A stretch of 64,000 bases of DNA from Halomonas sp. JB37 (GTDB lineage Bacteria; Pseudomonadota; Gammaproteobacteria; Pseudomonadales; Halomonadaceae): NCBI RefSeq assembly GCF_002332255.1, contig NZ_NRGW01000001.1, forward strand, positions 434,001 through 498,000, in the 5' to 3' direction. Shown here piece after piece: positions 1 through 64,000 of this stretch. Every line of letters starts with the position of its first letter. Positions within the stretch are counted from its first letter, which is position 1. The position numbers and the translations under genes are program-made. A model generated the notes under the pieces. It saw only the letters and a program-made list of their open reading frames with translations, did not search any database and was not told where the DNA came from.

Positions 1-31
1 TCTTTCTCCTCTCTGCTGGGATCATATCGCC

Positions 32-1498
32 ATGAAATCACCAAACGTCCTCGCAACTCGGCTTTATGCTAGCCGGGTCGCTTGGCTGTTGCTCGCCTGC
101 ACTCTTCTGATCTTTCCTTCTCTTTCTTATGCCGCCGCCGGGTCGCTTAATCTTACGGCTTCAATTGCCGGTATCTCTTCTGTCCTGATCTTCGTGCTTG
201 CTTATGCGTTGGTGATGAGTGAAGAGCTACTGCATATGCGCAAGTCTAAGCCTGTGTTAGTTGCTGCAGGCCTTATTTGGGCGATAGTCGCTTGGGTCTA
301 TGTGCAAGCGGGTATGCCGGAAGAAGCGGAAACGGCTTTCCGTGAAACGCTGCTTGAATACACCGAGCTGCTTTTGTTTTTGCTGGTCGCGATGACATAT
401 ATCAATGCCATGGAAGAGCGACGTATTTTTGATGCGCTGCGTTCTTGGCTAGTGCGCAAAGGTTTCAGCTATCGCAGCTTATTTTGGATTACTGGGGTAA
501 TGGCCTTTGGTATTTCAGCCATTGCTAACAACATGACCACGGCGATGTTGATGTGCGCCGTGGTGCTGAAAGTAGCCGAGGGCGATAATAAATTTATCAG
601 CCTGTGCTGTGTGAACGTAGTGGTTGCCTCCAATGCCGGCGGTGCCTTTAGTCCGTTTGGTGATATCACTACGCTGATGGTGTGGCAGGCAGGTCAGGTA
701 CCGTTTGGCGGCTTTTTCGCGCTGTTGGTTCCTGCGCTGGTCAATTTCTTAGTACCTGCCGCCATTATGAATTTCTTTATTGTTAATCGTCAGCCCGCAG
801 CGCTAAAAGAGAATGTGTGGCTCAAGCGGGGCTCACGGCGGATTATCGTGCTGTTTTTAATTACCGTCGCGATTTCGGTGTTGTGCCACTCTGTTTTGCA
901 CCTACCGCCCGCCATGGGCATGATGTTTGGTCTGGGCCTTTTACAGTTCTTTGGCTATTACCTGCGACGCAGCCTGCCGCGTTCACTTGAGCGCAAGCGT
1001 GAGCGCTACTCCCGCCGAGGCGATTGGAAGAAGCTGGAACAGCTGGGTAGCGTGGTTCCGTTTGATATTTTCAGCCGTATCGCGCGCTCCGAGTGGGATA
1101 CGCTGCTGTTCTTCTACGGCGTGGTTATGTGCGTAGGTGGCTTGGGCTTTATGGGCTATCTCAGCCTGCTTTCTGAAACGCTCTACGGCAGCTGGAATCC
1201 GGTATGGGCTAACGTGGTATTAGGCCTTATTTCGGCGGTGGTGGATAACATACCGGTTATGTTTGCGGTTCTTTCGATGGCCCCGGATATGACGGAAGGC
1301 AACTGGCTGTTGATCACGCTGACAGCCGGTGTCGGGGGCAGCTTGCTCTCTATGGGTTCCGCGGCCGGTGTTGCGCTCATGGGTCAGGCGCGAGGTATTT
1401 ATACCTTTGCCGGGCACTTACGCTGGATGCCGGCCATTTTGCTGGGCTATATCGGCAGCATCGCGGCGCATCTATGGATTAATGCCTCCATGTTCTAG
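32..1498 (+). CDS. nhaD: Na+/H+ antiporter NhaD
   Basis: 488-residue polytopic inner-membrane protein of the NhaD/ArsB (ion transporter) superfamily, expected to expel Na+ (and Li+) in exchange for H+. The sequence shows a hydrophobic signal-like N terminus, about a dozen membrane segments, and two polar stretches typical of NhaD: ISAIANNMTTAML around residue 160-172 and SNAGGAFSPFGDITT around 200-214. NhaD enzymes are characteristic of halophilic and alkaliphilic gammaproteobacteria, consistent with a Halomonas-like host. The gene stands alone and is followed by a strong terminator. The reading frame stays open to the window edge upstream, so a slightly longer N terminus cannot be excluded, but the length already fits the family. 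Confidence 0.93.
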   Translation: MKSPNVLATRLYASRVAWLLLACTLLIFPSLSYAAAGSLNLTASIAGISSVLIFVLAYALVMSEELLHMRKSKPVLVAAGLIWAIVAWVYVQAGMPEEAETAFRETLLEYTELLLFLLVAMTYINAMEERRIFDALRSWLVRKGFSYRSLFWITGVMAFGISAIANNMTTAMLMCAVVLKVAEGDNKFISLCCVNVVVASNAGGAFSPFGDITTLMVWQAGQVPFGGFFALLVPALVNFLVPAAIMNFFIVNRQPAALKENVWLKRGSRRIIVLFLITVAISVLCHSVLHLPPAMGMMFGLGLLQFFGYYLRRSLPRSLERKRERYSRRGDWKKLEQLGSVVPFDIFSRIARSEWDTLLFFYGVVMCVGGLGFMGYLSLLSETLYGSWNPVWANVVLGLISAVVDNIPVMFAVLSMAPDMTEGNWLLITLTAGVGGSLLSMGSAAGVALMGQARGIYTFAGHLRWMPAILLGYIGSIAAHLWINASMF

Positions 1499-1539
1499 GC
1501 TATTACGAACCTAAACCGTATAAACGGGCCCTAAAAGCT

Positions 1540-1580
1540 AAACTGCCCCCTCATTGATAACACAATGAGGGGGCAGTTTT
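1540..1580 (+). terminator. Rho-independent terminator of nhaD
   Basis: A perfect stem made of AACTGCCCCCTCATT and its complement, with a short loop, ends in TTTT. It lies about 40 bp after the nhaD stop. The palindrome begins with AAAA on the opposite side, so it could also serve transcripts of the CBS gene arriving from the minus strand. Confidence 0.9.
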
Positions 1581-1684
1581 ATGAAAGTAACTTTATGAGA
1601 GCAATTTAATACACTTAACCCAGCACAACCCGTGTAAAAAAGTGAAATAAGCGGTATGGGTTACGCTTCAAAAGAGATCAATTT

Positions 1685-2284
1685 TTACAGATCATGGCCC
1701 GTGATAACTTGGCAAATTTCGGAAAAACTCTTTGCCATCGGGACGGGGTTAATGTCTTTACCCACGGCGTTCTGTATATCGCTTGCTGAGATAAGGCCGC
1801 GAATTCTCAGTTCTTGGTTATCGTTGAGCTCGGTAATCAATAGATGCTGATCGGTAAAGCTTTCCATCGATAGTACTAAGTCTTCAATCGTCAATGAGCC
1901 CAGCTGTGAAACGGGCATGGCGCTAAGCTTTTGCCAAGGTGTCATGATCATTTCAGCCGTGACTTCCTCGCGATTGAGATTGCGCTGTTGCATCGCAAGA
2001 TTAATCCGCCGAGAGCCAATCACTTCTTTCGAGGTGATAACGCCAATACAGTGCGCGCGCTTATCCATCACGAACAGTAGACGTATGCCACCGTGGCGCA
2101 TTTTTAGATGAGCATCGTCTATTGGGGTGTCTGCATCGACGGACTGAGGCATTAGCTGAGAAAAATCAGTCAGCACGGTCATCGCAGGGCTAGTGGGTAA
2201 TAGCCGCTTGGGTGCAGGCATTGCCAATATTGGTGTGGTGCTTAATTGGGTCAATGGCTTAGGTGAATATGTTACTTGGTTCAT
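1685..2284 (-). CDS. CBS-domain protein
   Basis: 199-residue soluble protein with a tandem CBS (Bateman) module. The first unit spans roughly residues 45-105 (VDADTPIDDAHLKM, then IGVITSKEVIGS) and the second about 110-180 (MIMTPWQKLSAMPV, then IRGLISASDIQNA). CBS pairs usually bind adenine nucleotides and sense energy state; no effector domain is attached, so partner and role are unknown. It converges on nhaD and lies downstream of the two-component pair on the same strand, with a gap of about 106 bp that probably holds its own promoter. Start chosen at the ATG after a GGAG-containing leader. Confidence 0.8.
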   Translation of the reverse strand: MNQVTYSPKPLTQLSTTPILAMPAPKRLLPTSPAMTVLTDFSQLMPQSVDADTPIDDAHLKMRHGGIRLLFVMDKRAHCIGVITSKEVIGSRRINLAMQQRNLNREEVTAEMIMTPWQKLSAMPVSQLGSLTIEDLVLSMESFTDQHLLITELNDNQELRIRGLISASDIQNAVGKDINPVPMAKSFSEICQVITGHDL

Positions 2285-2390
2285 TAGGGCCGCTCCATGT
2301 GGAGAAAAGGTGAATTCTGAGTATCGGGTTCACCGTGTTATTCCACAGTTGCATTCAATTCTTACCGCAACCTTAAGAGATTGATAAATT

Positions 2391-3803
2391 TTATTGTGTA
2401 GCGAGCAATTTCAGCAGCTCATGCTCGGAAGGCTGCGGCAGATTAATAATAACGCGCAGCCCTGCGCTGGGTGACTCTTCAAGCTGTAGCGTACCGCCAT
2501 GGCGCGTTACTAAACGCTCCACAATAGAGAGGCCCAACCCTGAACCTGCACTGGGGCCAGAACGCTGAAAACGTTCAATGACTTTTTTGCGTTCGCTTAA
2601 CGGTATGCCGGGGCCTTGGTCATCAACGGTCAGCTGAAACCCCTGTGCCGTTGCTGCCAGCGTGATACTGATCACGCTTCGGTTGGGGGAGTGCTGAATG
2701 GCGTTACCGACTAAGTTCTGTACCAAGGTTTCAATTGCCCCCGGCTCTTCTAACATTAGCCAAGCCGCGCGTTCATCCGCTTCTAGTAACAGCTGCTGAC
2801 CGCGCTCTGTGGCCAACGGGGACAGCTTAGCCAGCGTCTCGCGGACTTCACGTAGCAGATGCGTATGGCGATAATCGGGCAGCGCTTCTTCTTCGGGCTC
2901 TAAGCGGGCGAGCGTTAGTAGCTGCGTGACTAAGCGCGTTGAGCGGGCAACGCCACTGCGCAAGTGGCTTAATGCTTCTTGACGGTCCTCAATATTATCG
3001 GCCGTCAGCGCATTTTGCGCGTGTAAATCGAGCACGGCTAAGGGCGTGCGTAGCTCATGGGCCGCATCGGCGATGAAGCGCTTTTCACGTATGCGCATCA
3101 GTCTAATTCGTTTTAAAAGCCGATTGAGTGCTCCAGCAATGGTGTTTAACTCACGAGGCAGTGGGCTTAGCGTTAGCGGCTGTAAATTGTGCGGGTCGCG
3201 GCTGCGAATTTGATCTGCCATGCGCGATAGCGGGGCTAAACCCCAGCCGATGGACCACCATAAAAAAGCAGTCAATAATGGCAGCCCGATTAAGTCAGGC
3301 ATCAGTGTACGCAGCGCCACGGCTCTAATGAGCTCCCCACGGACATCTTCACGTTCGCTGACCACGATTCGCTGAGTAGTATTTGATACTTCTAATACAT
3401 AAATGCGCCATTCATGCTCATCGATATGCAGGCTAGTGAAACCAGGAGGGTGGTCAGCAAGATTGGCGTCAGGCGCATTGGCTGAGCGCAGTAATAAACG
3501 GTCATCTTCCCATAGCTGAAAGGCTAATTTGCTTTCGTAACGCTGTCCTGCAAAGCGTTTATCCCACTGCTTGGCACGCTGTAAAGCGTTATCCAAACTA
3601 TTAAGCAGCGCGCCGCGATACTCTTCCGGTAGCGGCGTTTGCAGTAATCCGTCTAGCAGGCGCGCGTTCTGGGCCAGGCTGGCATCATAAAGTTCTTCGA
3701 CTTCGTGAGCCGCGTAGCGATAGCTGATAAAACCAATTACCAACATGCTGAGACCAAATACCAGCAGTACAAGCCCCAGGGTGCGTTGTCGGATAGAGGT
3801 CAC
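2391..3803 (-). CDS. QseC/TctE-like sensor histidine kinase
   Basis: 470-residue inner-membrane sensor kinase. Two transmembrane helices (about residues 8-28 and 165-190) bracket a periplasmic sensor region of some 135 residues. A HAMP linker follows, then the HisKA box FIADAAHELRTPLAVL (phospho-acceptor His), an N box (VQNLVGNAIQHS) and G boxes (DDQGPGIP, GSGLGLSIV). It begins with GTG overlapping the regulator stop by 4 bp (GTGA), so the two are translationally coupled. The architecture matches the QseC/PmrB/TctE group; the stimulus cannot be read from sequence. No obvious target operon is adjacent. Confidence 0.9.
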   Translation of the reverse strand: MTSIRQRTLGLVLLVFGLSMLVIGFISYRYAAHEVEELYDASLAQNARLLDGLLQTPLPEEYRGALLNSLDNALQRAKQWDKRFAGQRYESKLAFQLWEDDRLLLRSANAPDANLADHPPGFTSLHIDEHEWRIYVLEVSNTTQRIVVSEREDVRGELIRAVALRTLMPDLIGLPLLTAFLWWSIGWGLAPLSRMADQIRSRDPHNLQPLTLSPLPRELNTIAGALNRLLKRIRLMRIREKRFIADAAHELRTPLAVLDLHAQNALTADNIEDRQEALSHLRSGVARSTRLVTQLLTLARLEPEEEALPDYRHTHLLREVRETLAKLSPLATERGQQLLLEADERAAWLMLEEPGAIETLVQNLVGNAIQHSPNRSVISITLAATAQGFQLTVDDQGPGIPLSERKKVIERFQRSGPSAGSGLGLSIVERLVTRHGGTLQLEESPSAGLRVIINLPQPSEHELLKLLATQ

Positions 3804-4480
3804 GGGCGTTCATCCTGGCCGGTTTTATCCATTACGTAACCAATACCGCGCAGTGTGCGAATAAGCTGAGGAAAAAACTTTCGCCGCAGATGGTGAACAT
3901 GTACTTCAATCGCATTGCTTTCCACATCCTCGTCCCAGCCATAGACAAGGCGCGTTAAGGTATCGCGCGTGAACACCCGCCCAGGATGCGTCATAAATTC
4001 TTGCAGCAAGGTTAGCTCGCGACGCGATAGCACTACCAACTGCCCCTGGTAGCTGACCCGCATCGTCAGTGGGTCAAGATGAATACCACGGCACTCCAAG
4101 GCGCTATTAACCTGGCCATTACTGCGCCTCAACAGGGCGCGCAGGCGAGCCTTTAATTCGGCGACTTCAAACGGCTTGGTTAAATAGTCGTCGGCGCCAG
4201 AATCTAGTCCGGTGATGCGGTCATCCACTGCATCTCGAGCGGTCAGCACTAGGATTGGCACACGATTACCCTGGCGCCTCACCGCTTCCAACACCTGTAT
4301 GCCATCCATTCGCGGTAAGCCCAGATCAAGAATAACGGCATCAAAAGGCTCACCCTCTTTTAACGCGGCCAGCGCAGTGACACCATCCTTAAGGTGGTCC
4401 ACCGTGAAATGCTCAGGCTTTAACGCCAAGCGAATGCCCGATGCCAAGCTGGGGTCATCTTCTACCAATAATATCCGCAT
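3800..4480 (-). CDS. OmpR-family response regulator (QseB/PmrA-like)
   Basis: 226-residue DNA-binding response regulator. The receiver domain carries the acidic pair (EDD, residues 7-9), phospho-acceptor Asp52 (VILDLGLP), the conserved Thr (VLTAR) and Lys (DYLTKPF). The C-terminal winged helix ends with NAIEVHVHHLRRKF and LIRTLRGIGYVM. It is first in the operon with the kinase, reading away from the cytochrome gene. The 247 bp upstream, shared with the divergent cytochrome c gene, holds the promoters; I see no clear direct-repeat box in it. Confidence 0.92.
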   Translation of the reverse strand: MRILLVEDDPSLASGIRLALKPEHFTVDHLKDGVTALAALKEGEPFDAVILDLGLPRMDGIQVLEAVRRQGNRVPILVLTARDAVDDRITGLDSGADDYLTKPFEVAELKARLRALLRRSNGQVNSALECRGIHLDPLTMRVSYQGQLVVLSRRELTLLQEFMTHPGRVFTRDTLTRLVYGWDEDVESNAIEVHVHHLRRKFFPQLIRTLRGIGYVMDKTGQDERP

Positions 4481-4736
4481 GGCGGGGTGGTTACTCCTCT
4501 ACATCAACCGCAGCCACTAAGCATCGAAAGAGATAGCGCATAAAGGCTCTGATTGTCAGGATAAAGGTTATAGTCTGTAGGTTGATAACCTAGCACGCTT
4601 TATTACATTTCTTGCGCTTTGTGTTGCCGCTATACTCGTTCAATACGCACGCCTTGGCATCCCGGCAGTATTGATGTAGACGCCCTCAGGGGTTTAAGAA
4701 TAAACGTTAAAAGACCGTACTCAAGAGGTGGTGAGA

Positions 4737-5204
4737 GTGAAAGCGAAGGGAATGATCAGCGGTCTAGTGGCTCTCAGCGTGCTTACGGGCGCGGCAGGTG
4801 TATTTGCTCAAGAAGACGAGCGTGAGGCGATGGCCAAGCGTTTAGCGCCGGTAGGTAAGCTGTGTTTACAGGGGCAAGCGTGCGGGACAGCCGTTCTTCT
4901 GGCTGCTGCTGATGTTGCTGTAGAAGAAGAGGCGGCCGCCAGCGAAGCCGATTCCATTAGCAGCATCGATACTGCCGCACTGTATACCAGTGCGGGTTGT
5001 GCTGTGTGTCATGCTAACGGTATCGCGGGCGCACCGAAGATGGGCGATTCAGCGGCCTGGACGGCGCGTTTGGCAAAAGGCACTGACGAATTATATGCCA
5101 GTGCGATTAATGGTATTGGCGCCATGCCCGCAAAAGGCGGCCGTCCTAATCTTTCTGATGAAGAAGTGATGGCGCTTGTCGATTACATGATTGCGGAAGA
5201 ATAA
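4737..5204 (+). CDS. Cytochrome c5 family protein
   Basis: About 155-residue exported monohaem c-type cytochrome. A signal peptide (GMISGLVALSVLTGAAGVFA) is followed by a short conserved stretch (RLAPVGKLCLQGQACG) found in Pseudomonas/Halomonas cytochrome c5. After an acidic Ala/Glu-rich linker comes the haem site CAVCH, and the probable axial Met lies in GAMPAKGG. It should act as a periplasmic electron carrier. Several GTG codons sit together at the start; AAGAGG lies 8 bp ahead of the GTG at 4737, which is why I prefer it to the GTGs at 4728 and 4731. Stands alone, divergent from the two-component genes. Confidence 0.85.
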   Translation: MKAKGMISGLVALSVLTGAAGVFAQEDEREAMAKRLAPVGKLCLQGQACGTAVLLAAADVAVEEEAAASEADSISSIDTAALYTSAGCAVCHANGIAGAPKMGDSAAWTARLAKGTDELYASAINGIGAMPAKGGRPNLSDEEVMALVDYMIAEE

Positions 5205-5236
5205 TAATCGGCAGTGCTGAAATAACGCTTTAGCTT

Positions 5237-5277
5237 ATCCACAGGGCGTTTTGGCTATCGGCCTGTGGATGATTTTA
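5237..5277. terminator. Bidirectional terminator between cytochrome c5 and rep
   Basis: Inverted repeat ATCCACAGG / CCTGTGGAT with a 16-nt interior, followed by GATTTTATT on the plus strand. It sits between two convergent genes and abuts the rep stop codon. Confidence 0.65.
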
Positions 5278-7347
5278 TTATCCAAGCAGTGAGCGCAGCC
5301 CGGCAATCGCGTCTTTACCCCGCGCCTGCTTCTTTTCAGGGTCTTCTTTATCCGCACGGCCTTCCCACTCTAAATCCTCGGCGGGCAGTTCTTCTAAAAA
5401 GCGGCTTGGCTGGCAATCCATCAGTTCTCCATAGGCTTTGCGCTGGCGGGCAAGCGTTAGCGTTAGCGTGCGGCGTGCTCGGGTGATGCCGACATACGCT
5501 AGTCGTCGCTCCTCCTCAACGGTGCCCACTTCAATTGCGTTGCGGTGAGGCAATAGGTCTTCTTCCAAGCCCAGCAGATAAACATGCGGAAACTCCAAAC
5601 CTTTCGAGGCATGCATCGTCAGTAGCTGCACTCGATCAGAGTCATCTTCTTCGGCCTGCTGTTCTAAAATATCGCGCAGCACTAGGCGTGAAATCGCGGC
5701 TTCAATGCCGTCGGTTTCCGTCTCAGTGGCATCGGTATCGTCTTCAGTGTCGCGGTTGAGCGACTTCTCTAGCTGATCGATCAAAATCCACACGTTGGCC
5801 ATGCGCCGCTCGGCGACGGTGGGCGCGCTGGCGTTTTGATACAGCCACGCTTCGTAATCCATATCCCGCAGCATGTCGCGAATGGCGGCAATGGCATCGC
5901 CTTGATCCATGCGTTTACGCACGCCATCAATAAAGTGGGTAAAACGCGACAGCCGCTCGACGGCCCGGGTTGGCAGAACCTGCTCCAAACCGAGCTCATG
6001 AGAGGCCGCAAACAGCGAAATTGAGCGCTCAGTCGCATAGTTGGCGAGCTTTTCAACCGTACCTGGGCCCACCTCACGGCGTGGCACGTTCACAATGCGT
6101 AAAAAGGCGTTGTCGTCAGCTGGGTTAATCAGCAGGCGCAGATAGGCCATGGTGTCTTTGATCTCGTTGCGCGAGAAAAACGACGTACCGCCTGAAAGCT
6201 TGTAAGGAATCTGGTAGTGCTGCAGCTTGAGTTCTAACAGCCGAGCCTGGAAGTTACCGCGATAAAGCACGGCAAAATCGCGCCAGTCGGCCTTTTCTTT
6301 AATACGCCGAGTCAGCATTTCGCTGGCGACGCGCTCAGACTCGGCCTCTTCATGGCGATTCACAATCACCCGAATAGGCGCACCGTCGCCCATATCTGAC
6401 CACAGCGTCTTGTCATAAATATGAGGGTTATTGGCGATCAGCGTATTGGCCGCGCGCAGTATCGTGGCGGTAGAGCGGTAGTTCTGCTCCAACTTGATCA
6501 CTTTCAGGCGCGGAAAGTCTTCACCCAGGGTAATAAGGTTTTCAGGGCGAGCGCCGCGCCAGGAATAAATCGACTGGTCATCGTCGCCTACCACGGTAAA
6601 GGTGGAGCGCTCGGCCATTAAAAGCTTCACCAGCAGGTATTGGGAAACGTTGGTGTCCTGATACTCATCTACCAGCATGTAATGAATTTTACGCCGCCAG
6701 CGCTCTAGCGCCTCCGGGTTGCGCTGTAGCAGTACCACCGGCAGCAGAATCAGGTCGTCAAAATCCACTGCGTTGTAGGCTTTTAGATGGCGCACGTAGG
6801 CTTCGTATACCCGTGCAGCAAAGTGCTCATCGTCATCTGCCGCAAATGAGAGTGCATCGCTGGGCAGCACTAAATCATTCTTCCAGGTGGAAATTTTGCT
6901 CTGCACGGCGTTGATCTGCTCGGCATCTACCTGGGCATCTTTGTTCATTAAATCGCGCAGCAGCGCCTTGGCATCTTCCGGGTCGAACAGTGAAAAGCCC
7001 GGCTTGTAGCCCAGTGTTTTCAGCTCACCGCGAATAATATTGAGCCCCAGTGTGTGGAAGGTAGAGACCGTTAGCCCGTGACCTTCTTTACCGTGAAGCA
7101 TCTGGCCCACGCGCTCTTTCATCTCACGCGCGGCTTTATTGGTAAAAGTGACCGCGGCGATCCTACGTGCGCTCATTCCACATTCTTGGACTAAATAAGC
7201 AATTTTAGTGGTGATAACGCTGGTTTTGCCCGACCCTGCGCCCGCCAACACTAAGCAAGGGCCATCAATGTAGCGCACGGCCTCTTGCTGGCGTGGATTT
7301 AGCCCTTTAATGCGGCTAAGAATGCTCTTAGGTGTTGAGGGCGTCAT
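5278..7347 (-). CDS. rep: ATP-dependent DNA helicase Rep
   Basis: 689-residue SF1A helicase of the Rep/UvrD/PcrA family, a 3'-5' translocase that removes protein roadblocks ahead of the replisome. Visible motifs are Walker A (GAGSGKT), Walker B (VDEYQDTN), motif III (GDDDQSIYSWRGA), motif IV (EQNYRS) and motif VI (VGITRARR). The N terminus GLNPRQQEAV and overall length match Rep better than UvrD. The chosen ATG at 7347 starts MTPSTPKS; a slightly longer in-frame ATG 30 bp upstream exists. It is monocistronic and convergent with the cytochrome c5 gene, as in Pseudomonas where rep is also close to a c5 gene. Confidence 0.92.
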   Translation of the reverse strand: MTPSTPKSILSRIKGLNPRQQEAVRYIDGPCLVLAGAGSGKTSVITTKIAYLVQECGMSARRIAAVTFTNKAAREMKERVGQMLHGKEGHGLTVSTFHTLGLNIIRGELKTLGYKPGFSLFDPEDAKALLRDLMNKDAQVDAEQINAVQSKISTWKNDLVLPSDALSFAADDDEHFAARVYEAYVRHLKAYNAVDFDDLILLPVVLLQRNPEALERWRRKIHYMLVDEYQDTNVSQYLLVKLLMAERSTFTVVGDDDQSIYSWRGARPENLITLGEDFPRLKVIKLEQNYRSTATILRAANTLIANNPHIYDKTLWSDMGDGAPIRVIVNRHEEAESERVASEMLTRRIKEKADWRDFAVLYRGNFQARLLELKLQHYQIPYKLSGGTSFFSRNEIKDTMAYLRLLINPADDNAFLRIVNVPRREVGPGTVEKLANYATERSISLFAASHELGLEQVLPTRAVERLSRFTHFIDGVRKRMDQGDAIAAIRDMLRDMDYEAWLYQNASAPTVAERRMANVWILIDQLEKSLNRDTEDDTDATETETDGIEAAISRLVLRDILEQQAEEDDSDRVQLLTMHASKGLEFPHVYLLGLEEDLLPHRNAIEVGTVEEERRLAYVGITRARRTLTLTLARQRKAYGELMDCQPSRFLEELPAEDLEWEGRADKEDPEKKQARGKDAIAGLRSLLG

Positions 7348-7478
7348 GGCGAAGGTAGTCCTCTGCGAGTGCTGCACGTTATTTCGCGTACGATTTTAAG
7401 TGCTATTTTAAGTGCTATTTCGATTACAATCGGCGGCGCTTAGTAAATGCATAACGGGTGAACAATAGGCAGGTGGAG

Positions 7479-7949
7479 ATGTTTGACGTAGCGCTTTTTG
7501 AACCACGCATGGCGCCCAATACAGGCAATATCATGCGCTTAGTCGCCAATAACGGCTGCCGACTTCACCTGATTGAGCCACTTGGCTTCGACTTAGAAGA
7601 GAAAAAACTGCGTCGCGCCGGGCTGGATTACCGTGACCTCGCCAACGTTACTCGCCACGCGGATTTTAGCGCCTTTCAAGCGGCCATGCAGGGCCGACGC
7701 ATCTGGGCGATTACCACCAAAGGTACGCGACCCTATAGCGATGCTGACTTTGCTCCCGGCGATGTGCTGCTATTTGGTTCTGAAACCGCAGGACTTTCGC
7801 CCCAAGTACATGAAGTGCTAACCGCTGAGCACAAGCTGCGCCTGCCCATGCAGCCCAACAACCGCAGTCTTAACCTTTCTAACGCCGTGGCTATTGTGAG
7901 CTACGAAGCATGGCGCCAACAAGGATTTGAAGGCGCGCTGCCCATCTAA
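7479..7949 (+). CDS. trmL: tRNA (cytidine(34)-2'-O)-methyltransferase TrmL
   Basis: 156-residue SPOUT-class methyltransferase, predicted to 2'-O-methylate the wobble base of tRNA-Leu isoacceptors using S-adenosylmethionine. It shows [15 protein letters not shown] near the N terminus and the trefoil-knot signature [20 protein letters not shown] near the C terminus, with the normal minimal SPOUT length. The ATG at 7479 follows GCAGGTGGAG; a GTG 21 bp upstream is possible but lacks a ribosome site. Its stop abuts the end of pyrE, with which it is convergent without any intergenic space. Confidence 0.93.
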
Positions 7950-8615
7950 TCAGCTGGCAATGCCGTAGCGATCACGATAAGCCCTAATCGCTTCCGCGTA
8001 GGCCAGCATCTCGCCACCGGCGTGTTCTTCAAGGTAAGTAAGCACTTGCTCTAAGGTAACGATACTCACCACCGGCATTGAATACTGTGCCTGTACTTCC
8101 TGAATCGCACTCTGTTCGCCCTGGCCACGTTCTTGACGATCAAGCGCAATGATCACCCCGGCAGCACGCGCGCCGCTTTGCTCAATCAGGCTCATTACTT
8201 CGCGAATCGCCGTGCCTGCGGTGATGACGTCATCAATAATGAGAATATTGCCGGAAAGCTCCGCGCCAACAATGTTGCCACCTTCGCCGTGGGTTTTGGC
8301 CTCTTTGCGGTTGAAGGCGTAAGGCATATCCTGGTCGTGGTGATCGGCCAAGGCTGCGGCCGTGACCGCCGCCAGTGGGATTCCCTTGTACGCTGGGCCA
8401 AACAGCACATCAGCGTTTAGGTCGCTATCGACAATCGCCTGAGCGTAAAACCGTCCCAGCTTGGCCAGCGCTCGGCCGGTTTGAAACAGCCCAGCGTTAA
8501 AAAAGTAGGGACTAACGCGACCGGATTTAAGCGTAAACTCGCCAAACTTAAGCACACCTTGCTCAATGGCAAAGGCAATGAAATCGTGCTGGTAGGGTTG
8601 TAGAGTGGTGGCCAC
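7950..8615 (-). CDS. pyrE: Orotate phosphoribosyltransferase
   Basis: About 221-residue type I phosphoribosyltransferase that converts orotate and PRPP to OMP in pyrimidine synthesis. It carries the PRPP-binding loop [11 protein letters not shown], the catalytic flexible loop [13 protein letters not shown] and the N-terminal signature [18 protein letters not shown] place the start at the GTG at 8615, behind GAGGA; a GTG at 8627 would overlap that ribosome site. It is divergent from crc (about 140 bp apart), and the pyrE-crc-rph grouping is the one known from Pseudomonas. Confidence 0.94.
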
Positions 8616-8756
8616 GGCATTCCTCACTAGGTGGTAAGTTTAAATAGGTACGAAAGCAACAATAAAAGTGGGGTAAATGGCAAGTTTTAGTCGCTGCCTT
8701 TACCCAAACGTCTAAACGTCGGGTATCATACAGCAGCGACGCAAAAGGGACGATTT

Positions 8757-9524
8757 ATGAAAATTGCCAGCATCAATGTTAATGGTATTCGTGATGCCGT
8801 CGAGCGTGGCTTCCTGGACTGGCTGGCTCAGCAGGATGTCGACGTCGTATGTGTGCAGAATATTAAGGCGAAAAGTTTTGAACTGGGTGACCACATTCTG
8901 TATCCGGAAGGCTATGAAGGCTACTTCCTGGATGCCGAAGAAGACGGTTTCTCCGGGGTGGCACTTTATTGCCGCAAAATTCCCAAGGCGATTATGTATG
9001 GCCTCGGGTTTCCTCAGTGTGACCATGAAGGACGTTTTCTGCAGGCGGACTATGAACGCTTCAGCATTGTCTCCTTTTTGATGCCTGACGGAAGCGATCA
9101 AAAAGCTAAGCAGGCGTTTATGGAACAGTACCAAGAGTACCTGACGAAGATGTCGCGCAAACGCCGCGAATACATCCTCTGCGGAACTTGGCATGTTGCC
9201 CATAAAACCGTCGACTTGGCCAACTGGTCGGACAATCAACTGACCTCAGGCTTCCGCCCGGAAGAGCGCGCCTGGATGGATCAGGTGCTTGGCCCTACCG
9301 GGTTTATCGACACCTTCCGCGAAATTAACCGCGATGCGGGTGAGTACACCTGGTGGCCGAAGCTTGACCAAGACGTGCCCCGTGAACGCCAAGAAGGTTG
9401 GCGGATCGACTATCAATTAGTCGGCCCCAACTTCCGCCGCCACGTGGTTGACGCGTGGATTGATTACGATGCGACTTTCTCCGAGTTCGCACCGCTGATC
9501 ATTGAGTACGATCTAGCGCTTTAA
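8757..9524 (+). CDS. crc: Crc, catabolite repression control protein (exonuclease III fold, non-catalytic)
   Basis: 255-residue protein of the exonuclease III/EEP fold. The N terminus MKIASINVNGIRDAVERGFL looks like ExoIII, but active-site positions are replaced: the metal-binding Glu of QET is Asn35 (VQNIK), GDxN is GTWH (144-146), and the terminal SDH is SEF (242-244). Asp218 (WRIDY) remains. The lost motif matches the Pseudomonas Crc version (CGS.YVAH), and the pyrE-crc-rph order is the same. In Pseudomonas, Crc assists Hfq in translational repression of catabolic mRNAs and lacks nuclease activity. Automated annotation would probably call this exodeoxyribonuclease III; Crc is the better call. 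Confidence 0.85.
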   Translation: MKIASINVNGIRDAVERGFLDWLAQQDVDVVCVQNIKAKSFELGDHILYPEGYEGYFLDAEEDGFSGVALYCRKIPKAIMYGLGFPQCDHEGRFLQADYERFSIVSFLMPDGSDQKAKQAFMEQYQEYLTKMSRKRREYILCGTWHVAHKTVDLANWSDNQLTSGFRPEERAWMDQVLGPTGFIDTFREINRDAGEYTWWPKLDQDVPRERQEGWRIDYQLVGPNFRRHVVDAWIDYDATFSEFAPLIIEYDLAL

Positions 9525-9576
9525 GCGCTAGTCAGCGCACTTTTCCCGCGTCGCAGTAGTTTTAAGTGGTAACTAA

Positions 9577-9612
9577 GCAGCAAGCCGACCCTTAGGTCGG
9601 CTTGCTGCGTTT
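9577..9612. terminator. Bidirectional terminator between crc and rph
   Basis: Perfect 14-bp stem GCAGCAAGCCGACC / GGTCGGCTTGCTGC with loop CTTA, followed by GTTTT on the plus strand. It lies between the convergent crc and rph genes. Confidence 0.9.
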
Positions 9613-9628
9613 TGGCGTGCGTTAACGT

Positions 9629-10378
9629 TTAGTCACGAATTCCCAGCGCTTCACGCTGGTGGTCGCGCAGCGTATCGCCCGCTTGCTCGGCTAAATCGAG
9701 CATACTGTTGAGCTCTGCGCGGCTGAAGGAACCCGCCTCGGCGGTACCCTGCACTTCGATCAGTTCGCCGTTTTCGGTCATCACCACGTTTAAATCGGTA
9801 TCGGCTTTGCTGTCTTCCGGGTAGTCCAGATCCAGCACCGGGACACCCTTATAAATGCCCACGGAGATAGCACTAACCAGCTGCTTGAAAGGATCGCTTT
9901 TGATCTTCTTCTCTCGCTGCAGGTAGCGGATAGCATCCATCAGCGCTACACAGCCACCGGTAATCGCCGCGGTACGCGTACCGCCATCGGCCTGAATGAC
10001 ATCGCAGTCAATGGTAATGGTGAATTCGCCCAGCTTCTTCAAATTCACCGCTGCGCGCAGGCTACGGCCAATCAAGCGCTGAATTTCTAACGTACGGCCA
10101 CCTTGCTTACCGCGAGAGGCTTCACGATCACTGCGCGTATGGGTAGCGCGGGGCAGCATGCCGTATTCAGCGGTAACCCAGCCCTGATTTTTGCCGCGCA
10201 GCCAGCGTGGAACACCGGCTTCTACGCTGGCATTACACAGCACTTTGGTGTCGCCAAATTCCACCAGGACAGAGCCTTCCGCATGACGGGTGTAGTCACG
10301 AGTCAGGCGAATGTCACGGAGCTGGTCGGCTTGGCGGCCGCTGGGGCGAACAACATCAGGACGCGTAGCACTGCTCAC
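9629..10378 (-). CDS. rph: Ribonuclease PH
   Basis: About 249-residue phosphorolytic 3'-5' exoribonuclease that trims tRNA 3' ends. It contains the family blocks [55 protein letters not shown] and [18 protein letters not shown], the last with active-site residues. The GTG at 10378 is preceded by AGAGAGG at good spacing, giving a start [14 protein letters not shown]; an upstream GTG at 10387 overlaps that ribosome site. It is divergent from nothing close by: about 100 bp separate it from the end of the sugar kinase gene, on the same strand. Confidence 0.95.
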
Positions 10379-10479
10379 AAATAACACCTCTCTACAAAAA
10401 ATCGCATTACAAGGAAAAGCCGCCCATTGTACACGTCTGAGCGCGCGCTTATGTGTTTAAGGCCCGCGAACGGTGGTTG

Positions 10480-12036
10480 TTAATCGAGCCGTCCAGCGTA
10501 GAGCTGCTTGAAAGCAGCATATCGCGCTGCATGTAGCTCATATGTTGCTGGATCAGACGCCAGTACCTGCTCGCCAGGGGATAGCTCGCTCGCAACTCTC
10601 AATACATCGCCATTAGCGTTTGCAGCCATCGCCGCCACGGCAGCCCCGAGCAGTACCGGTTCGGGTGCATCCGATAGGATAACTTGGCAGCCGGTGCCGT
10701 CGGCATAAAGCTTGCGCAGTAATGCCGAGCGGCCGTGGCCACCGCTTAAGTGCAGTGTATCGATGGCATAACCATGCGCATTCAGTCGCTCGATAATCGC
10801 TCGGGTGCCGTATACCAGCGCGGTGGCGGCAGCCCAGTAGACCTTAATAAAACTCTCCCGCGGGGTATCTAGCGTGAGCCCGGTAATCGTGCCGCGAATG
10901 TCCGGGTCCGCCAGCGGAGAGCGATTACCGATGAAGTCGGGGCAGACGTGAGTATGCGGCGCAGGATCGCCGTTTTTCAGGCGCTCAAGCAGGACCTCGG
11001 AGAGCGTGCCGTGCACATCGTCGCCAAATTCGCTGCCCGCGGCGAACATCGCTACGAAGTGATCCAGCAGCGCCCCGGTAATACTCTGCCCGCCTTCGTT
11101 GGCAACAAAACCGTCGCATAGCGCACCTGGATAGGGGCCCCAAACGCCGGGTACTTCTCGCCGCACGGGTTGGGCCCCGATATGGCAGGTGGAGGTGCCG
11201 CCAATCACTGCAAGGCGCTTCTCGGGGGCGTCGGTTAGGCTCCTGCCGAGGGTGCCAAGGGCACCGGCATAGGCATCGATCATACCGACCGCGAAGGTGC
11301 AGTCAGTGGTGAGGCCCAGGTCGGCCGCCGCCGCCGCCGTTAATTGCCCCAGTTTTACTCCAACGGGGTGCGCTTGGTCACTTAAACGGGCGCGTTCAAG
11401 TACATCCTGCATACCGATTTGATCTAGAAAGTCGTGGTCCCAGCCATATCCAGGGCGTGGATCAAATGTCCACTTGCAGGCGAGCATACAGACTGAACGC
11501 TCAATGGAGCCTGTGCATTTAAAGCCTAACCAGTCGCCGAGGTCTCCAGCGTAGCCAATCTGGTTGTAAAGCTCTGGGCGGTGGCGCTTGAGCCACATTA
11601 GTTTGGGCATCTGCATCTCGGGCGACATCACGCCGCCCAGATTAGCCAGTGGTGCGGCGTGGGTGGCCGTACACTCGGCGGCCTCAGCAGTGGCGCGGTG
11701 ATCCATCCAGACGATGATATTCCATGCCTCATCGCCCGGTGAGAGCTCAAGCGGCTTATCTTGCTGATCCAGCAGCACGAGCGAGCAGGTGGCGCTCACC
11801 GACATGCTGGTGATGGCGTCGGGCGCCACGCCCGCAGCCTCGCGAGCACGCTGGGTGGCACTGCATACTGCGTTCCATATATCCGTGGAGCTCTGCTCTA
11901 CGTGGTGTTCGGCAGGGCGATGCATCGCAATGGGTGTTTTCGCCTCGGCAAGCATCACGCCATCAAGCGTGAAAATGCCCGCCCGCGCGCTGCCAGTGCC
12001 GATATCGATACCCAGAACATGTTCTTGATGACTCAT
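10480..12036 (-). CDS. FGGY-family carbohydrate (pentulose) kinase
   Basis: 518-residue sugar kinase with the two-domain actin-like fold. Phosphate-1 motif GIDIGTGSARAGIF opens the N-terminal domain; substrate-contact residues lie in WMDHRATAEA; the second domain has GGTSTCHIG and the adenosine motif LSGGHGRSALLRKLYAD. The overall pattern resembles the D-ribulokinase-like FGGY group rather than AraB, XylB or GlpK, but the substrate is not decided. It is the last gene of the ABC transporter operon, 12 bp after the second permease, so it probably phosphorylates the imported sugar or polyol. No isomerase or dehydrogenase accompanies it. Confidence 0.83.
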   Translation of the reverse strand: MSHQEHVLGIDIGTGSARAGIFTLDGVMLAEAKTPIAMHRPAEHHVEQSSTDIWNAVCSATQRAREAAGVAPDAITSMSVSATCSLVLLDQQDKPLELSPGDEAWNIIVWMDHRATAEAAECTATHAAPLANLGGVMSPEMQMPKLMWLKRHRPELYNQIGYAGDLGDWLGFKCTGSIERSVCMLACKWTFDPRPGYGWDHDFLDQIGMQDVLERARLSDQAHPVGVKLGQLTAAAAADLGLTTDCTFAVGMIDAYAGALGTLGRSLTDAPEKRLAVIGGTSTCHIGAQPVRREVPGVWGPYPGALCDGFVANEGGQSITGALLDHFVAMFAAGSEFGDDVHGTLSEVLLERLKNGDPAPHTHVCPDFIGNRSPLADPDIRGTITGLTLDTPRESFIKVYWAAATALVYGTRAIIERLNAHGYAIDTLHLSGGHGRSALLRKLYADGTGCQVILSDAPEPVLLGAAVAAMAANANGDVLRVASELSPGEQVLASDPATYELHAARYAAFKQLYAGRLD

Positions 12037-12048
12037 GGAAAACCTTAC

Positions 12049-13038
12049 TCACGACTGTTTGATAAACGGCATACGCAGTGCCATCACAATAATTAGAAAA
12101 GCACCCCATACGGCGGTGGCTAGATGCTGGCTGGCGCCCATCAGGTTCATACCAGAGGCGATCACCTGCAGGCTCATTAAGCCCAGTACCAGTGGCAGTA
12201 CGCGGCCAAAGCCGCCAAACGGGTTCGCCCCGGCTAGAAAACAGGCCAGCACGGTAATCAGTAAGTAGCTCTCGCCGTGGCCTACGCGCACGGAGTTGAA
12301 GCGAGCGAGCATCACCATGCCGGCGAGACCCGCGAGCAGACCGGAAAGGGTGTAGACGGTCATCAGCACACGTTTGACGTTAATGCCCGAGTACTCGGTA
12401 GCGCGGGGATTGGAGCCGAGCATATAGATCGAGAAACCCGTGCGGGTGAAGTGCATGACGTACATCAGCCCGGCCGCGGCGGCGAGAAAGATCAGCATGG
12501 GAATCGGCACGCCCAGCAAGCTTCCGCTCCCGATGGTTTGAAACACCTCCGGCATACCCGAAATACCGCCGCCGCGAGTTAAAAACTCACCCACGCCCTG
12601 AAGAAAAATCATCGCGCCTAGCGATACCAGAATGGGGTGCGCGCCCACGTAGGCAACGATAAAGCCGATTAAAAAGCCGGCGGAGGCGCCCACGAGAAGC
12701 CCGACCATAATCGCCATGGGAACGCTCAGTATGCCCAACCCCGCCAGCAGCCCCTGTACTAACCATGCGGTGGTGAGCCCCGCCATATTGGCGGTAAAAG
12801 TGACCGAAAGGTTGAGCCCGCCGGAAATAATCGGTACCAGCATCGCCAGCGAAAGTAGCCCAAGCTCCGGCAACTGCATCGACATCGAGTTAAAATTAGT
12901 CGCGGTGAGAAAGCCCGGTGCCAGCAGTGAGAAAAAAACGATGCTGGCAATTAAAAGGGCCGTCATGGCCATCACTTCAATGGTATCGCCACCCAGACGT
13001 ATGCCAGCGCTGGATGGCGTGTTCAGAGGCTTATTCAT
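12049..13038 (-). CDS. Sugar ABC transporter permease (RbsC family), second copy
   Basis: 329-residue inner-membrane permease of the ribose/galactose (BPD_transp_2) type with some eight to ten hydrophobic segments. Family blocks seen include LSVTFTANMAGLTTAWL and the cytoplasmic coupling region YMLGSNPRATEYSGINVKRVL, followed by SGLLAGLAGMVMLAR. Two different permeases are encoded, so the channel is likely a heterodimer, as in the rhamnose, AI-2 and YtfT/YjfF systems. It overlaps the upstream permease stop by 4 bp. Confidence 0.88.
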   Translation of the reverse strand: MNKPLNTPSSAGIRLGGDTIEVMAMTALLIASIVFFSLLAPGFLTATNFNSMSMQLPELGLLSLAMLVPIISGGLNLSVTFTANMAGLTTAWLVQGLLAGLGILSVPMAIMVGLLVGASAGFLIGFIVAYVGAHPILVSLGAMIFLQGVGEFLTRGGGISGMPEVFQTIGSGSLLGVPIPMLIFLAAAAGLMYVMHFTRTGFSIYMLGSNPRATEYSGINVKRVLMTVYTLSGLLAGLAGMVMLARFNSVRVGHGESYLLITVLACFLAGANPFGGFGRVLPLVLGLMSLQVIASGMNLMGASQHLATAVWGAFLIIVMALRMPFIKQS

Positions 13039-14033
13039 ACGTTTTTCGCTCTGGTTGAACGGGGCAACAGATTGCCCAGGTTACTGGTCGTAATAGCGAT
13101 CAAAATAATTAGCCCGACAATCATGCGGAAGGCGTAAGGAGTAACGCCCAACAAGTTCAGGCCATTTTGCACCACGGCGAGCAGCAGTACGCCGAGCACT
13201 GCGCCAAGCACCGAGCCACGCCCGCCGCCCAGCGTCGCGCCGCCCAGCACGACCGCGGCCAAAATGGGCAGCTCCTGGCCTATCAAGGCGTTGGGCACTA
13301 CCTCCTGTACAATATGTGCCTGCATCAGGCCCGCTACACCCGCGCATAGCCCCAACCAGCCGTAAGCAAAGGCGTGAATTTTCCAAACACTCACACCTGA
13401 GCGGCGGGCGGCCTCGGGACTTGAGCCAAATCCGTAAATAGTGCGTCCGAAGCCGGTACGCGCCAGAATGAACCAGGTGAGCACGACCATCACTGTCATG
13501 ACGGCAGCGGGGAAATAGAGTGTGGCCGAGCCGCGCTCTGCAGGCAGATCGAGCAGTGGAATCGAGTAGTAGAGCCAGTCGGGAATATCGTAAATCGATA
13601 CGCCGCCCGTGAAGTACATCAGCAGCCCGAAGAAGAGATTAAACGTACCGATGGTGACGATAATCGAGACAATTCGAAAACGGTGAATCAGCAGCGCATT
13701 AAAGAGCCCCAGCAGGGTGCCCACCAGCATTGAGAGCAGGATGCCCAGCGGCCAGCTGCCGCCGCCCAACGTATCGATCAGCACTGTCATCACCACGTAC
13801 TGCACCACCGAGGCCGCCACCGCGAAGGAGATATCAATGCCCCCCGCGATGAGCACGACCACCAGCCCAACGGCAAATATGATATTGACTGACTGATTGT
13901 TAAGCAGATCAAACAGGTTCTGAAGACTTAAGAAACTGTCAGTGGTCAGCGCCAGCACCACTGACAGCGCCAGAATAATGCCCAGCAGCACCCCTTCGGT
14001 GCCGATACGTGTGCGCGATAAAAGATTACGCAT
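13035..14033 (-). CDS. Sugar ABC transporter permease (RbsC family), first copy
   Basis: 332-residue inner-membrane permease paralogous to its neighbour. Characteristic stretches are VVVLIAGGIDISFAVAASV near the N terminus, FGSSPEAARRSGVSVWKIHAFAY in the coupling loop and VVLGGATLGGGRGSVLG near the C terminus. It overlaps both the ATPase gene upstream (8 bp) and the second permease downstream (4 bp), pointing to one translationally coupled unit. Confidence 0.88.
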   Translation of the reverse strand: MRNLLSRTRIGTEGVLLGIILALSVVLALTTDSFLSLQNLFDLLNNQSVNIIFAVGLVVVLIAGGIDISFAVAASVVQYVVMTVLIDTLGGGSWPLGILLSMLVGTLLGLFNALLIHRFRIVSIIVTIGTFNLFFGLLMYFTGGVSIYDIPDWLYYSIPLLDLPAERGSATLYFPAAVMTVMVVLTWFILARTGFGRTIYGFGSSPEAARRSGVSVWKIHAFAYGWLGLCAGVAGLMQAHIVQEVVPNALIGQELPILAAVVLGGATLGGGRGSVLGAVLGVLLLAVVQNGLNLLGVTPYAFRMIVGLIILIAITTSNLGNLLPRSTRAKNV

Positions 14034-15513
14034 TGATGATTGCCTCCAGCGCTTCTTCCGTTGTTTCTGAGGGGATCACCTCAGTGGTAATGCGCCCCTC
14101 CCGCAGCACCAGCGCGCGGTCGGCATTCATCCAAATTTCCCCCGCTTCGTCGGAGATCAAAATAATCGCCACGCCCTGATCGGCAAGATCACGGATGATG
14201 TCGAAAATGCCGGATTTCGCTCCTACATCGACGCCAATGGTCGGGCAGTCGAGAATCAGCACTTCAGGCTTGGTCGCCAGCCACTTGGCAAGGGCGATGC
14301 GCTGCTGGTTACCCCCGGAGAGCGACGAGACCGCAAGCTCTGCATCGCTCACCTTGGTCTTCAGTTGCTCGACCCAGTGTGCGGTCAGCGCCCGGATGCG
14401 CCGCGGCGAGAGAAAGCCGCGCGGCTTCTCAAGTGAAGGCAGCACGGTGACGGCGCTGTTCATGTTAATCGACTGGTTTTGTACCAGGCCCAGGTGAAGG
14501 CGGTCTTCGGAAAGGTAGGCGATCTTGTGACGCACGGCATCGCGATTGGAGCGCAGCTTGAGCGGCAGGCCATCCTTGCGCATCTCGCCCGACGTGGGGC
14601 GGGTCATGCCGAAAATGGCATGGGCGATCTCGGTACGCCCGGCACCCAGCAGCCCCGTCAGCCCCAGGATTTCCCCGCGATGCAGGGTGAAGGAGACGTC
14701 CTCGAATTCGCCTTGACGACTCAGGTGCTTAAGCTCCAATACCGGTTGACCTTGATGGGTTTCAGCCCGGGGGGTGAACTCAAGCTCAAGGCCGGTCATC
14801 AGTGTGGAGAGCCTTGCCTGGGTCATCCCCACGGTGGGATAGGTGCCCACGAGCAGGCCGTTGCGCAGCACAGTGACGCGCTGGCACACCTCAAGCACTT
14901 CTGCCAGCCGGTGGCTGACCAGTACTATCGAAATGCCCTTTTCTGCCAGCGAGCGGGTAATCGCCAACAGCGCCTGCACCTCTTTGTAGGTGAGGGAAGC
15001 GGTGGGCTCATCCATAAAAATAATGCTGGCGCCTGCGCGCAGCACGCGGCAGATTGCGACCAGTTGACGGTGGGCAATCGAAAGGCCGTCCACGCGGGCG
15101 GTAGGGTCTAAATTGAGCCCAAACTGCTGAATAATCTCGCGCGACTGCGTCAGTGCCTCTTTATAAGAGATCGGCCGCCACGGCGTTGAAACGTAGTCAT
15201 CAAAGACAATATTCTCCGCGACGGTTAAGTGCGGAAAGAGCGCAAGATCCTGCCAGATGACGTGGATGCCCCGGCTGCGCGCCTCCATCGGGCTAATAGC
15301 TGAGAGGGTTTCATCGCCAAACGTAAACTCAATGCCTGGTTCAGGCTTGTAAACGCCGTTGATAATTTTAATGAGGGTACTTTTGCCACAGCCGTTTTCA
15401 CCTGCAAGGCAAAGCACTTCACCCCGGCGAAGTTCGAATTCGACATCATCCAGCACCCGGCTTTGCCCGAAGACCTTGCTAACATGACGCGCTCGAATCG
15501 CGATCTCGCTCAT
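14026..15513 (-). CDS. Sugar ABC transporter ATP-binding protein (RbsA/MglA type)
   Basis: About 495-residue tandem ATPase. The first nucleotide-binding domain has Walker A GENGCGKST, a weak signature (GLSIAHRQ) and Walker B IIFMDEPTAS. The second has a degenerate Walker A (GLLGAGRTE), a good signature LSGGNQQR and LILDCPTIGVD. One active and one degenerate site is the rule for this class. The ATG at 15513 follows GAGAGGAG; an in-frame ATG 21 bp upstream lacks such a site. A hairpin separates it from the binding-protein gene upstream. Confidence 0.92.
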   Translation of the reverse strand: MSEIAIRARHVSKVFGQSRVLDDVEFELRRGEVLCLAGENGCGKSTLIKIINGVYKPEPGIEFTFGDETLSAISPMEARSRGIHVIWQDLALFPHLTVAENIVFDDYVSTPWRPISYKEALTQSREIIQQFGLNLDPTARVDGLSIAHRQLVAICRVLRAGASIIFMDEPTASLTYKEVQALLAITRSLAEKGISIVLVSHRLAEVLEVCQRVTVLRNGLLVGTYPTVGMTQARLSTLMTGLELEFTPRAETHQGQPVLELKHLSRQGEFEDVSFTLHRGEILGLTGLLGAGRTEIAHAIFGMTRPTSGEMRKDGLPLKLRSNRDAVRHKIAYLSEDRLHLGLVQNQSINMNSAVTVLPSLEKPRGFLSPRRIRALTAHWVEQLKTKVSDAELAVSSLSGGNQQRIALAKWLATKPEVLILDCPTIGVDVGAKSGIFDIIRDLADQGVAIILISDEAGEIWMNADRALVLREGRITTEVIPSETTEEALEAIINA

Positions 15514-15553
15514 CGGCGGCTCCTCTCTAGACATGACGGCTCTCTTAACATAA

Positions 15554-15578
15554 CTGCCGCGCTCATTGAGCGCGGCAG
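15554..15578 (-). promoter_or_regulatory. Intercistronic hairpin between binding-protein and ATPase genes
   Basis: Perfect 11-bp stem CTGCCGCGCTC / GAGCGCGGCAG with loop ATT. On the transcribed (minus) strand it is followed by TTATGTTAAG rather than a T run, so it probably protects or partly attenuates the mRNA, giving more binding protein than membrane components. Similar hairpins follow many binding-protein genes. Confidence 0.6.
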
Positions 15579-15606
15579 CGTTGACACCAAATGAATAAGC
15601 GCGGTT

Positions 15607-16614
15607 TTACAGGCCGAGCTCTGCCAGCTCATCCACGGTCTCTTTATTGAGCTCCAGTGGCTGCGAAGCAAAGATTGTGTGGCCGTCCAGGGTGATGTCG
15701 CCGAGCACCGGAAGCTCAGCCCCATCGGTAATTTCTTCGCCGTTATAGAGCATCTCACCCAGGGCAACGAACGCTTTGCCTGCCTCCAAAGGGCTCCACT
15801 GGAAACCACCGGTAATCACGCCTTCATGCACCAAACGACGCCCCTGACCCGGTGAGAAAAGCCCCAGCACGGCGACATCGCCCTCTAGGCCACGCTCTTT
15901 AACCGCACGCGCGGCACCGATGGTGCCTTGACTGCCAAATGACATAATGCCGGCCAGGTCTTCATGAGCGCGCAGCAGGTCAAGAGTGGTATTACGGCTA
16001 TCGTCGACGCTCTCGGCCACACCGAAACGTTCTGCCGCTTGGGTCAAGCCTGCGCAGTTTTCATCCAGCCAGTTCACGGCAGCATCTGCCCAGGCGTTAT
16101 GTGCAGGCACGCTTAGGCCGCCCACATAAACAGCGTAGGAGCCTTCGCAGCCCGTGGTTTCAGCGAGCAGTTTGGCGTGCTCTTCGCCAAGCTGCTGCGC
16201 CGAAATCATCTCAAAATCGTAGTCGATATTGACCGACTCGGGGCTCTCGTGGGTCAGCACGATAATGCCCTGCTCACGCGCGCGCTCAAGCACCGGCTCG
16301 AGTACTTCACGGTCGTTGGGCACCACGCCGATGACATCGACGCCGCGGCTGATCAGATCTTCAATCGCGCGTACCTGCAGGGCCGGGTCGGCGCTGGTGG
16401 GCCCGACCATGTAGGCCTCGACGCCCAGCTCTTCACCCATCTGTTCAATGCCCATCTCCATGGCATTGAACCAAGGAATGCCGCCTACCTTCGCCACCAC
16501 CGCGATAGTGGGGGACGCCTGAGCCATTACGCCACTGCTGCCGATGACGCTTGTGAGTGTGACGGCGGTAAGAAGTGCTTTATATTTCATTGTCATTGTC
16601 ATTGTCATTGTCAT
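15607..16614 (-). CDS. Periplasmic sugar-binding protein of ABC transporter (RbsB family)
   Basis: About 335-residue exported solute-binding protein of the type I periplasmic (Peripla_BP_4) family. A signal peptide (MKYKALLTAVTLTSVIGSSGVMA) precedes PTIAVVAKVGGIPWFNAMEMG; later blocks are DVIGVVPNDREVLEPVL and VLTHESPE. It is the promoter-proximal gene of the five-gene transport/kinase operon. Five consecutive in-frame ATGs come from a hexanucleotide repeat. The first (16614) has only 3 nt between AGG and the start, the second (16608) has 9 nt, and the last (16590) gives the most ordinary signal peptide. The sugar bound is not known. Confidence 0.88.
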   Translation of the reverse strand: MTMTMTMTMKYKALLTAVTLTSVIGSSGVMAQASPTIAVVAKVGGIPWFNAMEMGIEQMGEELGVEAYMVGPTSADPALQVRAIEDLISRGVDVIGVVPNDREVLEPVLERAREQGIIVLTHESPESVNIDYDFEMISAQQLGEEHAKLLAETTGCEGSYAVYVGGLSVPAHNAWADAAVNWLDENCAGLTQAAERFGVAESVDDSRNTTLDLLRAHEDLAGIMSFGSQGTIGAARAVKERGLEGDVAVLGLFSPGQGRRLVHEGVITGGFQWSPLEAGKAFVALGEMLYNGEEITDGAELPVLGDITLDGHTIFASQPLELNKETVDELAELGL

Positions 16615-16616
16615 TG
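16587..16616 (-). repeat. Hexanucleotide tandem repeat at the start of the binding-protein gene
   Basis: Five perfect copies of TCATTG on the plus strand (CAATGA on the coding strand). Each copy carries an in-frame ATG, encoding (Met-Thr)4-Met ahead of Lys-Tyr-Lys. Copy-number change would keep the frame but add or remove start codons and shift their distance from the ribosome site. Confidence 0.9.
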
Positions 16617-16814
16617 CCTGCTTGCTGTTGGCTAGCCCAGCCAGTGGAATGGGGTGCATTGAAGCGTTTTGACGGTGCCGACATGCGTTGTCCGATGTCA
16701 AAAAGGCATCGATGCTTTATGCCTTAAAATGTTAGGAGAGTGTCATAACGCTGAAGGCGTTGAACGTTAATCAAGCGATGCGTAAACACTCCGAATTTGT
16801 TCTCTTAACTTAGC

Positions 16815-16834
16815 ATGCACAATCGGTTGTGCAT
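16815..16834. promoter_or_regulatory. Probable LacI-family operator
   Basis: Near-perfect palindrome ATGCACAATCGGTTGTGCAT with 8-bp arms and a central CG step, the usual design of LacI/GalR operators. It lies in the divergent region between the transport operon and the lacI-type gene, 67 bp before the regulator's GTG start, so it could control both directions. Confidence 0.75.
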
Positions 16835-16900
16835 TATACAGCATTGACCCATTATGAAATCACGTCAATGCTACTTTTATCTATTTCAAGGAGCGGTTAC

Positions 16901-17914
16901 GTGGTAAGCGAGTCACCTAAGCGGCTAACCATTTACGATCTGGCCAGGCTTGCCGACACCTCGCCTAGTACCGTCAGTGCCGTGCTCAACGGCTCTTGGC
17001 AACGGCGTCGTATTAGCCAAAAGCTGGCCGACAAAATCCTCTCTCTAGCCGAAAGCGAAGGCTATTCTGCCAATATGCAGGCACGCGCGCTGCGCCGAGA
17101 GCGCTCAGGTATTATCGGCATGATTCTGCCGCTCTACGACAACCGCTATTTCAGCTCGATTGCCCAGCATTTTGAAGCCCAGGCGCGCCAGCGCGGGCTG
17201 TTTGCGATTGTCGCCTGTACCAACCGCGACCCGGCGCAGGAGCGCGAGGCGGCGCGCATGATGCTCGCCTACCGGGTCGAGTGTTTGGTCAGTACCGGGG
17301 CGACTGATCCCGACACTATCTCTGTGATGTGCGACGAAAGCGGCGTGGCGAGTATTAACTTAGATTTGCCCGGTAGTAAGGCACCTTCGGTGATTTCCGA
17401 TAACCGGGAAGGCGCGCGGCAGCTCACCAACGCCATTCTTGACCGCTTGGCCGGGCAGGCTGCGCGTGACGACGCTATCCTGTTTATTGGCGGGCGAAGC
17501 GAGGATCACAATACGCGCGAACGTATCGCCGGTTTCTCTCAGGCCCGCGCTGAACGTGGGTTGTCCACCTCGGAGGCGGACATCCTTCCCTGCGACTATG
17601 CCGCCGATAAGGCTCAGGTCGCGTTAGAGGCATATATGCGCCCCCGCTCCACGCTTCCCAGCGCGATGTTCGTCAACTCAACGATTTCACTGGAGGGGGT
17701 CGTGCGCTGGCTTCAGCGGGGCGGTTATCAGCTAGATGACATGATTGTGGGGTGTTTTGACTGGGACCCGCTGGCCGCCGCGTTTCACCCTCACCTGATC
17801 ATGGCGCGACAAAGCGTGGGCGAGATGATTGATCGCGTCTTCGAGGTGATTGATACGCCATCGCCGGACGCCCGTCTGCTCATCGAAGTGCAGCCAGACA
17901 TCATTGGTGTGTGA
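16901..17914 (+). CDS. LacI-family transcriptional regulator of the sugar operon
   Basis: About 337-residue repressor-type regulator. The N-terminal helix-turn-helix reads LTIYDLARLADTSPSTVSAVLNG, with the hinge helix in ANMQARALRRERSGIIG, followed by a periplasmic-binding-protein-like effector domain. The GTG at 16901 has AAGGAG at ideal spacing; a longer upstream frame would read through the operator and lacks a ribosome site. It is divergent from the ABC operon, which it most likely controls in response to the transported sugar or its phosphate. Confidence 0.88.
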   Translation: MVSESPKRLTIYDLARLADTSPSTVSAVLNGSWQRRRISQKLADKILSLAESEGYSANMQARALRRERSGIIGMILPLYDNRYFSSIAQHFEAQARQRGLFAIVACTNRDPAQEREAARMMLAYRVECLVSTGATDPDTISVMCDESGVASINLDLPGSKAPSVISDNREGARQLTNAILDRLAGQAARDDAILFIGGRSEDHNTRERIAGFSQARAERGLSTSEADILPCDYAADKAQVALEAYMRPRSTLPSAMFVNSTISLEGVVRWLQRGGYQLDDMIVGCFDWDPLAAAFHPHLIMARQSVGEMIDRVFEVIDTPSPDARLLIEVQPDIIGV

Positions 17915-18031
17915 TCTTTGCCCCTTCGCACAGCACTGACCGCGCCGAATGAATAGGCGAGTGAATTGAAAACAAGAGTGGTGGCAAATGCTCTACACTT
18001 CCATCACGCCAATCTCTCTACAGGTTATTCA

Positions 18032-18895
18032 ATGACGCACAGCATGACCGCCTTCGCCCGCACCGAGCAGGCCGCCCCCTTTGGCACCCTGCAGGTCGAA
18101 ATTCGCTCGGTTAATCAGCGCTACTTAGAGCCACATTTCCGCCTACATGAAAGCCTACGGGATTTAGAACCGGTGCTGCGCGAAGCACTGCGTACTCGCC
18201 TGGCCCGTGGCAAAGTGGAGTGCAGCGTGCGGTTCGAGAGTTCCGAAACTGCTCAAGCGCCGGCGGTGAACGCCCAGCGGTTAAAAGAGATTGCCGACGC
18301 CCTAGTCGCCATTCAGCAGCAGGTGTCCAGCGCCGTGCCGCCCACCACGCTCGCGCTTCTCAATCAGCCCGGCGTAATGGAAACCCAACACCTGGATCAA
18401 GACGCCATCAAAGCCGCTGCTAAAACTCTGTTCGACCAGGCGTTGAATGAACTGATCGACGCGCGCGCCCGTGAAGGTGAAAAGCTCGCCGAGATGATCA
18501 CCTCTCGCCTGACAGCGGTAAGCGAGCAGGTCGCTACCGTCAAAAGCCTGCTGCCGCAGATTCTGGAGCGCCAGCGCGCTCAATTGCTGGAGCGTTTGGA
18601 GGTCGCCAAGACCGAACTCGACCCGCAACGCCTGGAAGCCGAGCTGGTGCTGGTGGCGCAAAAAGCCGACGTAGACGAAGAACTGGACCGCCTAACCGCG
18701 CACATCGACGAAGTGCGCCACCAGCTCGCCCAGAAAGGCCCTAAAGGCCGCCGCCTGGATTTCCTGATGCAGGAGCTTAACCGCGAAGCCAACACGCTCT
18801 CGTCGAAATCTGTGGTGGCCGAGACGACCCGCTGTGCGGTAGAACTGAAGGTGCTGATTGAGCAGATGCGCGAGCAAATACAGAACATTGAGTAG
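18032..18895 (+). CDS. yicC: YicC-family endoribonuclease
   Basis: 287-residue member of the YicC family (YicC_N plus DUF1732), reported in E. coli as an endoribonuclease acting on small RNA. The start MTHSMTAFARTEQ, the block VEIRSVNQRYLEPHFR and the C-terminal KGPKGRRLDFLMQELNREANT followed by LKVLIEQMREQIQNIE are all typical. The ATG at 18032 is the family start. In relatives it is followed by gmk; here about 24 kb separates them. Its last 175 bp are repeated, diverged, at 22428. Confidence 0.92.
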   Translation: MTHSMTAFARTEQAAPFGTLQVEIRSVNQRYLEPHFRLHESLRDLEPVLREALRTRLARGKVECSVRFESSETAQAPAVNAQRLKEIADALVAIQQQVSSAVPPTTLALLNQPGVMETQHLDQDAIKAAAKTLFDQALNELIDARAREGEKLAEMITSRLTAVSEQVATVKSLLPQILERQRAQLLERLEVAKTELDPQRLEAELVLVAQKADVDEELDRLTAHIDEVRHQLAQKGPKGRRLDFLMQELNREANTLSSKSVVAETTRCAVELKVLIEQMREQIQNIE

Positions 18896-19214
18896 ATTAT
18901 TTAGCACGCTGAGGAGCGTTGCCAGAACTATGTTTATGCGAGTGTGTGAAGTGATCGCGGCCAGTAACAGTAGACGCTTCAGCAACCTAATACGTTGCGA
19001 TGAGACCATGGCAAGAGAGGTAACATTAATGCAGACAAAAATCGTATATCCACTATCCAGCTGCCTACCGACATGAAACATGGTACTTATTGACTGTGCT
19101 GGTATTGCCACAGAGGGCAAAATTGCTAGATCTTTTTCGCAAAATTAATCAGTAACGGCAGGCCTTAATGGCCCGCCAATTCCTTATTTTAAAACCACTT
19201 TTTGCGAGATTTAC
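18896..19214. other. Gene-poor spacer after yicC
   Basis: 319 bp without a convincing gene. Short open frames on either strand show no family signature. I see no strong hairpin with a T run. The stretch directly follows yicC and may be the left junction of the inserted stress module. Confidence 0.5.
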
Positions 19215-19625
19215 TCAGCTTCCGCGATAGGTAGAATACCCATAAGGGCTAAGCAGCAAAGGCACATGATAATGCTGCTCGGTATCGTCCACTTGGAAGG
19301 GCACGGGGATATTGGGGAAGAATGTGTCAGTATCATGCGCCTCAAACCATTCGCCAGTTTCGAATGTCACCCGATAAACACCGGATATGAACGTTTCATC
19401 GGCTGGATAAAGCGCTGATATACGGCCACTTTCGTCGGTAGTCGCGGTCGCTAACAATTCCCAACCGGTATCGGTGCGACGCTCAAGTTCAACGTCAACA
19501 CCTTGTGACGGCTGACCGGTTTGAATGTTGAGCACATGGACGCTCAGCGGATTATCGGCCGCAAGCGCTGTCGTCGCGACACTGCTGAGAATAATACCGG
19601 CGAGTAGTGCAGAAAATGTTTTCAT
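19215..19625 (-). CDS. hiuH: Periplasmic 5-hydroxyisourate hydrolase (transthyretin-like)
   Basis: 136-residue exported transthyretin-related protein. A signal peptide (MKTFSALLAGIILSSVATTALA) precedes LSVHVLNIQTGQPSQGVDVELER, and the protein ends with the diagnostic tetrapeptide YRGS. The family hydrolyses 5-hydroxyisourate; E. coli HiuH (YedX) is also periplasmic and lies beside the hprRS (yedWV) two-component genes, with which it is co-regulated. The same partnership occurs here: hiuH follows the HbpS-like gene by 53 bp on the same strand, probably in one operon divergent from hprRS. No other purine-catabolism gene is nearby, so urate may not be the real context. Confidence 0.88.
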   Translation of the reverse strand: MKTFSALLAGIILSSVATTALAADNPLSVHVLNIQTGQPSQGVDVELERRTDTGWELLATATTDESGRISALYPADETFISGVYRVTFETGEWFEAHDTDTFFPNIPVPFQVDDTEQHYHVPLLLSPYGYSTYRGS

Positions 19626-19678
19626 GAAAAATACCTTTATATCGTCGTTTTATGAAGATTGCAGTGAGTTAGGGAGCG

Positions 19679-20173
19679 TTAGCTATCGCCGATAACGTGT
19701 TCAATTGCCGTTAAGGCGCAACCCTCATCAATAGCAGAACCACCTGCACCAGCAACGCCGAGTGCTCCTATGAGTTCGCCCCCGAATCGTAGTGGTACGC
19801 CGCCACCTAACAACAGCAGCTCGTCTAGTGTGTTCAAGTTGGCTGATTCGGGATCCTGGCGAGCGTGCTCCGATAATGCACGGCTGGTGGTATTCGTCGA
19901 CAGTGAGGTAAATGCCTTACGCTGCGCGGCCAACGTGTTGTGGGGGCCGATATTATCGTCGCGCTGCAAAGCGACCAGATTGCCACCGCGGTCAACAGCC
20001 GCCACGACAGCGGTCCGGCCATCGGCATGACAAGCTTCAAGAGAGGCATTCACTAGGCGATTAGCCATATCTAGCGAGAGGCTTTGCTGCTGGACAGGGC
20101 CTGTTCCGGCCAGCGCGCTGCCCGCCACTAAGAGGGCACCGAGCAGTGGCAGTCGAGCAAATCGTGATGTCAT
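19679..20173 (-). CDS. Secreted GlcG/HbpS-family haem-binding-like protein
   Basis: About 164-residue exported protein of the GlcG/HbpS (DUF336) family. A signal peptide (ARLPLLGALLVAGSALA) is followed by LDMANRLVNASLEACHADGR, VVAAVDRGGNLVALQRDD and ALGVAGAGGSAIDEGCA, all typical of the family. HbpS of Streptomyces binds haem and signals redox stress to a sensor kinase; whether this protein does so is inference. The ATG at 20173 follows AAGGATATT. It is the first gene of the minus-strand unit facing hprR, with the HprR box about 67 bp upstream. Confidence 0.8.
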   Translation of the reverse strand: MTSRFARLPLLGALLVAGSALAGTGPVQQQSLSLDMANRLVNASLEACHADGRTAVVAAVDRGGNLVALQRDDNIGPHNTLAAQRKAFTSLSTNTTSRALSEHARQDPESANLNTLDELLLLGGGVPLRFGGELIGALGVAGAGGSAIDEGCALTAIEHVIGDS

Positions 20174-20239
20174 GAGAATATCCTTGTGAGTTGATGGTGA
20201 CATCCTGACAGGCCGAGTGCGTCAATTACCTGACGGCAG

Positions 20240-20257
20240 CATTACAGATTTGTAATG
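20240..20257. promoter_or_regulatory. HprR/CusR-type box
   Basis: The sequence CATTACAGATTTGTAATG differs at only two central positions from the E. coli consensus shared by CusR and HprR (CATTACAAnnTTGTAATG, recalled from the literature). It sits between the divergent HbpS-like/hiuH unit and hprRS, 51 bp before the hprR start, so it likely serves both promoters. Confidence 0.85.
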
Positions 20258-20308
20258 TGACAAAGCGATTGATCTAGCTAATCTGTATCAATTTCGCGGG
20301 GAGGCGGT

Positions 20309-20980
20309 ATGCGTATCCTAGTGGTAGAAGACGAGCACAAAACCGCAGACTATCTATGTAGGGGCCTGGGGGAGTCGGGATATCGTGTTGAGGTCGCCCT
20401 CAATGGATATGATGCGCAGCACTTGATCACCGAGAGCGAGTTTGATCTGATTATTCTTGACGTCATGCTGCCCGGTCTTGACGGCTGGCAGCTGCTGCAA
20501 CTGATCCGTGGTCGTAGCCAAGTGCCGGTGCTGTTTTTGACGGCCATGGATGCGGTGGAGTATCGCGTCAAGGGGTTAGAGCTGGGTGCCGACGACTATT
20601 TGGTTAAACCGTTCTCTTTTGTCGAATTGCTAGCCCGAGTACGTACTCTATTGCGCCGCAGCCCACCTCGCGAGAGAGAGCATTTTCGTGCGGCTGATCT
20701 GGAAATGGACGTGCTGCGACGACGGGTGACTCGTCAAGGTGAGCGCATTGCTCTGACCAATAAGGAATTTTCATTACTGGAGCTGTTTCTTGATCGGGAA
20801 GGCGAAGTGTTATCGCGCACTTATATCGCTTCGCGGGTGTGGCAAATGAATTTTGACAGCGATACCAATGTCGTCGAAGTGGCCGTGCGTCGACTTCGTG
20901 CAAAAGTGGACGACCCTTATTCTCGTAAGCTGATACACACCGAACGTGGCATGGGTTACGTACTTGAGGACCGCGTTTGA
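20309..20980 (+). CDS. hprR: HprR/CusR-like response regulator
   Basis: 223-residue OmpR-family regulator. The receiver has ED at 7-8, phospho-acceptor Asp51 (IILDVMLPG), Thr in FLTAMD and Lys in YLVKPFSF. The winged helix includes [20 protein letters not shown] and the C-terminal [12 protein letters not shown] typical of the CusR/CopR/HprR group. A strong ribosome site GGGGAGG precedes the ATG. Pairing with hiuH and the CATTACA-type box favours HprR (peroxide/hypochlorite response) over CusR (copper). The stop overlaps the kinase start (TGATG). Confidence 0.85.
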
Positions 20981-22350
20981 TGCCCGCTCCGAACTCCCTA
21001 GCGACTCGCCTGTCGCTGATGTTCGCGCTGGTCAGTGTGCTGCTGCTGGGCAGTATTGGTGCCTACCTCTATCACTCGTTAACACGTGAAATTGCTTGGC
21101 GTGATGATCAAATGCTACATGGACGTCTTGAGCGTATGCAAACGCTGCTCGATGACGCCGAGAGTATAGCTACGCTTCGCCAGCGTCCTAAGCTCTATGC
21201 CAATATGTTGGGCAATCGCGACAGCCTGTTGTGGATACTGGATGCCGAAGGCCAAGTGTTGATTGACGTCAACCCGAGCGACCTACCCGTGCCCCAGTTA
21301 CCGATGACGGACACCATCCGTTTTGAGAATACTACCGGCTCAATACAGGCAAGATTGGCATGGCAAACACTTGAACAAGGCGGGCGGCCGCTCACGCTTA
21401 TCGCCGGTAAGTTGCTTGATGAGCGTCGTCAGATGCTGACGGCCTATCGGCTTCGACTTTGGTTGGCTCTTGTGATGGGCGCGCTACTTGCCTTCGTGCT
21501 CGGGTGGGGAGTCAGTCGGCACGGCCTAGAGCCGTTGCGCCGCTTGGCTGAACAGTCTAATCGCATCAACATAAGACAGTTGGATCGGCGCTTGAATGTC
21601 GCAGGAGAAGCAAAGAAAATCAGTGGCTTAAGCCATGGATTGAACCTAATGCTAGACCGGCTGGAAGAAGGTTTTTCTCAGCTGTCCCGACACTCCGCAG
21701 ACATGGCCCATGAGCTGCGAACACCGTTAACCAACCTATTGGGACAAACACAGCATACGCTGCGGCGGGAAAGAGAGACTGCAGAATATCGGCAGGTGCT
21801 TGAATCGAATATTGAAGAGTACGAGCGTCTTTCGAGAATGATCGATAGCATGCTGTTTCTGGCACGGACCGAGAATCCTTCAACAGCGTTAACATTTGAT
21901 GAAGTAGACCTCGGAGTATTGGTAGCTCAGCTATGTGATTACTTCGAAGGTATGGCGGAAGACGACGGACGAACGCTCGTCAATCAGTCGAGTGGTACCG
22001 TTGTTGCCAATCGCGATTTGCTACGCACAGCGTTGGCCAATCTGATCGCCAATGCGCTTCGCCACGGCCGTTCCGAAACGCCTATTCATATTACGACGAT
22101 GAGCATGGAGGATCGGCTCGAACTACGCGTTCATAATCTCGGCACGGCCATCTCCCCTGATAACCTGCAACGGGTTTTCGAACGGTTTTATCGCTGTGAT
22201 TCGGCGCGAGCCGGTGTAGCCGATTCAGGAGGACTAGGACTGGCCATCGTCCGTTCGATTATCCAATGGCACGGTGGTGACGTGCGTGTCGAAAGTAATA
22301 ATGAAACAGGCACGACCTTTATTCTGTCACTACTGCGCTTGGGCATGTGA
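20980..22350 (+). CDS. hprS: HprS/CusS-like sensor histidine kinase
   Basis: 456-residue inner-membrane kinase of the heavy-metal sensor (CusS/HprS) family. Two membrane helices (about residues 10-30 and 160-182) enclose a periplasmic sensor domain. HAMP follows, then the H box SADMAHELRTPLTNLLGQ, N box LANLIANALRHGR and G box SGGLGLAIV. Its ATG overlaps the hprR stop. In E. coli, HprS senses reactive oxygen or chlorine species through periplasmic or membrane Cys and Met residues; the sensor domain here is Met-containing, but the ligand is not proven. Confidence 0.84.
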   Translation: MPAPNSLATRLSLMFALVSVLLLGSIGAYLYHSLTREIAWRDDQMLHGRLERMQTLLDDAESIATLRQRPKLYANMLGNRDSLLWILDAEGQVLIDVNPSDLPVPQLPMTDTIRFENTTGSIQARLAWQTLEQGGRPLTLIAGKLLDERRQMLTAYRLRLWLALVMGALLAFVLGWGVSRHGLEPLRRLAEQSNRINIRQLDRRLNVAGEAKKISGLSHGLNLMLDRLEEGFSQLSRHSADMAHELRTPLTNLLGQTQHTLRRERETAEYRQVLESNIEEYERLSRMIDSMLFLARTENPSTALTFDEVDLGVLVAQLCDYFEGMAEDDGRTLVNQSSGTVVANRDLLRTALANLIANALRHGRSETPIHITTMSMEDRLELRVHNLGTAISPDNLQRVFERFYRCDSARAGVADSGGLGLAIVRSIIQWHGGDVRVESNNETGTTFILSLLRLGM

Positions 22351-22427
22351 GCACCGTCTATTGCTGCTCAGTCGGTCTTCACTCGTGACGTCAGCCAGAG
22401 TAATGACGCCCTAAGTTTATTGTTGTG

Positions 22428-22671
22428 CCAGCTCGCCCAGAAGGGCCCTAAAGGCCGCCGCCTAGACTTCCTGATGCAGGAACCCAACCGTGAAGCCAAC
22501 ACGCTCTCGTCGAAATTCGTGGTGGCTGAGACGACCCGCTGCGCGGTGGAGCTTAAAGTATTGATCGAGCCGTTCAGAGAACCAATCCAAAAGATGAGCC
22601 GCTTGAGCTACATTGATAAGTACACTATGACTAAAGATTGTTATAGAGCAAAAGAGGCGTATAATTTCTGA
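22428..22671 (+). pseudogene. Diverged duplicate of the yicC 3' end
   Basis: The first 175 bp align without gaps to the end of yicC (18721-18895). By hand count 109 of the first 120 bases are identical, after which identity falls. The copy has lost the stop codon (reading on to 22671), has no N-terminal part, and bears substitutions unlikely in a working YicC (ELNRE to EPNRE, EQMREQ to EPFREP). It marks the right edge of the hprRS/hiuH module. The divergence suggests an old duplication or import of a foreign yicC end, not a recent copying error. Confidence 0.85.
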
Positions 22672-22708
22672 CTATTAATTAGCGTGCTAACATAAGCGTG
22701 GTCTGTCG

Positions 22709-23275
22709 ATGAAATTTATTAAAAACAACGCAGTAAAGACACTCCGTCTTTCCCGGCGTGAGCTGCTGGGTGGTATGGCGGCTGTTTCCGCTGCCGCCTT
22801 TTTCCCCTGGGCGACGCGTACCTGGGCGGATAGTCCCGGTGCTACCAGCGAGCAAGCAATCCAAGATTTTCTGATGCTTTCCGAGCGTTTAACCGGGAGA
22901 GAGGCGCTAGATGCCCGCATCGCCGGGCGCGTTTGGCAGGCATTGCTGGATAGCGACGAGCGCTTTGCTGATCGTCAGCGGTTGCTGGCCCAGGCGATGG
23001 ATGATGCCAATCTTATCGATATGCGCAGCTTCAAAGCCTTTGCTGCTACCCAGCCAGAAGCGTTAACGCAAACGGCGGTGGCGATTATCAGTGCTTGGTA
23101 TCTAGGCTTCACCGGCAGCGTGCAAGGTCATAGCGCGACCGATAACACCCGCTTTATTACCTATACCGGGGCACTGATGTTTGAGCCGACTATCGATGCC
23201 ACGGTTATTCCGACGTATTCCCGCGGTCACTCCGACTATTGGGTCGATCCGCCTGCCAGCATCGCCACTGATTAA
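22709..23275 (+). CDS. Tat-exported small subunit of a membrane FAD dehydrogenase
   Basis: 188-residue protein with a twin-arginine signal (LSRRELLGGMAAVSAAAFF) and the family block IISAWYLGFTGSVQ near residue 130. This matches the small (gamma) subunit of gluconate, sorbitol or fructose dehydrogenase complexes, which escorts the flavoprotein through the Tat pathway. It starts the three-gene operon: the GMC flavoprotein follows after 88 bp and the triheme cytochrome after that. Confidence 0.8.
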   Translation: MKFIKNNAVKTLRLSRRELLGGMAAVSAAAFFPWATRTWADSPGATSEQAIQDFLMLSERLTGREALDARIAGRVWQALLDSDERFADRQRLLAQAMDDANLIDMRSFKAFAATQPEALTQTAVAIISAWYLGFTGSVQGHSATDNTRFITYTGALMFEPTIDATVIPTYSRGHSDYWVDPPASIATD

Positions 23276-23363
23276 TTCTTACTTATACCAAAGTACGCCC
23301 CCGGCCTGCTAATAGGTGTCGGGTCGAGCGTATTGATTCTTTTATTCAGGACCGTTTATTACC

Positions 23364-24953
23364 ATGGCTACGCAATTTGACGCGGATGTGATTGTTATCG
23401 GCTCGGGCGCACTAGGCAACAACGCCGCCTTTGAGCTCGCTCAGCAGGGCAAATCGGTGATTATTCTTGAGGCGGGTGAGCATGTGCCGCGCTGGAAAAT
23501 TGTTGAAAATTTCCGCACCTCTTCGCGCAAGGGAAATTTCAACGACCCTTACCCCAACGCACCGTGGGCGCCGACGTCGTACCAGGAAAATTATATCGAA
23601 AACACCGGCGATTTCGATCTGTTCCCCGGCATGTTGAAACTGGTCGGCGGCACCACGTGGCACTGGGCGGCGGCAACGTGGCGCTATATTCCCAACGATA
23701 TGAAGCTTAAAACGCTTTACGGCGTAGGGCGCGACTGGCCGATTGAGTATGACGAGTTAGAGCCTTACTACGTGTGCGCTGAAAAAGCCTTGGGCGTTTC
23801 AGGCAGCGATACCGATGACCAAAGCGGCCAGGGTGGCGATGCTTGGCCGCCGCGCTCGGAGCCTTACCCCGTTTCCCCCGAGGGTGATACCTATTATTTT
23901 CAGCGCATTAGGGATCGAATCAGCGCTGAAGACTACCGTTTCATCCACGAGCCTAACGCTCGTACTCATAAGCCCTGGGACGGTCGCCCGGCGTGCAGCG
24001 GCAATAATAACTGCATGCCGGTATGCCCGATTGGCGCCATGTACAGCGGCGATGTCCACGCTCGCCATGCTGAAAACGCGGGCGCTAAGCTGATCACCGA
24101 TGCTACCGCCTATCATCTTGAAAAAGGTGACAACGGTAAAATCGCGGCTGTGCACTATCGCAGCTCCAACGGTGACGACACTCGCCTGACCGCAAAGTAC
24201 TTTATTGTCGCCGCCCACGGCCTGGAAACGCCCAAACTGCTGCTGCTTTCAGAGGTGGCCAACTCCTCGGATCAGGTGGGCCGTAACCTGATGGATCACA
24301 CCGGCATGGGGCTTCAGTTTCTGGCCGATGAACCGGTCTGGCCGGGCCGCGGGCCTGTTCAGCAGGGCGGGATCTTCAACTGGCGCGATGGCGACTTTCG
24401 CCGCGAACACTCAGCCATTAAGCATGCATTAACCAATATGGTGCCCAACACGGCCGTCACTCAGCGCCTGCTGGATAATTTGATTGTAGGCCCGGAACTC
24501 GACGACCGAATCCGCCATGACGCCGCCCGCTGGGTAGATATCTCCACGGTGTTTGAGATGTTGCCCCATGCCCATAACACCGTTCGGCCCAGCACACGCT
24601 ACAAGGATGCCTTGGGCATTCCCATGCTGACGGTTAACTACAGCGTAGATAACTACGTAAAAGCGGCGGCTGATGTCGCGAAACGTGACTACGCCAACTT
24701 TGTGCGCATCATGGGCGGCCAGGTCATCGAAGACGATACCGGCTGGCAAAACCGAGATCACTTAATGGGGACCGTGATCATGGGCGACAGAGCCGAAGAC
24801 TCTGTAGTGAACGGCGAATGCCGCACCTGGGATCACGATAACCTGTTCCTTGCGACCACCGGTGTTATCCCCGCGTCAGGGGTGATCAATCCCACGCTTG
24901 CCGGTGTTGCTTTGAGTATTCGCATTGCCGACATCATCGCCAAGGAGATCTAA
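23364..24953 (+). CDS. GMC-family flavoprotein dehydrogenase, large subunit
   Basis: 529-residue FAD-dependent oxidoreductase. The dinucleotide-binding motif VIGSGALGNNAAFELAQQG (residues about 10-28) is followed by a glycine-rich FAD loop (KLVGGTTWHWAAATW). A cysteine cluster CSGNNNCMPVCPIGA around 210-224 matches the [3Fe-4S] site of bacterial FAD glucose and fructose dehydrogenases. The C-terminal block NLFLATTGVIPASGVINPTLAGVAL carries the GMC active-site region. It has no signal of its own, so it should be exported with the Tat small subunit and pass electrons to the adjacent triheme cytochrome. Substrate (gluconate, sorbitol, fructose or another polyol) is undetermined. Confidence 0.87.
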   Translation: MATQFDADVIVIGSGALGNNAAFELAQQGKSVIILEAGEHVPRWKIVENFRTSSRKGNFNDPYPNAPWAPTSYQENYIENTGDFDLFPGMLKLVGGTTWHWAAATWRYIPNDMKLKTLYGVGRDWPIEYDELEPYYVCAEKALGVSGSDTDDQSGQGGDAWPPRSEPYPVSPEGDTYYFQRIRDRISAEDYRFIHEPNARTHKPWDGRPACSGNNNCMPVCPIGAMYSGDVHARHAENAGAKLITDATAYHLEKGDNGKIAAVHYRSSNGDDTRLTAKYFIVAAHGLETPKLLLLSEVANSSDQVGRNLMDHTGMGLQFLADEPVWPGRGPVQQGGIFNWRDGDFRREHSAIKHALTNMVPNTAVTQRLLDNLIVGPELDDRIRHDAARWVDISTVFEMLPHAHNTVRPSTRYKDALGIPMLTVNYSVDNYVKAAADVAKRDYANFVRIMGGQVIEDDTGWQNRDHLMGTVIMGDRAEDSVVNGECRTWDHDNLFLATTGVIPASGVINPTLAGVALSIRIADIIAKEI

Positions 24954-24954
24954 C

Positions 24955-26376
24955 ATGCGCTTGCCGTCCTCTTGGCTCCTAGGTGTCGCTTTTATGTTTT
25001 CGTTGGCCAGCCATGCAAGTGGTGCCGCTAGCCCCAGTAACGCAGCGAATGTGGATGACGAGCTGATCCAACAAGGCGAGTATCTTGCGCGTGCCGCTGA
25101 TTGTTCCGCCTGCCACCGTCCGCCGGAAGAGTCTGGGCAGCCTTTTGCAGGGGGTTACGTCATTGCCTCGCCCATGGGCGATATTATTGCCAGCAATATC
25201 ACGCCCTCCCGCGAATATGGTATTGGCGACTACTCAGAAGCACAGTTTAAACGTGCGCTAACCGAAGGTATTCGTGCCGACGGCGCTCATCTTTATCCCG
25301 CCATGCCTTACACCGCGTATAGCGGCTTAACCGACGATGACATTCACGCGCTGTATAGCTACTTTATGCACGGGGTTGAAGCGGTCGACGAGCCGACGCC
25401 TGAAACATCGCTGCCGTTTCCCTTTAACCTCCGCGTGAGCATGGCCGCATGGAATTTCTTATTCCTGGATGACGCCTATACTCACGATCCGGAACAAAGT
25501 GACACTCTCAACCGTGGCCGCTATTTAGTCGATACGCTGGGGCATTGCAGCGCCTGCCATACGCCGCGTAACGCGCTGATGGGGGAAAACAATGACCGCT
25601 ATCTGGCAGGTGCCAACGTCGGTGGATGGTATGCGCCCAATATTACCTCCGATGCCAGCGGGATCGGCAACTGGAGCGTTGAAGAGCTGGTGCAGTACCT
25701 GCGTACTGGCCACGTTGAGAATCAAGCACAGGCCGGTGGCGGCATGGCTGAGGCGATAGAGCACAGCCTGCGCTATTTAAGCGATGAGGACCTGCACAGC
25801 ATGGCGGTCTACTTGAAGCAGGTGCCGCCCACGGCGACAGGCCCGGCCATTGATGTAAGCCAGGCACCCCGCGAGGTTGAACCCGTAAGCCCAGCCACGC
25901 TGGAGCCGCTGCGCAACGATGACCCTCAGGCCATGAGTGATGGTAAACGTACCGACGGCCAGACGCTTTATAACGGCGCCTGTGCCAGCTGCCACCAGAT
26001 CGACGGGCAGGGCACCGATGATCAGTTCTACCCCTCGCTGATACACAATACCGCGACTCAGGGACCCAACGCCGATAATCTGATTATGTCGGTATTGCAG
26101 GGCGTGCATCGCGAAATCGATGACTACACCGTGGCCATGCCCGCGTTTGGCGAGCAGCTAAACGATGAGCAGATCGCTGCCGTGAGTAACTACGTGCTGA
26201 GCCAGTTCGGCAACCCCGAGCTTGACGTCGACGCTGCCCGCGTTACGGAGCTACGCCAAGGCGGCCCAACGCCGCTACTGGTGAAAGCCATGCCCTGGTT
26301 AATGGCGGCAGGCGTGATCTTCGCGCTTTTCGTGTTGGGGCTGATTGTTTTCTTGATACGGCGTAAAAGGCGGTAA
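24955..26376 (+). CDS. Membrane-anchored triheme cytochrome c subunit
   Basis: About 473-residue protein with a signal peptide, three c-type haem sites (CSACH at 50-54, CSACH at 198-202, CASCH at 343-347) and a C-terminal transmembrane helix with a basic tail (LIRRKRR). This is the layout of cytochrome subunits of gluconate, alcohol and sorbitol dehydrogenases, which hand electrons to ubiquinone or an oxidase. The ATG at 24955 follows AAGGAG and lies one base after the flavoprotein stop region, so translation is tightly linked. A weak GC hairpin near 26393-26416 may end the transcript. Confidence 0.88.
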   Translation: MRLPSSWLLGVAFMFSLASHASGAASPSNAANVDDELIQQGEYLARAADCSACHRPPEESGQPFAGGYVIASPMGDIIASNITPSREYGIGDYSEAQFKRALTEGIRADGAHLYPAMPYTAYSGLTDDDIHALYSYFMHGVEAVDEPTPETSLPFPFNLRVSMAAWNFLFLDDAYTHDPEQSDTLNRGRYLVDTLGHCSACHTPRNALMGENNDRYLAGANVGGWYAPNITSDASGIGNWSVEELVQYLRTGHVENQAQAGGGMAEAIEHSLRYLSDEDLHSMAVYLKQVPPTATGPAIDVSQAPREVEPVSPATLEPLRNDDPQAMSDGKRTDGQTLYNGACASCHQIDGQGTDDQFYPSLIHNTATQGPNADNLIMSVLQGVHREIDDYTVAMPAFGEQLNDEQIAAVSNYVLSQFGNPELDVDAARVTELRQGGPTPLLVKAMPWLMAAGVIFALFVLGLIVFLIRRKRR

Positions 26377-26462
26377 GTGATGCTTTTAAAGTGACGCCAT
26401 CCGTTGGGGTGGCGTTGGTTGATGGTGAAAAGTGTAGAGGCAAGAGAAATGAGTAGGATGGT

Positions 26463-26503
26463 CAAAAAATCGACTATTCACGGCATTGATTGCCGTGAAT
26501 AGT
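26463..26503 (-). terminator. Rho-independent terminator of the hsd-mkoC operon
   Basis: 13-bp perfect stem ACTATTCACGGCA / TGCCGTGAATAGT with a 5-nt loop. Read on the minus strand it is followed by CGATTTTTTGAC, a proper T run. It lies about 60 bp beyond the mkoC stop and has no T run on the plus side. Confidence 0.88.
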
Positions 26504-26564
26504 GACTACGTTAAGCCAGTATGGAAAATCTAAAATGGATAGTCGTATTGTTAAATGCAGTGTG

Positions 26565-29500
26565 TTATCTGAGTTCTTGCAGAGTTTCCGCTGTGCTAAA
26601 AGTTTGGTGGATACGTCCCTTTAACGCCTCAAGCTGAAGATTAATCTCTTCTGCAAGATTTCCGCTCCAAAGTACTGACGTTTCCATATTTTTATATTTA
26701 CCTGATCGAGCAGCGCTGGCCCAGTTGTAAGACCCAATACACATCAAACTCTCATCGATCATAATAAGTTTACTGTGCACTTGACTAACAACATTGACCG
26801 TTATTTTATATTCTGCAAGTGCCTTACAGCACTGCTTAAAATTGACCTTTTTATCTTCACAAGGCTGCTTTCCATTAAAGGTGTTGAAGTGCAAATCAGT
26901 ATAGATTTCTACCATAACGCCCCGGTCGGATGTTCGTTTTAATTCCTCTAAAAGCCCTGTCTCCTTTAACCGGTTTAATGATATCCAAGGGGAAACCATG
27001 GCAATGCGCTGTTGGACGCTTGTCAGTAATTCCTTCAAGTATTGATCATGCGCTTTCGAGTCGTTGATGATTTGCGGTGTTTGACACATCGCTAACAAAT
27101 CGGGACGTACCGCTTTTGCCGTGAAACACAGCTCATTATCCTCACTACTAAACAAATAACGGCCTAGCAAGTGTCGTGGCGTGCCCCGGGCCGCCATACC
27201 TATAACGTCCATATCGCCAAATACGATAAAACTGTCCTTAGCACGTGAGACAGCCACATTCAGAATCGATGGGTCATTGTCGATAAAATTGCCATCTTCG
27301 TGTCGTGAATATACCCCTGAAAACAGCACTACGGGACGTTCCGCGCCTTGCAGCGCATGCACTGTGCCTACCGTCATTTCTGCTTCGCCCCGGCCAATCT
27401 TGATATTGCGTGCTTGGCACTCCTGCTCAATCAAACTGGCCTGAGCCTTGAAGGGCGTCACCACGCCCACGATCTGTTCCAGCGGCTTATCATGAGCCGC
27501 TTCTAACTGCTCGCGTTGGGTCGCCAGCCATTCAGCCATAGTGATGGCTTCGAGCCGATTGATACGACTCCCCGAGGGTGGCGACTCGGCCCGGCCATCC
27601 ACATGCACATAACCAAAGGGCGGCAGTTCGGCATCAATAGCCGGCTTGACGCGCAGCGGTTGCAAAAGCCCGCGGTAACAGAGGTCGTTGCAGTAGGCGA
27701 TGATATCGTTCAGGCAGCGGCGATGCTCGCGCAGAAACATGCCCGGCTCGGCCTGTTCGAGATAATGGTAGCGGCTGGCCTTTTGCGCGATGCGCATTAC
27801 GCTGCCATCCACCACCGAACGGCCGCCTTCGCGCAACTCTTCGTATTCGTCCAAGGCTGAGATCAGGTCTTGATGCGAAAGATTGCCCACATCCACCGTC
27901 TGCGACTGCGTGGCCACCGGCTTGATCTGGTGCACATCGCCAATCGCCAGCACGCGCTTGGCCAGTGCGATGGAGGCACCCGCCACATCGGGCGCCACCT
28001 GCCCGGCCTCGTCGATAATCAACAGGTCGATCTCATTAATCAGGTAATCAAGCCGAAACTGCCCTGCGCCTTCGAAGACGCGATGGGTCATGTGGTCGGG
28101 CAACGAGTGCAGTGTCGATACGATGCAGGGCGTCAGCATCATGCGGCGTCGCCAGCGTGGGCGTACCTTGGCTAGCCCCGGTTTCTCCTTGCCTGTGGCT
28201 GTCTGCTCGGCCAGTTCGTCAGCACGCGTGGCGCAATCCTCCAGCCAGCGCGACTCCCAGTAGTGCACCGCCAGTTGAAAGAGCTGAAAGCGTAGCGTGG
28301 TATCCAGCTCCTGATCAAAGGCGTCAAACGAGTCCGGTAGCGTCTCGAAACCCAGCGCTCGATAGGCGGTATCAAGCCGTTCGGTGACCTGCTCGATTTC
28401 TTGAAGCCCGTGCTGGCATTCGGCCACAAAGGCTTGTTGCTGTTCTATGGCCTCGCGCTGCCCGCCAAGCCAACCCTTTAATGCGGCCTCGGGCGTACTC
28501 GCTGGTGATGCCTGTTCGATCAGCCGCCGCGCCTCGGCGCTCAACTGCTCGCTAATGAAAAGCTCACGGCGTAGTTGGCGCTTTTTGGCCACCGGGGGTA
28601 GCACGGCGAGCAGCGATAGCCACATCGGTTCCTCGGCGCAAAAGCGCTGCCAGCGCTTGAGGTCCGCTTCGATGGCGTCGCGTTCAGTGTGCAGTGTGGT
28701 AATCGCCGCCTTCTTGCGGGCCAGTGCCTCCTCAGGCGCATCGCCTAGTTTCTCAATCAGCTGCGCCTGAAGCGCCGCTCGTTTCGTCCAACCCTGTTGA
28801 AGGGTGGCGAGCCGGGCTTGTCTGTCGCTCAGCCGCTGGTGAAGCTGCGCGCGGACGCTGTCGATACGTGTGAGCGTGGCATCTCCGAGCGCCTCCTGGG
28901 CATGCTCTAAAAATACTGCCTCGGCGCTATCGAGATACTCGGGGGATTCGACCCGGCGATAAAACGTCGGGGTTTGATAATGCTGGGAAGCCTCGCCTTC
29001 CTTGCTGGGGGCAGGGTAGTAGCCGCCGTAGCTGGTGACCTCGGGCAGCCAGCGCCCGCCGAAAGCGTCCTGGGTTTCCTCGAAATCCTTGGCGAAGGCT
29101 TCGAGCACATTGGTCACGGCCTGGTTGTTGGTGGAGGCTGCCACGATCAACGGTGGATCTTCTTCATTCAGCGCGGCCTTTACCCACCGCGAAGCCACGG
29201 CCGAGAGCACGAACGTCGTTTTGCCGGTGCCCGGCGGGCCGTTGACTGCCAGCACCTCGCCGTCTTCCATCGCCATGACCTGCGCCAGCGCATCGCGCTG
29301 GGCAATGGCCAGCGGGTACTGCGAATTGGCGTGGCCCAGCCGATGGGGCATGCTCGCGAACGGCTCAATGCACGGCTGGTATGTCTCGATGCGTGAAAGC
29401 GCGTAGCTTTCAACCAGCGGCAACCGTTGATCGTTTTGGGAGAGCCAGTCGTAAAGGGCGATGATCTTGTCCGCGGCGCCCAGCTGGTCATCGACCTTGG

Positions 29501-30131
29501 CAATGCGCGCCTCAGAGGCGTTTTCGAACGCCTCTCTCAGCAGCTCTTTCGGGCAGAGCGTTTCGAACAGTTGGCGCGAAAGGTCGTAATACGTCTTCCA
29601 GCGCTCGCTGTGCGCTTCGGGGTCGGATTCCTCGAGTAGCGCCCGCGCCTCGCTCTCCGACCATACCGGCGGCTCATGCCTGCTCAAAAAGCGATCCTGC
29701 CTGGCGACATCGGTCAGTGTGAAGCGATCATCGGCCTGGGGCGCCAGCAGGTCGCGCGGAATCACCGGCGGCTCGGCGGGGATCATGCGCCCATCGCGCG
29801 CGACCCACAAACCGCAGATCAACGGCGTGATCACGTCGGGGTAGAGTGCCCGTTTTTTCGCCCCGTGCTCCAGCAGTGCCTTGTACACCGCCGGGCGTAG
29901 CACAACGCGCACGAGTTGAGTGGCTTCCTTTTCTCCCTTGAAAAGCCGCTGGAGTACCGAGTGATGCGCGGGTAGCCGCCCTTCGCGGTATACCGTGCTC
30001 TCGAGCTGCTCTGTTTGTTCCAGCTCTTTTTTGGTCAACGTTCCGCGGCCACTCTCGGCGTCCGCCAGCGAATTGCGCCAGTAACGAAGCCACTGTTTGG
30101 CCGTGGGGCGGGAGGTATCTGCCTGGCTCAT
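26565..30131 (-). CDS. mkoC: Mokosh type II-like defence protein: SF1 helicase fused to PLD nuclease
   Basis: 1188-residue fusion. The UPF1/COG1112-like SF1 helicase shows a Q-motif region (AIAQRDALAQV), Walker A GPPGTGKT (298-305), Walker B IIDEAGQ (705-711), GDVHQIKPV, VGTVHALQGAE and motif VI NVAVSRAKD (958-966). A charged, probably coiled-coil insertion of about 190 residues (410-600) separates motifs Ia and II. The C-terminal 170 residues form a phospholipase-D nuclease half-site, HSKLIMID at 1119-1126 followed by GSYNW; only one HKD is evident, so it should dimerise. A single-protein RNA-helicase plus PLD is the published description of Mokosh type II. Its ATG overlaps the hsdS stop (ATGA). 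The name rests on architecture, not on a search. Confidence 0.75.
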   Translation of the reverse strand: MSQADTSRPTAKQWLRYWRNSLADAESGRGTLTKKELEQTEQLESTVYREGRLPAHHSVLQRLFKGEKEATQLVRVVLRPAVYKALLEHGAKKRALYPDVITPLICGLWVARDGRMIPAEPPVIPRDLLAPQADDRFTLTDVARQDRFLSRHEPPVWSESEARALLEESDPEAHSERWKTYYDLSRQLFETLCPKELLREAFENASEARIAKVDDQLGAADKIIALYDWLSQNDQRLPLVESYALSRIETYQPCIEPFASMPHRLGHANSQYPLAIAQRDALAQVMAMEDGEVLAVNGPPGTGKTTFVLSAVASRWVKAALNEEDPPLIVAASTNNQAVTNVLEAFAKDFEETQDAFGGRWLPEVTSYGGYYPAPSKEGEASQHYQTPTFYRRVESPEYLDSAEAVFLEHAQEALGDATLTRIDSVRAQLHQRLSDRQARLATLQQGWTKRAALQAQLIEKLGDAPEEALARKKAAITTLHTERDAIEADLKRWQRFCAEEPMWLSLLAVLPPVAKKRQLRRELFISEQLSAEARRLIEQASPASTPEAALKGWLGGQREAIEQQQAFVAECQHGLQEIEQVTERLDTAYRALGFETLPDSFDAFDQELDTTLRFQLFQLAVHYWESRWLEDCATRADELAEQTATGKEKPGLAKVRPRWRRRMMLTPCIVSTLHSLPDHMTHRVFEGAGQFRLDYLINEIDLLIIDEAGQVAPDVAGASIALAKRVLAIGDVHQIKPVATQSQTVDVGNLSHQDLISALDEYEELREGGRSVVDGSVMRIAQKASRYHYLEQAEPGMFLREHRRCLNDIIAYCNDLCYRGLLQPLRVKPAIDAELPPFGYVHVDGRAESPPSGSRINRLEAITMAEWLATQREQLEAAHDKPLEQIVGVVTPFKAQASLIEQECQARNIKIGRGEAEMTVGTVHALQGAERPVVLFSGVYSRHEDGNFIDNDPSILNVAVSRAKDSFIVFGDMDVIGMAARGTPRHLLGRYLFSSEDNELCFTAKAVRPDLLAMCQTPQIINDSKAHDQYLKELLTSVQQRIAMVSPWISLNRLKETGLLEELKRTSDRGVMVEIYTDLHFNTFNGKQPCEDKKVNFKQCCKALAEYKITVNVVSQVHSKLIMIDESLMCIGSYNWASAARSGKYKNMETSVLWSGNLAEEINLQLEALKGRIHQTFSTAETLQELR

Positions 30132-31525
30132 GTCGTCGTCTTCTTCCTTGTACGTTTTTTGGGCGCCTGCGCCGCCCGCTCTTCCTTAATGCGTGCCAGC
30201 AGCGCCTTGGCGCTGTTCTCGCCGCTGATTAGTGCCGGGTTGTCTTTGCGCCACTGCTCGGTCAACTCGCCACGGAACGCCTTGGCGAGGATCGACTGGG
30301 TAAGCTGGTTGACGCGTGCGAAGGCGCTATTGACCTGGCGCTCGACGGTGTCGGCGTAGGCAAAGAGCTGATCGGCGCGGCGAACGATTTCGGTTTGTTC
30401 TTCAAGAGTTGGTAAATCCAGCATGCAGCTTTTCACATCATTTTGATTAATGCTTGCTTGATTCACTGCAAGTTTTGCATTGGCTCGTAGTTGCTCTAGG
30501 CCGACCGGACTTCTCAAGAATAGAGAGATAAATTCTGGCTTTGCTAAGCCTCTTTTGAGAGATAGCCGCATGATGTTGCTTTCAAAAACAACTGGTTCTA
30601 CCAAGTCTTTTACTAATGCACTTTTCCCAAGATACTCAATACTATTTACACGATTAACAAGGATATCACCCTTGTTGATTTGCCATTTTTCGATCTCTGA
30701 TAGCGACAGTTGAACCCTTTTTAGCTCTTTCCAATCAGCGATAAGCCCGTCATAAAAACTATCGATTCGGATAATTAAACACCCAGAGCCATACAGCTTG
30801 GTTGGCTTATAAACTCCGTTCTGAGGTCCACTTTCAACAAGATGACCGAGTGATACTGTTTGCCATTCATGATTTGTTGAGTATTTTTTGTGCCACTCCT
30901 CCGTCAACCGCCCAGTCACCGCCGCCGCAAGCACAGATTGGCGGAAGCATTTGAGAATCTCGGGAATGCGCTCAAGGCGGGCTTTGGTGTTGTCCACCTG
31001 GGCCAGCAGTGTGTCGAGTTTGTCGGCTATGATTTTTTGTTCGGCGAGGGGAGGCAAGATAAAAGGTAGCTTCTTGGCATTCGCACCTGAAATCTCTTTG
31101 AATGTTGTACCCGTCCCCATACTTTCTGCAATGTCCCGGATGCTACGCAAGAAATAGTACGCGTAACTCGGCTCGATTTTGGATGGCATGACGAAGTTCT
31201 TGAATCCCTGGTTCGTCGATATTTCGTTCGCAGCCACAGCGACATAACCGATTGGCGCGCGGCTACTAAAGAGTAATGTGCCTGTGGGCATCTTCTTTGC
31301 TGAGCATTTTTCATAACCTTTTGCGCTGAGATCTCGTGCACCATGGGCGATGTATTTCTCCGCGTACTTACTTAGGTCGGCTGGGGTTAGCCAAGCGATT
31401 TGGGTTTCCGGCTTGGCAAAGTTGTCAGGATCGCTTGCTTTTGGTGTGCCCCCAGCAATCACATCGGCAACTTCGCCAATTAAAAGGGAGAGCCATTGTT
31501 CGGGGATCTGCAGGCTGTCAGTCAC
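30128..31525 (-). CDS. hsdS: Type I restriction-modification specificity subunit HsdS
   Basis: 465-residue specificity subunit. Two target-recognition domains (about residues 10-145 and 215-350) alternate with conserved helical spacers, each opened by a matching block (LPPLAEQKIIADKLDTLL and LPTLEEQTEIVRRADQLF) and ending in TGRLTEEW or RGELTEQW. It starts with GTG, overlapping the hsdM stop by 4 bp, and its stop overlaps the mkoC start. The recognition-domain parts look more AT-rich than the spacers (24 of 60 G+C at 30541-30600 against 37 of 60 at 30181-30240), as expected when these domains are exchanged. The target sequence cannot be predicted. Confidence 0.93.
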   Translation of the reverse strand: MTDSLQIPEQWLSLLIGEVADVIAGGTPKASDPDNFAKPETQIAWLTPADLSKYAEKYIAHGARDLSAKGYEKCSAKKMPTGTLLFSSRAPIGYVAVAANEISTNQGFKNFVMPSKIEPSYAYYFLRSIRDIAESMGTGTTFKEISGANAKKLPFILPPLAEQKIIADKLDTLLAQVDNTKARLERIPEILKCFRQSVLAAAVTGRLTEEWHKKYSTNHEWQTVSLGHLVESGPQNGVYKPTKLYGSGCLIIRIDSFYDGLIADWKELKRVQLSLSEIEKWQINKGDILVNRVNSIEYLGKSALVKDLVEPVVFESNIMRLSLKRGLAKPEFISLFLRSPVGLEQLRANAKLAVNQASINQNDVKSCMLDLPTLEEQTEIVRRADQLFAYADTVERQVNSAFARVNQLTQSILAKAFRGELTEQWRKDNPALISGENSAKALLARIKEERAAQAPKKRTRKKTTT

Positions 31526-33201
31526 TGGTTGCCTCCCATCATCTGGTTGATAATGGCTCGCCGCCCATCTGCCTTATCCTCTGCTCCTAATTCCCGCATC
31601 AGCGCGTCCAGTTCGCCCAGCGCTTGCACCAGTTCGCTCATGGCCTCACCCGCCAGCACGCTGGGTTCGGGCAGGTTGGCGGCGTCGATGCTGTCTTTGT
31701 CCTTCAGCCAGCTGATATCCAATGAGTCGCTTTTGGTGTCGCTAATCCACGCGCGACTGAAACAGCGCCAGCGGGATTTGGCCAGGCGGTCATCGTTCAC
31801 GCCCTGGTTTTCGTCGGTGGTGTCGGTATCTACTGCGATTTCTTCCGCATTAAACGACCATTCGCCTTCTTGGCGTTCACTGAGCACGTTTGCGAAGGCT
31901 TCGCCCGTCGCTCCCGGCATCCTGCCTCCCGCGACATTCGCACTTCCCTGTGCGTCATACACCGCTTCGAACGGCTTTAAGTGCTGTTCGCCGAACGGCG
32001 TGCGCTTGCCGAAGCTGGGCATATTGGTGCGCAGGTCGTAGACCCAGACATTCTCGGTGCAGCGCTCTTCCTGGTACTTATCGGTGGCGCTACCCTTGGT
32101 AAAAAACAGCACATTGGTCTTCACACCCTGGGCGTAAAATATGCCGGTGGGCAGGCGCAGAATGGTGTGCAGGTTGCACTTGTCCATCAGGTCGCGGCGC
32201 ACGTCCGCGCCCACGCCTGCCTCGAATAGCACGTTATCCGGCAGCACCACTGCGGCGCGGCCGCCGGGCTTCAGGTTGCGGTAGATGTGCTGCAGGAAGG
32301 CAAGCTGCTTGTTGCTGGTCTTAAACGTGAGGTCGTCGCGAGTGATGCTGGCATCGCCGCCTTTGCTGGTGCCGAAGGGCGGGTTGGCGAGTATTACATC
32401 GGCTTTGGCGAGGCTTGCGCCTGCCTGGCCCAGGGCGTTGCCAAGAAGGACGACGCCATCTTCGCCGCCTTCCATGCCGTGTAACAAGCAATTCATTAGC
32501 GCCAAACGACGAGTGCCGGGCACTAGCTCAATGCCCACAAAGGCTTTGTTTTGCTGGAACAGCTGCTGCTGGGCGTCCAGGTCGGCGAGGTCGTCGGTGT
32601 GCTCTTTAATGTACTGATCGGTAGCGGTTAAAAAGCCCGCCGTGCCCGCTGCAGGGTCTTGAATCAGCTCGCCGTGTTGAGGCTTCACGCAGCGCACCAT
32701 GCTGTTGATCAGTTCACGCGGGGTGAAGTACTGCCCGGCGCCGGACTTGGTCTCGTTGGCGTTCTTTTCAAGTAGCCCCTCGTACAAATCGCCCAGGCCA
32801 TCTTCCTGGGCGCTGAACCAGTCGATGCCGTCGAGCGCCTTGATCATCTGCTCCAGATGGCGCGGTTCGCGCAGGCGGGTTTGCGCATCGGCGTACACCG
32901 CGCTAATCAGCGGGTCGGTATGAACCAAGCGGCCGGTGCCGTCGCGGCCACTGGAAAGGCTGAGTAGAATACGCTTGTAGTCGTCCAGCAGGTTAATGCC
33001 GGATTTATGGTTTAGGTCCGTCCAGCGGCAGCCTTCCGGCAGCGGGTGCTTTTTCAGGGTGCCTGCTTCGGTGTTCTCATGCACCATTTTGATAAACAGC
33101 AGTAGCACCAGCTCGGTGACGTAGTCGGAGTAGTTGATGCCGTCATCGCGCAGTACGTCACACAGGTTCCAGAGTTTTTGAACGATGTCGTTATTGGTCA
33201 T
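31522..33201 (-). CDS. hsdM: Type I restriction-modification DNA methyltransferase HsdM
   Basis: 559-residue N6-adenine methyltransferase. An N-terminal helical domain (HsdM_N) precedes the SAM-binding motif DPAAGTAGFL (182-191) and catalytic NPPFG (273-277), the gamma-class order. GAGQYFTPREL near 155-165 is also typical. With HsdS it makes the M2S methylase and with HsdR the restriction complex. A 167-bp gap with its own promoter-like sequence separates it from hsdR, so methylation may be expressed independently of cleavage. Confidence 0.95.
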   Translation of the reverse strand: MTNNDIVQKLWNLCDVLRDDGINYSDYVTELVLLLFIKMVHENTEAGTLKKHPLPEGCRWTDLNHKSGINLLDDYKRILLSLSSGRDGTGRLVHTDPLISAVYADAQTRLREPRHLEQMIKALDGIDWFSAQEDGLGDLYEGLLEKNANETKSGAGQYFTPRELINSMVRCVKPQHGELIQDPAAGTAGFLTATDQYIKEHTDDLADLDAQQQLFQQNKAFVGIELVPGTRRLALMNCLLHGMEGGEDGVVLLGNALGQAGASLAKADVILANPPFGTSKGGDASITRDDLTFKTSNKQLAFLQHIYRNLKPGGRAAVVLPDNVLFEAGVGADVRRDLMDKCNLHTILRLPTGIFYAQGVKTNVLFFTKGSATDKYQEERCTENVWVYDLRTNMPSFGKRTPFGEQHLKPFEAVYDAQGSANVAGGRMPGATGEAFANVLSERQEGEWSFNAEEIAVDTDTTDENQGVNDDRLAKSRWRCFSRAWISDTKSDSLDISWLKDKDSIDAANLPEPSVLAGEAMSELVQALGELDALMRELGAEDKADGRRAIINQMMGGNQ

Positions 33202-33318
33202 GAGGTTCCTAGGGCGATAAAAAGCGATTGAAGCGCTGACATGGTTAGAAAAGGCCGAAATCTTTGCACGTTACTGAGCACATGTTAAGAAAAGCCGGTT
33301 TTCTATATATGTGGCGTC

Positions 33319-33341
33319 TCGTCATAAAAGCGCTATGACGA
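33319..33341 (-). promoter_or_regulatory. Inverted repeat and possible internal promoter between hsdR and hsdM
   Basis: Perfect 8-bp inverted repeat TCGTCATA / TATGACGA with a 7-nt spacer, in an AT-rich stretch ahead of hsdM. On the transcribed strand a TATATA-like -10 element follows the repeat about 17 bp later. The T run lies before, not after, the hairpin in the minus direction, so this is not a terminator for hsdR; an operator or promoter fits better. Confidence 0.4.
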
Positions 33342-33368
33342 AAAAATACTAAAAACTATATAGCGCGG

Positions 33369-36300
33369 TCATGCACTTTTGGGCGGCCACATTGCCTCAT
33401 TCAGCTCTTCCAGCACACTGTCCAATTGCTCGCCCAGCACTTTATCCAGTTGCTTAGCACCGCCTTGAAAGGCGGGGAGCTGGTTGACGGTATCCCGGTC
33501 GAGAATCACTTCCTTGGTGAGCTGTTTGGCCAGTTTTCCCAGCCACTTGCGTTGGTTGGGCGTCCAGTCGTGCTGGGTGTAGAGGCGATCCATGGCATCG
33601 GCGACGCGCTGTTCAAATGGTTTTAACGGCTCGCCGAGGGCGGCGCGGCGGATATGGCCGATGATGCTGGCGGCAATATCCTGATTGGTGTGGTTGCGCA
33701 CGGCGCTTTGCAGGTTGGCTTCCGAGTAGCCGTGGTTATCCAGCAGCACTTTGACGTCTTTCAACTGCGATCGGGTAAGATCGCGGGGTTGGTTGACCAC
33801 CACGGCTAGGGCAGCGGATTGGTTGATCTGCTCTTTGATAAACGCATTGAAGCTATCCAGATAGTCTTCCGGGCGTTTATGAACGCCGTAGCTCTGGCTG
33901 CGCTCGCGAATCTCATCGTCGTGGTCGGAAATCACCGGCATACGTTCGCTGCCCACCAGGTGCTTCACCTCTGCTAGCTGGTGTATCAGGCCGCTATGCT
34001 GGCGAAGAAACGCGGATGCCTGCCTTGGGCCCAGCTTATGTAAGTGCTCATGGAGTTTTTTCGGCTCCACCCCCCATAGGCTTTGAAGATCACTCAGTTT
34101 TTGTTTAAGCGCAGGTTTGTTTTCCGCTTTGGTGTCGGCCTTACGCAGTACGCGCATGACTTTTTGACTGAGCTGGTTCAGCACGACATCGGCCTGGCTC
34201 TCACCCTGCTGTTCGCCAGGGCTATTGAGTGAGTTTTCCAACTGGTGCTCATCGGTCAACTCATCGACTAGCTGTGCAAGGCTGATATTGGGGTCGCGCA
34301 CCAGCGGCTGCATGGTGTTGACCTCCGCCAGGGCGGCGTAGATATCCACCGGGTCGTAGATGGTGAACACGGTCTTGCCGATCTCATCGCAGCGGCGGGT
34401 GGCGCGGCCTATCATCTGTTCAAAAAGAATCCGTGAGCGCACTTGGCGCATAAACACCAAGTGGCAAATTTTGGGCACGTCGATGCCGGTGGTGAGTAGG
34501 TCGACGGTAATCGCGATATTGGGGTAGCGCTCGTTTTTATAGCGGCGAATCAGCTGAGCGACTTTGTCGCTTTTACCGGTGATTTTAGCCACCGCTGCCT
34601 GGTGGTAGCTGCCGTTATAAAGCGCTTTGAAAGCGTCATCCAGCAGACGTTTGACCATATCGGCGTGGAGGTCGGTGGCGCAGAAAATCAGCGTTTTTTC
34701 GTCGCCAAACGGGTCGAGCTCTTCGGCCAGTTGCTCACAGATCACGCGATTAAAGTTTTCGTTGATGACCTGGCGATTGAAGGCGTCAACGTCAAAGCGC
34801 AGTTCGTCTTCGAGTTCGCTGGTATCCACTTCGCCGGTTTGGGTGTTGATGACCTCAATGGGCTTACCCTTCTCAAACAGTATGCCTTCTTGGGTCAGCA
34901 GGGTTTCATAGCGTATGGGCGGTTCGTGGTCGATCAGCCAGTCATCCGCTACCGCTTCCCGATAGGAGTAGGTGTACACCGGCTTACCAAAAATCTCGCT
35001 GGTATGCTTGGCCGGGGTGGCGGTGAGCGCGATTTTGACCGCATCGAAGTAATCAAGCACCCGGCGGTAGCTGGAGAGGTACTGGCTAGCGTCGCGGGTG
35101 GCCAGCTCGCCTTCGGTCATCTCCTGGTCGAGCGTGTAGCCGCGGTGGGCTTCGTCGATAATGATGCAATCGAATTGATCAATCGGCGGTGCCTGGTCGC
35201 TCATAAAAATGCGCTTCACCATGGCCTGCACGGTGGCCACCTGCACGCGGGTTTCGGCTTCTGCCGCCATATCGCCCAGTTCTGCCACGTTGTAGATCTT
35301 GCTTAGGGTTTGGTTCTGCTCTAACGGGGCTTCGTTGAAGGCGTCAATGGCTTGATCGCCAAGGGCGGTACGGTCAACCAAAAACAGAATGCGGTGAAAG
35401 CGTTCGGTTTTTAGAAACCGGTACATAAGACCAATAATGGTGCGGGTTTTACCGGTACCTGTGGCCATGGCCAGCAGGGCCGCGCGGCTGCCGTGGGCCA
35501 GTGCGTGCTCGGTGGCGAGAATCGCTTTTTGCTGATACTCCCTTAACCGCAGGTAACCGAAGGGCTCGTGTTTGAGCAGCTTGTCGGCGTTTTCTCTATC
35601 GCGTTCCAGCAGGTTTAACAGGCCACCGGGGGTATGAAAGCGAGGTAAGGCGCGGCGTGTGTTACTGGGTTCTCGCACATCGCGAAACCAGGTGCCCGAC
35701 TGTTCGGCTAGCTGGGGGAGATAGGGGCGGCCGTTACAGGAGTACACAAAGGGCACTTTGAAGTGGCCCTCTTCATCGGCGGGCCAGGCAATGGTTCGCC
35801 CTACTAATTCCCAGGCCCCCACCAGCGGTGGCTCAACGCTGAGTCCTTTGCTGTAACGCTCAGATTGATCAATTTTGCCCGCGACATTGATGTTTTCTTT
35901 TTTGGCTTCAACCACGGCAATCGGTGTTAAACCGCAAAATAGCACGTAGTCTGCTCGTTCTTTTTGGCCATTGCCGCGATGCGCGGGCAGTGTAGGCCAT
36001 TCAGCAATGGCTCGGTAGGTGCCTTTCTCGGGGCGGGCACCCTTTTGATAGCTGATCTCTTGGCTGTCGGCTTCCCAGCCTGCTTCATTAAGCTGCTGGT
36101 CAATCAGTATGCGCGTTAACTCTTCACTCAGCGCCAAGGTGTCGCTGGCGGCTTTGGTTTTGCTGGCTACCTGTTGGCGCTGCTGATTAACGCTGCTTTC
36201 GCCCTGGGCGGTGAGCTGTGTTTGCAGGGCTTGAATCTTGGCTTCGTAAGCGTGCTGCTGCTGGGCTAATGTTTTTTCATGGCTTTGGGCCTGTTCGGCC

Positions 36301-36902
36301 AGGGCACGGGACTCTTCATCCATGGCCAATGCCAGTGCCTCGTACTCCTGCTTCTCTTGCTCGACCAGCTGGCTAAGCTGCTGGCTGCTGTCCAGTGCCT
36401 TGTTGGCGTGTTGAAGCTCGTGGCGGAGCTTTTCAATATCGCTTTGAAGCTGGCGCGACTGCGCGCTTGGGTCGGCGGGCGGTACAAAAGGGCCGGGTTT
36501 GAAGGTGGTGCCTTCCTTACCAAACGAGCGGTGAAACCAGATAGCCAGTGCGCGGGCCAGCTTCAGGCCATCCATGGCTTCTTTGTGACGGGTGCGAAAC
36601 TGGTGAGTGGCTTTGTTGCCTTCAATGCGCAGAGTGTGAAATAGCTCTTTTACTTGAGGTTCTAGACGCAGCTCGCGGTTTAAGCGGTAGAGTAGGTCGG
36701 CTTGGCTGGTTTGATCGTCAAACTCAACCCCGGAGATCGCCGCCATATGCTGGGCAAGCGCTTCCCCCAATTGGCGCAGTTTGATCAAGGTGGTGTTGGG
36801 ATCGCTAACAAAGGCGTGTTCGGCGGCGGCGGTCAGCTCGACAAACAGCGCATCATGCTCTGCTAAAAAGCCAAAGTTGCTGGGAGGATAGGGCGATGTC
36901 AT
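33369..36902 (-). CDS. hsdR: Type I restriction endonuclease subunit HsdR
   Basis: About 1177-residue motor and nuclease subunit. Numbered from the ATG at 36902: a DUF4145 domain (about 15-125), a long coiled coil (150-255), a PD-(D/E)xK nuclease (Asp318 and VVEAKK at 331-336), and an SF2 translocase with Walker A MATGTGKT (479-486), DEAH (583-586) and motif VI QMIGRATRR, followed by a helical C-terminal region. The ATG is preceded by GGAGAG; an in-frame start 18 bp upstream is less likely. It is the first gene of the defence operon. Confidence 0.94.
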   Translation of the reverse strand: MTSPYPPSNFGFLAEHDALFVELTAAAEHAFVSDPNTTLIKLRQLGEALAQHMAAISGVEFDDQTSQADLLYRLNRELRLEPQVKELFHTLRIEGNKATHQFRTRHKEAMDGLKLARALAIWFHRSFGKEGTTFKPGPFVPPADPSAQSRQLQSDIEKLRHELQHANKALDSSQQLSQLVEQEKQEYEALALAMDEESRALAEQAQSHEKTLAQQQHAYEAKIQALQTQLTAQGESSVNQQRQQVASKTKAASDTLALSEELTRILIDQQLNEAGWEADSQEISYQKGARPEKGTYRAIAEWPTLPAHRGNGQKERADYVLFCGLTPIAVVEAKKENINVAGKIDQSERYSKGLSVEPPLVGAWELVGRTIAWPADEEGHFKVPFVYSCNGRPYLPQLAEQSGTWFRDVREPSNTRRALPRFHTPGGLLNLLERDRENADKLLKHEPFGYLRLREYQQKAILATEHALAHGSRAALLAMATGTGKTRTIIGLMYRFLKTERFHRILFLVDRTALGDQAIDAFNEAPLEQNQTLSKIYNVAELGDMAAEAETRVQVATVQAMVKRIFMSDQAPPIDQFDCIIIDEAHRGYTLDQEMTEGELATRDASQYLSSYRRVLDYFDAVKIALTATPAKHTSEIFGKPVYTYSYREAVADDWLIDHEPPIRYETLLTQEGILFEKGKPIEVINTQTGEVDTSELEDELRFDVDAFNRQVINENFNRVICEQLAEELDPFGDEKTLIFCATDLHADMVKRLLDDAFKALYNGSYHQAAVAKITGKSDKVAQLIRRYKNERYPNIAITVDLLTTGIDVPKICHLVFMRQVRSRILFEQMIGRATRRCDEIGKTVFTIYDPVDIYAALAEVNTMQPLVRDPNISLAQLVDELTDEHQLENSLNSPGEQQGESQADVVLNQLSQKVMRVLRKADTKAENKPALKQKLSDLQSLWGVEPKKLHEHLHKLGPRQASAFLRQHSGLIHQLAEVKHLVGSERMPVISDHDDEIRERSQSYGVHKRPEDYLDSFNAFIKEQINQSAALAVVVNQPRDLTRSQLKDVKVLLDNHGYSEANLQSAVRNHTNQDIAASIIGHIRRAALGEPLKPFEQRVADAMDRLYTQHDWTPNQRKWLGKLAKQLTKEVILDRDTVNQLPAFQGGAKQLDKVLGEQLDSVLEELNEAMWPPKSA

Positions 36903-37058
36903 TACATTTACTCTCCACATCTTTGCAAATTGGCTATTCCGCCGCTGTTATATATAAAACTCATACTAATAGAACAGAGGCTTAGTAGTTAAGTCTACTT
37001 TTGAGGGTTAGCGGTGTAAGAGAGGCTTCAAACACTTTTTGATAACGGTGGCTCCATC

Positions 37059-37089
37059 TCAATTCGAGAGACACTGTCTCTCGAATTGA
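37059..37089. repeat. 31-bp inverted repeat upstream of hsdR
   Basis: Perfect 14-bp arms beginning TCAATTCGAGAGAC, with only ACT as loop. No T run follows on either strand. It lies about 155 bp before hsdR and 115 bp before the histidine phosphatase gene, in a 301-bp spacer that otherwise shows no gene. It could be an operator, an mRNA-leader hairpin or the trace of an insertion. Confidence 0.75.
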
Positions 37090-37203
37090 AAAGCGCTGGT
37101 AAAACTGCTGCATATTGCACAAATTGGTGACATTGAATCCCTTTCCCAGCCTCTCGGTTGTTGCACTCGCTGCTGCTTACCTTTAACTGATTGAGGATGG
37201 CCC

Positions 37204-37779
37204 ATGCCCACCCTACGCCACTTCACCTTCACTCTGCTGCTAAGCGTGCTGGTCATCCTGCCCATCAGCACACAGGCAAACGAAACAACCTGGCAGGCGC
37301 TTAAAGAGGGCGACTTAGCCATTTTAATGCGCCACTCCTTGGCCCCTGGCATTGGCGATCCGCCGGGCTTTGAGCTTTCTCAGTGCGATACCCAACGCAA
37401 TCTCTCTGCTCAGGGTCGCGACCAGGCGAAAGCCGTTGGTCGTACCTTTCGCGAGCGGGATATTCCCATTGCGGCGGTGTACTCATCAAGCTGGTGCCGT
37501 GCACTGGAAACCGCTGAGCTAATGGCGCTGGCGCCTGTAATGCCTACTCCCTGGCTGGATTCGTTCTTTCGCGGGCGCGGTGATCAGGCGCAAATCACTC
37601 AAACCGCCCAGCAGCAGATCGCCGCATGGAAAGGGCCGGGCAATTTGCTGCTGGTTACCCATCAGGTGAATATCACAGCGCTGGTGGGCCGTGGCGTAGG
37701 CTCTGGCGAGATGATTGTGGTGCGTCCCACGGATAATTCGTTTCAAGTAGTGGGGCGGTTAAACGTTAGCGGTGACTAA
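37204..37779 (+). CDS. Exported histidine phosphatase family protein
   Basis: 191-residue protein with a signal peptide (TLLLSVLVILPISTQA) and a histidine-phosphatase (phosphoglycerate-mutase-like) domain. The active-site block reads ILMRHSLAPG, in which the usual RHG/RHA has become RHS; the second histidine lies in LLVTHQVNI. An acidic or basic partner is seen in SSWCRALETAE. Cell-envelope location and phosphomonoesterase activity are inferred; the substrate is unknown. It stands alone between the defence operon and the alcohol dehydrogenase gene. Confidence 0.78.
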   Translation: MPTLRHFTFTLLLSVLVILPISTQANETTWQALKEGDLAILMRHSLAPGIGDPPGFELSQCDTQRNLSAQGRDQAKAVGRTFRERDIPIAAVYSSSWCRALETAELMALAPVMPTPWLDSFFRGRGDQAQITQTAQQQIAAWKGPGNLLLVTHQVNITALVGRGVGSGEMIVVRPTDNSFQVVGRLNVSGD

Positions 37780-37842
37780 TTCGCTTCTTACCCACGTAAG
37801 CAGTTATAAAGTAAAAAAAGCGAAAACGTTTAGGAGACCTTG

Positions 37843-38883
37843 ATGAAGGCCGTTGTTTTTGAGCAGTTTTCCGCCCCGCCGAGTATTCAGCAGTTGCTTG
37901 ATCCGACGCCTGAACCTCACGGCGTGGTGGTGAAAGTGATGGCGAACGGCGTGTGCCGCAGCGATTGGCATGGCTGGGTGGGGCATGATACCGATATCCA
38001 GCTTCCCCATGTGCCGGGCCATGAGCTGGCAGGCGTAGTCGAAGCCGTTGGTAAAGATGTAAAGCAATGGCGCGTTGGCGACCGCGTCACTGTGCCGTTC
38101 GTGGGTGGCTGTGGCACTTGTCCTGAGTGTCACTCGGGCAACCATCAGGTGTGCGATAGTCAGTTTCAGCCCGGCTTCACCCACTGGGGATCCTTTGCCG
38201 AGTATGTGGGTATTCACTACGCCGATGTGAATTTGGTCGCGCTGCCGGAGACACTCGACTTTGCGACCGCGGCCAGCCTGGGCTGTCGGTTTGTCACTTC
38301 CTTTCGGGCGGTAGTCGATAAGGGCCAAACATCGGCTGGGCAGTGGGTGGCCGTTCATGGCTGCGGCGGTGTTGGTCTATCCGCCGTAATGATTGCCAAC
38401 GCCATCGGTGCCAACGTCGTTGCCATCGATATTTCGGAAGAGGCGCTTAATCTGGCTCGTCAATTAGGCGCCGTTGCCACGGTGAATGCCGCCAAGGTGG
38501 CCAATGTGGTGGAAGCGGTAACGGAAATAACCCGGGGAGGCGCTCATGTATCGCTGGATGCGCTAGGTCATCCAACGACCTGTGTTAACTCCATCAGCAA
38601 CCTGCGTAAACGGGGCAAGCATATTCAGGTGGGGCTGATGCTGGCGGACCACAGCACGCCAGCCATCCCGATGAGTAAGGTCATTGCCAACGAGCTTGAA
38701 ATACTCGGCAGCCACGGCATGCAGGCGCATCGTTATGACGCCATGCTGGCGATGATTCAGTCTGGCAAGCTGGCGCCGGAAAAGCTGATCGGCAAACGCA
38801 TCACCCTTGAACAGTCGATTGATGCGTTGATGAACATGGATAAGTTTGAAGGGGCGGGTGTGACGGTGGTGACCGAGTTTTGA
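37843..38883 (+). CDS. Zinc-dependent alcohol dehydrogenase
   Basis: 346-residue medium-chain dehydrogenase. Catalytic zinc ligands lie in [10 protein letters not shown] and PGHELAG, the structural zinc cluster in [17 protein letters not shown], and the NAD-binding motif is [13 protein letters not shown]. The ATG at 37843 follows AGGAGACC. NAD specificity is suggested by the acidic residue in NVVAIDIS. It is monocistronic, so the alcohol oxidised cannot be inferred from context. Confidence 0.9.
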
Positions 38884-38996
38884 GGAAACCGCTGAGCCGT
38901 TTACTAACAATTTCCTGCAATGAAACGTGGCAAATTATTCGCTCCTTATCCGCGGCTGTAGGTTTTATGCTGGACAGTATTGATAAGGAGTAAATG

Positions 38997-39872
38997 ATGC
39001 CAATAGACACAACCCAGTCAGTGCGTCAGGTGATCGCCCAGCACCCGGCCAAGCGCGATGATATCGGTGATTTAACCACGCGTCGGCCGTTACCAGGGCC
39101 TGGTTTGGATCAGCTCGACCCGTTTCTGTTTTTGAATCACCACGGCCCGCAAACGTATCCGGCCAATAACCGCGGGCTGCCGTTTGGCCCGCACCCGCAT
39201 CGCGGCTTTGAAACGGTGACGTTTATTTTAGAGGGGTCGCTGGCCCATGCTGACAGTGCCAGCCATCAAAGCGTGATTCATAAAGGTGGCGTGCAGTGGA
39301 TGACGGCGGGTAGCGGCATCGTGCATGCGGAAATCTCGCCACCCGAGTTTCTGCGTGAGGGCGGCCCGCTGGAGATTCTGCAGTTGTGGGTTAATTTGCC
39401 TGCGCGTTTGAAAATGAGCGAGCCGCGCTATGTAGGGCTTCAGCAGTCGTCGATCCCGGCTATTCAATTGCCGGGCGGCGGTGAGCTGAACCTGATCGCC
39501 GGGCAGTGGCAGGAGCAGGCTGGCCCTATTGAAACGCTGACCGGCGTATTTATGTCGACGCTGAAACTGCCCGCGGGCACACGTGAGCTACTGCCCGTTA
39601 CTCCTGGGCGGCAAGTGTTTCTCTATGTGGTCGATGGCGATGTCACGGTGAGTGGTGAACCCGTTCAGCCTCACCATTTGATCGAAGTAGACCGTGATGG
39701 CGAGAGCCTCGACATCGAAGCCAGCAGTAACGCGCGCCTGCTGTTTGGCCATGGCGAGGTGATCGACGAACCTGTCTACTCCCATGGGCCCTTCGTGATG
39801 ACCACCCGCGAAGAGATTGCCCAGGCGGTAGAGGATTATCAGAATGGCAAGTTTGGTGGGTTGGACGCTTAG
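38997..39872 (+). CDS. Pirin family protein
   Basis: 291-residue bicupin. The N-terminal metal site is formed by HPHRGFETVTFILEG and the GSGIVHAE block; a C-terminal pirin domain follows. Bacterial pirins include quercetin 2,3-dioxygenase-like enzymes and redox-sensing regulators; the role here is open. Two adjacent ATGs exist; the second (38997) has the better spacing to AAGGAG. It is convergent with the DNA glycosylase gene, with only 3 bp between the stops. Confidence 0.9.
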   Translation: MPIDTTQSVRQVIAQHPAKRDDIGDLTTRRPLPGPGLDQLDPFLFLNHHGPQTYPANNRGLPFGPHPHRGFETVTFILEGSLAHADSASHQSVIHKGGVQWMTAGSGIVHAEISPPEFLREGGPLEILQLWVNLPARLKMSEPRYVGLQQSSIPAIQLPGGGELNLIAGQWQEQAGPIETLTGVFMSTLKLPAGTRELLPVTPGRQVFLYVVDGDVTVSGEPVQPHHLIEVDRDGESLDIEASSNARLLFGHGEVIDEPVYSHGPFVMTTREEIAQAVEDYQNGKFGGLDA

Positions 39873-39875
39873 CCC

Positions 39876-40487
39876 TTACAAAGGCTCGCCCCGGTAGTAG
39901 TGCCATAGAAACAGCGAGCCCACGCTGCGCCAAGGCGCCCAGTGTTCTATCATTTGGCGCGCCTGTTTGGGCGTGGGTTTGTCGTCCATGCCTTTCAGGC
40001 GCCCTAACGCTACGCGCAGGGCCAGGTCGTCGGCAGGAAAAATATCCGGACGGTTGAGAGAAAACATTAGGTAAATCTCAGCGCTCCAACGGCCAAAGCC
40101 GCGTAGCTCGGTAATCGCGGCGATGGCGTCATCATCGCTTAGCTTTTCAAGCCCATCGGCGCTAAAGGTGCCGGCGAGTTCGGCTTCTGCCAAGCCCTTG
40201 GCGTACTCAATTTTCCGCCAGGAGAGCCCCGCATCGCGCAGCGCTTGGCTATCCACTTCCATCACCGCTTTTGCATGCAGCTCCGGCAGTAACGTATTGA
40301 CACGGCCCATAATCGCGCGTGCCGCGTCGGTGGATAGCTGTTGACTAACGATGGTACTGAAAAACGTCGAAAACCCCTGGTCGCGTTGACGTGGGCTAGG
40401 CGCGCCGACCAATGGGTATGCGCGGGCAATATCTGGGTCGGCCTCAGCAAGTGCCGCCATGGCGTGCTCAATGGTATCGAGTGTCAT
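39876..40487 (-). CDS. DNA-3-methyladenine glycosylase (AlkA-like, HhH-GPD)
   Basis: About 203-residue base-excision repair glycosylase. The helix-hairpin-helix block LRGFGRWSAEIYLMF is followed by the catalytic aspartate region FPADDLALR, the HhH-GPD signature. It lacks the N-terminal domain of E. coli AlkA, as in the short AlkA-like enzymes of Pseudomonas. The ATG at 40487 gives the family N terminus; a longer frame to 40673 is low-complexity and unlikely. It should remove alkylated purines such as 3-methyladenine. Confidence 0.87.
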   Translation of the reverse strand: MTLDTIEHAMAALAEADPDIARAYPLVGAPSPRQRDQGFSTFFSTIVSQQLSTDAARAIMGRVNTLLPELHAKAVMEVDSQALRDAGLSWRKIEYAKGLAEAELAGTFSADGLEKLSDDDAIAAITELRGFGRWSAEIYLMFSLNRPDIFPADDLALRVALGRLKGMDDKPTPKQARQMIEHWAPWRSVGSLFLWHYYRGEPL

Positions 40488-40516
40488 CGCCTTCGCCTTA
40501 TTGAAGAAATAAACAG

Positions 40517-40542
40517 TTAAGTGAACAGGATTAAGTGAACAG
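40517..40542. repeat. Short direct repeat in glycosylase/MFS divergent region
   Basis: TTAAGTGAACAG occurs twice with a 14-bp period, within about 220 bp between the divergent glycosylase and MFS genes. It could be a tandem regulator site, but nothing else supports this. Confidence 0.45.
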
Positions 40543-40707
40543 TACTGTGCACAGGCCTGTCGATAAAGCTCAATGAACGCTAGTAGGGCAGGCAAACGCT
40601 TTTTGCCGGCTAATTTTTTGAACGCGGCGTATTTATACTTTCGTCTAATCCTGCGATCATTTGCGCTAATCAAGGTGCCAACAGGGCGGTACCGCTAGGA
40701 GATAAAT

Positions 40708-41919
40708 ATGCAGGATTCGACAGCATCGTCGTCTCAAGGGCTGGCGCGCAAACCGCGCCTGGCCGAATTTGTGTTGGCGCTGGGCGGGTTTGGGATAGGA
40801 ACGAGCGAATTCGTCATCATGGGGTTGATGAACCGCGTGGCGGGCGACTTAGCCGTGACGGTTCCTCAGGTGGGCTACGCGATCAGTAGCTACGCGCTGG
40901 GTGTTGTGGTGGGGGCGCCGTTAATTTCAGCGCTGGCCGCACGCGCGCCTCGGCGGCTGTTATTAATCGTGCTGATGCTGGTGTTTGCAGTGGGCAACAT
41001 CGCTAGCGCTCTGGCACCGAGTTTCTGGTCATTTGTGGGACTGCGTTTTCTCGCGGGCTTACCGCACGGTGCCTACTTTGGCATTGCGGCGTTAGTAGCG
41101 GCGGGTGCGGTGCCGGTGGATCAACGGGCACGCGCTATTTCCAGGGTGATGCTGGGTCTAACGGTCGCTATTTTGATCGGGGCGCCGCTAGGTACGTGGG
41201 CAGGCAACCAGTTTGGCTGGCAAATCGCGTTTGTGGGTGTGGGGGGAATTGCTCTGCTTACCGCTCTGCTAATACGTCTCTATGTACCGGTTCAGCCCGT
41301 GGATACAGGTGCCAGCCCCGTGCGCGAGCTGTCTGCGTTGCTGAAGCAGCGCGTGTTAGTTGCCTTAGCCCTGGCCTGTATTGGCTGCGGCGGTATGTTC
41401 GCTATTTTTAGCTATGTAATGCCAACACTGACCCAGCAAGCGGGTATGAGTGAGTCGCTAGGGCCTTTGGTGCTGGTAATTTTTGGCCTGGGTTCAATTG
41501 CCGGTAATTTAATCGGTGGCCGCATGGCAGATAAAAACCTCATGCGCGCAATCCCTTGCATCTTGCTGTGGTGTGGCATTGTTCAGGGGCTGTTTTACTT
41601 TGCGGCGAATAACGTTTGGACAGGGCTTTTGTGTGTCGGCTTGGTAGGCACCAGTATGGCGTTAGCGCCTTCGCTACAAACCCGCTTAATGGATGTGGCA
41701 GAAGATGCCCAAACCATGGCAGCCTCACTCAATCATGCGGCTTTTAATGGTGCAAACGCGCTCGGCGCGTGGCTGGCTGGGTTGGCCATTAGTGCAGGCT
41801 TTACCTGGTCGAGTACGGGCTTAGTGGGCACAGCATTAGCACTTTGCGGCCTGGTTATTTTTGCCGCAGGGCGCTGGCTGGAAAAGCGTACTTATGGCGT
41901 TGCGGCCCGGCGGGCGTAG
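40708..41919 (+). CDS. MFS efflux transporter (DHA1, AraJ/YdhP-like)
   Basis: 403-residue transporter with twelve predicted membrane helices. The N terminus has FGIGTSEFVIMGLMNRVAGDL, the signature of the AraJ/NepI/YdhP branch, and VDQRARAISRVMLGLTVA lies in the cytoplasmic loop region. Such proteins export sugars, purine nucleosides or drugs. It is preceded by AGGAG and stands alone. Confidence 0.87.
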   Translation: MQDSTASSSQGLARKPRLAEFVLALGGFGIGTSEFVIMGLMNRVAGDLAVTVPQVGYAISSYALGVVVGAPLISALAARAPRRLLLIVLMLVFAVGNIASALAPSFWSFVGLRFLAGLPHGAYFGIAALVAAGAVPVDQRARAISRVMLGLTVAILIGAPLGTWAGNQFGWQIAFVGVGGIALLTALLIRLYVPVQPVDTGASPVRELSALLKQRVLVALALACIGCGGMFAIFSYVMPTLTQQAGMSESLGPLVLVIFGLGSIAGNLIGGRMADKNLMRAIPCILLWCGIVQGLFYFAANNVWTGLLCVGLVGTSMALAPSLQTRLMDVAEDAQTMAASLNHAAFNGANALGAWLAGLAISAGFTWSSTGLVGTALALCGLVIFAAGRWLEKRTYGVAARRA

Positions 41920-42010
41920 CTATTTTTCGTTATCGAACAGCGATAATTAAATGGTAAATGTGTGAAATTTTTTCTAGTGTGTAAAAGGAGCAACCCATAA
42001 GGAGATGACC

Positions 42011-42262
42011 ATGCACACTCAGATTTTGAAAAACTCACGTATTCTGGCCCTTGGTGCAGTTGTCGCGATGGCCGTCGCTTTAGCAGGCTGTGGCACGACC
42101 ACCGGCGAGCGTGCCACTAGTGGCGCTGGCGTTGGTGCTGCCGTGGGTGCCGGCGCTGCGGCCGTGACCGGTGGTAGCGTTGTTCAGGGTGCAGTTATTG
42201 GTGGTGGTGTCGGTGCTGCCACCGGTGCGGCTACTGATAAAGACGACATCAACCTCGAATAA
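42011..42262 (+). CDS. Small glycine-zipper lipoprotein
   Basis: About 83-residue lipoprotein. The signal peptide ends with the lipobox LAGC and the mature part is a glycine/alanine zipper (GAGVGAAVGAGAAAV and later GGGVGAATGAATDK), resembling OsmB/YmgG-like proteins. AAGGAG lies 6 bp before this ATG; another ATG six bases upstream touches that site and is less likely. Probably an osmotic- or stress-related envelope protein, by analogy only. Confidence 0.82.
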   Translation: MHTQILKNSRILALGAVVAMAVALAGCGTTTGERATSGAGVGAAVGAGAAAVTGGSVVQGAVIGGGVGAATGAATDKDDINLE

Positions 42263-42279
42263 ATGACGGTTGACACTGC

Positions 42280-42975
42280 TTAGCGGCAGAGCCTAAAACC
42301 GCGCATGCCCATGTGAAAGTGATCGGCATGCGCGGCGTTGTAATCGGGCCCGAGGATATTGCCGAACGTATCGCAGGCGCCATCGCGCGCGGCGCGTAAG
42401 AACTCACCCGTTGCGCCTTCATCATCCCAGTTATTTAACACCGTAATACGCTCGCCATTTTCGAATTGAAACCCGGTGACATCCAGCGCTTCTGCGGTGG
42501 CATGTTCGCTGCGCCTGCCTGTTTCTCGACCATACACGTTCCGGCACGCAAAGCTGCCGACATGATTCACCTGACTGACGCGGCTGCCCATCAATTGCTC
42601 GGCGGCGGGCTGTAACGCGTGGCGTTCATACATGACCCAGGCCAGTGCCATGGGGCAGGAGGCAACGAAGCTCTGATTAAAGGCGACGCCGCTTGATTGC
42701 ATCCGCACGATATTGGATAGCGGGCAGCTCGCGGTGGGGGCGTAATCTGCCAGTGGCGTGTAGCGCAGCTCACTTGCGGGGACCGTATCTAAAGCGGCCA
42801 GACAGCCGGTGCGATCATCCGACAGGCGGCTGAGCTTGAGCTGAGTGATGGGCGTAATGGGGTCGTCAACGTGCAGCGGCGCCCAGGGCGCCCAGTGGCG
42901 GGGGATCTCAATAATTTCTTTTTGCAGGGCTACGCCCAGCGCTATTAAAGCTAATATAAACAGCGTACTGCGCAT
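42280..42975 (-). CDS. Extensin-like family protein
   Basis: 231-residue protein with an N-terminal hydrophobic anchor or signal (TLFILALIALGVAL) and an extensin-like C-terminal domain. It carries SEHATAEALDVTGF and NAAHADHFHMGMRGFRLCR, whose His/Asp/His arrangement resembles zinc D,D-carboxypeptidases of the M15/LAS group. Several cysteines (ACRNVYG, DGACDTFG, FRLC) suggest disulfides in the periplasm. Cell-wall activity is plausible but unproven. It is convergent with the lipoprotein gene. Confidence 0.85.
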   Translation of the reverse strand: MRSTLFILALIALGVALQKEIIEIPRHWAPWAPLHVDDPITPITQLKLSRLSDDRTGCLAALDTVPASELRYTPLADYAPTASCPLSNIVRMQSSGVAFNQSFVASCPMALAWVMYERHALQPAAEQLMGSRVSQVNHVGSFACRNVYGRETGRRSEHATAEALDVTGFQFENGERITVLNNWDDEGATGEFLRAARDGACDTFGNILGPDYNAAHADHFHMGMRGFRLCR

Positions 42976-43002
42976 ACTTACCTCCCTGTATGTTGTTACT
43001 AA

Positions 43003-43770
<768 letters not shown>

Positions 43771-43908
43771 TCTGTTCGGTTCTATTGTTTTTAAATGCCG
43801 TTTTTAAATACTGTTTTAAGTGCGGTGTTAAATGCGTTTTTCCGCTGGGTCGGCCCGTTTATGTTCCATACGGCGCCGGCCTGGTTCTGTCATAACAGGA
43901 AGGCTCCC

Positions 43909-44166
43909 ATGGCTCGCGTAACCGTTGAAGATTGTCTTGAAAATGTTGAAAACCGTTTCAAGCTGGTGATGATTTCTACCCAGCGTGCTCGCCAGCTTGC
44001 GCGCGGCTCACGTGATGCGTTGCTACCGTGGGAAAACGACAAGCCGACGGTGATGGCGCTGCGTGAAATTGCGGCAGGCCTGGTGGATCACACGGTTCTG
44101 GACGAGCCTGTTGAAGCCGCTGTGCGTCCGCGTCCTGCGATGGCACCGACTCATATCGACGACTAA
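43909..44166 (+). CDS. rpoZ: RNA polymerase omega subunit
   Basis: 85-residue omega subunit with the conserved start [11 protein letters not shown] and [15 protein letters not shown], followed by [14 protein letters not shown]. It assists RNA polymerase assembly and forms part of a ppGpp binding site. The ATG at 43909 follows AGGAAGG. It lies between gmk and spoT, the usual order. Confidence 0.96.
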
Positions 44167-44210
44167 CGGTTATCAAGAAATCGATAACGCAAGCGATAGA
44201 GGCGCGGTAG

Positions 44211-46355
44211 ATGTTCACCATTGATGACCTGGCCGACCGACTCGGCGGCTATTTACCCCCGGATGAAATCCAGCAGGTCAAACGCGCCTTCTATTACGCT
44301 GAGCAGGCCCACGATGGCCAGCGGCGTCGCTCTGGCGAGCCTTATGTTACCCACCCGCTAGCGGTGGCGAACATTCTTGCCAACATGCACATGGACCATC
44401 AAAGTTTGATGGCAGCTATGTTGCATGATGTTATCGAAGATACCGGGGTATCCAAAAAAGCCCTGGCCGAGCAGTTTGGTAAACCGGTGGCAGAACTGGT
44501 GGATGGGGTATCAAAGCTTACCCAAATCACCTTTGAAGACAAAGCGGTTGCTCAGGCCGAAAACTTCCAGAAAATGGTGCTGGCGATGTCGCGAGATATT
44601 CGCGTCATCATCGTCAAGCTTGCCGATCGGCTGCACAACATGCGCACGCTTGGGGCACTGCGCCCGGATAAAAAGCGCCGTATTGCCCGTGAAACGCTGG
44701 AAATTTACGCGCGCATTGCCGGCCGGCTAGGCATCAACACCATTCGCATCGAGCTTGAAGACCTCTCTTTTCAGGCCATTCACCCAATGCGTGCCGAGCG
44801 CATTAAGCGCGCCGTCGCTAGCGCTCGTGGGCATCGGCGTAGTGCCATGCGCGAAATTCAGTCGTCGCTGCAAAAAAGCCTCGATGACGATGGGCTCAAT
44901 GGCACCGTGATTGGGCGCCAAAAGCATCTACTGTCGATCTATAAAAAGATGCGTGATAAGCGTAAGCCTTTTGCCGAAATTATGGATGTATTTGGTTTTC
45001 GCATTATCACGGAAGATGTGGCCAGCTGTTACCGTATTTTAGGCGTGGTGCATAACCTCTATAAGCCCGTCCCGGGGCGTTTTAAAGACTACATCGCGAT
45101 TCCCAAGGCCAACGGCTATCAGAGCCTACATACTACGCTGTTTGGCTCACGCGGCATGCCTATCGAAGTGCAGATACGCACGCGCGAAATGGAAGCCATG
45201 GCGAATAACGGTATTGCCGCCCACTGGCTTTACAAGGCGGGGCAAACCTCGCACCCGATTGCCGAAGGTAGCCATGCACGCGCCCGGGCATGGGTGAAAG
45301 GCCTGCTGGAAATGCAGCGCCATGCCGGCGACTCACTGGAATTTATTGAACACGTCAAAAATGACCTGTTCCCTGACGATATCTATGTGTTTACGCCCAA
45401 AGGCGACATCATGGAGCTTCCCCAGGGAGCTACCGTGATCGATTTTGCCTACACCGTGCACACGGATATCGGCAATAACTGTATCGCCTGCCGTATTGAT
45501 CGGCACTTGGCGCCGCTCTCTACGCGTTTAGAAAGCGGCCAGACGCTCGAAATTATTACCGCCCCTGGTGCGCGCCCCAATCTTGCCTGGCTTAACTTCG
45601 TGACTACCGCGAAGGCGCGTTCAGCCATTCGCCACGCGCTTAAATATCAGCAGCAAACCGAGGCCGTCATGTTGGGCCGTCGGTTGCTCAATAAAGCCCT
45701 GGCGCCGTTTGACACCAGCCTGGAAGAACTGGACGAAAGCGTGCTCAAACGGGCCTTTAAAGAGCTGGATGTCTCGTCTGAAGAGTCGCTATTGGAGTCA
45801 CTGGGGCTGGGTAATCGCATGACGCAGGTGGTGGCAAGACGCTTAGTGGACGCCGCACACGGCGGTCACTATGTGCATCCTGCTACCGAAGACGGTAGCA
45901 AAGCGGTAGTGATCAGCGGCAGTGAAGGCATGGTGATCAACTTTGCGCGCTGCTGCCATCCGCTGCCGGGCGACCCGGTTGTTGGCCATCTTTCCATGGG
46001 GAAGGGCTTGGTTGTACACCGTGCCGAATGTAAAAACGTTGTTGATAAGAACTTTGCCGATAAAAATGATCCCGACAAGCTCTTCGCGCTGGAGTGGTCA
46101 GACACGATAGATGAAGACTTCCCGGTCGCCCTGCGCATTGAAATTGAGAGCCGCCGTGGGCTTGTGGCTGAGCTTGCTGGACTAGTCACGGATGCGGATG
46201 CCAATATCGAACGTATTGGTATTGAAGAACGCGATGCACACCTTTCGACGGTCACGCTGACGCTGTCTGTGAAAGGGCGAGTGCATTTAGCACGGATTAT
46301 CAAACGGATCCGTAATCTATCTAGTGTCGGCAAAATCACCCGACTCGCCAACTAA
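44211..46355 (+). CDS. spoT: Bifunctional (p)ppGpp synthetase/hydrolase SpoT
   Basis: 714-residue RelA/SpoT homologue. The hydrolase domain has the HD motif at 72-73 (AAMLHDVIEDTG) plus KLADRLHNMRTLG. The synthetase domain shows KPFAEIMDVFGFRII, YKSLH-like GYQSLHTTLFG and EVQIRTREME. TGS (IYVFTPKGDIMELPQGATVIDFAY), a CC/helical region (INFARCCHPLPGD) and a C-terminal ACT domain follow. Presence of both catalytic sites marks it as SpoT, which adjusts ppGpp under carbon, fatty acid or iron stress. Confidence 0.96.
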   Translation: MFTIDDLADRLGGYLPPDEIQQVKRAFYYAEQAHDGQRRRSGEPYVTHPLAVANILANMHMDHQSLMAAMLHDVIEDTGVSKKALAEQFGKPVAELVDGVSKLTQITFEDKAVAQAENFQKMVLAMSRDIRVIIVKLADRLHNMRTLGALRPDKKRRIARETLEIYARIAGRLGINTIRIELEDLSFQAIHPMRAERIKRAVASARGHRRSAMREIQSSLQKSLDDDGLNGTVIGRQKHLLSIYKKMRDKRKPFAEIMDVFGFRIITEDVASCYRILGVVHNLYKPVPGRFKDYIAIPKANGYQSLHTTLFGSRGMPIEVQIRTREMEAMANNGIAAHWLYKAGQTSHPIAEGSHARARAWVKGLLEMQRHAGDSLEFIEHVKNDLFPDDIYVFTPKGDIMELPQGATVIDFAYTVHTDIGNNCIACRIDRHLAPLSTRLESGQTLEIITAPGARPNLAWLNFVTTAKARSAIRHALKYQQQTEAVMLGRRLLNKALAPFDTSLEELDESVLKRAFKELDVSSEESLLESLGLGNRMTQVVARRLVDAAHGGHYVHPATEDGSKAVVISGSEGMVINFARCCHPLPGDPVVGHLSMGKGLVVHRAECKNVVDKNFADKNDPDKLFALEWSDTIDEDFPVALRIEIESRRGLVAELAGLVTDADANIERIGIEERDAHLSTVTLTLSVKGRVHLARIIKRIRNLSSVGKITRLAN

Positions 46356-46478
46356 AATCCCTATACACGACCTACTGATGCACTATCGGTAGCGTCTGCT
46401 ATTGGTGGCGTTGGCTGAGTACTTATTTTAACGACGTATTCGAACGACTAATTATTCACTGAAGGAGCGAGACATCGC

Positions 46479-46868
46479 ATGAGCAATAAGGCTGTTATCA
46501 ACACCAGCAAAGCCCCTGCTGCTATTGGCCCTTACTCCCAGGCTATTAAAGCGGGTAACACGGTTTATCTTTCTGGTCAGATTCCGCTCGACCCTGCCAC
46601 CATGGCGATTGTGTCAGAAGACTTTGAAGCTCAGGCACGCCAAGTCTTTGCCAACCTGCAGGCCGTGTGTGAAGAAGCGGCAGGTTCACTGAGTGATATC
46701 GTGAAGCTGAACCTGTACTTGGTGGACTTGGATAACTTTGCCATTGTTAACCAAGTCATGGAAGAGTTCTTCACCGCTCCTTTCCCCGCCCGTGCTGCCG
46801 TCGGCGTCAAAGCGCTGCCCAAAGGCAGCCAGGTGGAAGCTGAAGCAGTGATGATCATCGGCGATTAA
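46479..46868 (+). CDS. ridA: Enamine/imine deaminase RidA
   Basis: 129-residue Rid-family protein. The block [24 protein letters not shown] contains the substrate pocket and [12 protein letters not shown] carries the arginine that binds the carboxylate. It hydrolyses reactive 2-aminoacrylate and other imines formed by PLP enzymes. Preceded by GAAGGAG; it follows spoT as in Pseudomonas. Confidence 0.95.
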
Positions 46869-46894
46869 TTTTGCCTGCGCTTCACCGCTGTATT

Positions 46895-47785
46895 TTATAC
46901 GGGGTTAACCGCTAGGAAGCCGCCTTCTTTAAGCACCTGTGTATAACCTTCACGGTAGCTCGGGAAGCGGAACTGATAGCCGGCGTCGATGAGGCGCTGG
47001 TTATCACAGCGCTTGCTGGCGCGGCGGCGTAACGGGGATTGCATCGTCTCAGTGGCCGCTACTTTCAACTGCTGGGCAAGCCACATCATGACGTTATGCA
47101 TCGTGACGGGCTCACAATCGCTGCCGAGATAGATATCTTCCAGCGGCTCGCCGCTTTCCTGGCGACGAATCAAGTGGGCGATAATGCCGGTGCAGTCGTC
47201 GCGGTGAATGCGGTTGGAGTAAATCACCGGTGTAATCGCGGCCACGCGACCTTCGGCGACCTGATGAATCAGCCGGTCACGGCCTGGGCCGTAGATACCG
47301 GAGAAGCGAATCACCGTGCCGGGAAGCGAATGATTTATCAGCGCCTGCTCGGCTTCGCACATTAGCTTGCCAGAGAAGCTAGTCGGATCGGTGGGGCTCT
47401 GTTCGTTGACCACTTCGCCTTCCTGCTGGCCATGGACGCTGGTCGAAGACACAAAAAACACCCGACGCGGCAGTTTTTTGTGCTGCGCCATGATGCCCAG
47501 TACGCGCTTTAAGCCTTCGGGATAAGCACTTTGATAAGCGCTTTCTTCAAAGCGGTCCGCGCTCACCGTATACACGACATAGTCAGCGTGAGGAAGGCTT
47601 GAGGCGTCGGCGTCTTCCAGGCTATTCAGGTCTAGCGCGAGCGGTTTAATCCCGGTGCCCTTTAAGGCCTCGACGTTGCGGCGTAAGCCAATCACCCGGT
47701 GCCCTTCCTCCAGCAACTCGCGTCCAAGGTTGATCCCAATATCGCCACAGCCGATAATCAGTACGGTTAGCTTCACCGTGCTCAC
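46895..47785 (-). CDS. NAD(P)-dependent epimerase-like protein (YeeZ type)
   Basis: 296-residue Rossmann-fold protein. The nucleotide motif is IIGCGDIGINLGRELLEEG (residues 10-28), and FVSSTSVHG and FSGIYGPGRDRLI match the extended SDR/NAD-dependent epimerase family, closest to YeeZ-like members. The catalytic Tyr-x3-Lys motif is not obvious, so true enzyme activity is uncertain. Convergent with ridA and divergent from oxyR. Confidence 0.8.
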   Translation of the reverse strand: MSTVKLTVLIIGCGDIGINLGRELLEEGHRVIGLRRNVEALKGTGIKPLALDLNSLEDADASSLPHADYVVYTVSADRFEESAYQSAYPEGLKRVLGIMAQHKKLPRRVFFVSSTSVHGQQEGEVVNEQSPTDPTSFSGKLMCEAEQALINHSLPGTVIRFSGIYGPGRDRLIHQVAEGRVAAITPVIYSNRIHRDDCTGIIAHLIRRQESGEPLEDIYLGSDCEPVTMHNVMMWLAQQLKVAATETMQSPLRRRASKRCDNQRLIDAGYQFRFPSYREGYTQVLKEGGFLAVNPV

Positions 47786-47972
47786 TCCTGTTGATTAATA
47801 TTCCCTATTAGATACAAAATCTCTGTCAACGATTACAGTGAACCATGACACTGTCAGTTGAGAAAATCGTCAGTAGAGAAGATCGTCGGCAGAGCTTGCT
47901 TGTCCTTTTCCGTCCCGCTGACAGCATGCTATTAGTCACACGCTGCTACAAGAGGATGCCACTGGCACCGCT

Positions 47973-48902
47973 ATGACTTTAACAGAACTTCGCTACATCG
48001 TAACCCTTGCCCAAGAGCGCCATTTTGGCCGCGCGGCAGAGCGCTGCCATGTCTCTCAGCCCACGCTATCGGTGGCGGTGAAAAAGCTGGAAGAAGAGCT
48101 CGAGACGCCGCTATTTGAGCGCTCGAAATCCACCGTGCAGGTCACGCCATTAGGTGAAAAAATTGTTGCCCAGGCGCAGCGAGTGCTGGAACAGAGCACG
48201 CTGATATTTGAGTTGGCCAGTAGCGGTAAAGACCAGCTAGCCAACCCGCTGCGTATTGGCGCGATCTATACCATAGGGCCCTATTTATTTCCTCACCTGG
48301 TGCCTGCGCTGGCTAACGCTGCCCCGCAAATGCCGCTGTATATCGAAGAGGGCATGACCGGCACTCTGCGTGGCAAGCTAAGAAGCGGTGAGCTGGATGT
48401 GATTATTGTGGCACTGCCCTTCACCGAGACCGATGTGGTCACCAAGCCGATCTACGACGAAGCGTTTGAAGTGTTAATGCCGGCTAATCACGCTTGGGTG
48501 ACGCGCGAGGCGATCAATAAAGAAGATTTACTCGAAGAGCGTCTGTTATTGCTCGGTGAAGGCCACTGCTTCCGTGACCAAATTCTTGAAGCCTGCCCGG
48601 CGATTACCCACAAGCTCAACAGTCCCAATAACACGCTGATTGCGGAAGGCGGCTCGCTGGAGACCATTCGCCATATGGTGGCCTCCCGGTTGGGCATTAC
48701 CGTTTTGCCACAGTCGGCGCTGGGTACCGACCAGTATGAAAATGCCATGTTGGTCAGTCGTCCCTTCGTTGAACCCGCACCGTCGCGCACCGTGGCGATT
48801 GCCTGGCGGGCAAGCTTTCCGCGGCCAAAGGCGATTGAAGCGTTGATTCAGGCGATCAGCCAGTGCCGTCAGCCCTCTCAGGCTGTGAAAAGCGCCTCAT
48901 GA
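47973..48902 (+). CDS. oxyR: Hydrogen peroxide regulator OxyR
   Basis: 309-residue LysR-family regulator. The helix-turn-helix region is TELRYIVTLAQERHFGRAAERCHVSQPTL (as overlapping short blocks LRYIVTLAQERHFG and RCHVSQPTLSVAV). In the effector domain GEGHCFRDQILEAC places cysteines at 199 and 208, the same numbering and spacing as the redox pair of E. coli OxyR. It should activate catalase and alkyl hydroperoxide reductase genes. Its stop overlaps the recG start (ATGA), the oxyR-recG pairing known from Pseudomonas. Confidence 0.93.
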   Translation: MTLTELRYIVTLAQERHFGRAAERCHVSQPTLSVAVKKLEEELETPLFERSKSTVQVTPLGEKIVAQAQRVLEQSTLIFELASSGKDQLANPLRIGAIYTIGPYLFPHLVPALANAAPQMPLYIEEGMTGTLRGKLRSGELDVIIVALPFTETDVVTKPIYDEAFEVLMPANHAWVTREAINKEDLLEERLLLLGEGHCFRDQILEACPAITHKLNSPNNTLIAEGGSLETIRHMVASRLGITVLPQSALGTDQYENAMLVSRPFVEPAPSRTVAIAWRASFPRPKAIEALIQAISQCRQPSQAVKSAS

Positions 48903-50977
48903 GCGATCTCTCCGCCCCCATCACGTCGCTTAAAGGCGTAGGCGAAGCCCTCGCGCTAAAGCTTAGCCGCTTGGCTATTCAGCGCGTTAGCGACCTGCTC
49001 TTTCATCTGCCGCTACGTTATCAAGACCGCACGCGCCTGACGCCCATTGGCCTGTTGCGCGCCGGGCAAGAAGCGGTGATTGAAGGCGAAGTGACGGCCT
49101 GCGACGTGGTAAAAGGGCGGCGGCGCAGCCTGCTAGTACGGGTGCGTGATAACAGCGGTATTTTGAGTCTGCGCTTTTTCCACTTCTCGCCCGCCCAGCA
49201 GCAACAGCTGCACCCCGGTGCGAGCGTGCGCGCCTTTGGAGAAGCCCGTGCTGGGGCAACGGGTTTAGAGATCTATCATCCTGAATACCGGTTAATGGGG
49301 GGCAGTGAAGCACCGGTAGACGAGTATTTCACGCCTATTTATCCCACCACCGAAGGGCTCAATCAGCCGCGCCTGCGTGCCTTGACGCAGCAGGCTCTTG
49401 GGCTGTTAGACGCGGCACCCGAAGCGCTGCCTGACGTTATTCCTGATGCGCTGCGCCAGCGCTTTCAGCTACCGGGACTTCACGCCAGTTTGCACTTACT
49501 GCATCAGCCACCGCCCGATGTGAATATCGAACAGTTAACCTGGGGCCAGCATCCGGCCACGCGCCGGCTCGCGTTGGAAGAGCTGCTGGCTCACCAGTTA
49601 AGCCTGCGCGAGGTTCGTCTGCGTATTCAGGCCGATGGTGCCCCGGCGCTACCCTCAGGGCGTAGCCTGCAGGCGCGTTTTTTGGCGCAGCTCCCGTTTG
49701 CTCTGACCGGTGCTCAGCGCCGTGTATTGGAAGAAATCAGCCTCGATTTAAGCCGCCCAGCGCCAATGCTGCGCTTGGTTCAAGGCGATGTGGGGTCAGG
49801 CAAAACCGTCGTGGCGGCCATGGCCGCGCTGTGTGCCCTGGCGGGTAACTGCCAAGCCGCGATCATGGCGCCGACGGAAATCCTTGCTGAGCAGCACTAC
49901 CGCTCGTTTAAAGCGTGGTTTGAGCCGCTGGGTATCGAAGTAGCGTGGTTGGCGGGTAAGCTCAAAGGTAAAGCGCGGTTGGATGCTAAGGCCGCGATTG
50001 CCGATGGCCGCGCGCGAATGATCGTCGGTACCCACGCGCTGTTCCAAGACGACGTGCACTTTCAGTGCTTAGGGCTGGCGATTATTGACGAGCAGCACCG
50101 TTTTGGCGTGCATCAGCGTCTAGCGCTGCGTGAAAAAGGCGAGGCGGGTGGGCTGACCCCGCATCAGCTCATCATGACCGCTACGCCGATTCCACGCACG
50201 CTGGCCATGAGCGCCTACGCGGACCTGGATGTGTCAGTCATTGACGAGCTGCCTCCTGGCCGTACGCCGGTTAAAACTGTGGTGGTGCCTGACGAGCGGC
50301 GTCCTGAAGTGGTGGAGCGTATTCGGCTTGCCTGCAGCGAAGGCCGCCAGGCGTACTGGGTGTGTACGCTGATTGATGAATCCGAAGTACTGCAATGCCA
50401 GGCTGCCGAGGTGACACGCGATGAATTAACGGTGGCGCTACCAGAGCTGGCCGTGGGTTTGATTCACGGGCGCATGAAATCAAGTGAGAAAGCCGAGGTA
50501 ATGACGGCATTCAAAGCAGGCGAGCTAGACTTGCTGGTGGCCACCACGGTGATCGAGGTCGGTGTGGATGTGCCCAATGCGAGCCTGATGATTATCGAAA
50601 ACCCTGAGCGACTGGGGCTTTCCCAGCTTCACCAGCTACGTGGCCGGGTAGGGCGCGGCAGCACGGAAAGCTTTTGCGTGTTGCTCTACCATCCGCCGCT
50701 GTCGAAAAGCTCCCGCCAGCGCTTGGCAGTGATGCGCGAAACGACCGATGGTTTCCGTATTGCGGAAAAAGATTTAGAAATTCGCGGGCCAGGCGAAGTG
50801 CTGGGCACTCGCCAAACGGGTCTTGCGCAGATGAAAATCGCCGACCTAGAGCGCGATGCGGACCTGTTAGAGCGCGTTACCGCCATGGCCCAGACGCTGC
50901 AAGGCAACGCAGACGTAACCGCTGTATTGGTACGCCGCTGGCTGGGAGAAGCCGCGGGCCGCTATGGGCAGGTTTAA
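48899..50977 (+). CDS. recG: ATP-dependent DNA helicase RecG
   Basis: About 692-residue SF2 branch-migration helicase. An N-terminal OB/wedge domain is followed by Walker A VQGDVGSGKTVVA, DEQH (AIIDEQHRFGV), MTATPIPRTLAMS, TTVIEVGVDVPNA and QLRGRVGRG. The C-terminal TRG region includes GFRIAEKDLEIRGPGEVLGTRQ. Length equals E. coli RecG. It remodels stalled forks and Holliday junctions. The ATG at 48899 is coupled to the oxyR stop; the 3' end overlaps the convergent FUSC gene by 4 bp. Confidence 0.95.
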   Translation: MSDLSAPITSLKGVGEALALKLSRLAIQRVSDLLFHLPLRYQDRTRLTPIGLLRAGQEAVIEGEVTACDVVKGRRRSLLVRVRDNSGILSLRFFHFSPAQQQQLHPGASVRAFGEARAGATGLEIYHPEYRLMGGSEAPVDEYFTPIYPTTEGLNQPRLRALTQQALGLLDAAPEALPDVIPDALRQRFQLPGLHASLHLLHQPPPDVNIEQLTWGQHPATRRLALEELLAHQLSLREVRLRIQADGAPALPSGRSLQARFLAQLPFALTGAQRRVLEEISLDLSRPAPMLRLVQGDVGSGKTVVAAMAALCALAGNCQAAIMAPTEILAEQHYRSFKAWFEPLGIEVAWLAGKLKGKARLDAKAAIADGRARMIVGTHALFQDDVHFQCLGLAIIDEQHRFGVHQRLALREKGEAGGLTPHQLIMTATPIPRTLAMSAYADLDVSVIDELPPGRTPVKTVVVPDERRPEVVERIRLACSEGRQAYWVCTLIDESEVLQCQAAEVTRDELTVALPELAVGLIHGRMKSSEKAEVMTAFKAGELDLLVATTVIEVGVDVPNASLMIIENPERLGLSQLHQLRGRVGRGSTESFCVLLYHPPLSKSSRQRLAVMRETTDGFRIAEKDLEIRGPGEVLGTRQTGLAQMKIADLERDADLLERVTAMAQTLQGNADVTAVLVRRWLGEAAGRYGQV

Positions 50978-53178
50978 GCGTTAACGCTGCTGGATACAGG
51001 CGCTTCGTTGACGACCAACCGATTAGCAGCCTCGCCCAGCGGCGCTAGCTGTTCAGCAATTAGGCGCAGCTGGCTTTGAATAGGGCGATACAGAGCGACG
51101 GCTTGTTCGTCTGCGCTAGCAGCGCTTTGCTCCTCTAATTGCGTTAATAGCGCGGCCGTTTGCTCTGCCAGTATTTCTACCGGCTGGCGTTTGTTTAGCT
51201 GTTCTGCGATATGACCTAACAGTTCGCCAATACGTGTTGCTACCGGCACTAGCGTGGCATCGTCTTCATCGTCGGCTAATTGATGGCGATGGGCGCCTAG
51301 GGCCGAGAGGTGGCTGAGCAGCGTGTTGGAAAGCACTAGAAAACGCAGTCCGTTGTCTGCATCCAGTTTCCGGTAGTGGCCGGGCTCGTGGAGCATGTTG
51401 GTGAGCAGTGTGGAAAGCGCGGCATCGGCATTGTGGGCATTGCGTCGCGCCAAGCGGTAGGCCAAGCCATCCTGCTTGCCTTCCTCGTACTGGTGGATAA
51501 TCTCTTCAAGGTAGCGGCGATGGCCGTTCAGCGCGTTGGCGGCCTCGCGGTAAAGCCTGCGGCCCTGCCAGTCGGGCAGAATAAAAAATACCGCTAATCC
51601 TGCAATCACCGAGCCAATCAAGGTATCGAAAAGACGCGGCAAGATCAGATTAAAGCCATCGCCTACTTGGTTGAAGCTGCATAGCACAAGCAGCGTGATA
51701 GAGGCGGTAGCGATAACATAGTGTTTTTCGCGGTTGGCAAAGAACGATACCCCTGCGGCCACGGCGATCATGCTTTGCACCAGCGGGTGGGGGAAAAGGC
51801 TGATCGACGCCCAGCCAATGACCAGTCCCAATACGGTGCCCAGCATGCGTTGCGATAAGAACCGCCGCGTGGTGGCAAAGTTAGGCCGGCATACAAACAG
51901 CGTCGTGAGCAGAATCCAGAAGCCTTGTTCCGGGTCAATCCACTGCAATAACCCATAGCCTGCCATCAGCGCGATGGATAGCCGCACCGCGTGACGAAAG
52001 GTGGGTGAGCCCAGGGTGAAGTTCAGGCGCACCCGCTTCCACGCTTCTAGCACGCTAGACGGAGAGCGGTCATAGAGTGCGCTATCGCGCCGCTCTTCGC
52101 TGGCATCGGGATTGTGTGCGCTGGCAAGTTGAGTTTCTAACGTCGCTAAGTTGTCGGCGAGGGCACTCAGCGGATAAAGCAGCGGGCGCCATTCGGGCCT
52201 GCCCCGGTCGCGGAGGTTCTCAATGGAGGCGTGTAGGTCGGCCAAAGCTTCTTCGCTCTGCTGGTGATCAAACGGCCGCTTGAGCAGCAGTGATTTGGCC
52301 AGCTGGCGGCAGGAGCGGCCCTGTTGATCTAGCAGTCGTTGGCAGCGAAACAGCACATCATGATGGAAAAAGGCCTTACTGAGCGCGCTATAGGGATAGT
52401 GGGTTGAGCTGGCGCGTTCATGAATATCCTGGGCGATAAAGTAGATACGCAGGTAGCGGTTTAGCCTGCGGTTGCCGCGCTGCCCTTCAAGGCGGCGAAA
52501 AATCATTTCTTTGGCTTGATTGAGCGCGTCAACGACGTTGCCGTTCTGGCGTGCCAGCGCCAACCTGCGTGCTTCGACATCAACGCCGCGCACGGGCTCA
52601 AACAGCGCGGATTTTAATATTAGAAACTCGCCCAGCGCTTTGTAGACCCGGGCCATGCTCTGCTTTACCGGTTGGCGCGAAAACAACGCACACCACACCA
52701 CCGAAATTAATCCATACCACACCGCACCGCCGAGCAGGAGTAGCTGGCGTGCGGCCACGTCTGCGTCTACGCCGCCATGCTGTTCGATGTTGATCATTGA
52801 ATAAATCGACAATATGAGCGTGCCCGAGGCAATGGTGGCGTAACGCTGCCCAATAGCGCCGAGCATAATGAGCGTGAACGTAGAAACACCCAGTCCAAGG
52901 ACAAATAGCCAGGGCCAGGGGAACAGCCATTGAACGATAAATGATGCCGAGGTAAAGCAGACCAACGTCACGACGAGCGCTTGAAAACGCCCCTGCCAGC
53001 TGTCGTCGGTTTCAGAAAGCGCGCAGGCGATAATCCCCAAAAATAGTGGAATGACTAACGCTATATCGCCAGACAGGCCGCTTAAAAGCAGAGCACCGCT
53101 GAACGCTATAAAAACGCGCAGGCTGTAAGCAAATTTATCCAGGGTCCAAAGGCGCCGCAGCGGCAGTGAAATTGGCAT
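50974..53178 (-). CDS. FUSC family (YccS/YhfK-like) inner-membrane protein
   Basis: 734-residue protein with two clusters of membrane helices (about residues 15-165 and 395-530), separated and followed by large charged cytoplasmic regions. This is the YccS/YhfK arrangement of the fusaric-acid resistance-like (FUSC) superfamily; GYGLLQWIDPEQGFWILLTTLFVCRP belongs to the second cluster and matches the FUSC_2 block (read as GFWILLTTLFVCRPN). Function in export of aromatic acids or envelope homeostasis is inference. Monocistronic with its own 236-bp upstream spacer shared with the DUF3100 operon. Confidence 0.85.
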   Translation of the reverse strand: MPISLPLRRLWTLDKFAYSLRVFIAFSGALLLSGLSGDIALVIPLFLGIIACALSETDDSWQGRFQALVVTLVCFTSASFIVQWLFPWPWLFVLGLGVSTFTLIMLGAIGQRYATIASGTLILSIYSMINIEQHGGVDADVAARQLLLLGGAVWYGLISVVWCALFSRQPVKQSMARVYKALGEFLILKSALFEPVRGVDVEARRLALARQNGNVVDALNQAKEMIFRRLEGQRGNRRLNRYLRIYFIAQDIHERASSTHYPYSALSKAFFHHDVLFRCQRLLDQQGRSCRQLAKSLLLKRPFDHQQSEEALADLHASIENLRDRGRPEWRPLLYPLSALADNLATLETQLASAHNPDASEERRDSALYDRSPSSVLEAWKRVRLNFTLGSPTFRHAVRLSIALMAGYGLLQWIDPEQGFWILLTTLFVCRPNFATTRRFLSQRMLGTVLGLVIGWASISLFPHPLVQSMIAVAAGVSFFANREKHYVIATASITLLVLCSFNQVGDGFNLILPRLFDTLIGSVIAGLAVFFILPDWQGRRLYREAANALNGHRRYLEEIIHQYEEGKQDGLAYRLARRNAHNADAALSTLLTNMLHEPGHYRKLDADNGLRFLVLSNTLLSHLSALGAHRHQLADDEDDATLVPVATRIGELLGHIAEQLNKRQPVEILAEQTAALLTQLEEQSAASADEQAVALYRPIQSQLRLIAEQLAPLGEAANRLVVNEAPVSSSVNA

Positions 53179-53414
53179 AGCGTCTCTTATTGGCGGTCAT
53201 TAGACTTTAGTATAGTTTTGTCAGTATAGAGCGTTGCAGCGGTGTTTGTCGCCAACAGTTCAATCAACGTTTAATCAATTTTTTCATGTTACGTCACAGC
53301 ATTGTCATTGATCCAGGGGCGGAGTGTTCTAAAAAATAGCGCGCTAAACCCCTATGATTAGAACACTAACTTTTCGATACTCACAGTGACTCTAAAAAAA
53401 ACAGGATCATCCCA

Positions 53415-54233
53415 ATGGATCTCAAGCTGTTGCTGAACTGGCGTCTGCACCTGATGGTGATAGTCACGTCGATGTTTGCTGAGTGGATAGGCATCGTGCG
53501 AATTCCGCTTGGGCCTGGAACACTACTGTTATTACCGCTGCTATACGCGTTTGTGATTGGCGTTTTGTTTAATCCTCATCTGTTTTCGGGCATGGGTAAG
53601 ATTATTCCCAAGCCGGTCAGCAATGCAGCGGGGCCGATCATTTTGATCGCCATCCTGCCGTTCATTGCTAAATTTGGCTCTACCATTGGCCCGGCGATTG
53701 ATCAGATCATCGCTGCAGGCCCCGCGCTGATACTTCAAGAACTGGGTAATCTGGGCACCATGCTGATAGCGCTGCCCTTTGCGGTACTGGTTCTCAAGAT
53801 GGGCCGGGAGGCGATTGGTGCGACTTACTCTATCGCTCGTGAACCCAATATTGCCATTATCTCAGACCGTTACGGACTAAGAAGCCCGGAAGGTATCGGC
53901 ATTATGGGCGTTTACGTGGTGGGAACCATGTTCGGCACGCTCTACTTCGCCTTGCTAGCCGGCTACATCGCCTCGCTGGATATTCTTGATATTCGCGCCT
54001 TAGCCATGGCGTGTGGCGTGGGCAGCGGCAGTATGGTGGCAGCATGCTCGGCGGCGTTAGCTGAAGCGGTGCCTGCTTCCAGAGATGAGCTGCTGGCCTT
54101 TGCAGGGGCAAGTAACCTGCTGACTTATGCCACTGGCCTGTACGTTTCACTGTTTATCGCACTGCCGGTAACCGAGTGGATGTACAAGCGCCTAAAAGGT
54201 TCGCGCCAGGAGGCCCGCCATGAAAACTCATGA
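53415..54233 (+). CDS. DUF3100 membrane protein
   Basis: 272-residue polytopic membrane protein (about eight to nine helices) of the DUF3100 family. Recognisable blocks are AEWIGIVRIPLGPGTLLLLPLLYA, KPVSNAAGPIILIAILPF (read in pieces) and ACGVGSGSMVAACSAALAEAVP. Glycine-rich helix breaks and a GSGSM stretch resemble carboxylate transporters, but no function is established. It starts an apparent five-gene catabolic operon and overlaps the next gene by 14 bp. Confidence 0.75.
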   Translation: MDLKLLLNWRLHLMVIVTSMFAEWIGIVRIPLGPGTLLLLPLLYAFVIGVLFNPHLFSGMGKIIPKPVSNAAGPIILIAILPFIAKFGSTIGPAIDQIIAAGPALILQELGNLGTMLIALPFAVLVLKMGREAIGATYSIAREPNIAIISDRYGLRSPEGIGIMGVYVVGTMFGTLYFALLAGYIASLDILDIRALAMACGVGSGSMVAACSAALAEAVPASRDELLAFAGASNLLTYATGLYVSLFIALPVTEWMYKRLKGSRQEARHENS

Positions 54234-54714
54234 AACTAGTGTTGATAGCTTTGACGCTGAAGCGTTAAAAGAGCTGCGCCCTGAAAATCAGCTGGGCAAA
54301 ACAGCGTTGGTACTAGCGGCGGTGTGTGTGGCTGCCTGGTTTAGCAATGTGGTCAACGGTGCGCCGTTATTAGACGCGCTACCCGGCATGCTGATTCTGT
54401 ATGTCATGGTCATTATTGGCTTAGTGATGGGGCGGCTTTGTCCCTTCTACCTACCTAGCGTTGCGTGGGTGTCATTGATTAGCATTATTGCAACGCTGCC
54501 AGTGTTCCCCGTTAGTGAGTGGATTATCGCGCAGTTAGCCGCAGTGAACTTCCTGGCGGTGGTTACGCCCGTGTTGGCGTATGCAGGGTTGGCACTGACA
54601 GGGCGTGAATTTGCCATGTTCAAGCAAGCCGGTTGGAAGCTGGTGATTGTGTCGCTGTTAGTTTTCACCGGTACCTTTATTGGTTCAGCGGTGGTTGCTC
54701 ACATAATGCTTTAA
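54220..54714 (+). CDS. Small membrane protein partner of DUF3100 protein
   Basis: 164-residue protein with about five membrane segments; I do not recognise a named family with certainty. It overlaps the DUF3100 gene and has a good ribosome site (CAGGAGG) inside it, so the two are made together and probably form one membrane complex. It precedes the amidohydrolase by only 11 bp. A two-component permease feeding the hydrolase is a reasonable guess. Confidence 0.65.
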   Translation: MKTHETSVDSFDAEALKELRPENQLGKTALVLAAVCVAAWFSNVVNGAPLLDALPGMLILYVMVIIGLVMGRLCPFYLPSVAWVSLISIIATLPVFPVSEWIIAQLAAVNFLAVVTPVLAYAGLALTGREFAMFKQAGWKLVIVSLLVFTGTFIGSAVVAHIML

Positions 54715-54725
54715 GGAGAGTTAGG

Positions 54726-55883
54726 ATGACGGCCTCAATTCGTTTACCCGACAGCGCAGAATTAAGCGCCTGGCGTCACGATTTTCACCAGCACCCTGAA
54801 ACCGCTTTTGAAGAGCATCGCACCAGCGCACGTATTGCCGCACTGCTCACCGAGTGGGGCTATGAAGTGACCACGGGGCTCGCTGGCACTGGCGTCGTTG
54901 CTGCGCTGGATGGTCAGCGCGGTGACGGCAAAACCATTGGTCTGCGGGCTGATATCGATGCGTTGGACATTCTTGAAGAGACGTCGCTTGCGTACGCCTC
55001 TCAAACGCCGGGCAAGATGCACGCCTGCGGCCACGACGGCCACACCACCATGCTGCTGGGTGCCGCCTGGGCATTAAAGCAGCAGCCGGACTTTAAAGGC
55101 CGCGTGGTGTTTATCTTCCAGCCTGCCGAAGAAAGCGCCGGCGGTGGGCGCGTGATGGTCGAAGCCGGGTTGTTTGAGCGCTTTCCTATGGATGCGGTGT
55201 ACGGCCTGCATAACTGGCCGGGGCTGCCGGTGGGTGTTGCGGCGGTGCATGATACCGATGTGATGGCGGCCTTTGATATTTTCAGCTTAACGTTGACCGG
55301 AAAGGGCTGCCACGCGGCCATGCCGCACCTGGGTATCGATACGGTGTTAGCCAGCTGTCAGCTGGTTAGCCAGCTGCAAGGGTTAGTGAGTCGCGAAACG
55401 CCGCCCAATCAGTCTGCCGTGTTGAGTATTACCAGCATGCATGCCGGGGATACTTTCAACGTGATTCCGGAGCGGGTGGAGCTACGCGGCACATTGCGCT
55501 GTTTTGATATGGCGCTTAAAGAACACCTTGAGGCGCGCTTTAAGCAGGCGATTGCAAGTTCGGCAGAGTTTCACGGCTTAACCGTTGAGCTGGATTACCA
55601 GCGCTGCTACCCCGCCACTATCAATACCCCAGAGCATGCCCAGCACTGTGCCACGGTGCTGGAAAACCTGTTAGGTGAAGAAAGCGTGCTGCGTAACCCG
55701 CCGCCGAGCATGGCCTCTGAAGATTTCTCGTTTCTGCTCGCCGAGCGGCCGGGGGCTTACATTTGGATGGGCAACGGCGAGGATTCCGCCTCGTTACACA
55801 ACCCTCACTATGACTTTAACGACGCGCTGCTTCCGCTAGGTACGCGTTACTGGGTAGAGCTGGTACGCGCGCTGCTTGTCTAA
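54726..55883 (+). CDS. M20-family amidohydrolase (hippurate/N-acyl amino acid hydrolase-like)
   Basis: About 385-residue metal-dependent amidohydrolase. Metal-binding residues lie in MHACGHDGHTTMLLG, with FIFQPAEESAGGGRVMVEAG, the His of GLHNWPGLPVG, and SMASEDFSFLL near the C terminus. Such enzymes cleave N-acyl or N-aroyl amino acids (hippurate, indoleacetyl amino acids). The ATG follows TAAGGAGAGTTAGG. It probably hydrolyses the compound brought in by the DUF3100 pair. Confidence 0.88.
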   Translation: MTASIRLPDSAELSAWRHDFHQHPETAFEEHRTSARIAALLTEWGYEVTTGLAGTGVVAALDGQRGDGKTIGLRADIDALDILEETSLAYASQTPGKMHACGHDGHTTMLLGAAWALKQQPDFKGRVVFIFQPAEESAGGGRVMVEAGLFERFPMDAVYGLHNWPGLPVGVAAVHDTDVMAAFDIFSLTLTGKGCHAAMPHLGIDTVLASCQLVSQLQGLVSRETPPNQSAVLSITSMHAGDTFNVIPERVELRGTLRCFDMALKEHLEARFKQAIASSAEFHGLTVELDYQRCYPATINTPEHAQHCATVLENLLGEESVLRNPPPSMASEDFSFLLAERPGAYIWMGNGEDSASLHNPHYDFNDALLPLGTRYWVELVRALLV

Positions 55884-56032
55884 AGCAGACGTTAACCGCT
55901 AAACGCTCTTTTTAAGCATCTGCGTTATTCGCTCTTCTATGCCCGATGGGTAGGGGAGCGGCTACGCCCAATTTCTACGTTGAGCCTCTTTACGCGGCAC
56001 ATTGCTTAGTAAAGGCGCTTAGGAGTTTTACT

Positions 56033-56917
56033 ATGTTAACCATTACGGTGATTGGCCTGGGGCAGATGGGTGGCAATATGGCGCTCACCCTTAAAGCCGC
56101 AGGCTTTACAGTAACGGGCAGCGACGTGTTTGAACCCGCGCGGTCGCGGCTGGCTGAACAAGGGTTGGCCGTTGTAACGCCTGAGGCACTGCCCGCCAGC
56201 GACGTGTATCTGCTGTCGCTGCCCACGTCCGCTCATGTGCGTGAAGTTATCGAGCACTCACCGGGGCTACTCAAGCTGGCGCCTAAAGGCAGCGTGATTG
56301 TCGATACATCCACCAGCGACCCCGTGGTTAGCCGAAAGCTGGCTGAGAAAGTCATTGCTGCGGGCCTTCAATGGTTGGATGCGCCGGTAAGCGGGGGGCC
56401 GAAAGGCGCCGCTAGCGGCAAGCTGGGGATGCTCCTCGGGGGCGACACTGCCACCATCGAACGCGTTAATCCGATGCTGGAAGCAATGTCGGCTAAGCGC
56501 ACCCACGTGGGCGGCCCTGGCTGTGGCCACGTTGTTAAACTCGCGAATAATTACCTGTGTGCTGCGCACTTGCTAACCACCGCTGAGGCGGTGGCCATGG
56601 CGACGAAAGCCGGCGTTGCCCCCGCGGCCTGCTTAGCCGGGATTAATAGTGGCTCTGGGCGCAGCGCGGTGAGTGAAGTGAATTTCCCTGAGTGGGTGTT
56701 GAGTGAGCGCTTTGATTCCGGGTTTACCACCGGCTTGATGCGTAAAGATTTGCGTTTGGCGCGGGATGCCGCTGAGCAGCTCAATATTCCTCTGGGCCTG
56801 CTCAACGCCGTTGTCGATGCTTGGCACGCGAATGCTAATCAGCCAACTGATAGCGATGATTTTAACCATATTGCGACGCCCATTTTAGCGCGTGCCACGC
56901 AGGCGGAGGAAAAGTGA
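56033..56917 (+). CDS. NAD(P)-dependent 3-hydroxyisobutyrate dehydrogenase-like enzyme
   Basis: 294-residue beta-hydroxyacid dehydrogenase. The nucleotide motif is VIGLGQMGGNMALTLKAAG, the substrate loop DAPVSGGPKGAASGKLGML, and the catalytic lysine lies in GHVVKLANNYL. The family oxidises 3-hydroxyisobutyrate, tartronate semialdehyde, glycerate and related acids. The ATG at 56033 follows TTAGGAG. Its stop overlaps the aldehyde dehydrogenase start by one base, indicating coupled expression. Confidence 0.88.
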   Translation: MLTITVIGLGQMGGNMALTLKAAGFTVTGSDVFEPARSRLAEQGLAVVTPEALPASDVYLLSLPTSAHVREVIEHSPGLLKLAPKGSVIVDTSTSDPVVSRKLAEKVIAAGLQWLDAPVSGGPKGAASGKLGMLLGGDTATIERVNPMLEAMSAKRTHVGGPGCGHVVKLANNYLCAAHLLTTAEAVAMATKAGVAPAACLAGINSGSGRSAVSEVNFPEWVLSERFDSGFTTGLMRKDLRLARDAAEQLNIPLGLLNAVVDAWHANANQPTDSDDFNHIATPILARATQAEEK

Positions 56918-58350
56918 TGACCTCACTTAATCAACTTGCCCGTGAACGCCTTGCCGAACTGCTTGAAGGTTTCGGCTTGGCGGCTGACACGCCACTGAGT
57001 AATTGGATTGATGGCGGCTTAGTGGCGGGAGACGGCGAGCAAATTACCCTGACTAACCCTGCTACCGGTGAAGCGCTGGTCAGCTATCACGATGCGGGCG
57101 CTACACTGATTGAGCGTGCCACCCAAGCGGCGACGCGTGGGCAGCGGGAATGGATGGCGCTAACCGCCAGCGAACGTGGTCGACGCATGCATGCTGCGCT
57201 GCGCGGTCTAGAAGGCCATGAAGAGGCGCTGGCGCAGTTGGAAAGTGTTGTCGCCGGTAAGCCGATCCGCGACTGCCGCGCTGAAGTGGGCAAAGTACGT
57301 GAGATGTTTGAATACTATGCGGGCTGGTGCGACAAACAGCATGGCGAAGTGATTCCGGTGCCGACATCGCATCTTAACTACGTGCGTCACGTACCTTATG
57401 GCGTGGTAGGGCAAATTACCCCGTGGAACGCGCCGATGTTTACCTGCGCCTGGCAGCTGGCCCCGGCCATTGCGGCGGGCAATGGCGCAGTATTGAAGCC
57501 CTCTGAGCTAACGCCCTTTTCATCGGTGGTGATTGCAATGCTGCTCGAAACCGGTGGGCAAGGGCTGCCTAAAGGCCTGATTAATATTGTTAACGGGCTG
57601 GGTAAGACGACCGGCGCGGCGCTAACCGATCACCCCACCATCAGTAAGCTGGTGTTTGTTGGCTCACCTCAGAGCGGGCGCATGATTGCTGAAGCGGGCG
57701 CACGGCGCTTAGTGCCCAGCGTGTTAGAGCTTGGCGGGAAGTCGGCCAACATCGTATTTGCCGATGCTAAGCTGGATGAAGCCGTAGCAGGCGCTCAAGC
57801 TGCCATTTTTGCCGCCGCTGGGCAGAGCTGCGTGGCGGGCTCGCGGCTATTGATTGAGCGCTCGGTATTTGAGCAGGTCACCACGCGCTTAGCGCGCGCG
57901 GCAGAACAGATCGAAGTTGGGCTACCCAGTGAGGAAGCGACTCGAATGGGGCCTCTGCAAAATAGCCGTCAGTTTGATCAGGTTATGCGCATGATTGATG
58001 CCGCCGTGGCCGCTGGCGCGCGGCTATTAACGGGCGGTAAGCGTCCAGCGGGATTGCCTGAGGAAGCACAAGGCTACTTCATAGCTCCGACGGTTTTGGT
58101 CGACGTAACGCCCGATATGGAAATCGCCCAGCAGGAGGTTTTTGGCCCCGTATTGGTCGCCATGGGCTTTGACGATGAAGCCGAGGCTATTCGCTTAGCC
58201 AATGAAACGCGTTTTGGCCTGGCCGGTCAAGCGGCCTGGAGGGACTGCGTGAATATACCGTGCCGCAAAGCGTATGGGTGGAAACTGCGACACAGGCAAG
58301 CGTTGCCTTTGGCTATGGAAGCGGTGTTGGTTGATTATTCGCCGAACTAG
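56917..58350 (+). pseudogene. Aldehyde dehydrogenase, deleted and frameshifted near the C terminus
   Basis: 477-residue reading frame of the NAD-dependent aldehyde dehydrogenase family. It keeps the cofactor block PWNAPMFTCAWQLAPA, catalytic Glu271 (LELGGKS) and Cys305 (GQSCVAGS), and EVFGPVLV. After FGLAG at about residue 437 the protein departs from the family and ends in an unrelated tail. In the frame +2 from it, 58242-58331 encodes GLREYTVPQSVWVETA, the usual C-terminal block, before a TGA at 58332. About 50 residues expected between these blocks are absent, so a deletion with frameshift is the simplest reading. The product is probably inactive, lacking part of the oligomerisation and catalytic domain edge. 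Confidence 0.8.
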
Positions 58351-59257
58351 AGTCTTGAAACGCCTGCATCCAGCGCTGTAAATGGCGCAGCAATAGAATG
58401 CTGGCTTTAGGCTGTTGGCGACCCACGCGGGTGACCATGTGCGCGTGGGAGCGCTGAAATAATGGGTTATCGACCGGCTGCGCGACGAGCGTACCTGCTT
58501 CTAAATCATGGGCGACGGCGAAGGCTGGCAGTAAAGTGATGCCCATGCCGCTGCGCACATACTGTGCCAACACCACCATTGAATTAGTGTTCATGGCTAG
58601 CTGTGGAACAATCCGCGCCTGTTGAAAAGCTTGATCAACCATTTGACGTACGCCGTGGCTGATATCCCACATGGCCATCGGCTGTGCGCTGAGCTGAATA
58701 AGTGAGAGCGGCGTGGTTTGTTGGGCTAGAGGGTGATCGGGAGATAAAATAGCCATCAGCGGCTGGGGGCTAGATGCCCAAAAGCGTAGCTGGGGGTGAG
58801 TGCGTTCGTGGAACATTAAACCGATATGGCTGTGATTGCCGACCACCGCTTCAATAATACCTGAGGTGCCTGCAATATGGATATCCAGCTGAATGCCTGC
58901 ATAAAGCTGGGTAAATTCGTGTAGCGGGGACGCTACTAAATCGCTAACAAAACCCTCACCCACCGTGAGTGAAATTTTGCCGGTTTCCATACGCTGATAG
59001 GATTCAAGTGAGGCGATAAAGCCTTCATCAAGAGCCCCGCGGCGCTCGCAGTACTCAAGCAGCATTTCACCCACTGGCGTGGGTGAAATGCCGTCACGCT
59101 GACGCTCCATGAGGGTCGCCCCCAAGGCTTCTTCCAGCAATGAAATTTGCCGGCTAACTGCCGAGGGAGCAATGTCTAAGCGCGCCGCTGCGCGGCGCAC
59201 CGAGCCAGACTCCAGGGTAACGCGGAAGTAAACTAAGCGTTGATGAGGTATATCCAT
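58313..59257 (-). CDS. LysR-family transcriptional regulator
   Basis: 314-residue regulator. The helix-turn-helix is ARLDIAPSAVSRQISLLEEALG (residues 21-40 region) and the effector-binding domain includes LTVGEGFVSDLV and MWDISHGVRQMVDQAF. It is convergent with the catabolic operon and overlaps the aldehyde dehydrogenase tail by about 38 bp. It may regulate that operon, though its own promoter is on the far side and divergent neighbours are absent. Confidence 0.87.
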   Translation of the reverse strand: MDIPHQRLVYFRVTLESGSVRRAAARLDIAPSAVSRQISLLEEALGATLMERQRDGISPTPVGEMLLEYCERRGALDEGFIASLESYQRMETGKISLTVGEGFVSDLVASPLHEFTQLYAGIQLDIHIAGTSGIIEAVVGNHSHIGLMFHERTHPQLRFWASSPQPLMAILSPDHPLAQQTTPLSLIQLSAQPMAMWDISHGVRQMVDQAFQQARIVPQLAMNTNSMVVLAQYVRSGMGITLLPAFAVAHDLEAGTLVAQPVDNPLFQRSHAHMVTRVGRQQPKASILLLRHLQRWMQAFQDSSSANNQPTPLP

Positions 59258-59355
59258 CGAGAGCTGTTATACCTCTGCGCTGTTTTTGGCTAAACGCGTT
59301 TAGCCAGAACCGTTACCCAATGCCGCTTGATTGGCTCTAAGCCGATAGTGCCTTA

Positions 59356-59712
59356 CTACAGATACTTGAGCAGTTTCTGCAGCTTGTTCATATCAGCAGA
59401 GTCGCCGACTAAGCGGACGTTTCCACTCATCATGCCGTCGAGAAAGGCCTGCTGTGTTGGCTTTTTGAGTACTTTCAAGGCGGTAGTTTGATCGCGGAAG
59501 CGTAGCTCAAGATCTAAGTCTACGGGTAGCCCTTTACCGGTATGGATGCTTTTCGGCGTCATCCGGTAGTGGCGGGCAATACTTAGATCTTCGGTGGCTA
59601 TTCCCCAGTCCAAGCCGCGCATGCGCTCTAGCTGCTCACGAAAGCGCGGCTTGCGGCGCAGGGCTCGTTTGAGCATTAAGCCCAGTAGCCACAGCGTCAG
59701 CTTGAGCTTCAT
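59356..59712 (-). CDS. SCP2-like small protein
   Basis: 118-residue basic protein with an N-terminal hydrophobic/helical segment. The C-terminal part (FLDGMMSGNVRLVGDSADMNKLQKLL) looks like the end of SCP2 sterol-transfer domains such as those in ubiquinone-synthesis accessory proteins. Its ATG overlaps the HU gene stop (TAATG), so the two are co-translated. Lipid or quinone binding is only a suggestion. Confidence 0.6.
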   Translation of the reverse strand: MKLKLTLWLLGLMLKRALRRKPRFREQLERMRGLDWGIATEDLSIARHYRMTPKSIHTGKGLPVDLDLELRFRDQTTALKVLKKPTQQAFLDGMMSGNVRLVGDSADMNKLQKLLKYL

Positions 59713-59984
59713 TAGGAAACGGCGTCCTTCAGTGCTTTACCAGGCTTAAAGGCGACATTTTTGCTGGCTGCAATTTGCAGCGGTGCACCGGTTTGTGGAT
59801 TCTTGCCGGTACGCGCAGCGCGTTGGCGAACTGTAAAGGTGCCAAAACCAATCAGAGCAACATCTTCACCTTTGGCGACGCTGTTGGTGATTTCATCCAG
59901 AATGACATTCAGTACTTGGCCAGCTTTGTCTTTAGACAGGTCGGCACTCTCAGCGATAGCAGCAGCGAGTTCAGGTTTGCGCAT
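59712..59984 (-). CDS. hupB: Nucleoid protein HU (beta type)
   Basis: 90-residue HU/IHF-family protein: MRKPELAAAIAESADLSKDKA, then GFGTFTVRQRAARTGKNPQTG with the DNA-binding arm, and NVAFKPGKALKDAV at the end. The ATG at 59984 gives the standard HU start, behind a GGGAG site. HU compacts DNA and supports replication and recombination. A gene of this family at this spot fits the Pseudomonas order. Confidence 0.94.
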   Translation of the reverse strand: MRKPELAAAIAESADLSKDKAGQVLNVILDEITNSVAKGEDVALIGFGTFTVRQRAARTGKNPQTGAPLQIAASKNVAFKPGKALKDAVS

Positions 59985-60094
59985 AAGGAATCTCCCTTTG
60001 ATAAAAATCGAACGTATAAAACGAAGGTATGTTATTGGGTGCGTCACCATGACTAGGTTAGCTTAATCTAGCTTAGTCGTGAACGCGGCGAAAA

Positions 60095-61285
60095 TCAGCC
60101 TAGCAGCGCAGGTGCTGCTCTGGAAAGCTCCACTTTCCTTCTCACGCAGCCGCCTGTCAACGCAAAACCAATCAAATGCCCGTCTTTATCTTCCGCCAAG
60201 GCACTGATATCGCCGCCTTCGCCTTCAATTCTCCAGCGCTCAGGAGGAGATGGAGCCGGGTAGGCAACCACGGGTAATAACGGGGTTTTAACCACTACCG
60301 GCCACGCGCCAAAGCTTACGCGGGTGGGGGTGCCGGCCAGGGTGGCCGCAAGGGCTTTGGCGCTTGCTTGCAGCGGCTGTACGTACATGGCATTCACCCC
60401 GTCGACGCAGGCTGCATCGCCTAACGCATAAATATTGGGGTGCGATGTGCGCAGGTGGCGATCTACCACAATGCCGCTAGATGACACCGTTAACCCTGCT
60501 GCTTCGGCAAGTGCTGTGCGCGGGGCAAGGCCCGTGGCCATCAAAATGATGTCGGTGCTTAGTACGGAGCCGTTATCCAAGTGGAGCGCAATATCATTGG
60601 CGTGGCTGAGCGCTATCGATTCAATGGTGCGGCCTAAATAAAGTCGGATACCCGCGTCGCTGAACGCATCGCCTAAGGCGTGACCTAATGGCGGCGGTAA
60701 CAGACGCGCAAGCAGATTACCTTCGGGGGCAATGATGGACACTGGGTGGCCGCCGGCGTGAAGGTCGTTAGCGAACTCACAGCCGACTAGCCCGGCCCCC
60801 ACAATGGCTACCCGTGAATGTCCGTGACTTAACGCCTGATGAAAGCGGCGATAGTCGTCCAAATCGTTGACCGTAAAACAGCGTGAAGCAACGCTAGGCT
60901 CGCTGCTAAAAGGCATTCGAGGTGCCGCTCCGGTCGCTAACACCAATGTTTCATAGCTCAGCCGCTCTTGCCCTGGCGCATTGCCTAAAAGCACCGCATG
61001 GTTATCCACATCCAGTGCGTTGACATGGGTGTGGGTAACTAATCGGGCGTTTAGCTCTTCGCCAAGCTCTGCGGCGCTTCGCTGAGCTAATTTCTCGGGC
61101 GCTAACCCTTTACTAAAGCCGGTAGAAAGCAGGGGTTTGCTGTAATCGTCGCCGCTGTCAGCGCTGATCAGCGTGATAGAGCGTGTGTCGCCCTGCCGTC
61201 GCAGTGCACGAGCAAGACCTATGCCTGCCATCCCCGTGCCAATAATCACCAGCGCAGCGCGAGAAGATAGCGGTGTCGTTGACAT
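60095..61285 (-). CDS. FAD-dependent rubredoxin-NAD+ reductase-like protein
   Basis: About 396-residue pyridine nucleotide-disulfide oxidoreductase-like flavoprotein. The FAD site is IIGTGMAGIGLARALRRQG, the NAD site VAIVGAGLVGCEFANDL, and the second FAD block IYALGDAACV. This matches rubredoxin reductase (RubB/AlkT) in type and position, but no rubredoxin gene is nearby. It is divergent from ubiC. The ATG at 61285 is preferred over a more upstream frame that would run into the ubiC leader. Confidence 0.85.
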   Translation of the reverse strand: MSTTPLSSRAALVIIGTGMAGIGLARALRRQGDTRSITLISADSGDDYSKPLLSTGFSKGLAPEKLAQRSAAELGEELNARLVTHTHVNALDVDNHAVLLGNAPGQERLSYETLVLATGAAPRMPFSSEPSVASRCFTVNDLDDYRRFHQALSHGHSRVAIVGAGLVGCEFANDLHAGGHPVSIIAPEGNLLARLLPPPLGHALGDAFSDAGIRLYLGRTIESIALSHANDIALHLDNGSVLSTDIILMATGLAPRTALAEAAGLTVSSSGIVVDRHLRTSHPNIYALGDAACVDGVNAMYVQPLQASAKALAATLAGTPTRVSFGAWPVVVKTPLLPVVAYPAPSPPERWRIEGEGGDISALAEDKDGHLIGFALTGGCVRRKVELSRAAPALLG

Positions 61286-61331
61286 TATCTGTGTATATGA
61301 TGCGGGCATGCAGACATCCAAAAGGTCGCTA

Positions 61332-61355
61332 AAAGAGTTATTGAAAGAGTTATTG
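61332..61355. repeat. Tandem 12-bp repeat in the ubiC leader
   Basis: AAAGAGTTATTG occurs twice head to tail, followed by a partial third copy. It lies in the spacer between the divergent rubredoxin reductase and ubiC genes. Slippage is a possible origin; no function is evident. Confidence 0.6.
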
Positions 61356-61431
61356 AAAAAGCTGCTGAAACCAAAGCCTGTTAGAGCGTCATGTTACACT
61401 AGCTGCTCCCGTTATTGCCCTGGAGAACTCG

Positions 61432-61995
61432 GTGACATCACCCGCTGGCCGGCAAATGTATCTCTTTCCACGCTGGCGCCCCGTCCATGCGGCGCGCCCC
61501 GCGATGAGCTCTCCATGGTGGCAGTGGGTAGCCTCCACCGATTCGTTAACCGCTCGTTTAACAGCCGCAGGCGGTGGCAAGCCTTTTCGGGTGCGTTTAC
61601 TGCGCCAAGGTGTGGGATGGCCGTTGCCCGATGAAGCCCAGGCGCTGGGGATTGGCCCTAAACGCTATGCATGGCTGCGTGAAGTAGCGCTGTGTTTAGA
61701 TGAAACGCCGTGGGTGGTCGCGCGCTCAGTAGCGCCGTTGACACAGCTAAAAGGCCAGCGTTTAGATCGTTTGGGCGAGCGTTCGTTAGGCAGCTGGTTA
61801 TTTCGCCAGCCAGACTTAGTGCGAGGGCCATTAGAGGCGACAACACAACGCCCGCCTTTTGCTAGCCTACATGGGGTCGAGCAGGATTGTAGCTGGGGCC
61901 GCCGCTCCGTATTTACGCATGGTGGCCTGTCGTTATTGGTACAAGAGTACTTTTTGCGGGCAATGGCGGATGACCTTGATCTGCCTTCGCGCTAG
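61432..61995 (+). CDS. ubiC: Chorismate lyase
   Basis: 187-residue enzyme that removes pyruvate from chorismate to give 4-hydroxybenzoate, the first step of ubiquinone synthesis. Typical blocks are RVRLLRQGVGWPLPDEA, REVALCLDETPWVVARSV, LGSWLF and WGRRSVFTHGG. The GTG at 61432 has GGAG six bases upstream. It is followed by ubiA after 35 bp. Confidence 0.92.
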   Translation: MTSPAGRQMYLFPRWRPVHAARPAMSSPWWQWVASTDSLTARLTAAGGGKPFRVRLLRQGVGWPLPDEAQALGIGPKRYAWLREVALCLDETPWVVARSVAPLTQLKGQRLDRLGERSLGSWLFRQPDLVRGPLEATTQRPPFASLHGVEQDCSWGRRSVFTHGGLSLLVQEYFLRAMADDLDLPSR

Positions 61996-62030
61996 GCTAG
62001 CAGCTGCGTTTTCTTTTTCGTGAGGTAAGC

Positions 62031-62921
62031 ATGGATCGTTCACTGTTGCGGCCGAAGGGATTGGCTCGCGTGGCAGACTTTTTACAGCTGATGCGCTTGG
62101 ATCGGCCCATAGGCACGTGGCTATTAATGTGGCCCGCTCTTTGGGCGCTATGGATTGCCGCGCAGGGCGTGCCGGGGCGCAATGTGCTGCTTATTTTTGT
62201 TGCCGGCGTTTACGCCATGCGTGCCGCAGGCTGCGTGGTGAATGACTATGCCGACCGTCATTTTGATGGGCATGTAAAGCGCACTAAAAATCGTCCTCTA
62301 GCCACCGGTCGTATTAGCGAAACCGAGGCCCAGCTGCTGTTTATCGCATTGATCGCGATATCCTTCATTTTGGTGCTGCTGACCAATTGGTTCACGGTGA
62401 TGCTCTCGCTGGGTGGCGTGCTGCTAGCGATTATTTATCCGTTTATGAAGCGCTATACCAACCTTCCTCAGGTCGTGCTGGGCGCCGCCTTTGCTTGGGC
62501 GATCCCCATGGCGTTTGGCGCTGTGCTGGGCTATGTCCCGCTGGAGGCTTGGCTATTGTTTTTTGCTAATGTGGTTTGGACCGTGGCGTACGATACCCAG
62601 TACGCCATGGTGGACCGCGACGATGATTTAAAAATCGGTATTAAATCGACAGCCGTGCTGTTTGGTAATGCGGACCGCGTCATTATTGCTTTATTACAAG
62701 TGGTGACGTTGCTGCTATTAGCATGGGTAGGGTGGCGAGTGGGTCTAGGCGGTTTTTTCTGGTTAGGACTCGCGGGAATGGCGGCCACTTTTCTGCATCA
62801 GCAGCGGTTAATTTTTCACCGTGCCCGAGATGCGTGCTTTCAGGCGTTCCTCAATAATTTTTGGTCAGGTTTGTTTATTTTCGCGGGTATTGCGCTAAGT
62901 TGGTGGCCTGTGGCGGGCTAA
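62031..62921 (+). CDS. ubiA: 4-hydroxybenzoate polyprenyltransferase
   Basis: 296-residue integral membrane prenyltransferase with about eight to nine helices. Two aspartate-rich motifs are present: [19 protein letters not shown] and [20 protein letters not shown], which bind Mg2+-prenyl diphosphate. It attaches the polyprenyl tail to 4-hydroxybenzoate. In one unit with ubiC. Confidence 0.95.
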
Positions 62922-62930
62922 TAATCGCCG

Positions 62931-62981
62931 CTGTCATGTAACTGTCATCAAGTCATGGTGTTATCGTCATCGATATGTCAT
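62931..62981 (+). promoter_or_regulatory. Multi-unit Pho box upstream of phoB
   Basis: CTGTCATGTAACTGTCAT (62931-62948) is a near-consensus Pho box of two 7-mers 11 bp apart. On the same 11-bp register lie TCATGGT (62953), TCGTCAT (62964) and ATGTCAT (62975), giving up to five half-sites. It sits 52 bp before phoB, in line with autoregulation by PhoB. Confidence 0.85.
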
Positions 62982-63032
62982 TGAGCTATTTTTCATTGAA
63001 TTAGCTCTCTTTGCACCCCTTGAGGCTCTGGT

Positions 63033-63722
63033 ATGACTGCCAAGACCGTTTTGATTGTCGATGATGAGGCGCCGATCCGCGAGATGATTGCGGTAGCGCT
63101 GGAAATGGCTGACTATCGCGTGCTCGAAGCGGATAACGCTCAGGATGCTCATGCTTTGATCGTCGACCACCAGCCTGATTTACTGCTGCTTGATTGGATG
63201 ATGCCTGGCACCAGCGGTATCGAGCTTGCTAGGCGCTTAAAGCGCGAAGAAGCCACTGCTGAAATTCCCATTATTATGCTGACCGCTAAAGGCGAAGAAG
63301 ATAATAAGATTCAGGGGCTTGAAGCTGGTGCCGATGATTATATTACCAAGCCTTTTTCGCCTCGCGAGTTGGTGGCACGGCTTAAAGCCGTTTTGCGTCG
63401 TGCAACGCCGCGTGGTGTTGAAGACCCCGTAGAGGTTAATGGACTGCTGCTTGATCCGGTGAGTCATCGTGTCAGCACTGATGATAAGGCGCTTGAGATA
63501 GGCCCAACGGAATATCGTCTGCTGCAGTTCTTTATGACGCACCAGGAGCGCGCTTACACGCGCAGCCAGCTGCTTGATCAAGTGTGGGGTGGCAACGTGT
63601 ACGTTGAAGAGCGCACGGTAGATGTACATATTCGCCGGTTGCGTAAAGCGCTAGGCGAACCCCATCAAAATCTGATTCAAACGGTTCGGGGCACCGGTTA
63701 CCGTTTCTCTTCACGGGTATAA
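63033..63722 (+). CDS. phoB: Phosphate regulon response regulator PhoB
   Basis: 229-residue OmpR-family regulator of the phosphate starvation response. The receiver has VDDE, phospho-acceptor Asp54 (LLLDWMMPG), Thr in MLTAKGEED and Lys in YITKPFSP; the DNA-binding domain ends with [18 protein letters not shown] and [11 protein letters not shown]. The DWMMPG and [15 protein letters not shown] sequences are diagnostic for PhoB. The Pho box upstream indicates autoregulation; phoR follows at once. Confidence 0.95.
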
Positions 63723-63724
63723 AT

Positions 63725-64000
63725 GTGCGCTTATGGAGCCGTGAACTGTGGCAACTGGCCTGGCTAGCCACGCTGGGGACAAGCATTGGCTGGCTATTGG
63801 ATGCAGCGGGGCTGGGGCTGGCTTCTGGACTGGCAGTGTATCTGTTTTATCAATTGCGGCAGCTGCGCGCGCTGTATCGATGGCTAACCCTGCAACCCCA
63901 TGATGAACCACCTGCTGCCCAGGGGATATGGGGCGAACTGTTTGATCGCTTATATCGCTATCAAAAAAGCCAGCGCATTACGCAAAGTCGGCTGCGTGCC
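63725..64000 (+). CDS. phoR: Phosphate sensor kinase PhoR, N-terminal part (truncated by window)
   Basis: 92 codons of an open frame starting at GTG 63725, two bases after the phoB stop, and running to the window edge. It encodes WSRELWQLAWLATLGTSIGWL, a membrane helix, and a second hydrophobic stretch (GLASGLAVYLFYQLRQL), followed by the linker seen in PhoR of Pseudomonas. The competing ATG at 63723 is in another frame without a family match. Kinase domains lie outside the window. Confidence 0.85.
   Translation, partial: MRLWSRELWQLAWLATLGTSIGWLLDAAGLGLASGLAVYLFYQLRQLRALYRWLTLQPHDEPPAAQGIWGELFDRLYRYQKSQRITQSRLRA

Follow-up and report, generated by a model that had tools for sequence, protein, structure and literature searches.

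Why does a helicase-nuclease gene lie within the operon of a restriction-modification (R-M) enzyme, and does its product serve that enzyme or act by itself? The question is raised by a stretch of Halomonas sp. JB37 DNA of 64,000 nucleotides (hereafter, the window), where four genes follow one another on the minus strand. These are hsdR, for the type I restriction subunit (33369-36920), hsdM, for the type I methyltransferase subunit (31522-33201), hsdS, for the specificity subunit, with a GTG start (30128-31525), and mkoC, for a helicase-PLD protein of 1188 aa (26565-30131). The probable start of hsdR is an ATG at 36902, internal to its frame; it agrees with the start of its relatives (MTSP..) and is the end given in the original prediction. 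PADLOC and Pfam profiles back all four products, and hsdR, hsdM, and hsdS with their domains make up a type I R-M system; the NCBIfam cut-off was passed by HsdR only. The hsdM/hsdS junction is a 4-bp GTGA overlap (31522-31525, minus strand), and the hsdS/mkoC junction is a 4-bp ATGA overlap (30128-30131, minus strand), the latter kind being present in 9/9 intact hsd-helicase operons examined. Directly 3′ of mkoC, a 13-pair hairpin with CGATTTTTTG after it resembles a terminator (26503-26473, minus strand). Since the window has 22 such sites on both strands and shuffled sequences average 16.6, only this longest hairpin is persuasive. Coordinates and junction sequences thus confirm the claim of four genes on one strand with two 4-bp overlaps, and a terminator-like hairpin lies where the set was said to end. 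No RNA family reached the gathering score in the window.

Judged by its profile match and motifs, the last of the four genes encodes a true Mokosh type II effector, with a predicted anti-phage role. The PADLOC MkoC model matches residues 11-1171 over profile positions 5-1133 of 1136 at 1249.6 bits; the Mokosh II-like identity has therefore come through the PADLOC part of the profile check proposed with it. AAA_11, AAA_12, and PLDc_2 all score above Pfam cut-offs in one chain, the PLD domain being C-terminal. The helicase motifs (Walker A GPPGTGKTT, 298-306; DEAGQ, 707-711; NVAVSRAKD, 958-966) and the HKD motif (H1119, K1121, D1126, G1133, S1134, N1136) are invariant across an alignment of 13 relatives. 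The original Mokosh paper is said to be that of Millman in 2022. A review table lists a PLD-like domain for both Mokosh I and II (PMC10952713). Mokosh type II and the window's protein have in common the full-length profile match, an SF1 helicase and a C-terminal PLD domain in one protein, and intact motifs. They differ in setting: mkoC of the window is built into a type I R-M operon and begins within hsdS, whereas the other MkoC loci read (in E. coli, on plasmids, and on other chromosomes) have no adjoining hsd gene. A need of MkoC for an R-M partner everywhere was rejected on account of these relatives.

How might mkoC be translated? A purine-rich ribosome-binding sequence, AAGGAAGAAG (30140-30149, minus strand), lies within the last hsdS codons and is separated from the mkoC ATG by 8 nt. 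Translation would proceed from this sequence, with the start provided by the ATGA overlap, and mkoC would thereby be expressed with the R-M enzyme. The predicted duplex of this sequence (-5.4 kcal/mol) equals the baseline median and is thus of average strength. Among 21 other hsdS ends, a set that includes the duplicate locus L095, 12 are weaker than -3 kcal/mol and 9 stand at -4.4 or stronger. Such strength did not cleanly separate helicase-bearing from other hsdS ends, some ends without this cargo being equally high. Overlaps of 4 bp occur in 7/29 same-strand neighbor pairs in the window and in 53/237 in 29 related loci (both counts come from a simple open-frame caller and include hsd pairs, and L095 was not left out). 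The overlap as remarkable in itself was therefore rejected. The original prediction had regarded translational coupling as the unusual part; translation from a ribosome-binding site inside hsdS agrees with the sequence, but the unusualness of the coupling does not stand, as such overlaps are ordinary.

The hsdS-mkoC adjacency recurs outside the window. Among 201 sampled genomes of the family, mkoC lies behind hsdS in 5/29 related hsd operons, these five belonging to genomes of different species. Uniqueness of the adjacency to one genome, the doubt raised along with the original prediction, was thus rejected. The 29 operons, like the tree, leave out L095, an incomplete duplicate of the G174 operon that lies where contig ends overlap. 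One MkoC clade (100/100) unites the operon-linked genes and both orphans. The hsd-linked clade has one origin, and hence the five operons are not five independent captures. The association of MkoC with hsd is kept only within this near clade, remnants included. In G121, mkoC is broken beside hsd open frames that are apparently whole, suggesting that mkoC is dispensable there.

The site that follows hsdS serves as a cargo slot, and the operon seems to be a docking site for swappable defense modules. Besides MkoC (5), the slot holds a PLD-less helicase in 4 operons, Septu-type genes in 3, PDC-S26 in 3, PDC-S62 in 3, DUF3800 in 2, and a UvrD-like gene in 1 (n = 29; one or two members of each family were scanned and the others assigned by BLAST cluster). 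PADLOC candidate families are among this cargo. Specifically, the operons L024 and L076 share 92% DNA identity over hsdR-fic-hsdM, and one carries MkoC and the other the PLD-less helicase; their homology ends 10 nt past the hsdS stop. Of 286 operon pairs that do not share a named cargo (pairs with empty slots included), none aligns beyond +55 nt past hsdS, whereas 23/23 same-cargo pairs align >1.3 kb further; only pairs whose alignment came to 60 nt or less from the hsdS stop were kept, so the lower bound on where alignments end is set by construction. The cargo may be exchanged for other defense genes by recombination at the hsdS 3′ end, which is conserved. On a 29-row HsdM tree whose Halomonas part is weakly resolved, the fewest changes are 8 to 15 for the slot behind hsdS (8 for the five named families only, 18 rows; 15 with rare cargo and empty as their own states) and 8-9 for another slot, the one separating hsdR from hsdM. 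These counts depend on the coding of cargo, 15 and 9 becoming 8-13 and 8 upon recoding. Furthermore, the operon lies in a variable site (26389-38668, no strand assigned), which in the close relative G162 is replaced by ~7 kb of other genes between flanks 92-93% identical. A clean empty site was rejected, since those genes occupy the place.

From these comparisons, mkoC is probably an autonomous second defense, an exchangeable cargo gene whose fixed slot lies behind hsdS of the Halomonas-family type I R-M operon. That the gene after hsdS is interchangeable, and that MkoC elsewhere has no adjoining hsd, argue for an autonomous module rather than a dedicated partner of the R-M enzyme. MkoC would most likely act alone, as a second line of defense. 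Its SF1 helicase motor may load on an abnormal nucleic acid that arises in infected cells, which the C-terminal PLD domain would then cleave. Single-HKD nucleases usually function as dimers. Counting against this reading are the broken mkoC of G121, the single origin of the hsd-linked clade, change counts that vary with coding on a weakly resolved tree, and the average strength of the ribosome-binding sequence.

Could MkoC instead guard the restriction enzyme? By analogy with PrrC of EcoprrI, the Hsd enzyme would silence MkoC, or MkoC would sense the state of Hsd, and release would follow when a phage inhibits restriction. We regard this as unlikely. PrrC has in common with mkoC that a type I operon harbors it as an additional nuclease gene (PMC3874165, PMC12707154); the layout of the window's operon resembles that of PrrC in its type IC operon, mkoC being embedded in, or coupled to, a type I operon. 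PrrC is, however, an anticodon nuclease, and the mkoC product a helicase-PLD protein, for which silencing by Hsd is hypothetical. Helicase genes away from intact hsd operons bear on the cargo reading as well as on this one. Remnants of hsdS lie upstream of 2/2 near MkoC genes and 5/5 PLD-less helicases that have no intact hsd operon directly upstream, two of these seven cases (L030 and L157) being weak; no remnant was found in 29 control loci. An ungapped comparison of the orphan tails overstates their erosion because of one-base indels. In our sample, every gene of the two helicase families sits, or once appears to have sat, behind hsdS, which favors a guardian role, as does the match of several other cargo to abortive-type systems. 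Yet MkoC at large occurs without adjoining hsd, so the R-M association is not kept across the protein family. Unrelated proteins occupy the slot behind hsdS, and the orphan helicases persist after loss of hsdRM. Moreover, in V. cholerae the TgvAB pair embedded in the VPI-2 T1RM operon is still protective with T1RM restriction mutated (PMC11411939).

It is also possible, though quite improbable in our estimate, that the hsdS 3′ end is simply a good landing and expression site, with no functional interaction and each cargo kept for its own benefit. The variety of cargo, the exchange boundary at the hsdS stop, the variable chromosomal site, and the broken mkoC copy in G121 are all in keeping with such hitchhiking. 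But most cargo that can be named is related to defense, a preference that a neutral landing site would lack; even so, defense genes cluster in islands anyway. Finally, that MkoC is an added R-M subunit, processing DNA ends from HsdR translocation or cleavage, is very improbable: its fixed position behind hsdS and the RecBCD-like logic of SF1 helicase plus nuclease domains would count for it, but 24/29 related operons are without MkoC, and full-length MkoC occurs with no hsd genes seen nearby.

Returning to mkoC as autonomous cargo, similar arrangements have been reported. TgvAB is likewise a second defense system embedded in a type I operon and occurs within such operons as well as elsewhere (PMC11411939); unlike MkoC, it is a type IV modification-dependent restriction pair. 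In the RRDM island of EPEC, DarTG2 lies between hsdS and hsdR, where the authors mention a potential recombination hotspot (PMC12255303). This island shares with the window's operon defense cargo beside hsdS and differs in its toxin-antitoxin cargo, gene order, and dedicated repressor RptR. Defense genes embedded in type I operons are thus already known, and the Mokosh case is a new example of such an arrangement. The original view of a defense gene coupled to R-M as unusual must accordingly be given up, PrrC, TgvAB, and DarTG2 having been described before. Among the matches listed for Mokosh, MkoC, and genes within hsd operons, in a literature that covered few subscription journals, none dealt with Mokosh as part of an hsd operon.

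A single odd adjacency thereby becomes a testable rule, namely to seek defense modules immediately after hsdS and in the hsdR-hsdM interval. The natural pair L024/L076, two closely similar operons whose helicases differ, offers a way to ask whether the cargo is autonomous or a guard of restriction. The PLD-less helicase family may be an undescribed defense gene; in the class it was found in 0/158 at 1e-150, which shows little, as that sample held no genome known to carry it. More speculatively, and with considerable doubt, the Halomonas-family type I operons might be a two-slot chassis, in which the conserved hsdS 3′ end gives a ribosome-binding site and a crossover point for module exchange, Fic or AbiL occupies the second slot, and Mokosh, PLD-less helicases, Septu, and other modules would be interchangeable guards for when restriction is evaded or inhibited. 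In the window, the other slot (cargo slot A) is the empty 167-bp hsdR-hsdM gap (33202-33368, minus strand). AbiL/RloB-like and SoFic genes, absent from the window's operon, occupy it in relatives, with Fic or AbiL genes in 20/29 related operons. Fic genes account for 14, including that of L090, where hsdR was not called; the L090 Fic protein is 30% identical to that of L024 (E 2e-43).

The helicase-PLD gene mkoC lies directly behind hsdS in more than one genome, and the hsdS-mkoC arrangement is real and recurrent. In the window, hsdR (33369-36920), hsdM (31522-33201), hsdS (30128-31525) and mkoC (26565-30131) all lie on the minus strand, with the originally predicted 4-bp overlaps (GTGA at hsdM/hsdS, ATGA at hsdS/mkoC); downstream of mkoC is a hairpin of 13 pairs with a T-run. 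A close HsdM occurred in 29 of 201 genomes of the family (threshold 1e-100) and an MkoC match in seven (threshold 1e-50); the two named relatives found were Halomonas genomes. mkoC directly followed hsdS in 5 of the 29 hsd operons (the window and loci L002, L003, L024 and L026, the last with mkoC broken into two open pieces), each time with the ATGA overlap. Thus, the survey for hsdS followed by helicase-PLD shows that the adjacency is not unique to a single genome. Two of these operons carry a YhcG/DUF1016 nuclease gene (PADLOC PDC-S02) just upstream of hsdR (L002:249-1307, profile-scanned; L003:459-1526, assigned by eye). Besides, hsdS of L002 (8587-10004) is broken up into a 234-aa and a 238-aa open frame with a 4-bp overlap, resembling two half-HsdS proteins.

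By all sequence features tested, the fourth protein (1188 aa) is Mokosh type II, as had been proposed. The PADLOC MkoC profile matched it over nearly its full length with 1249.6 bits, the runner-up being MkoA (116.6), and AAA_11, AAA_12 and PLDc_2 passed the Pfam cut-offs. DEAGQ and the Walker A, SF1 motif VI and HKD residues were invariant in an alignment of 13 relatives. The top sequence matches among solved structures were to UPF1-type helicases and were confined to the helicase core.

The original prediction regarded translational coupling as the unusual part. This did not hold: counts of 7 among 29 and 53 among 237 neighbour pairs show that ATGA-type overlaps are frequent in this DNA. AAGGAAGAAG lies 8 nt upstream of the mkoC ATG and also within the codons for Arg-Lys-Lys in the HsdS tail. 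Its predicted anti-Shine-Dalgarno pairing (-5.4 kcal/mol) equals the median of a baseline of 311 open frames; therefore, the predicted ribosome-binding site is an ordinary one, sited inside hsdS. Predicted values at 15 helicase starts were -4.2 to -7.2 kcal/mol; among 21 other hsdS ends, 12 were weaker than -3 kcal/mol and nine as strong as the helicase starts. Coupling of hsdS and mkoC is thus plausible but not exceptional, and the interest of the arrangement lies more in the slot than in the overlap.

Behind hsdS, the 29 operons (a second, partial copy in genome G174 being left out) carried MkoC in five, a PLD-less SF1 helicase of ~1075 aa in four, PtuA/PtuB (Septu) in two, a PtuA-like pair in one, PDC-S26 and PDC-S62 in three each, DUF3800 proteins in two and a UvrD-like helicase in one; in the last eight the position was empty or had unnamed open frames. 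Profile scans covered one member per cargo family, or two in the case of the PLD-less helicase, PtuA-type and DUF3800 genes; the others were assigned by BLAST cluster. Between hsdR and hsdM, a SoFic-type Fic protein was present in 14 of the 29 (13 by automated count, one on recheck), an AbiL/RloB-like pair in six, and empty or other content in nine, the window among the empty ones (167-bp gap). On the HsdM tree, in which Halomonas rows are weakly resolved, the slot behind hsdS required at least 15 changes over 29 rows with rare cargo and empty slots as their own states, 13 with Septu-type cargo merged and others scored as none, and 8 for the five named families only (18 rows); the hsdR-hsdM slot required 9, or 8 after the Fic recheck. 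In locus L079, an open frame at 7204-8247 (minus, in operon orientation) between the AbiL-type pair and hsdM looks transposase-like by eye. Downstream of some operons, an IrrE-type peptidase gene precedes a DUF4411 gene (L075:15050-16677, profile-scanned; L073 and L077, by eye), and L095 and L096 have the peptidase gene only, again by eye.

The exchange boundary lies close behind hsdS. Loci L024 and L076, sisters in the HsdM tree (support 99/96), share 92% DNA identity across hsdR, fic and hsdM; homology returns in the 3′ end of hsdS and ends 10 nt past its stop, beyond which L024 carries mkoC and L076 the PLD-less helicase. In 286 operon pairs not sharing a named cargo (pairs with empty slots among them), the alignment never ran more than 55 nt past hsdS, whereas all 23 same-cargo pairs aligned over more than 1.3 kb. 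The six longest alignments among the 286 paired MkoC with the PLD-less helicase. Over their first 14 nt, these two kinds of gene agreed on average at 70% (control, 27%), four of the 14 being the common ATGA, and profile comparison aligned the helicase core alone. This likeness may stem from a crossover at the start of the genes.

Orphan genes point to the same slot. Two mkoC genes outside hsd operons, 74-76% identical to that of the window, come from the same family (L025, broken) and from another family of the order (L030), and both fall inside the operon-linked MkoC clade (21-row tree; 100/100; with L002, 97/100). Upstream, L025 retains a clear hsdS remnant (78-79% over ~90 nt, E 2e-15) and L030 a weak one (E 5e-4 over 34 nt if the start codon is counted, E 0.002 over 23 nt if it is not). 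The same test, with starts estimated from alignment, found no hsdS remnant upstream of 29 other MkoC loci. The PLD-less helicase occurred in 9 of 181 family genomes, four of these being operons of the cargo survey. Orphans L155, L156, L157 (tail match weak, E 5e-4) and L159 (<3 kb from a contig end) keep the hsdS tail, the ribosome-binding sequence and the ATGA start; several kb upstream, L155 also carries a further set of hsd genes that are distantly related. In L158 (9791-12726), a deletion has made the helicase an in-frame fusion with hsdS codons, and a remnant of the hsdR end lies upstream. Given these remnants and the operon-linked copies, every sampled gene of the operon-linked MkoC clade and of the PLD-less helicase lies behind hsdS or appears once to have done so. 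That the orphans keep the translation start region suggests that it is needed, and indels in the former hsdS reading frame speak against a need for HsdS coding. Before the hsdS tail of L159 stands the peptide NEEALIN, which by eye is similar to NEEILIN of the Fic protein that fills the hsdR-hsdM slot in L024, as though hsdM and most of hsdS had been deleted. The PLD-less family (L074:11664-14894, L094:11955-15170, L075, L076, L155-L157, L159), weakly matched by the MkoC profile (212-218 bits), is possibly an undescribed defence gene.

Of the MkoC loci lacking an intact hsd operon of the Halomonas type, 31 were examined (counting L025 and L030; several are short), with queries from two R-M systems, which distant hsd genes may escape. 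Two had hsd-like genes and none had them adjacent: ~2.3 kb downstream in L098, an E. coli island, and ~5 kb upstream in L113. Enteric mkoC DNA (query, Salmonella record L042) matched 833 of 5426 E. coli genomes at 80% query cover or more. Six of eight listed full-cover matches were examined; five lie behind tRNA-Phe and an integrase, one of them frameshifted, and the sixth is L098. No R-M genes were listed in the flanks of four plasmid contexts, whose gene tables are known to be incomplete. From such contexts, MkoC in general seems not to need an R-M operon.

Type I operons with extra nuclease or toxin genes are established. PrrC is embedded in EcoprrI (PMC3874165, PMC12707154); TgvAB is a further embedded case (PMC11411939); a general coupling hypothesis notes toxins repeatedly displaced in R-M loci (PMC3506569); and DarTG2 lies beside hsdS in EPEC, like the cargo of the Halomonas-family slot, at what its authors consider a possible recombination hotspot (PMC12255303). 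Four things appear to be new: MkoC as hsd cargo, the PLD-less helicase, the comparison of the two slots together with the exchange boundary, and the retention of an hsdS-derived start region in orphans. Among the papers listed by our literature search, with most subscription journals outside it, none dealt with these. On the sequence evidence, MkoC is probably an autonomous second defence that would be expressed together with the R-M enzyme, its gene being exchanged as cargo behind hsdS. The main rival, a PrrC-like guard role drawn by analogy with EcoprrI, seems unlikely beside the MkoC loci lacking adjoining hsd genes. Somewhat less likely still is pure hitchhiking of mkoC behind hsdS. That MkoC is a subunit of the R-M enzyme, as a place in the operon might imply, is very improbable.

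About the final third of enteric mkoC DNA is matched at ~69% by the E. coli gene yjhR (‘helicase YjhR’), apparently a Mokosh II relic or relative. In the close relative G162 (locus L144), window positions 26389-38668, with the hsd operon, a phosphatase and most of an alcohol dehydrogenase gene, are replaced by ~7 kb of different genes, which by eye serve catabolism and transport.
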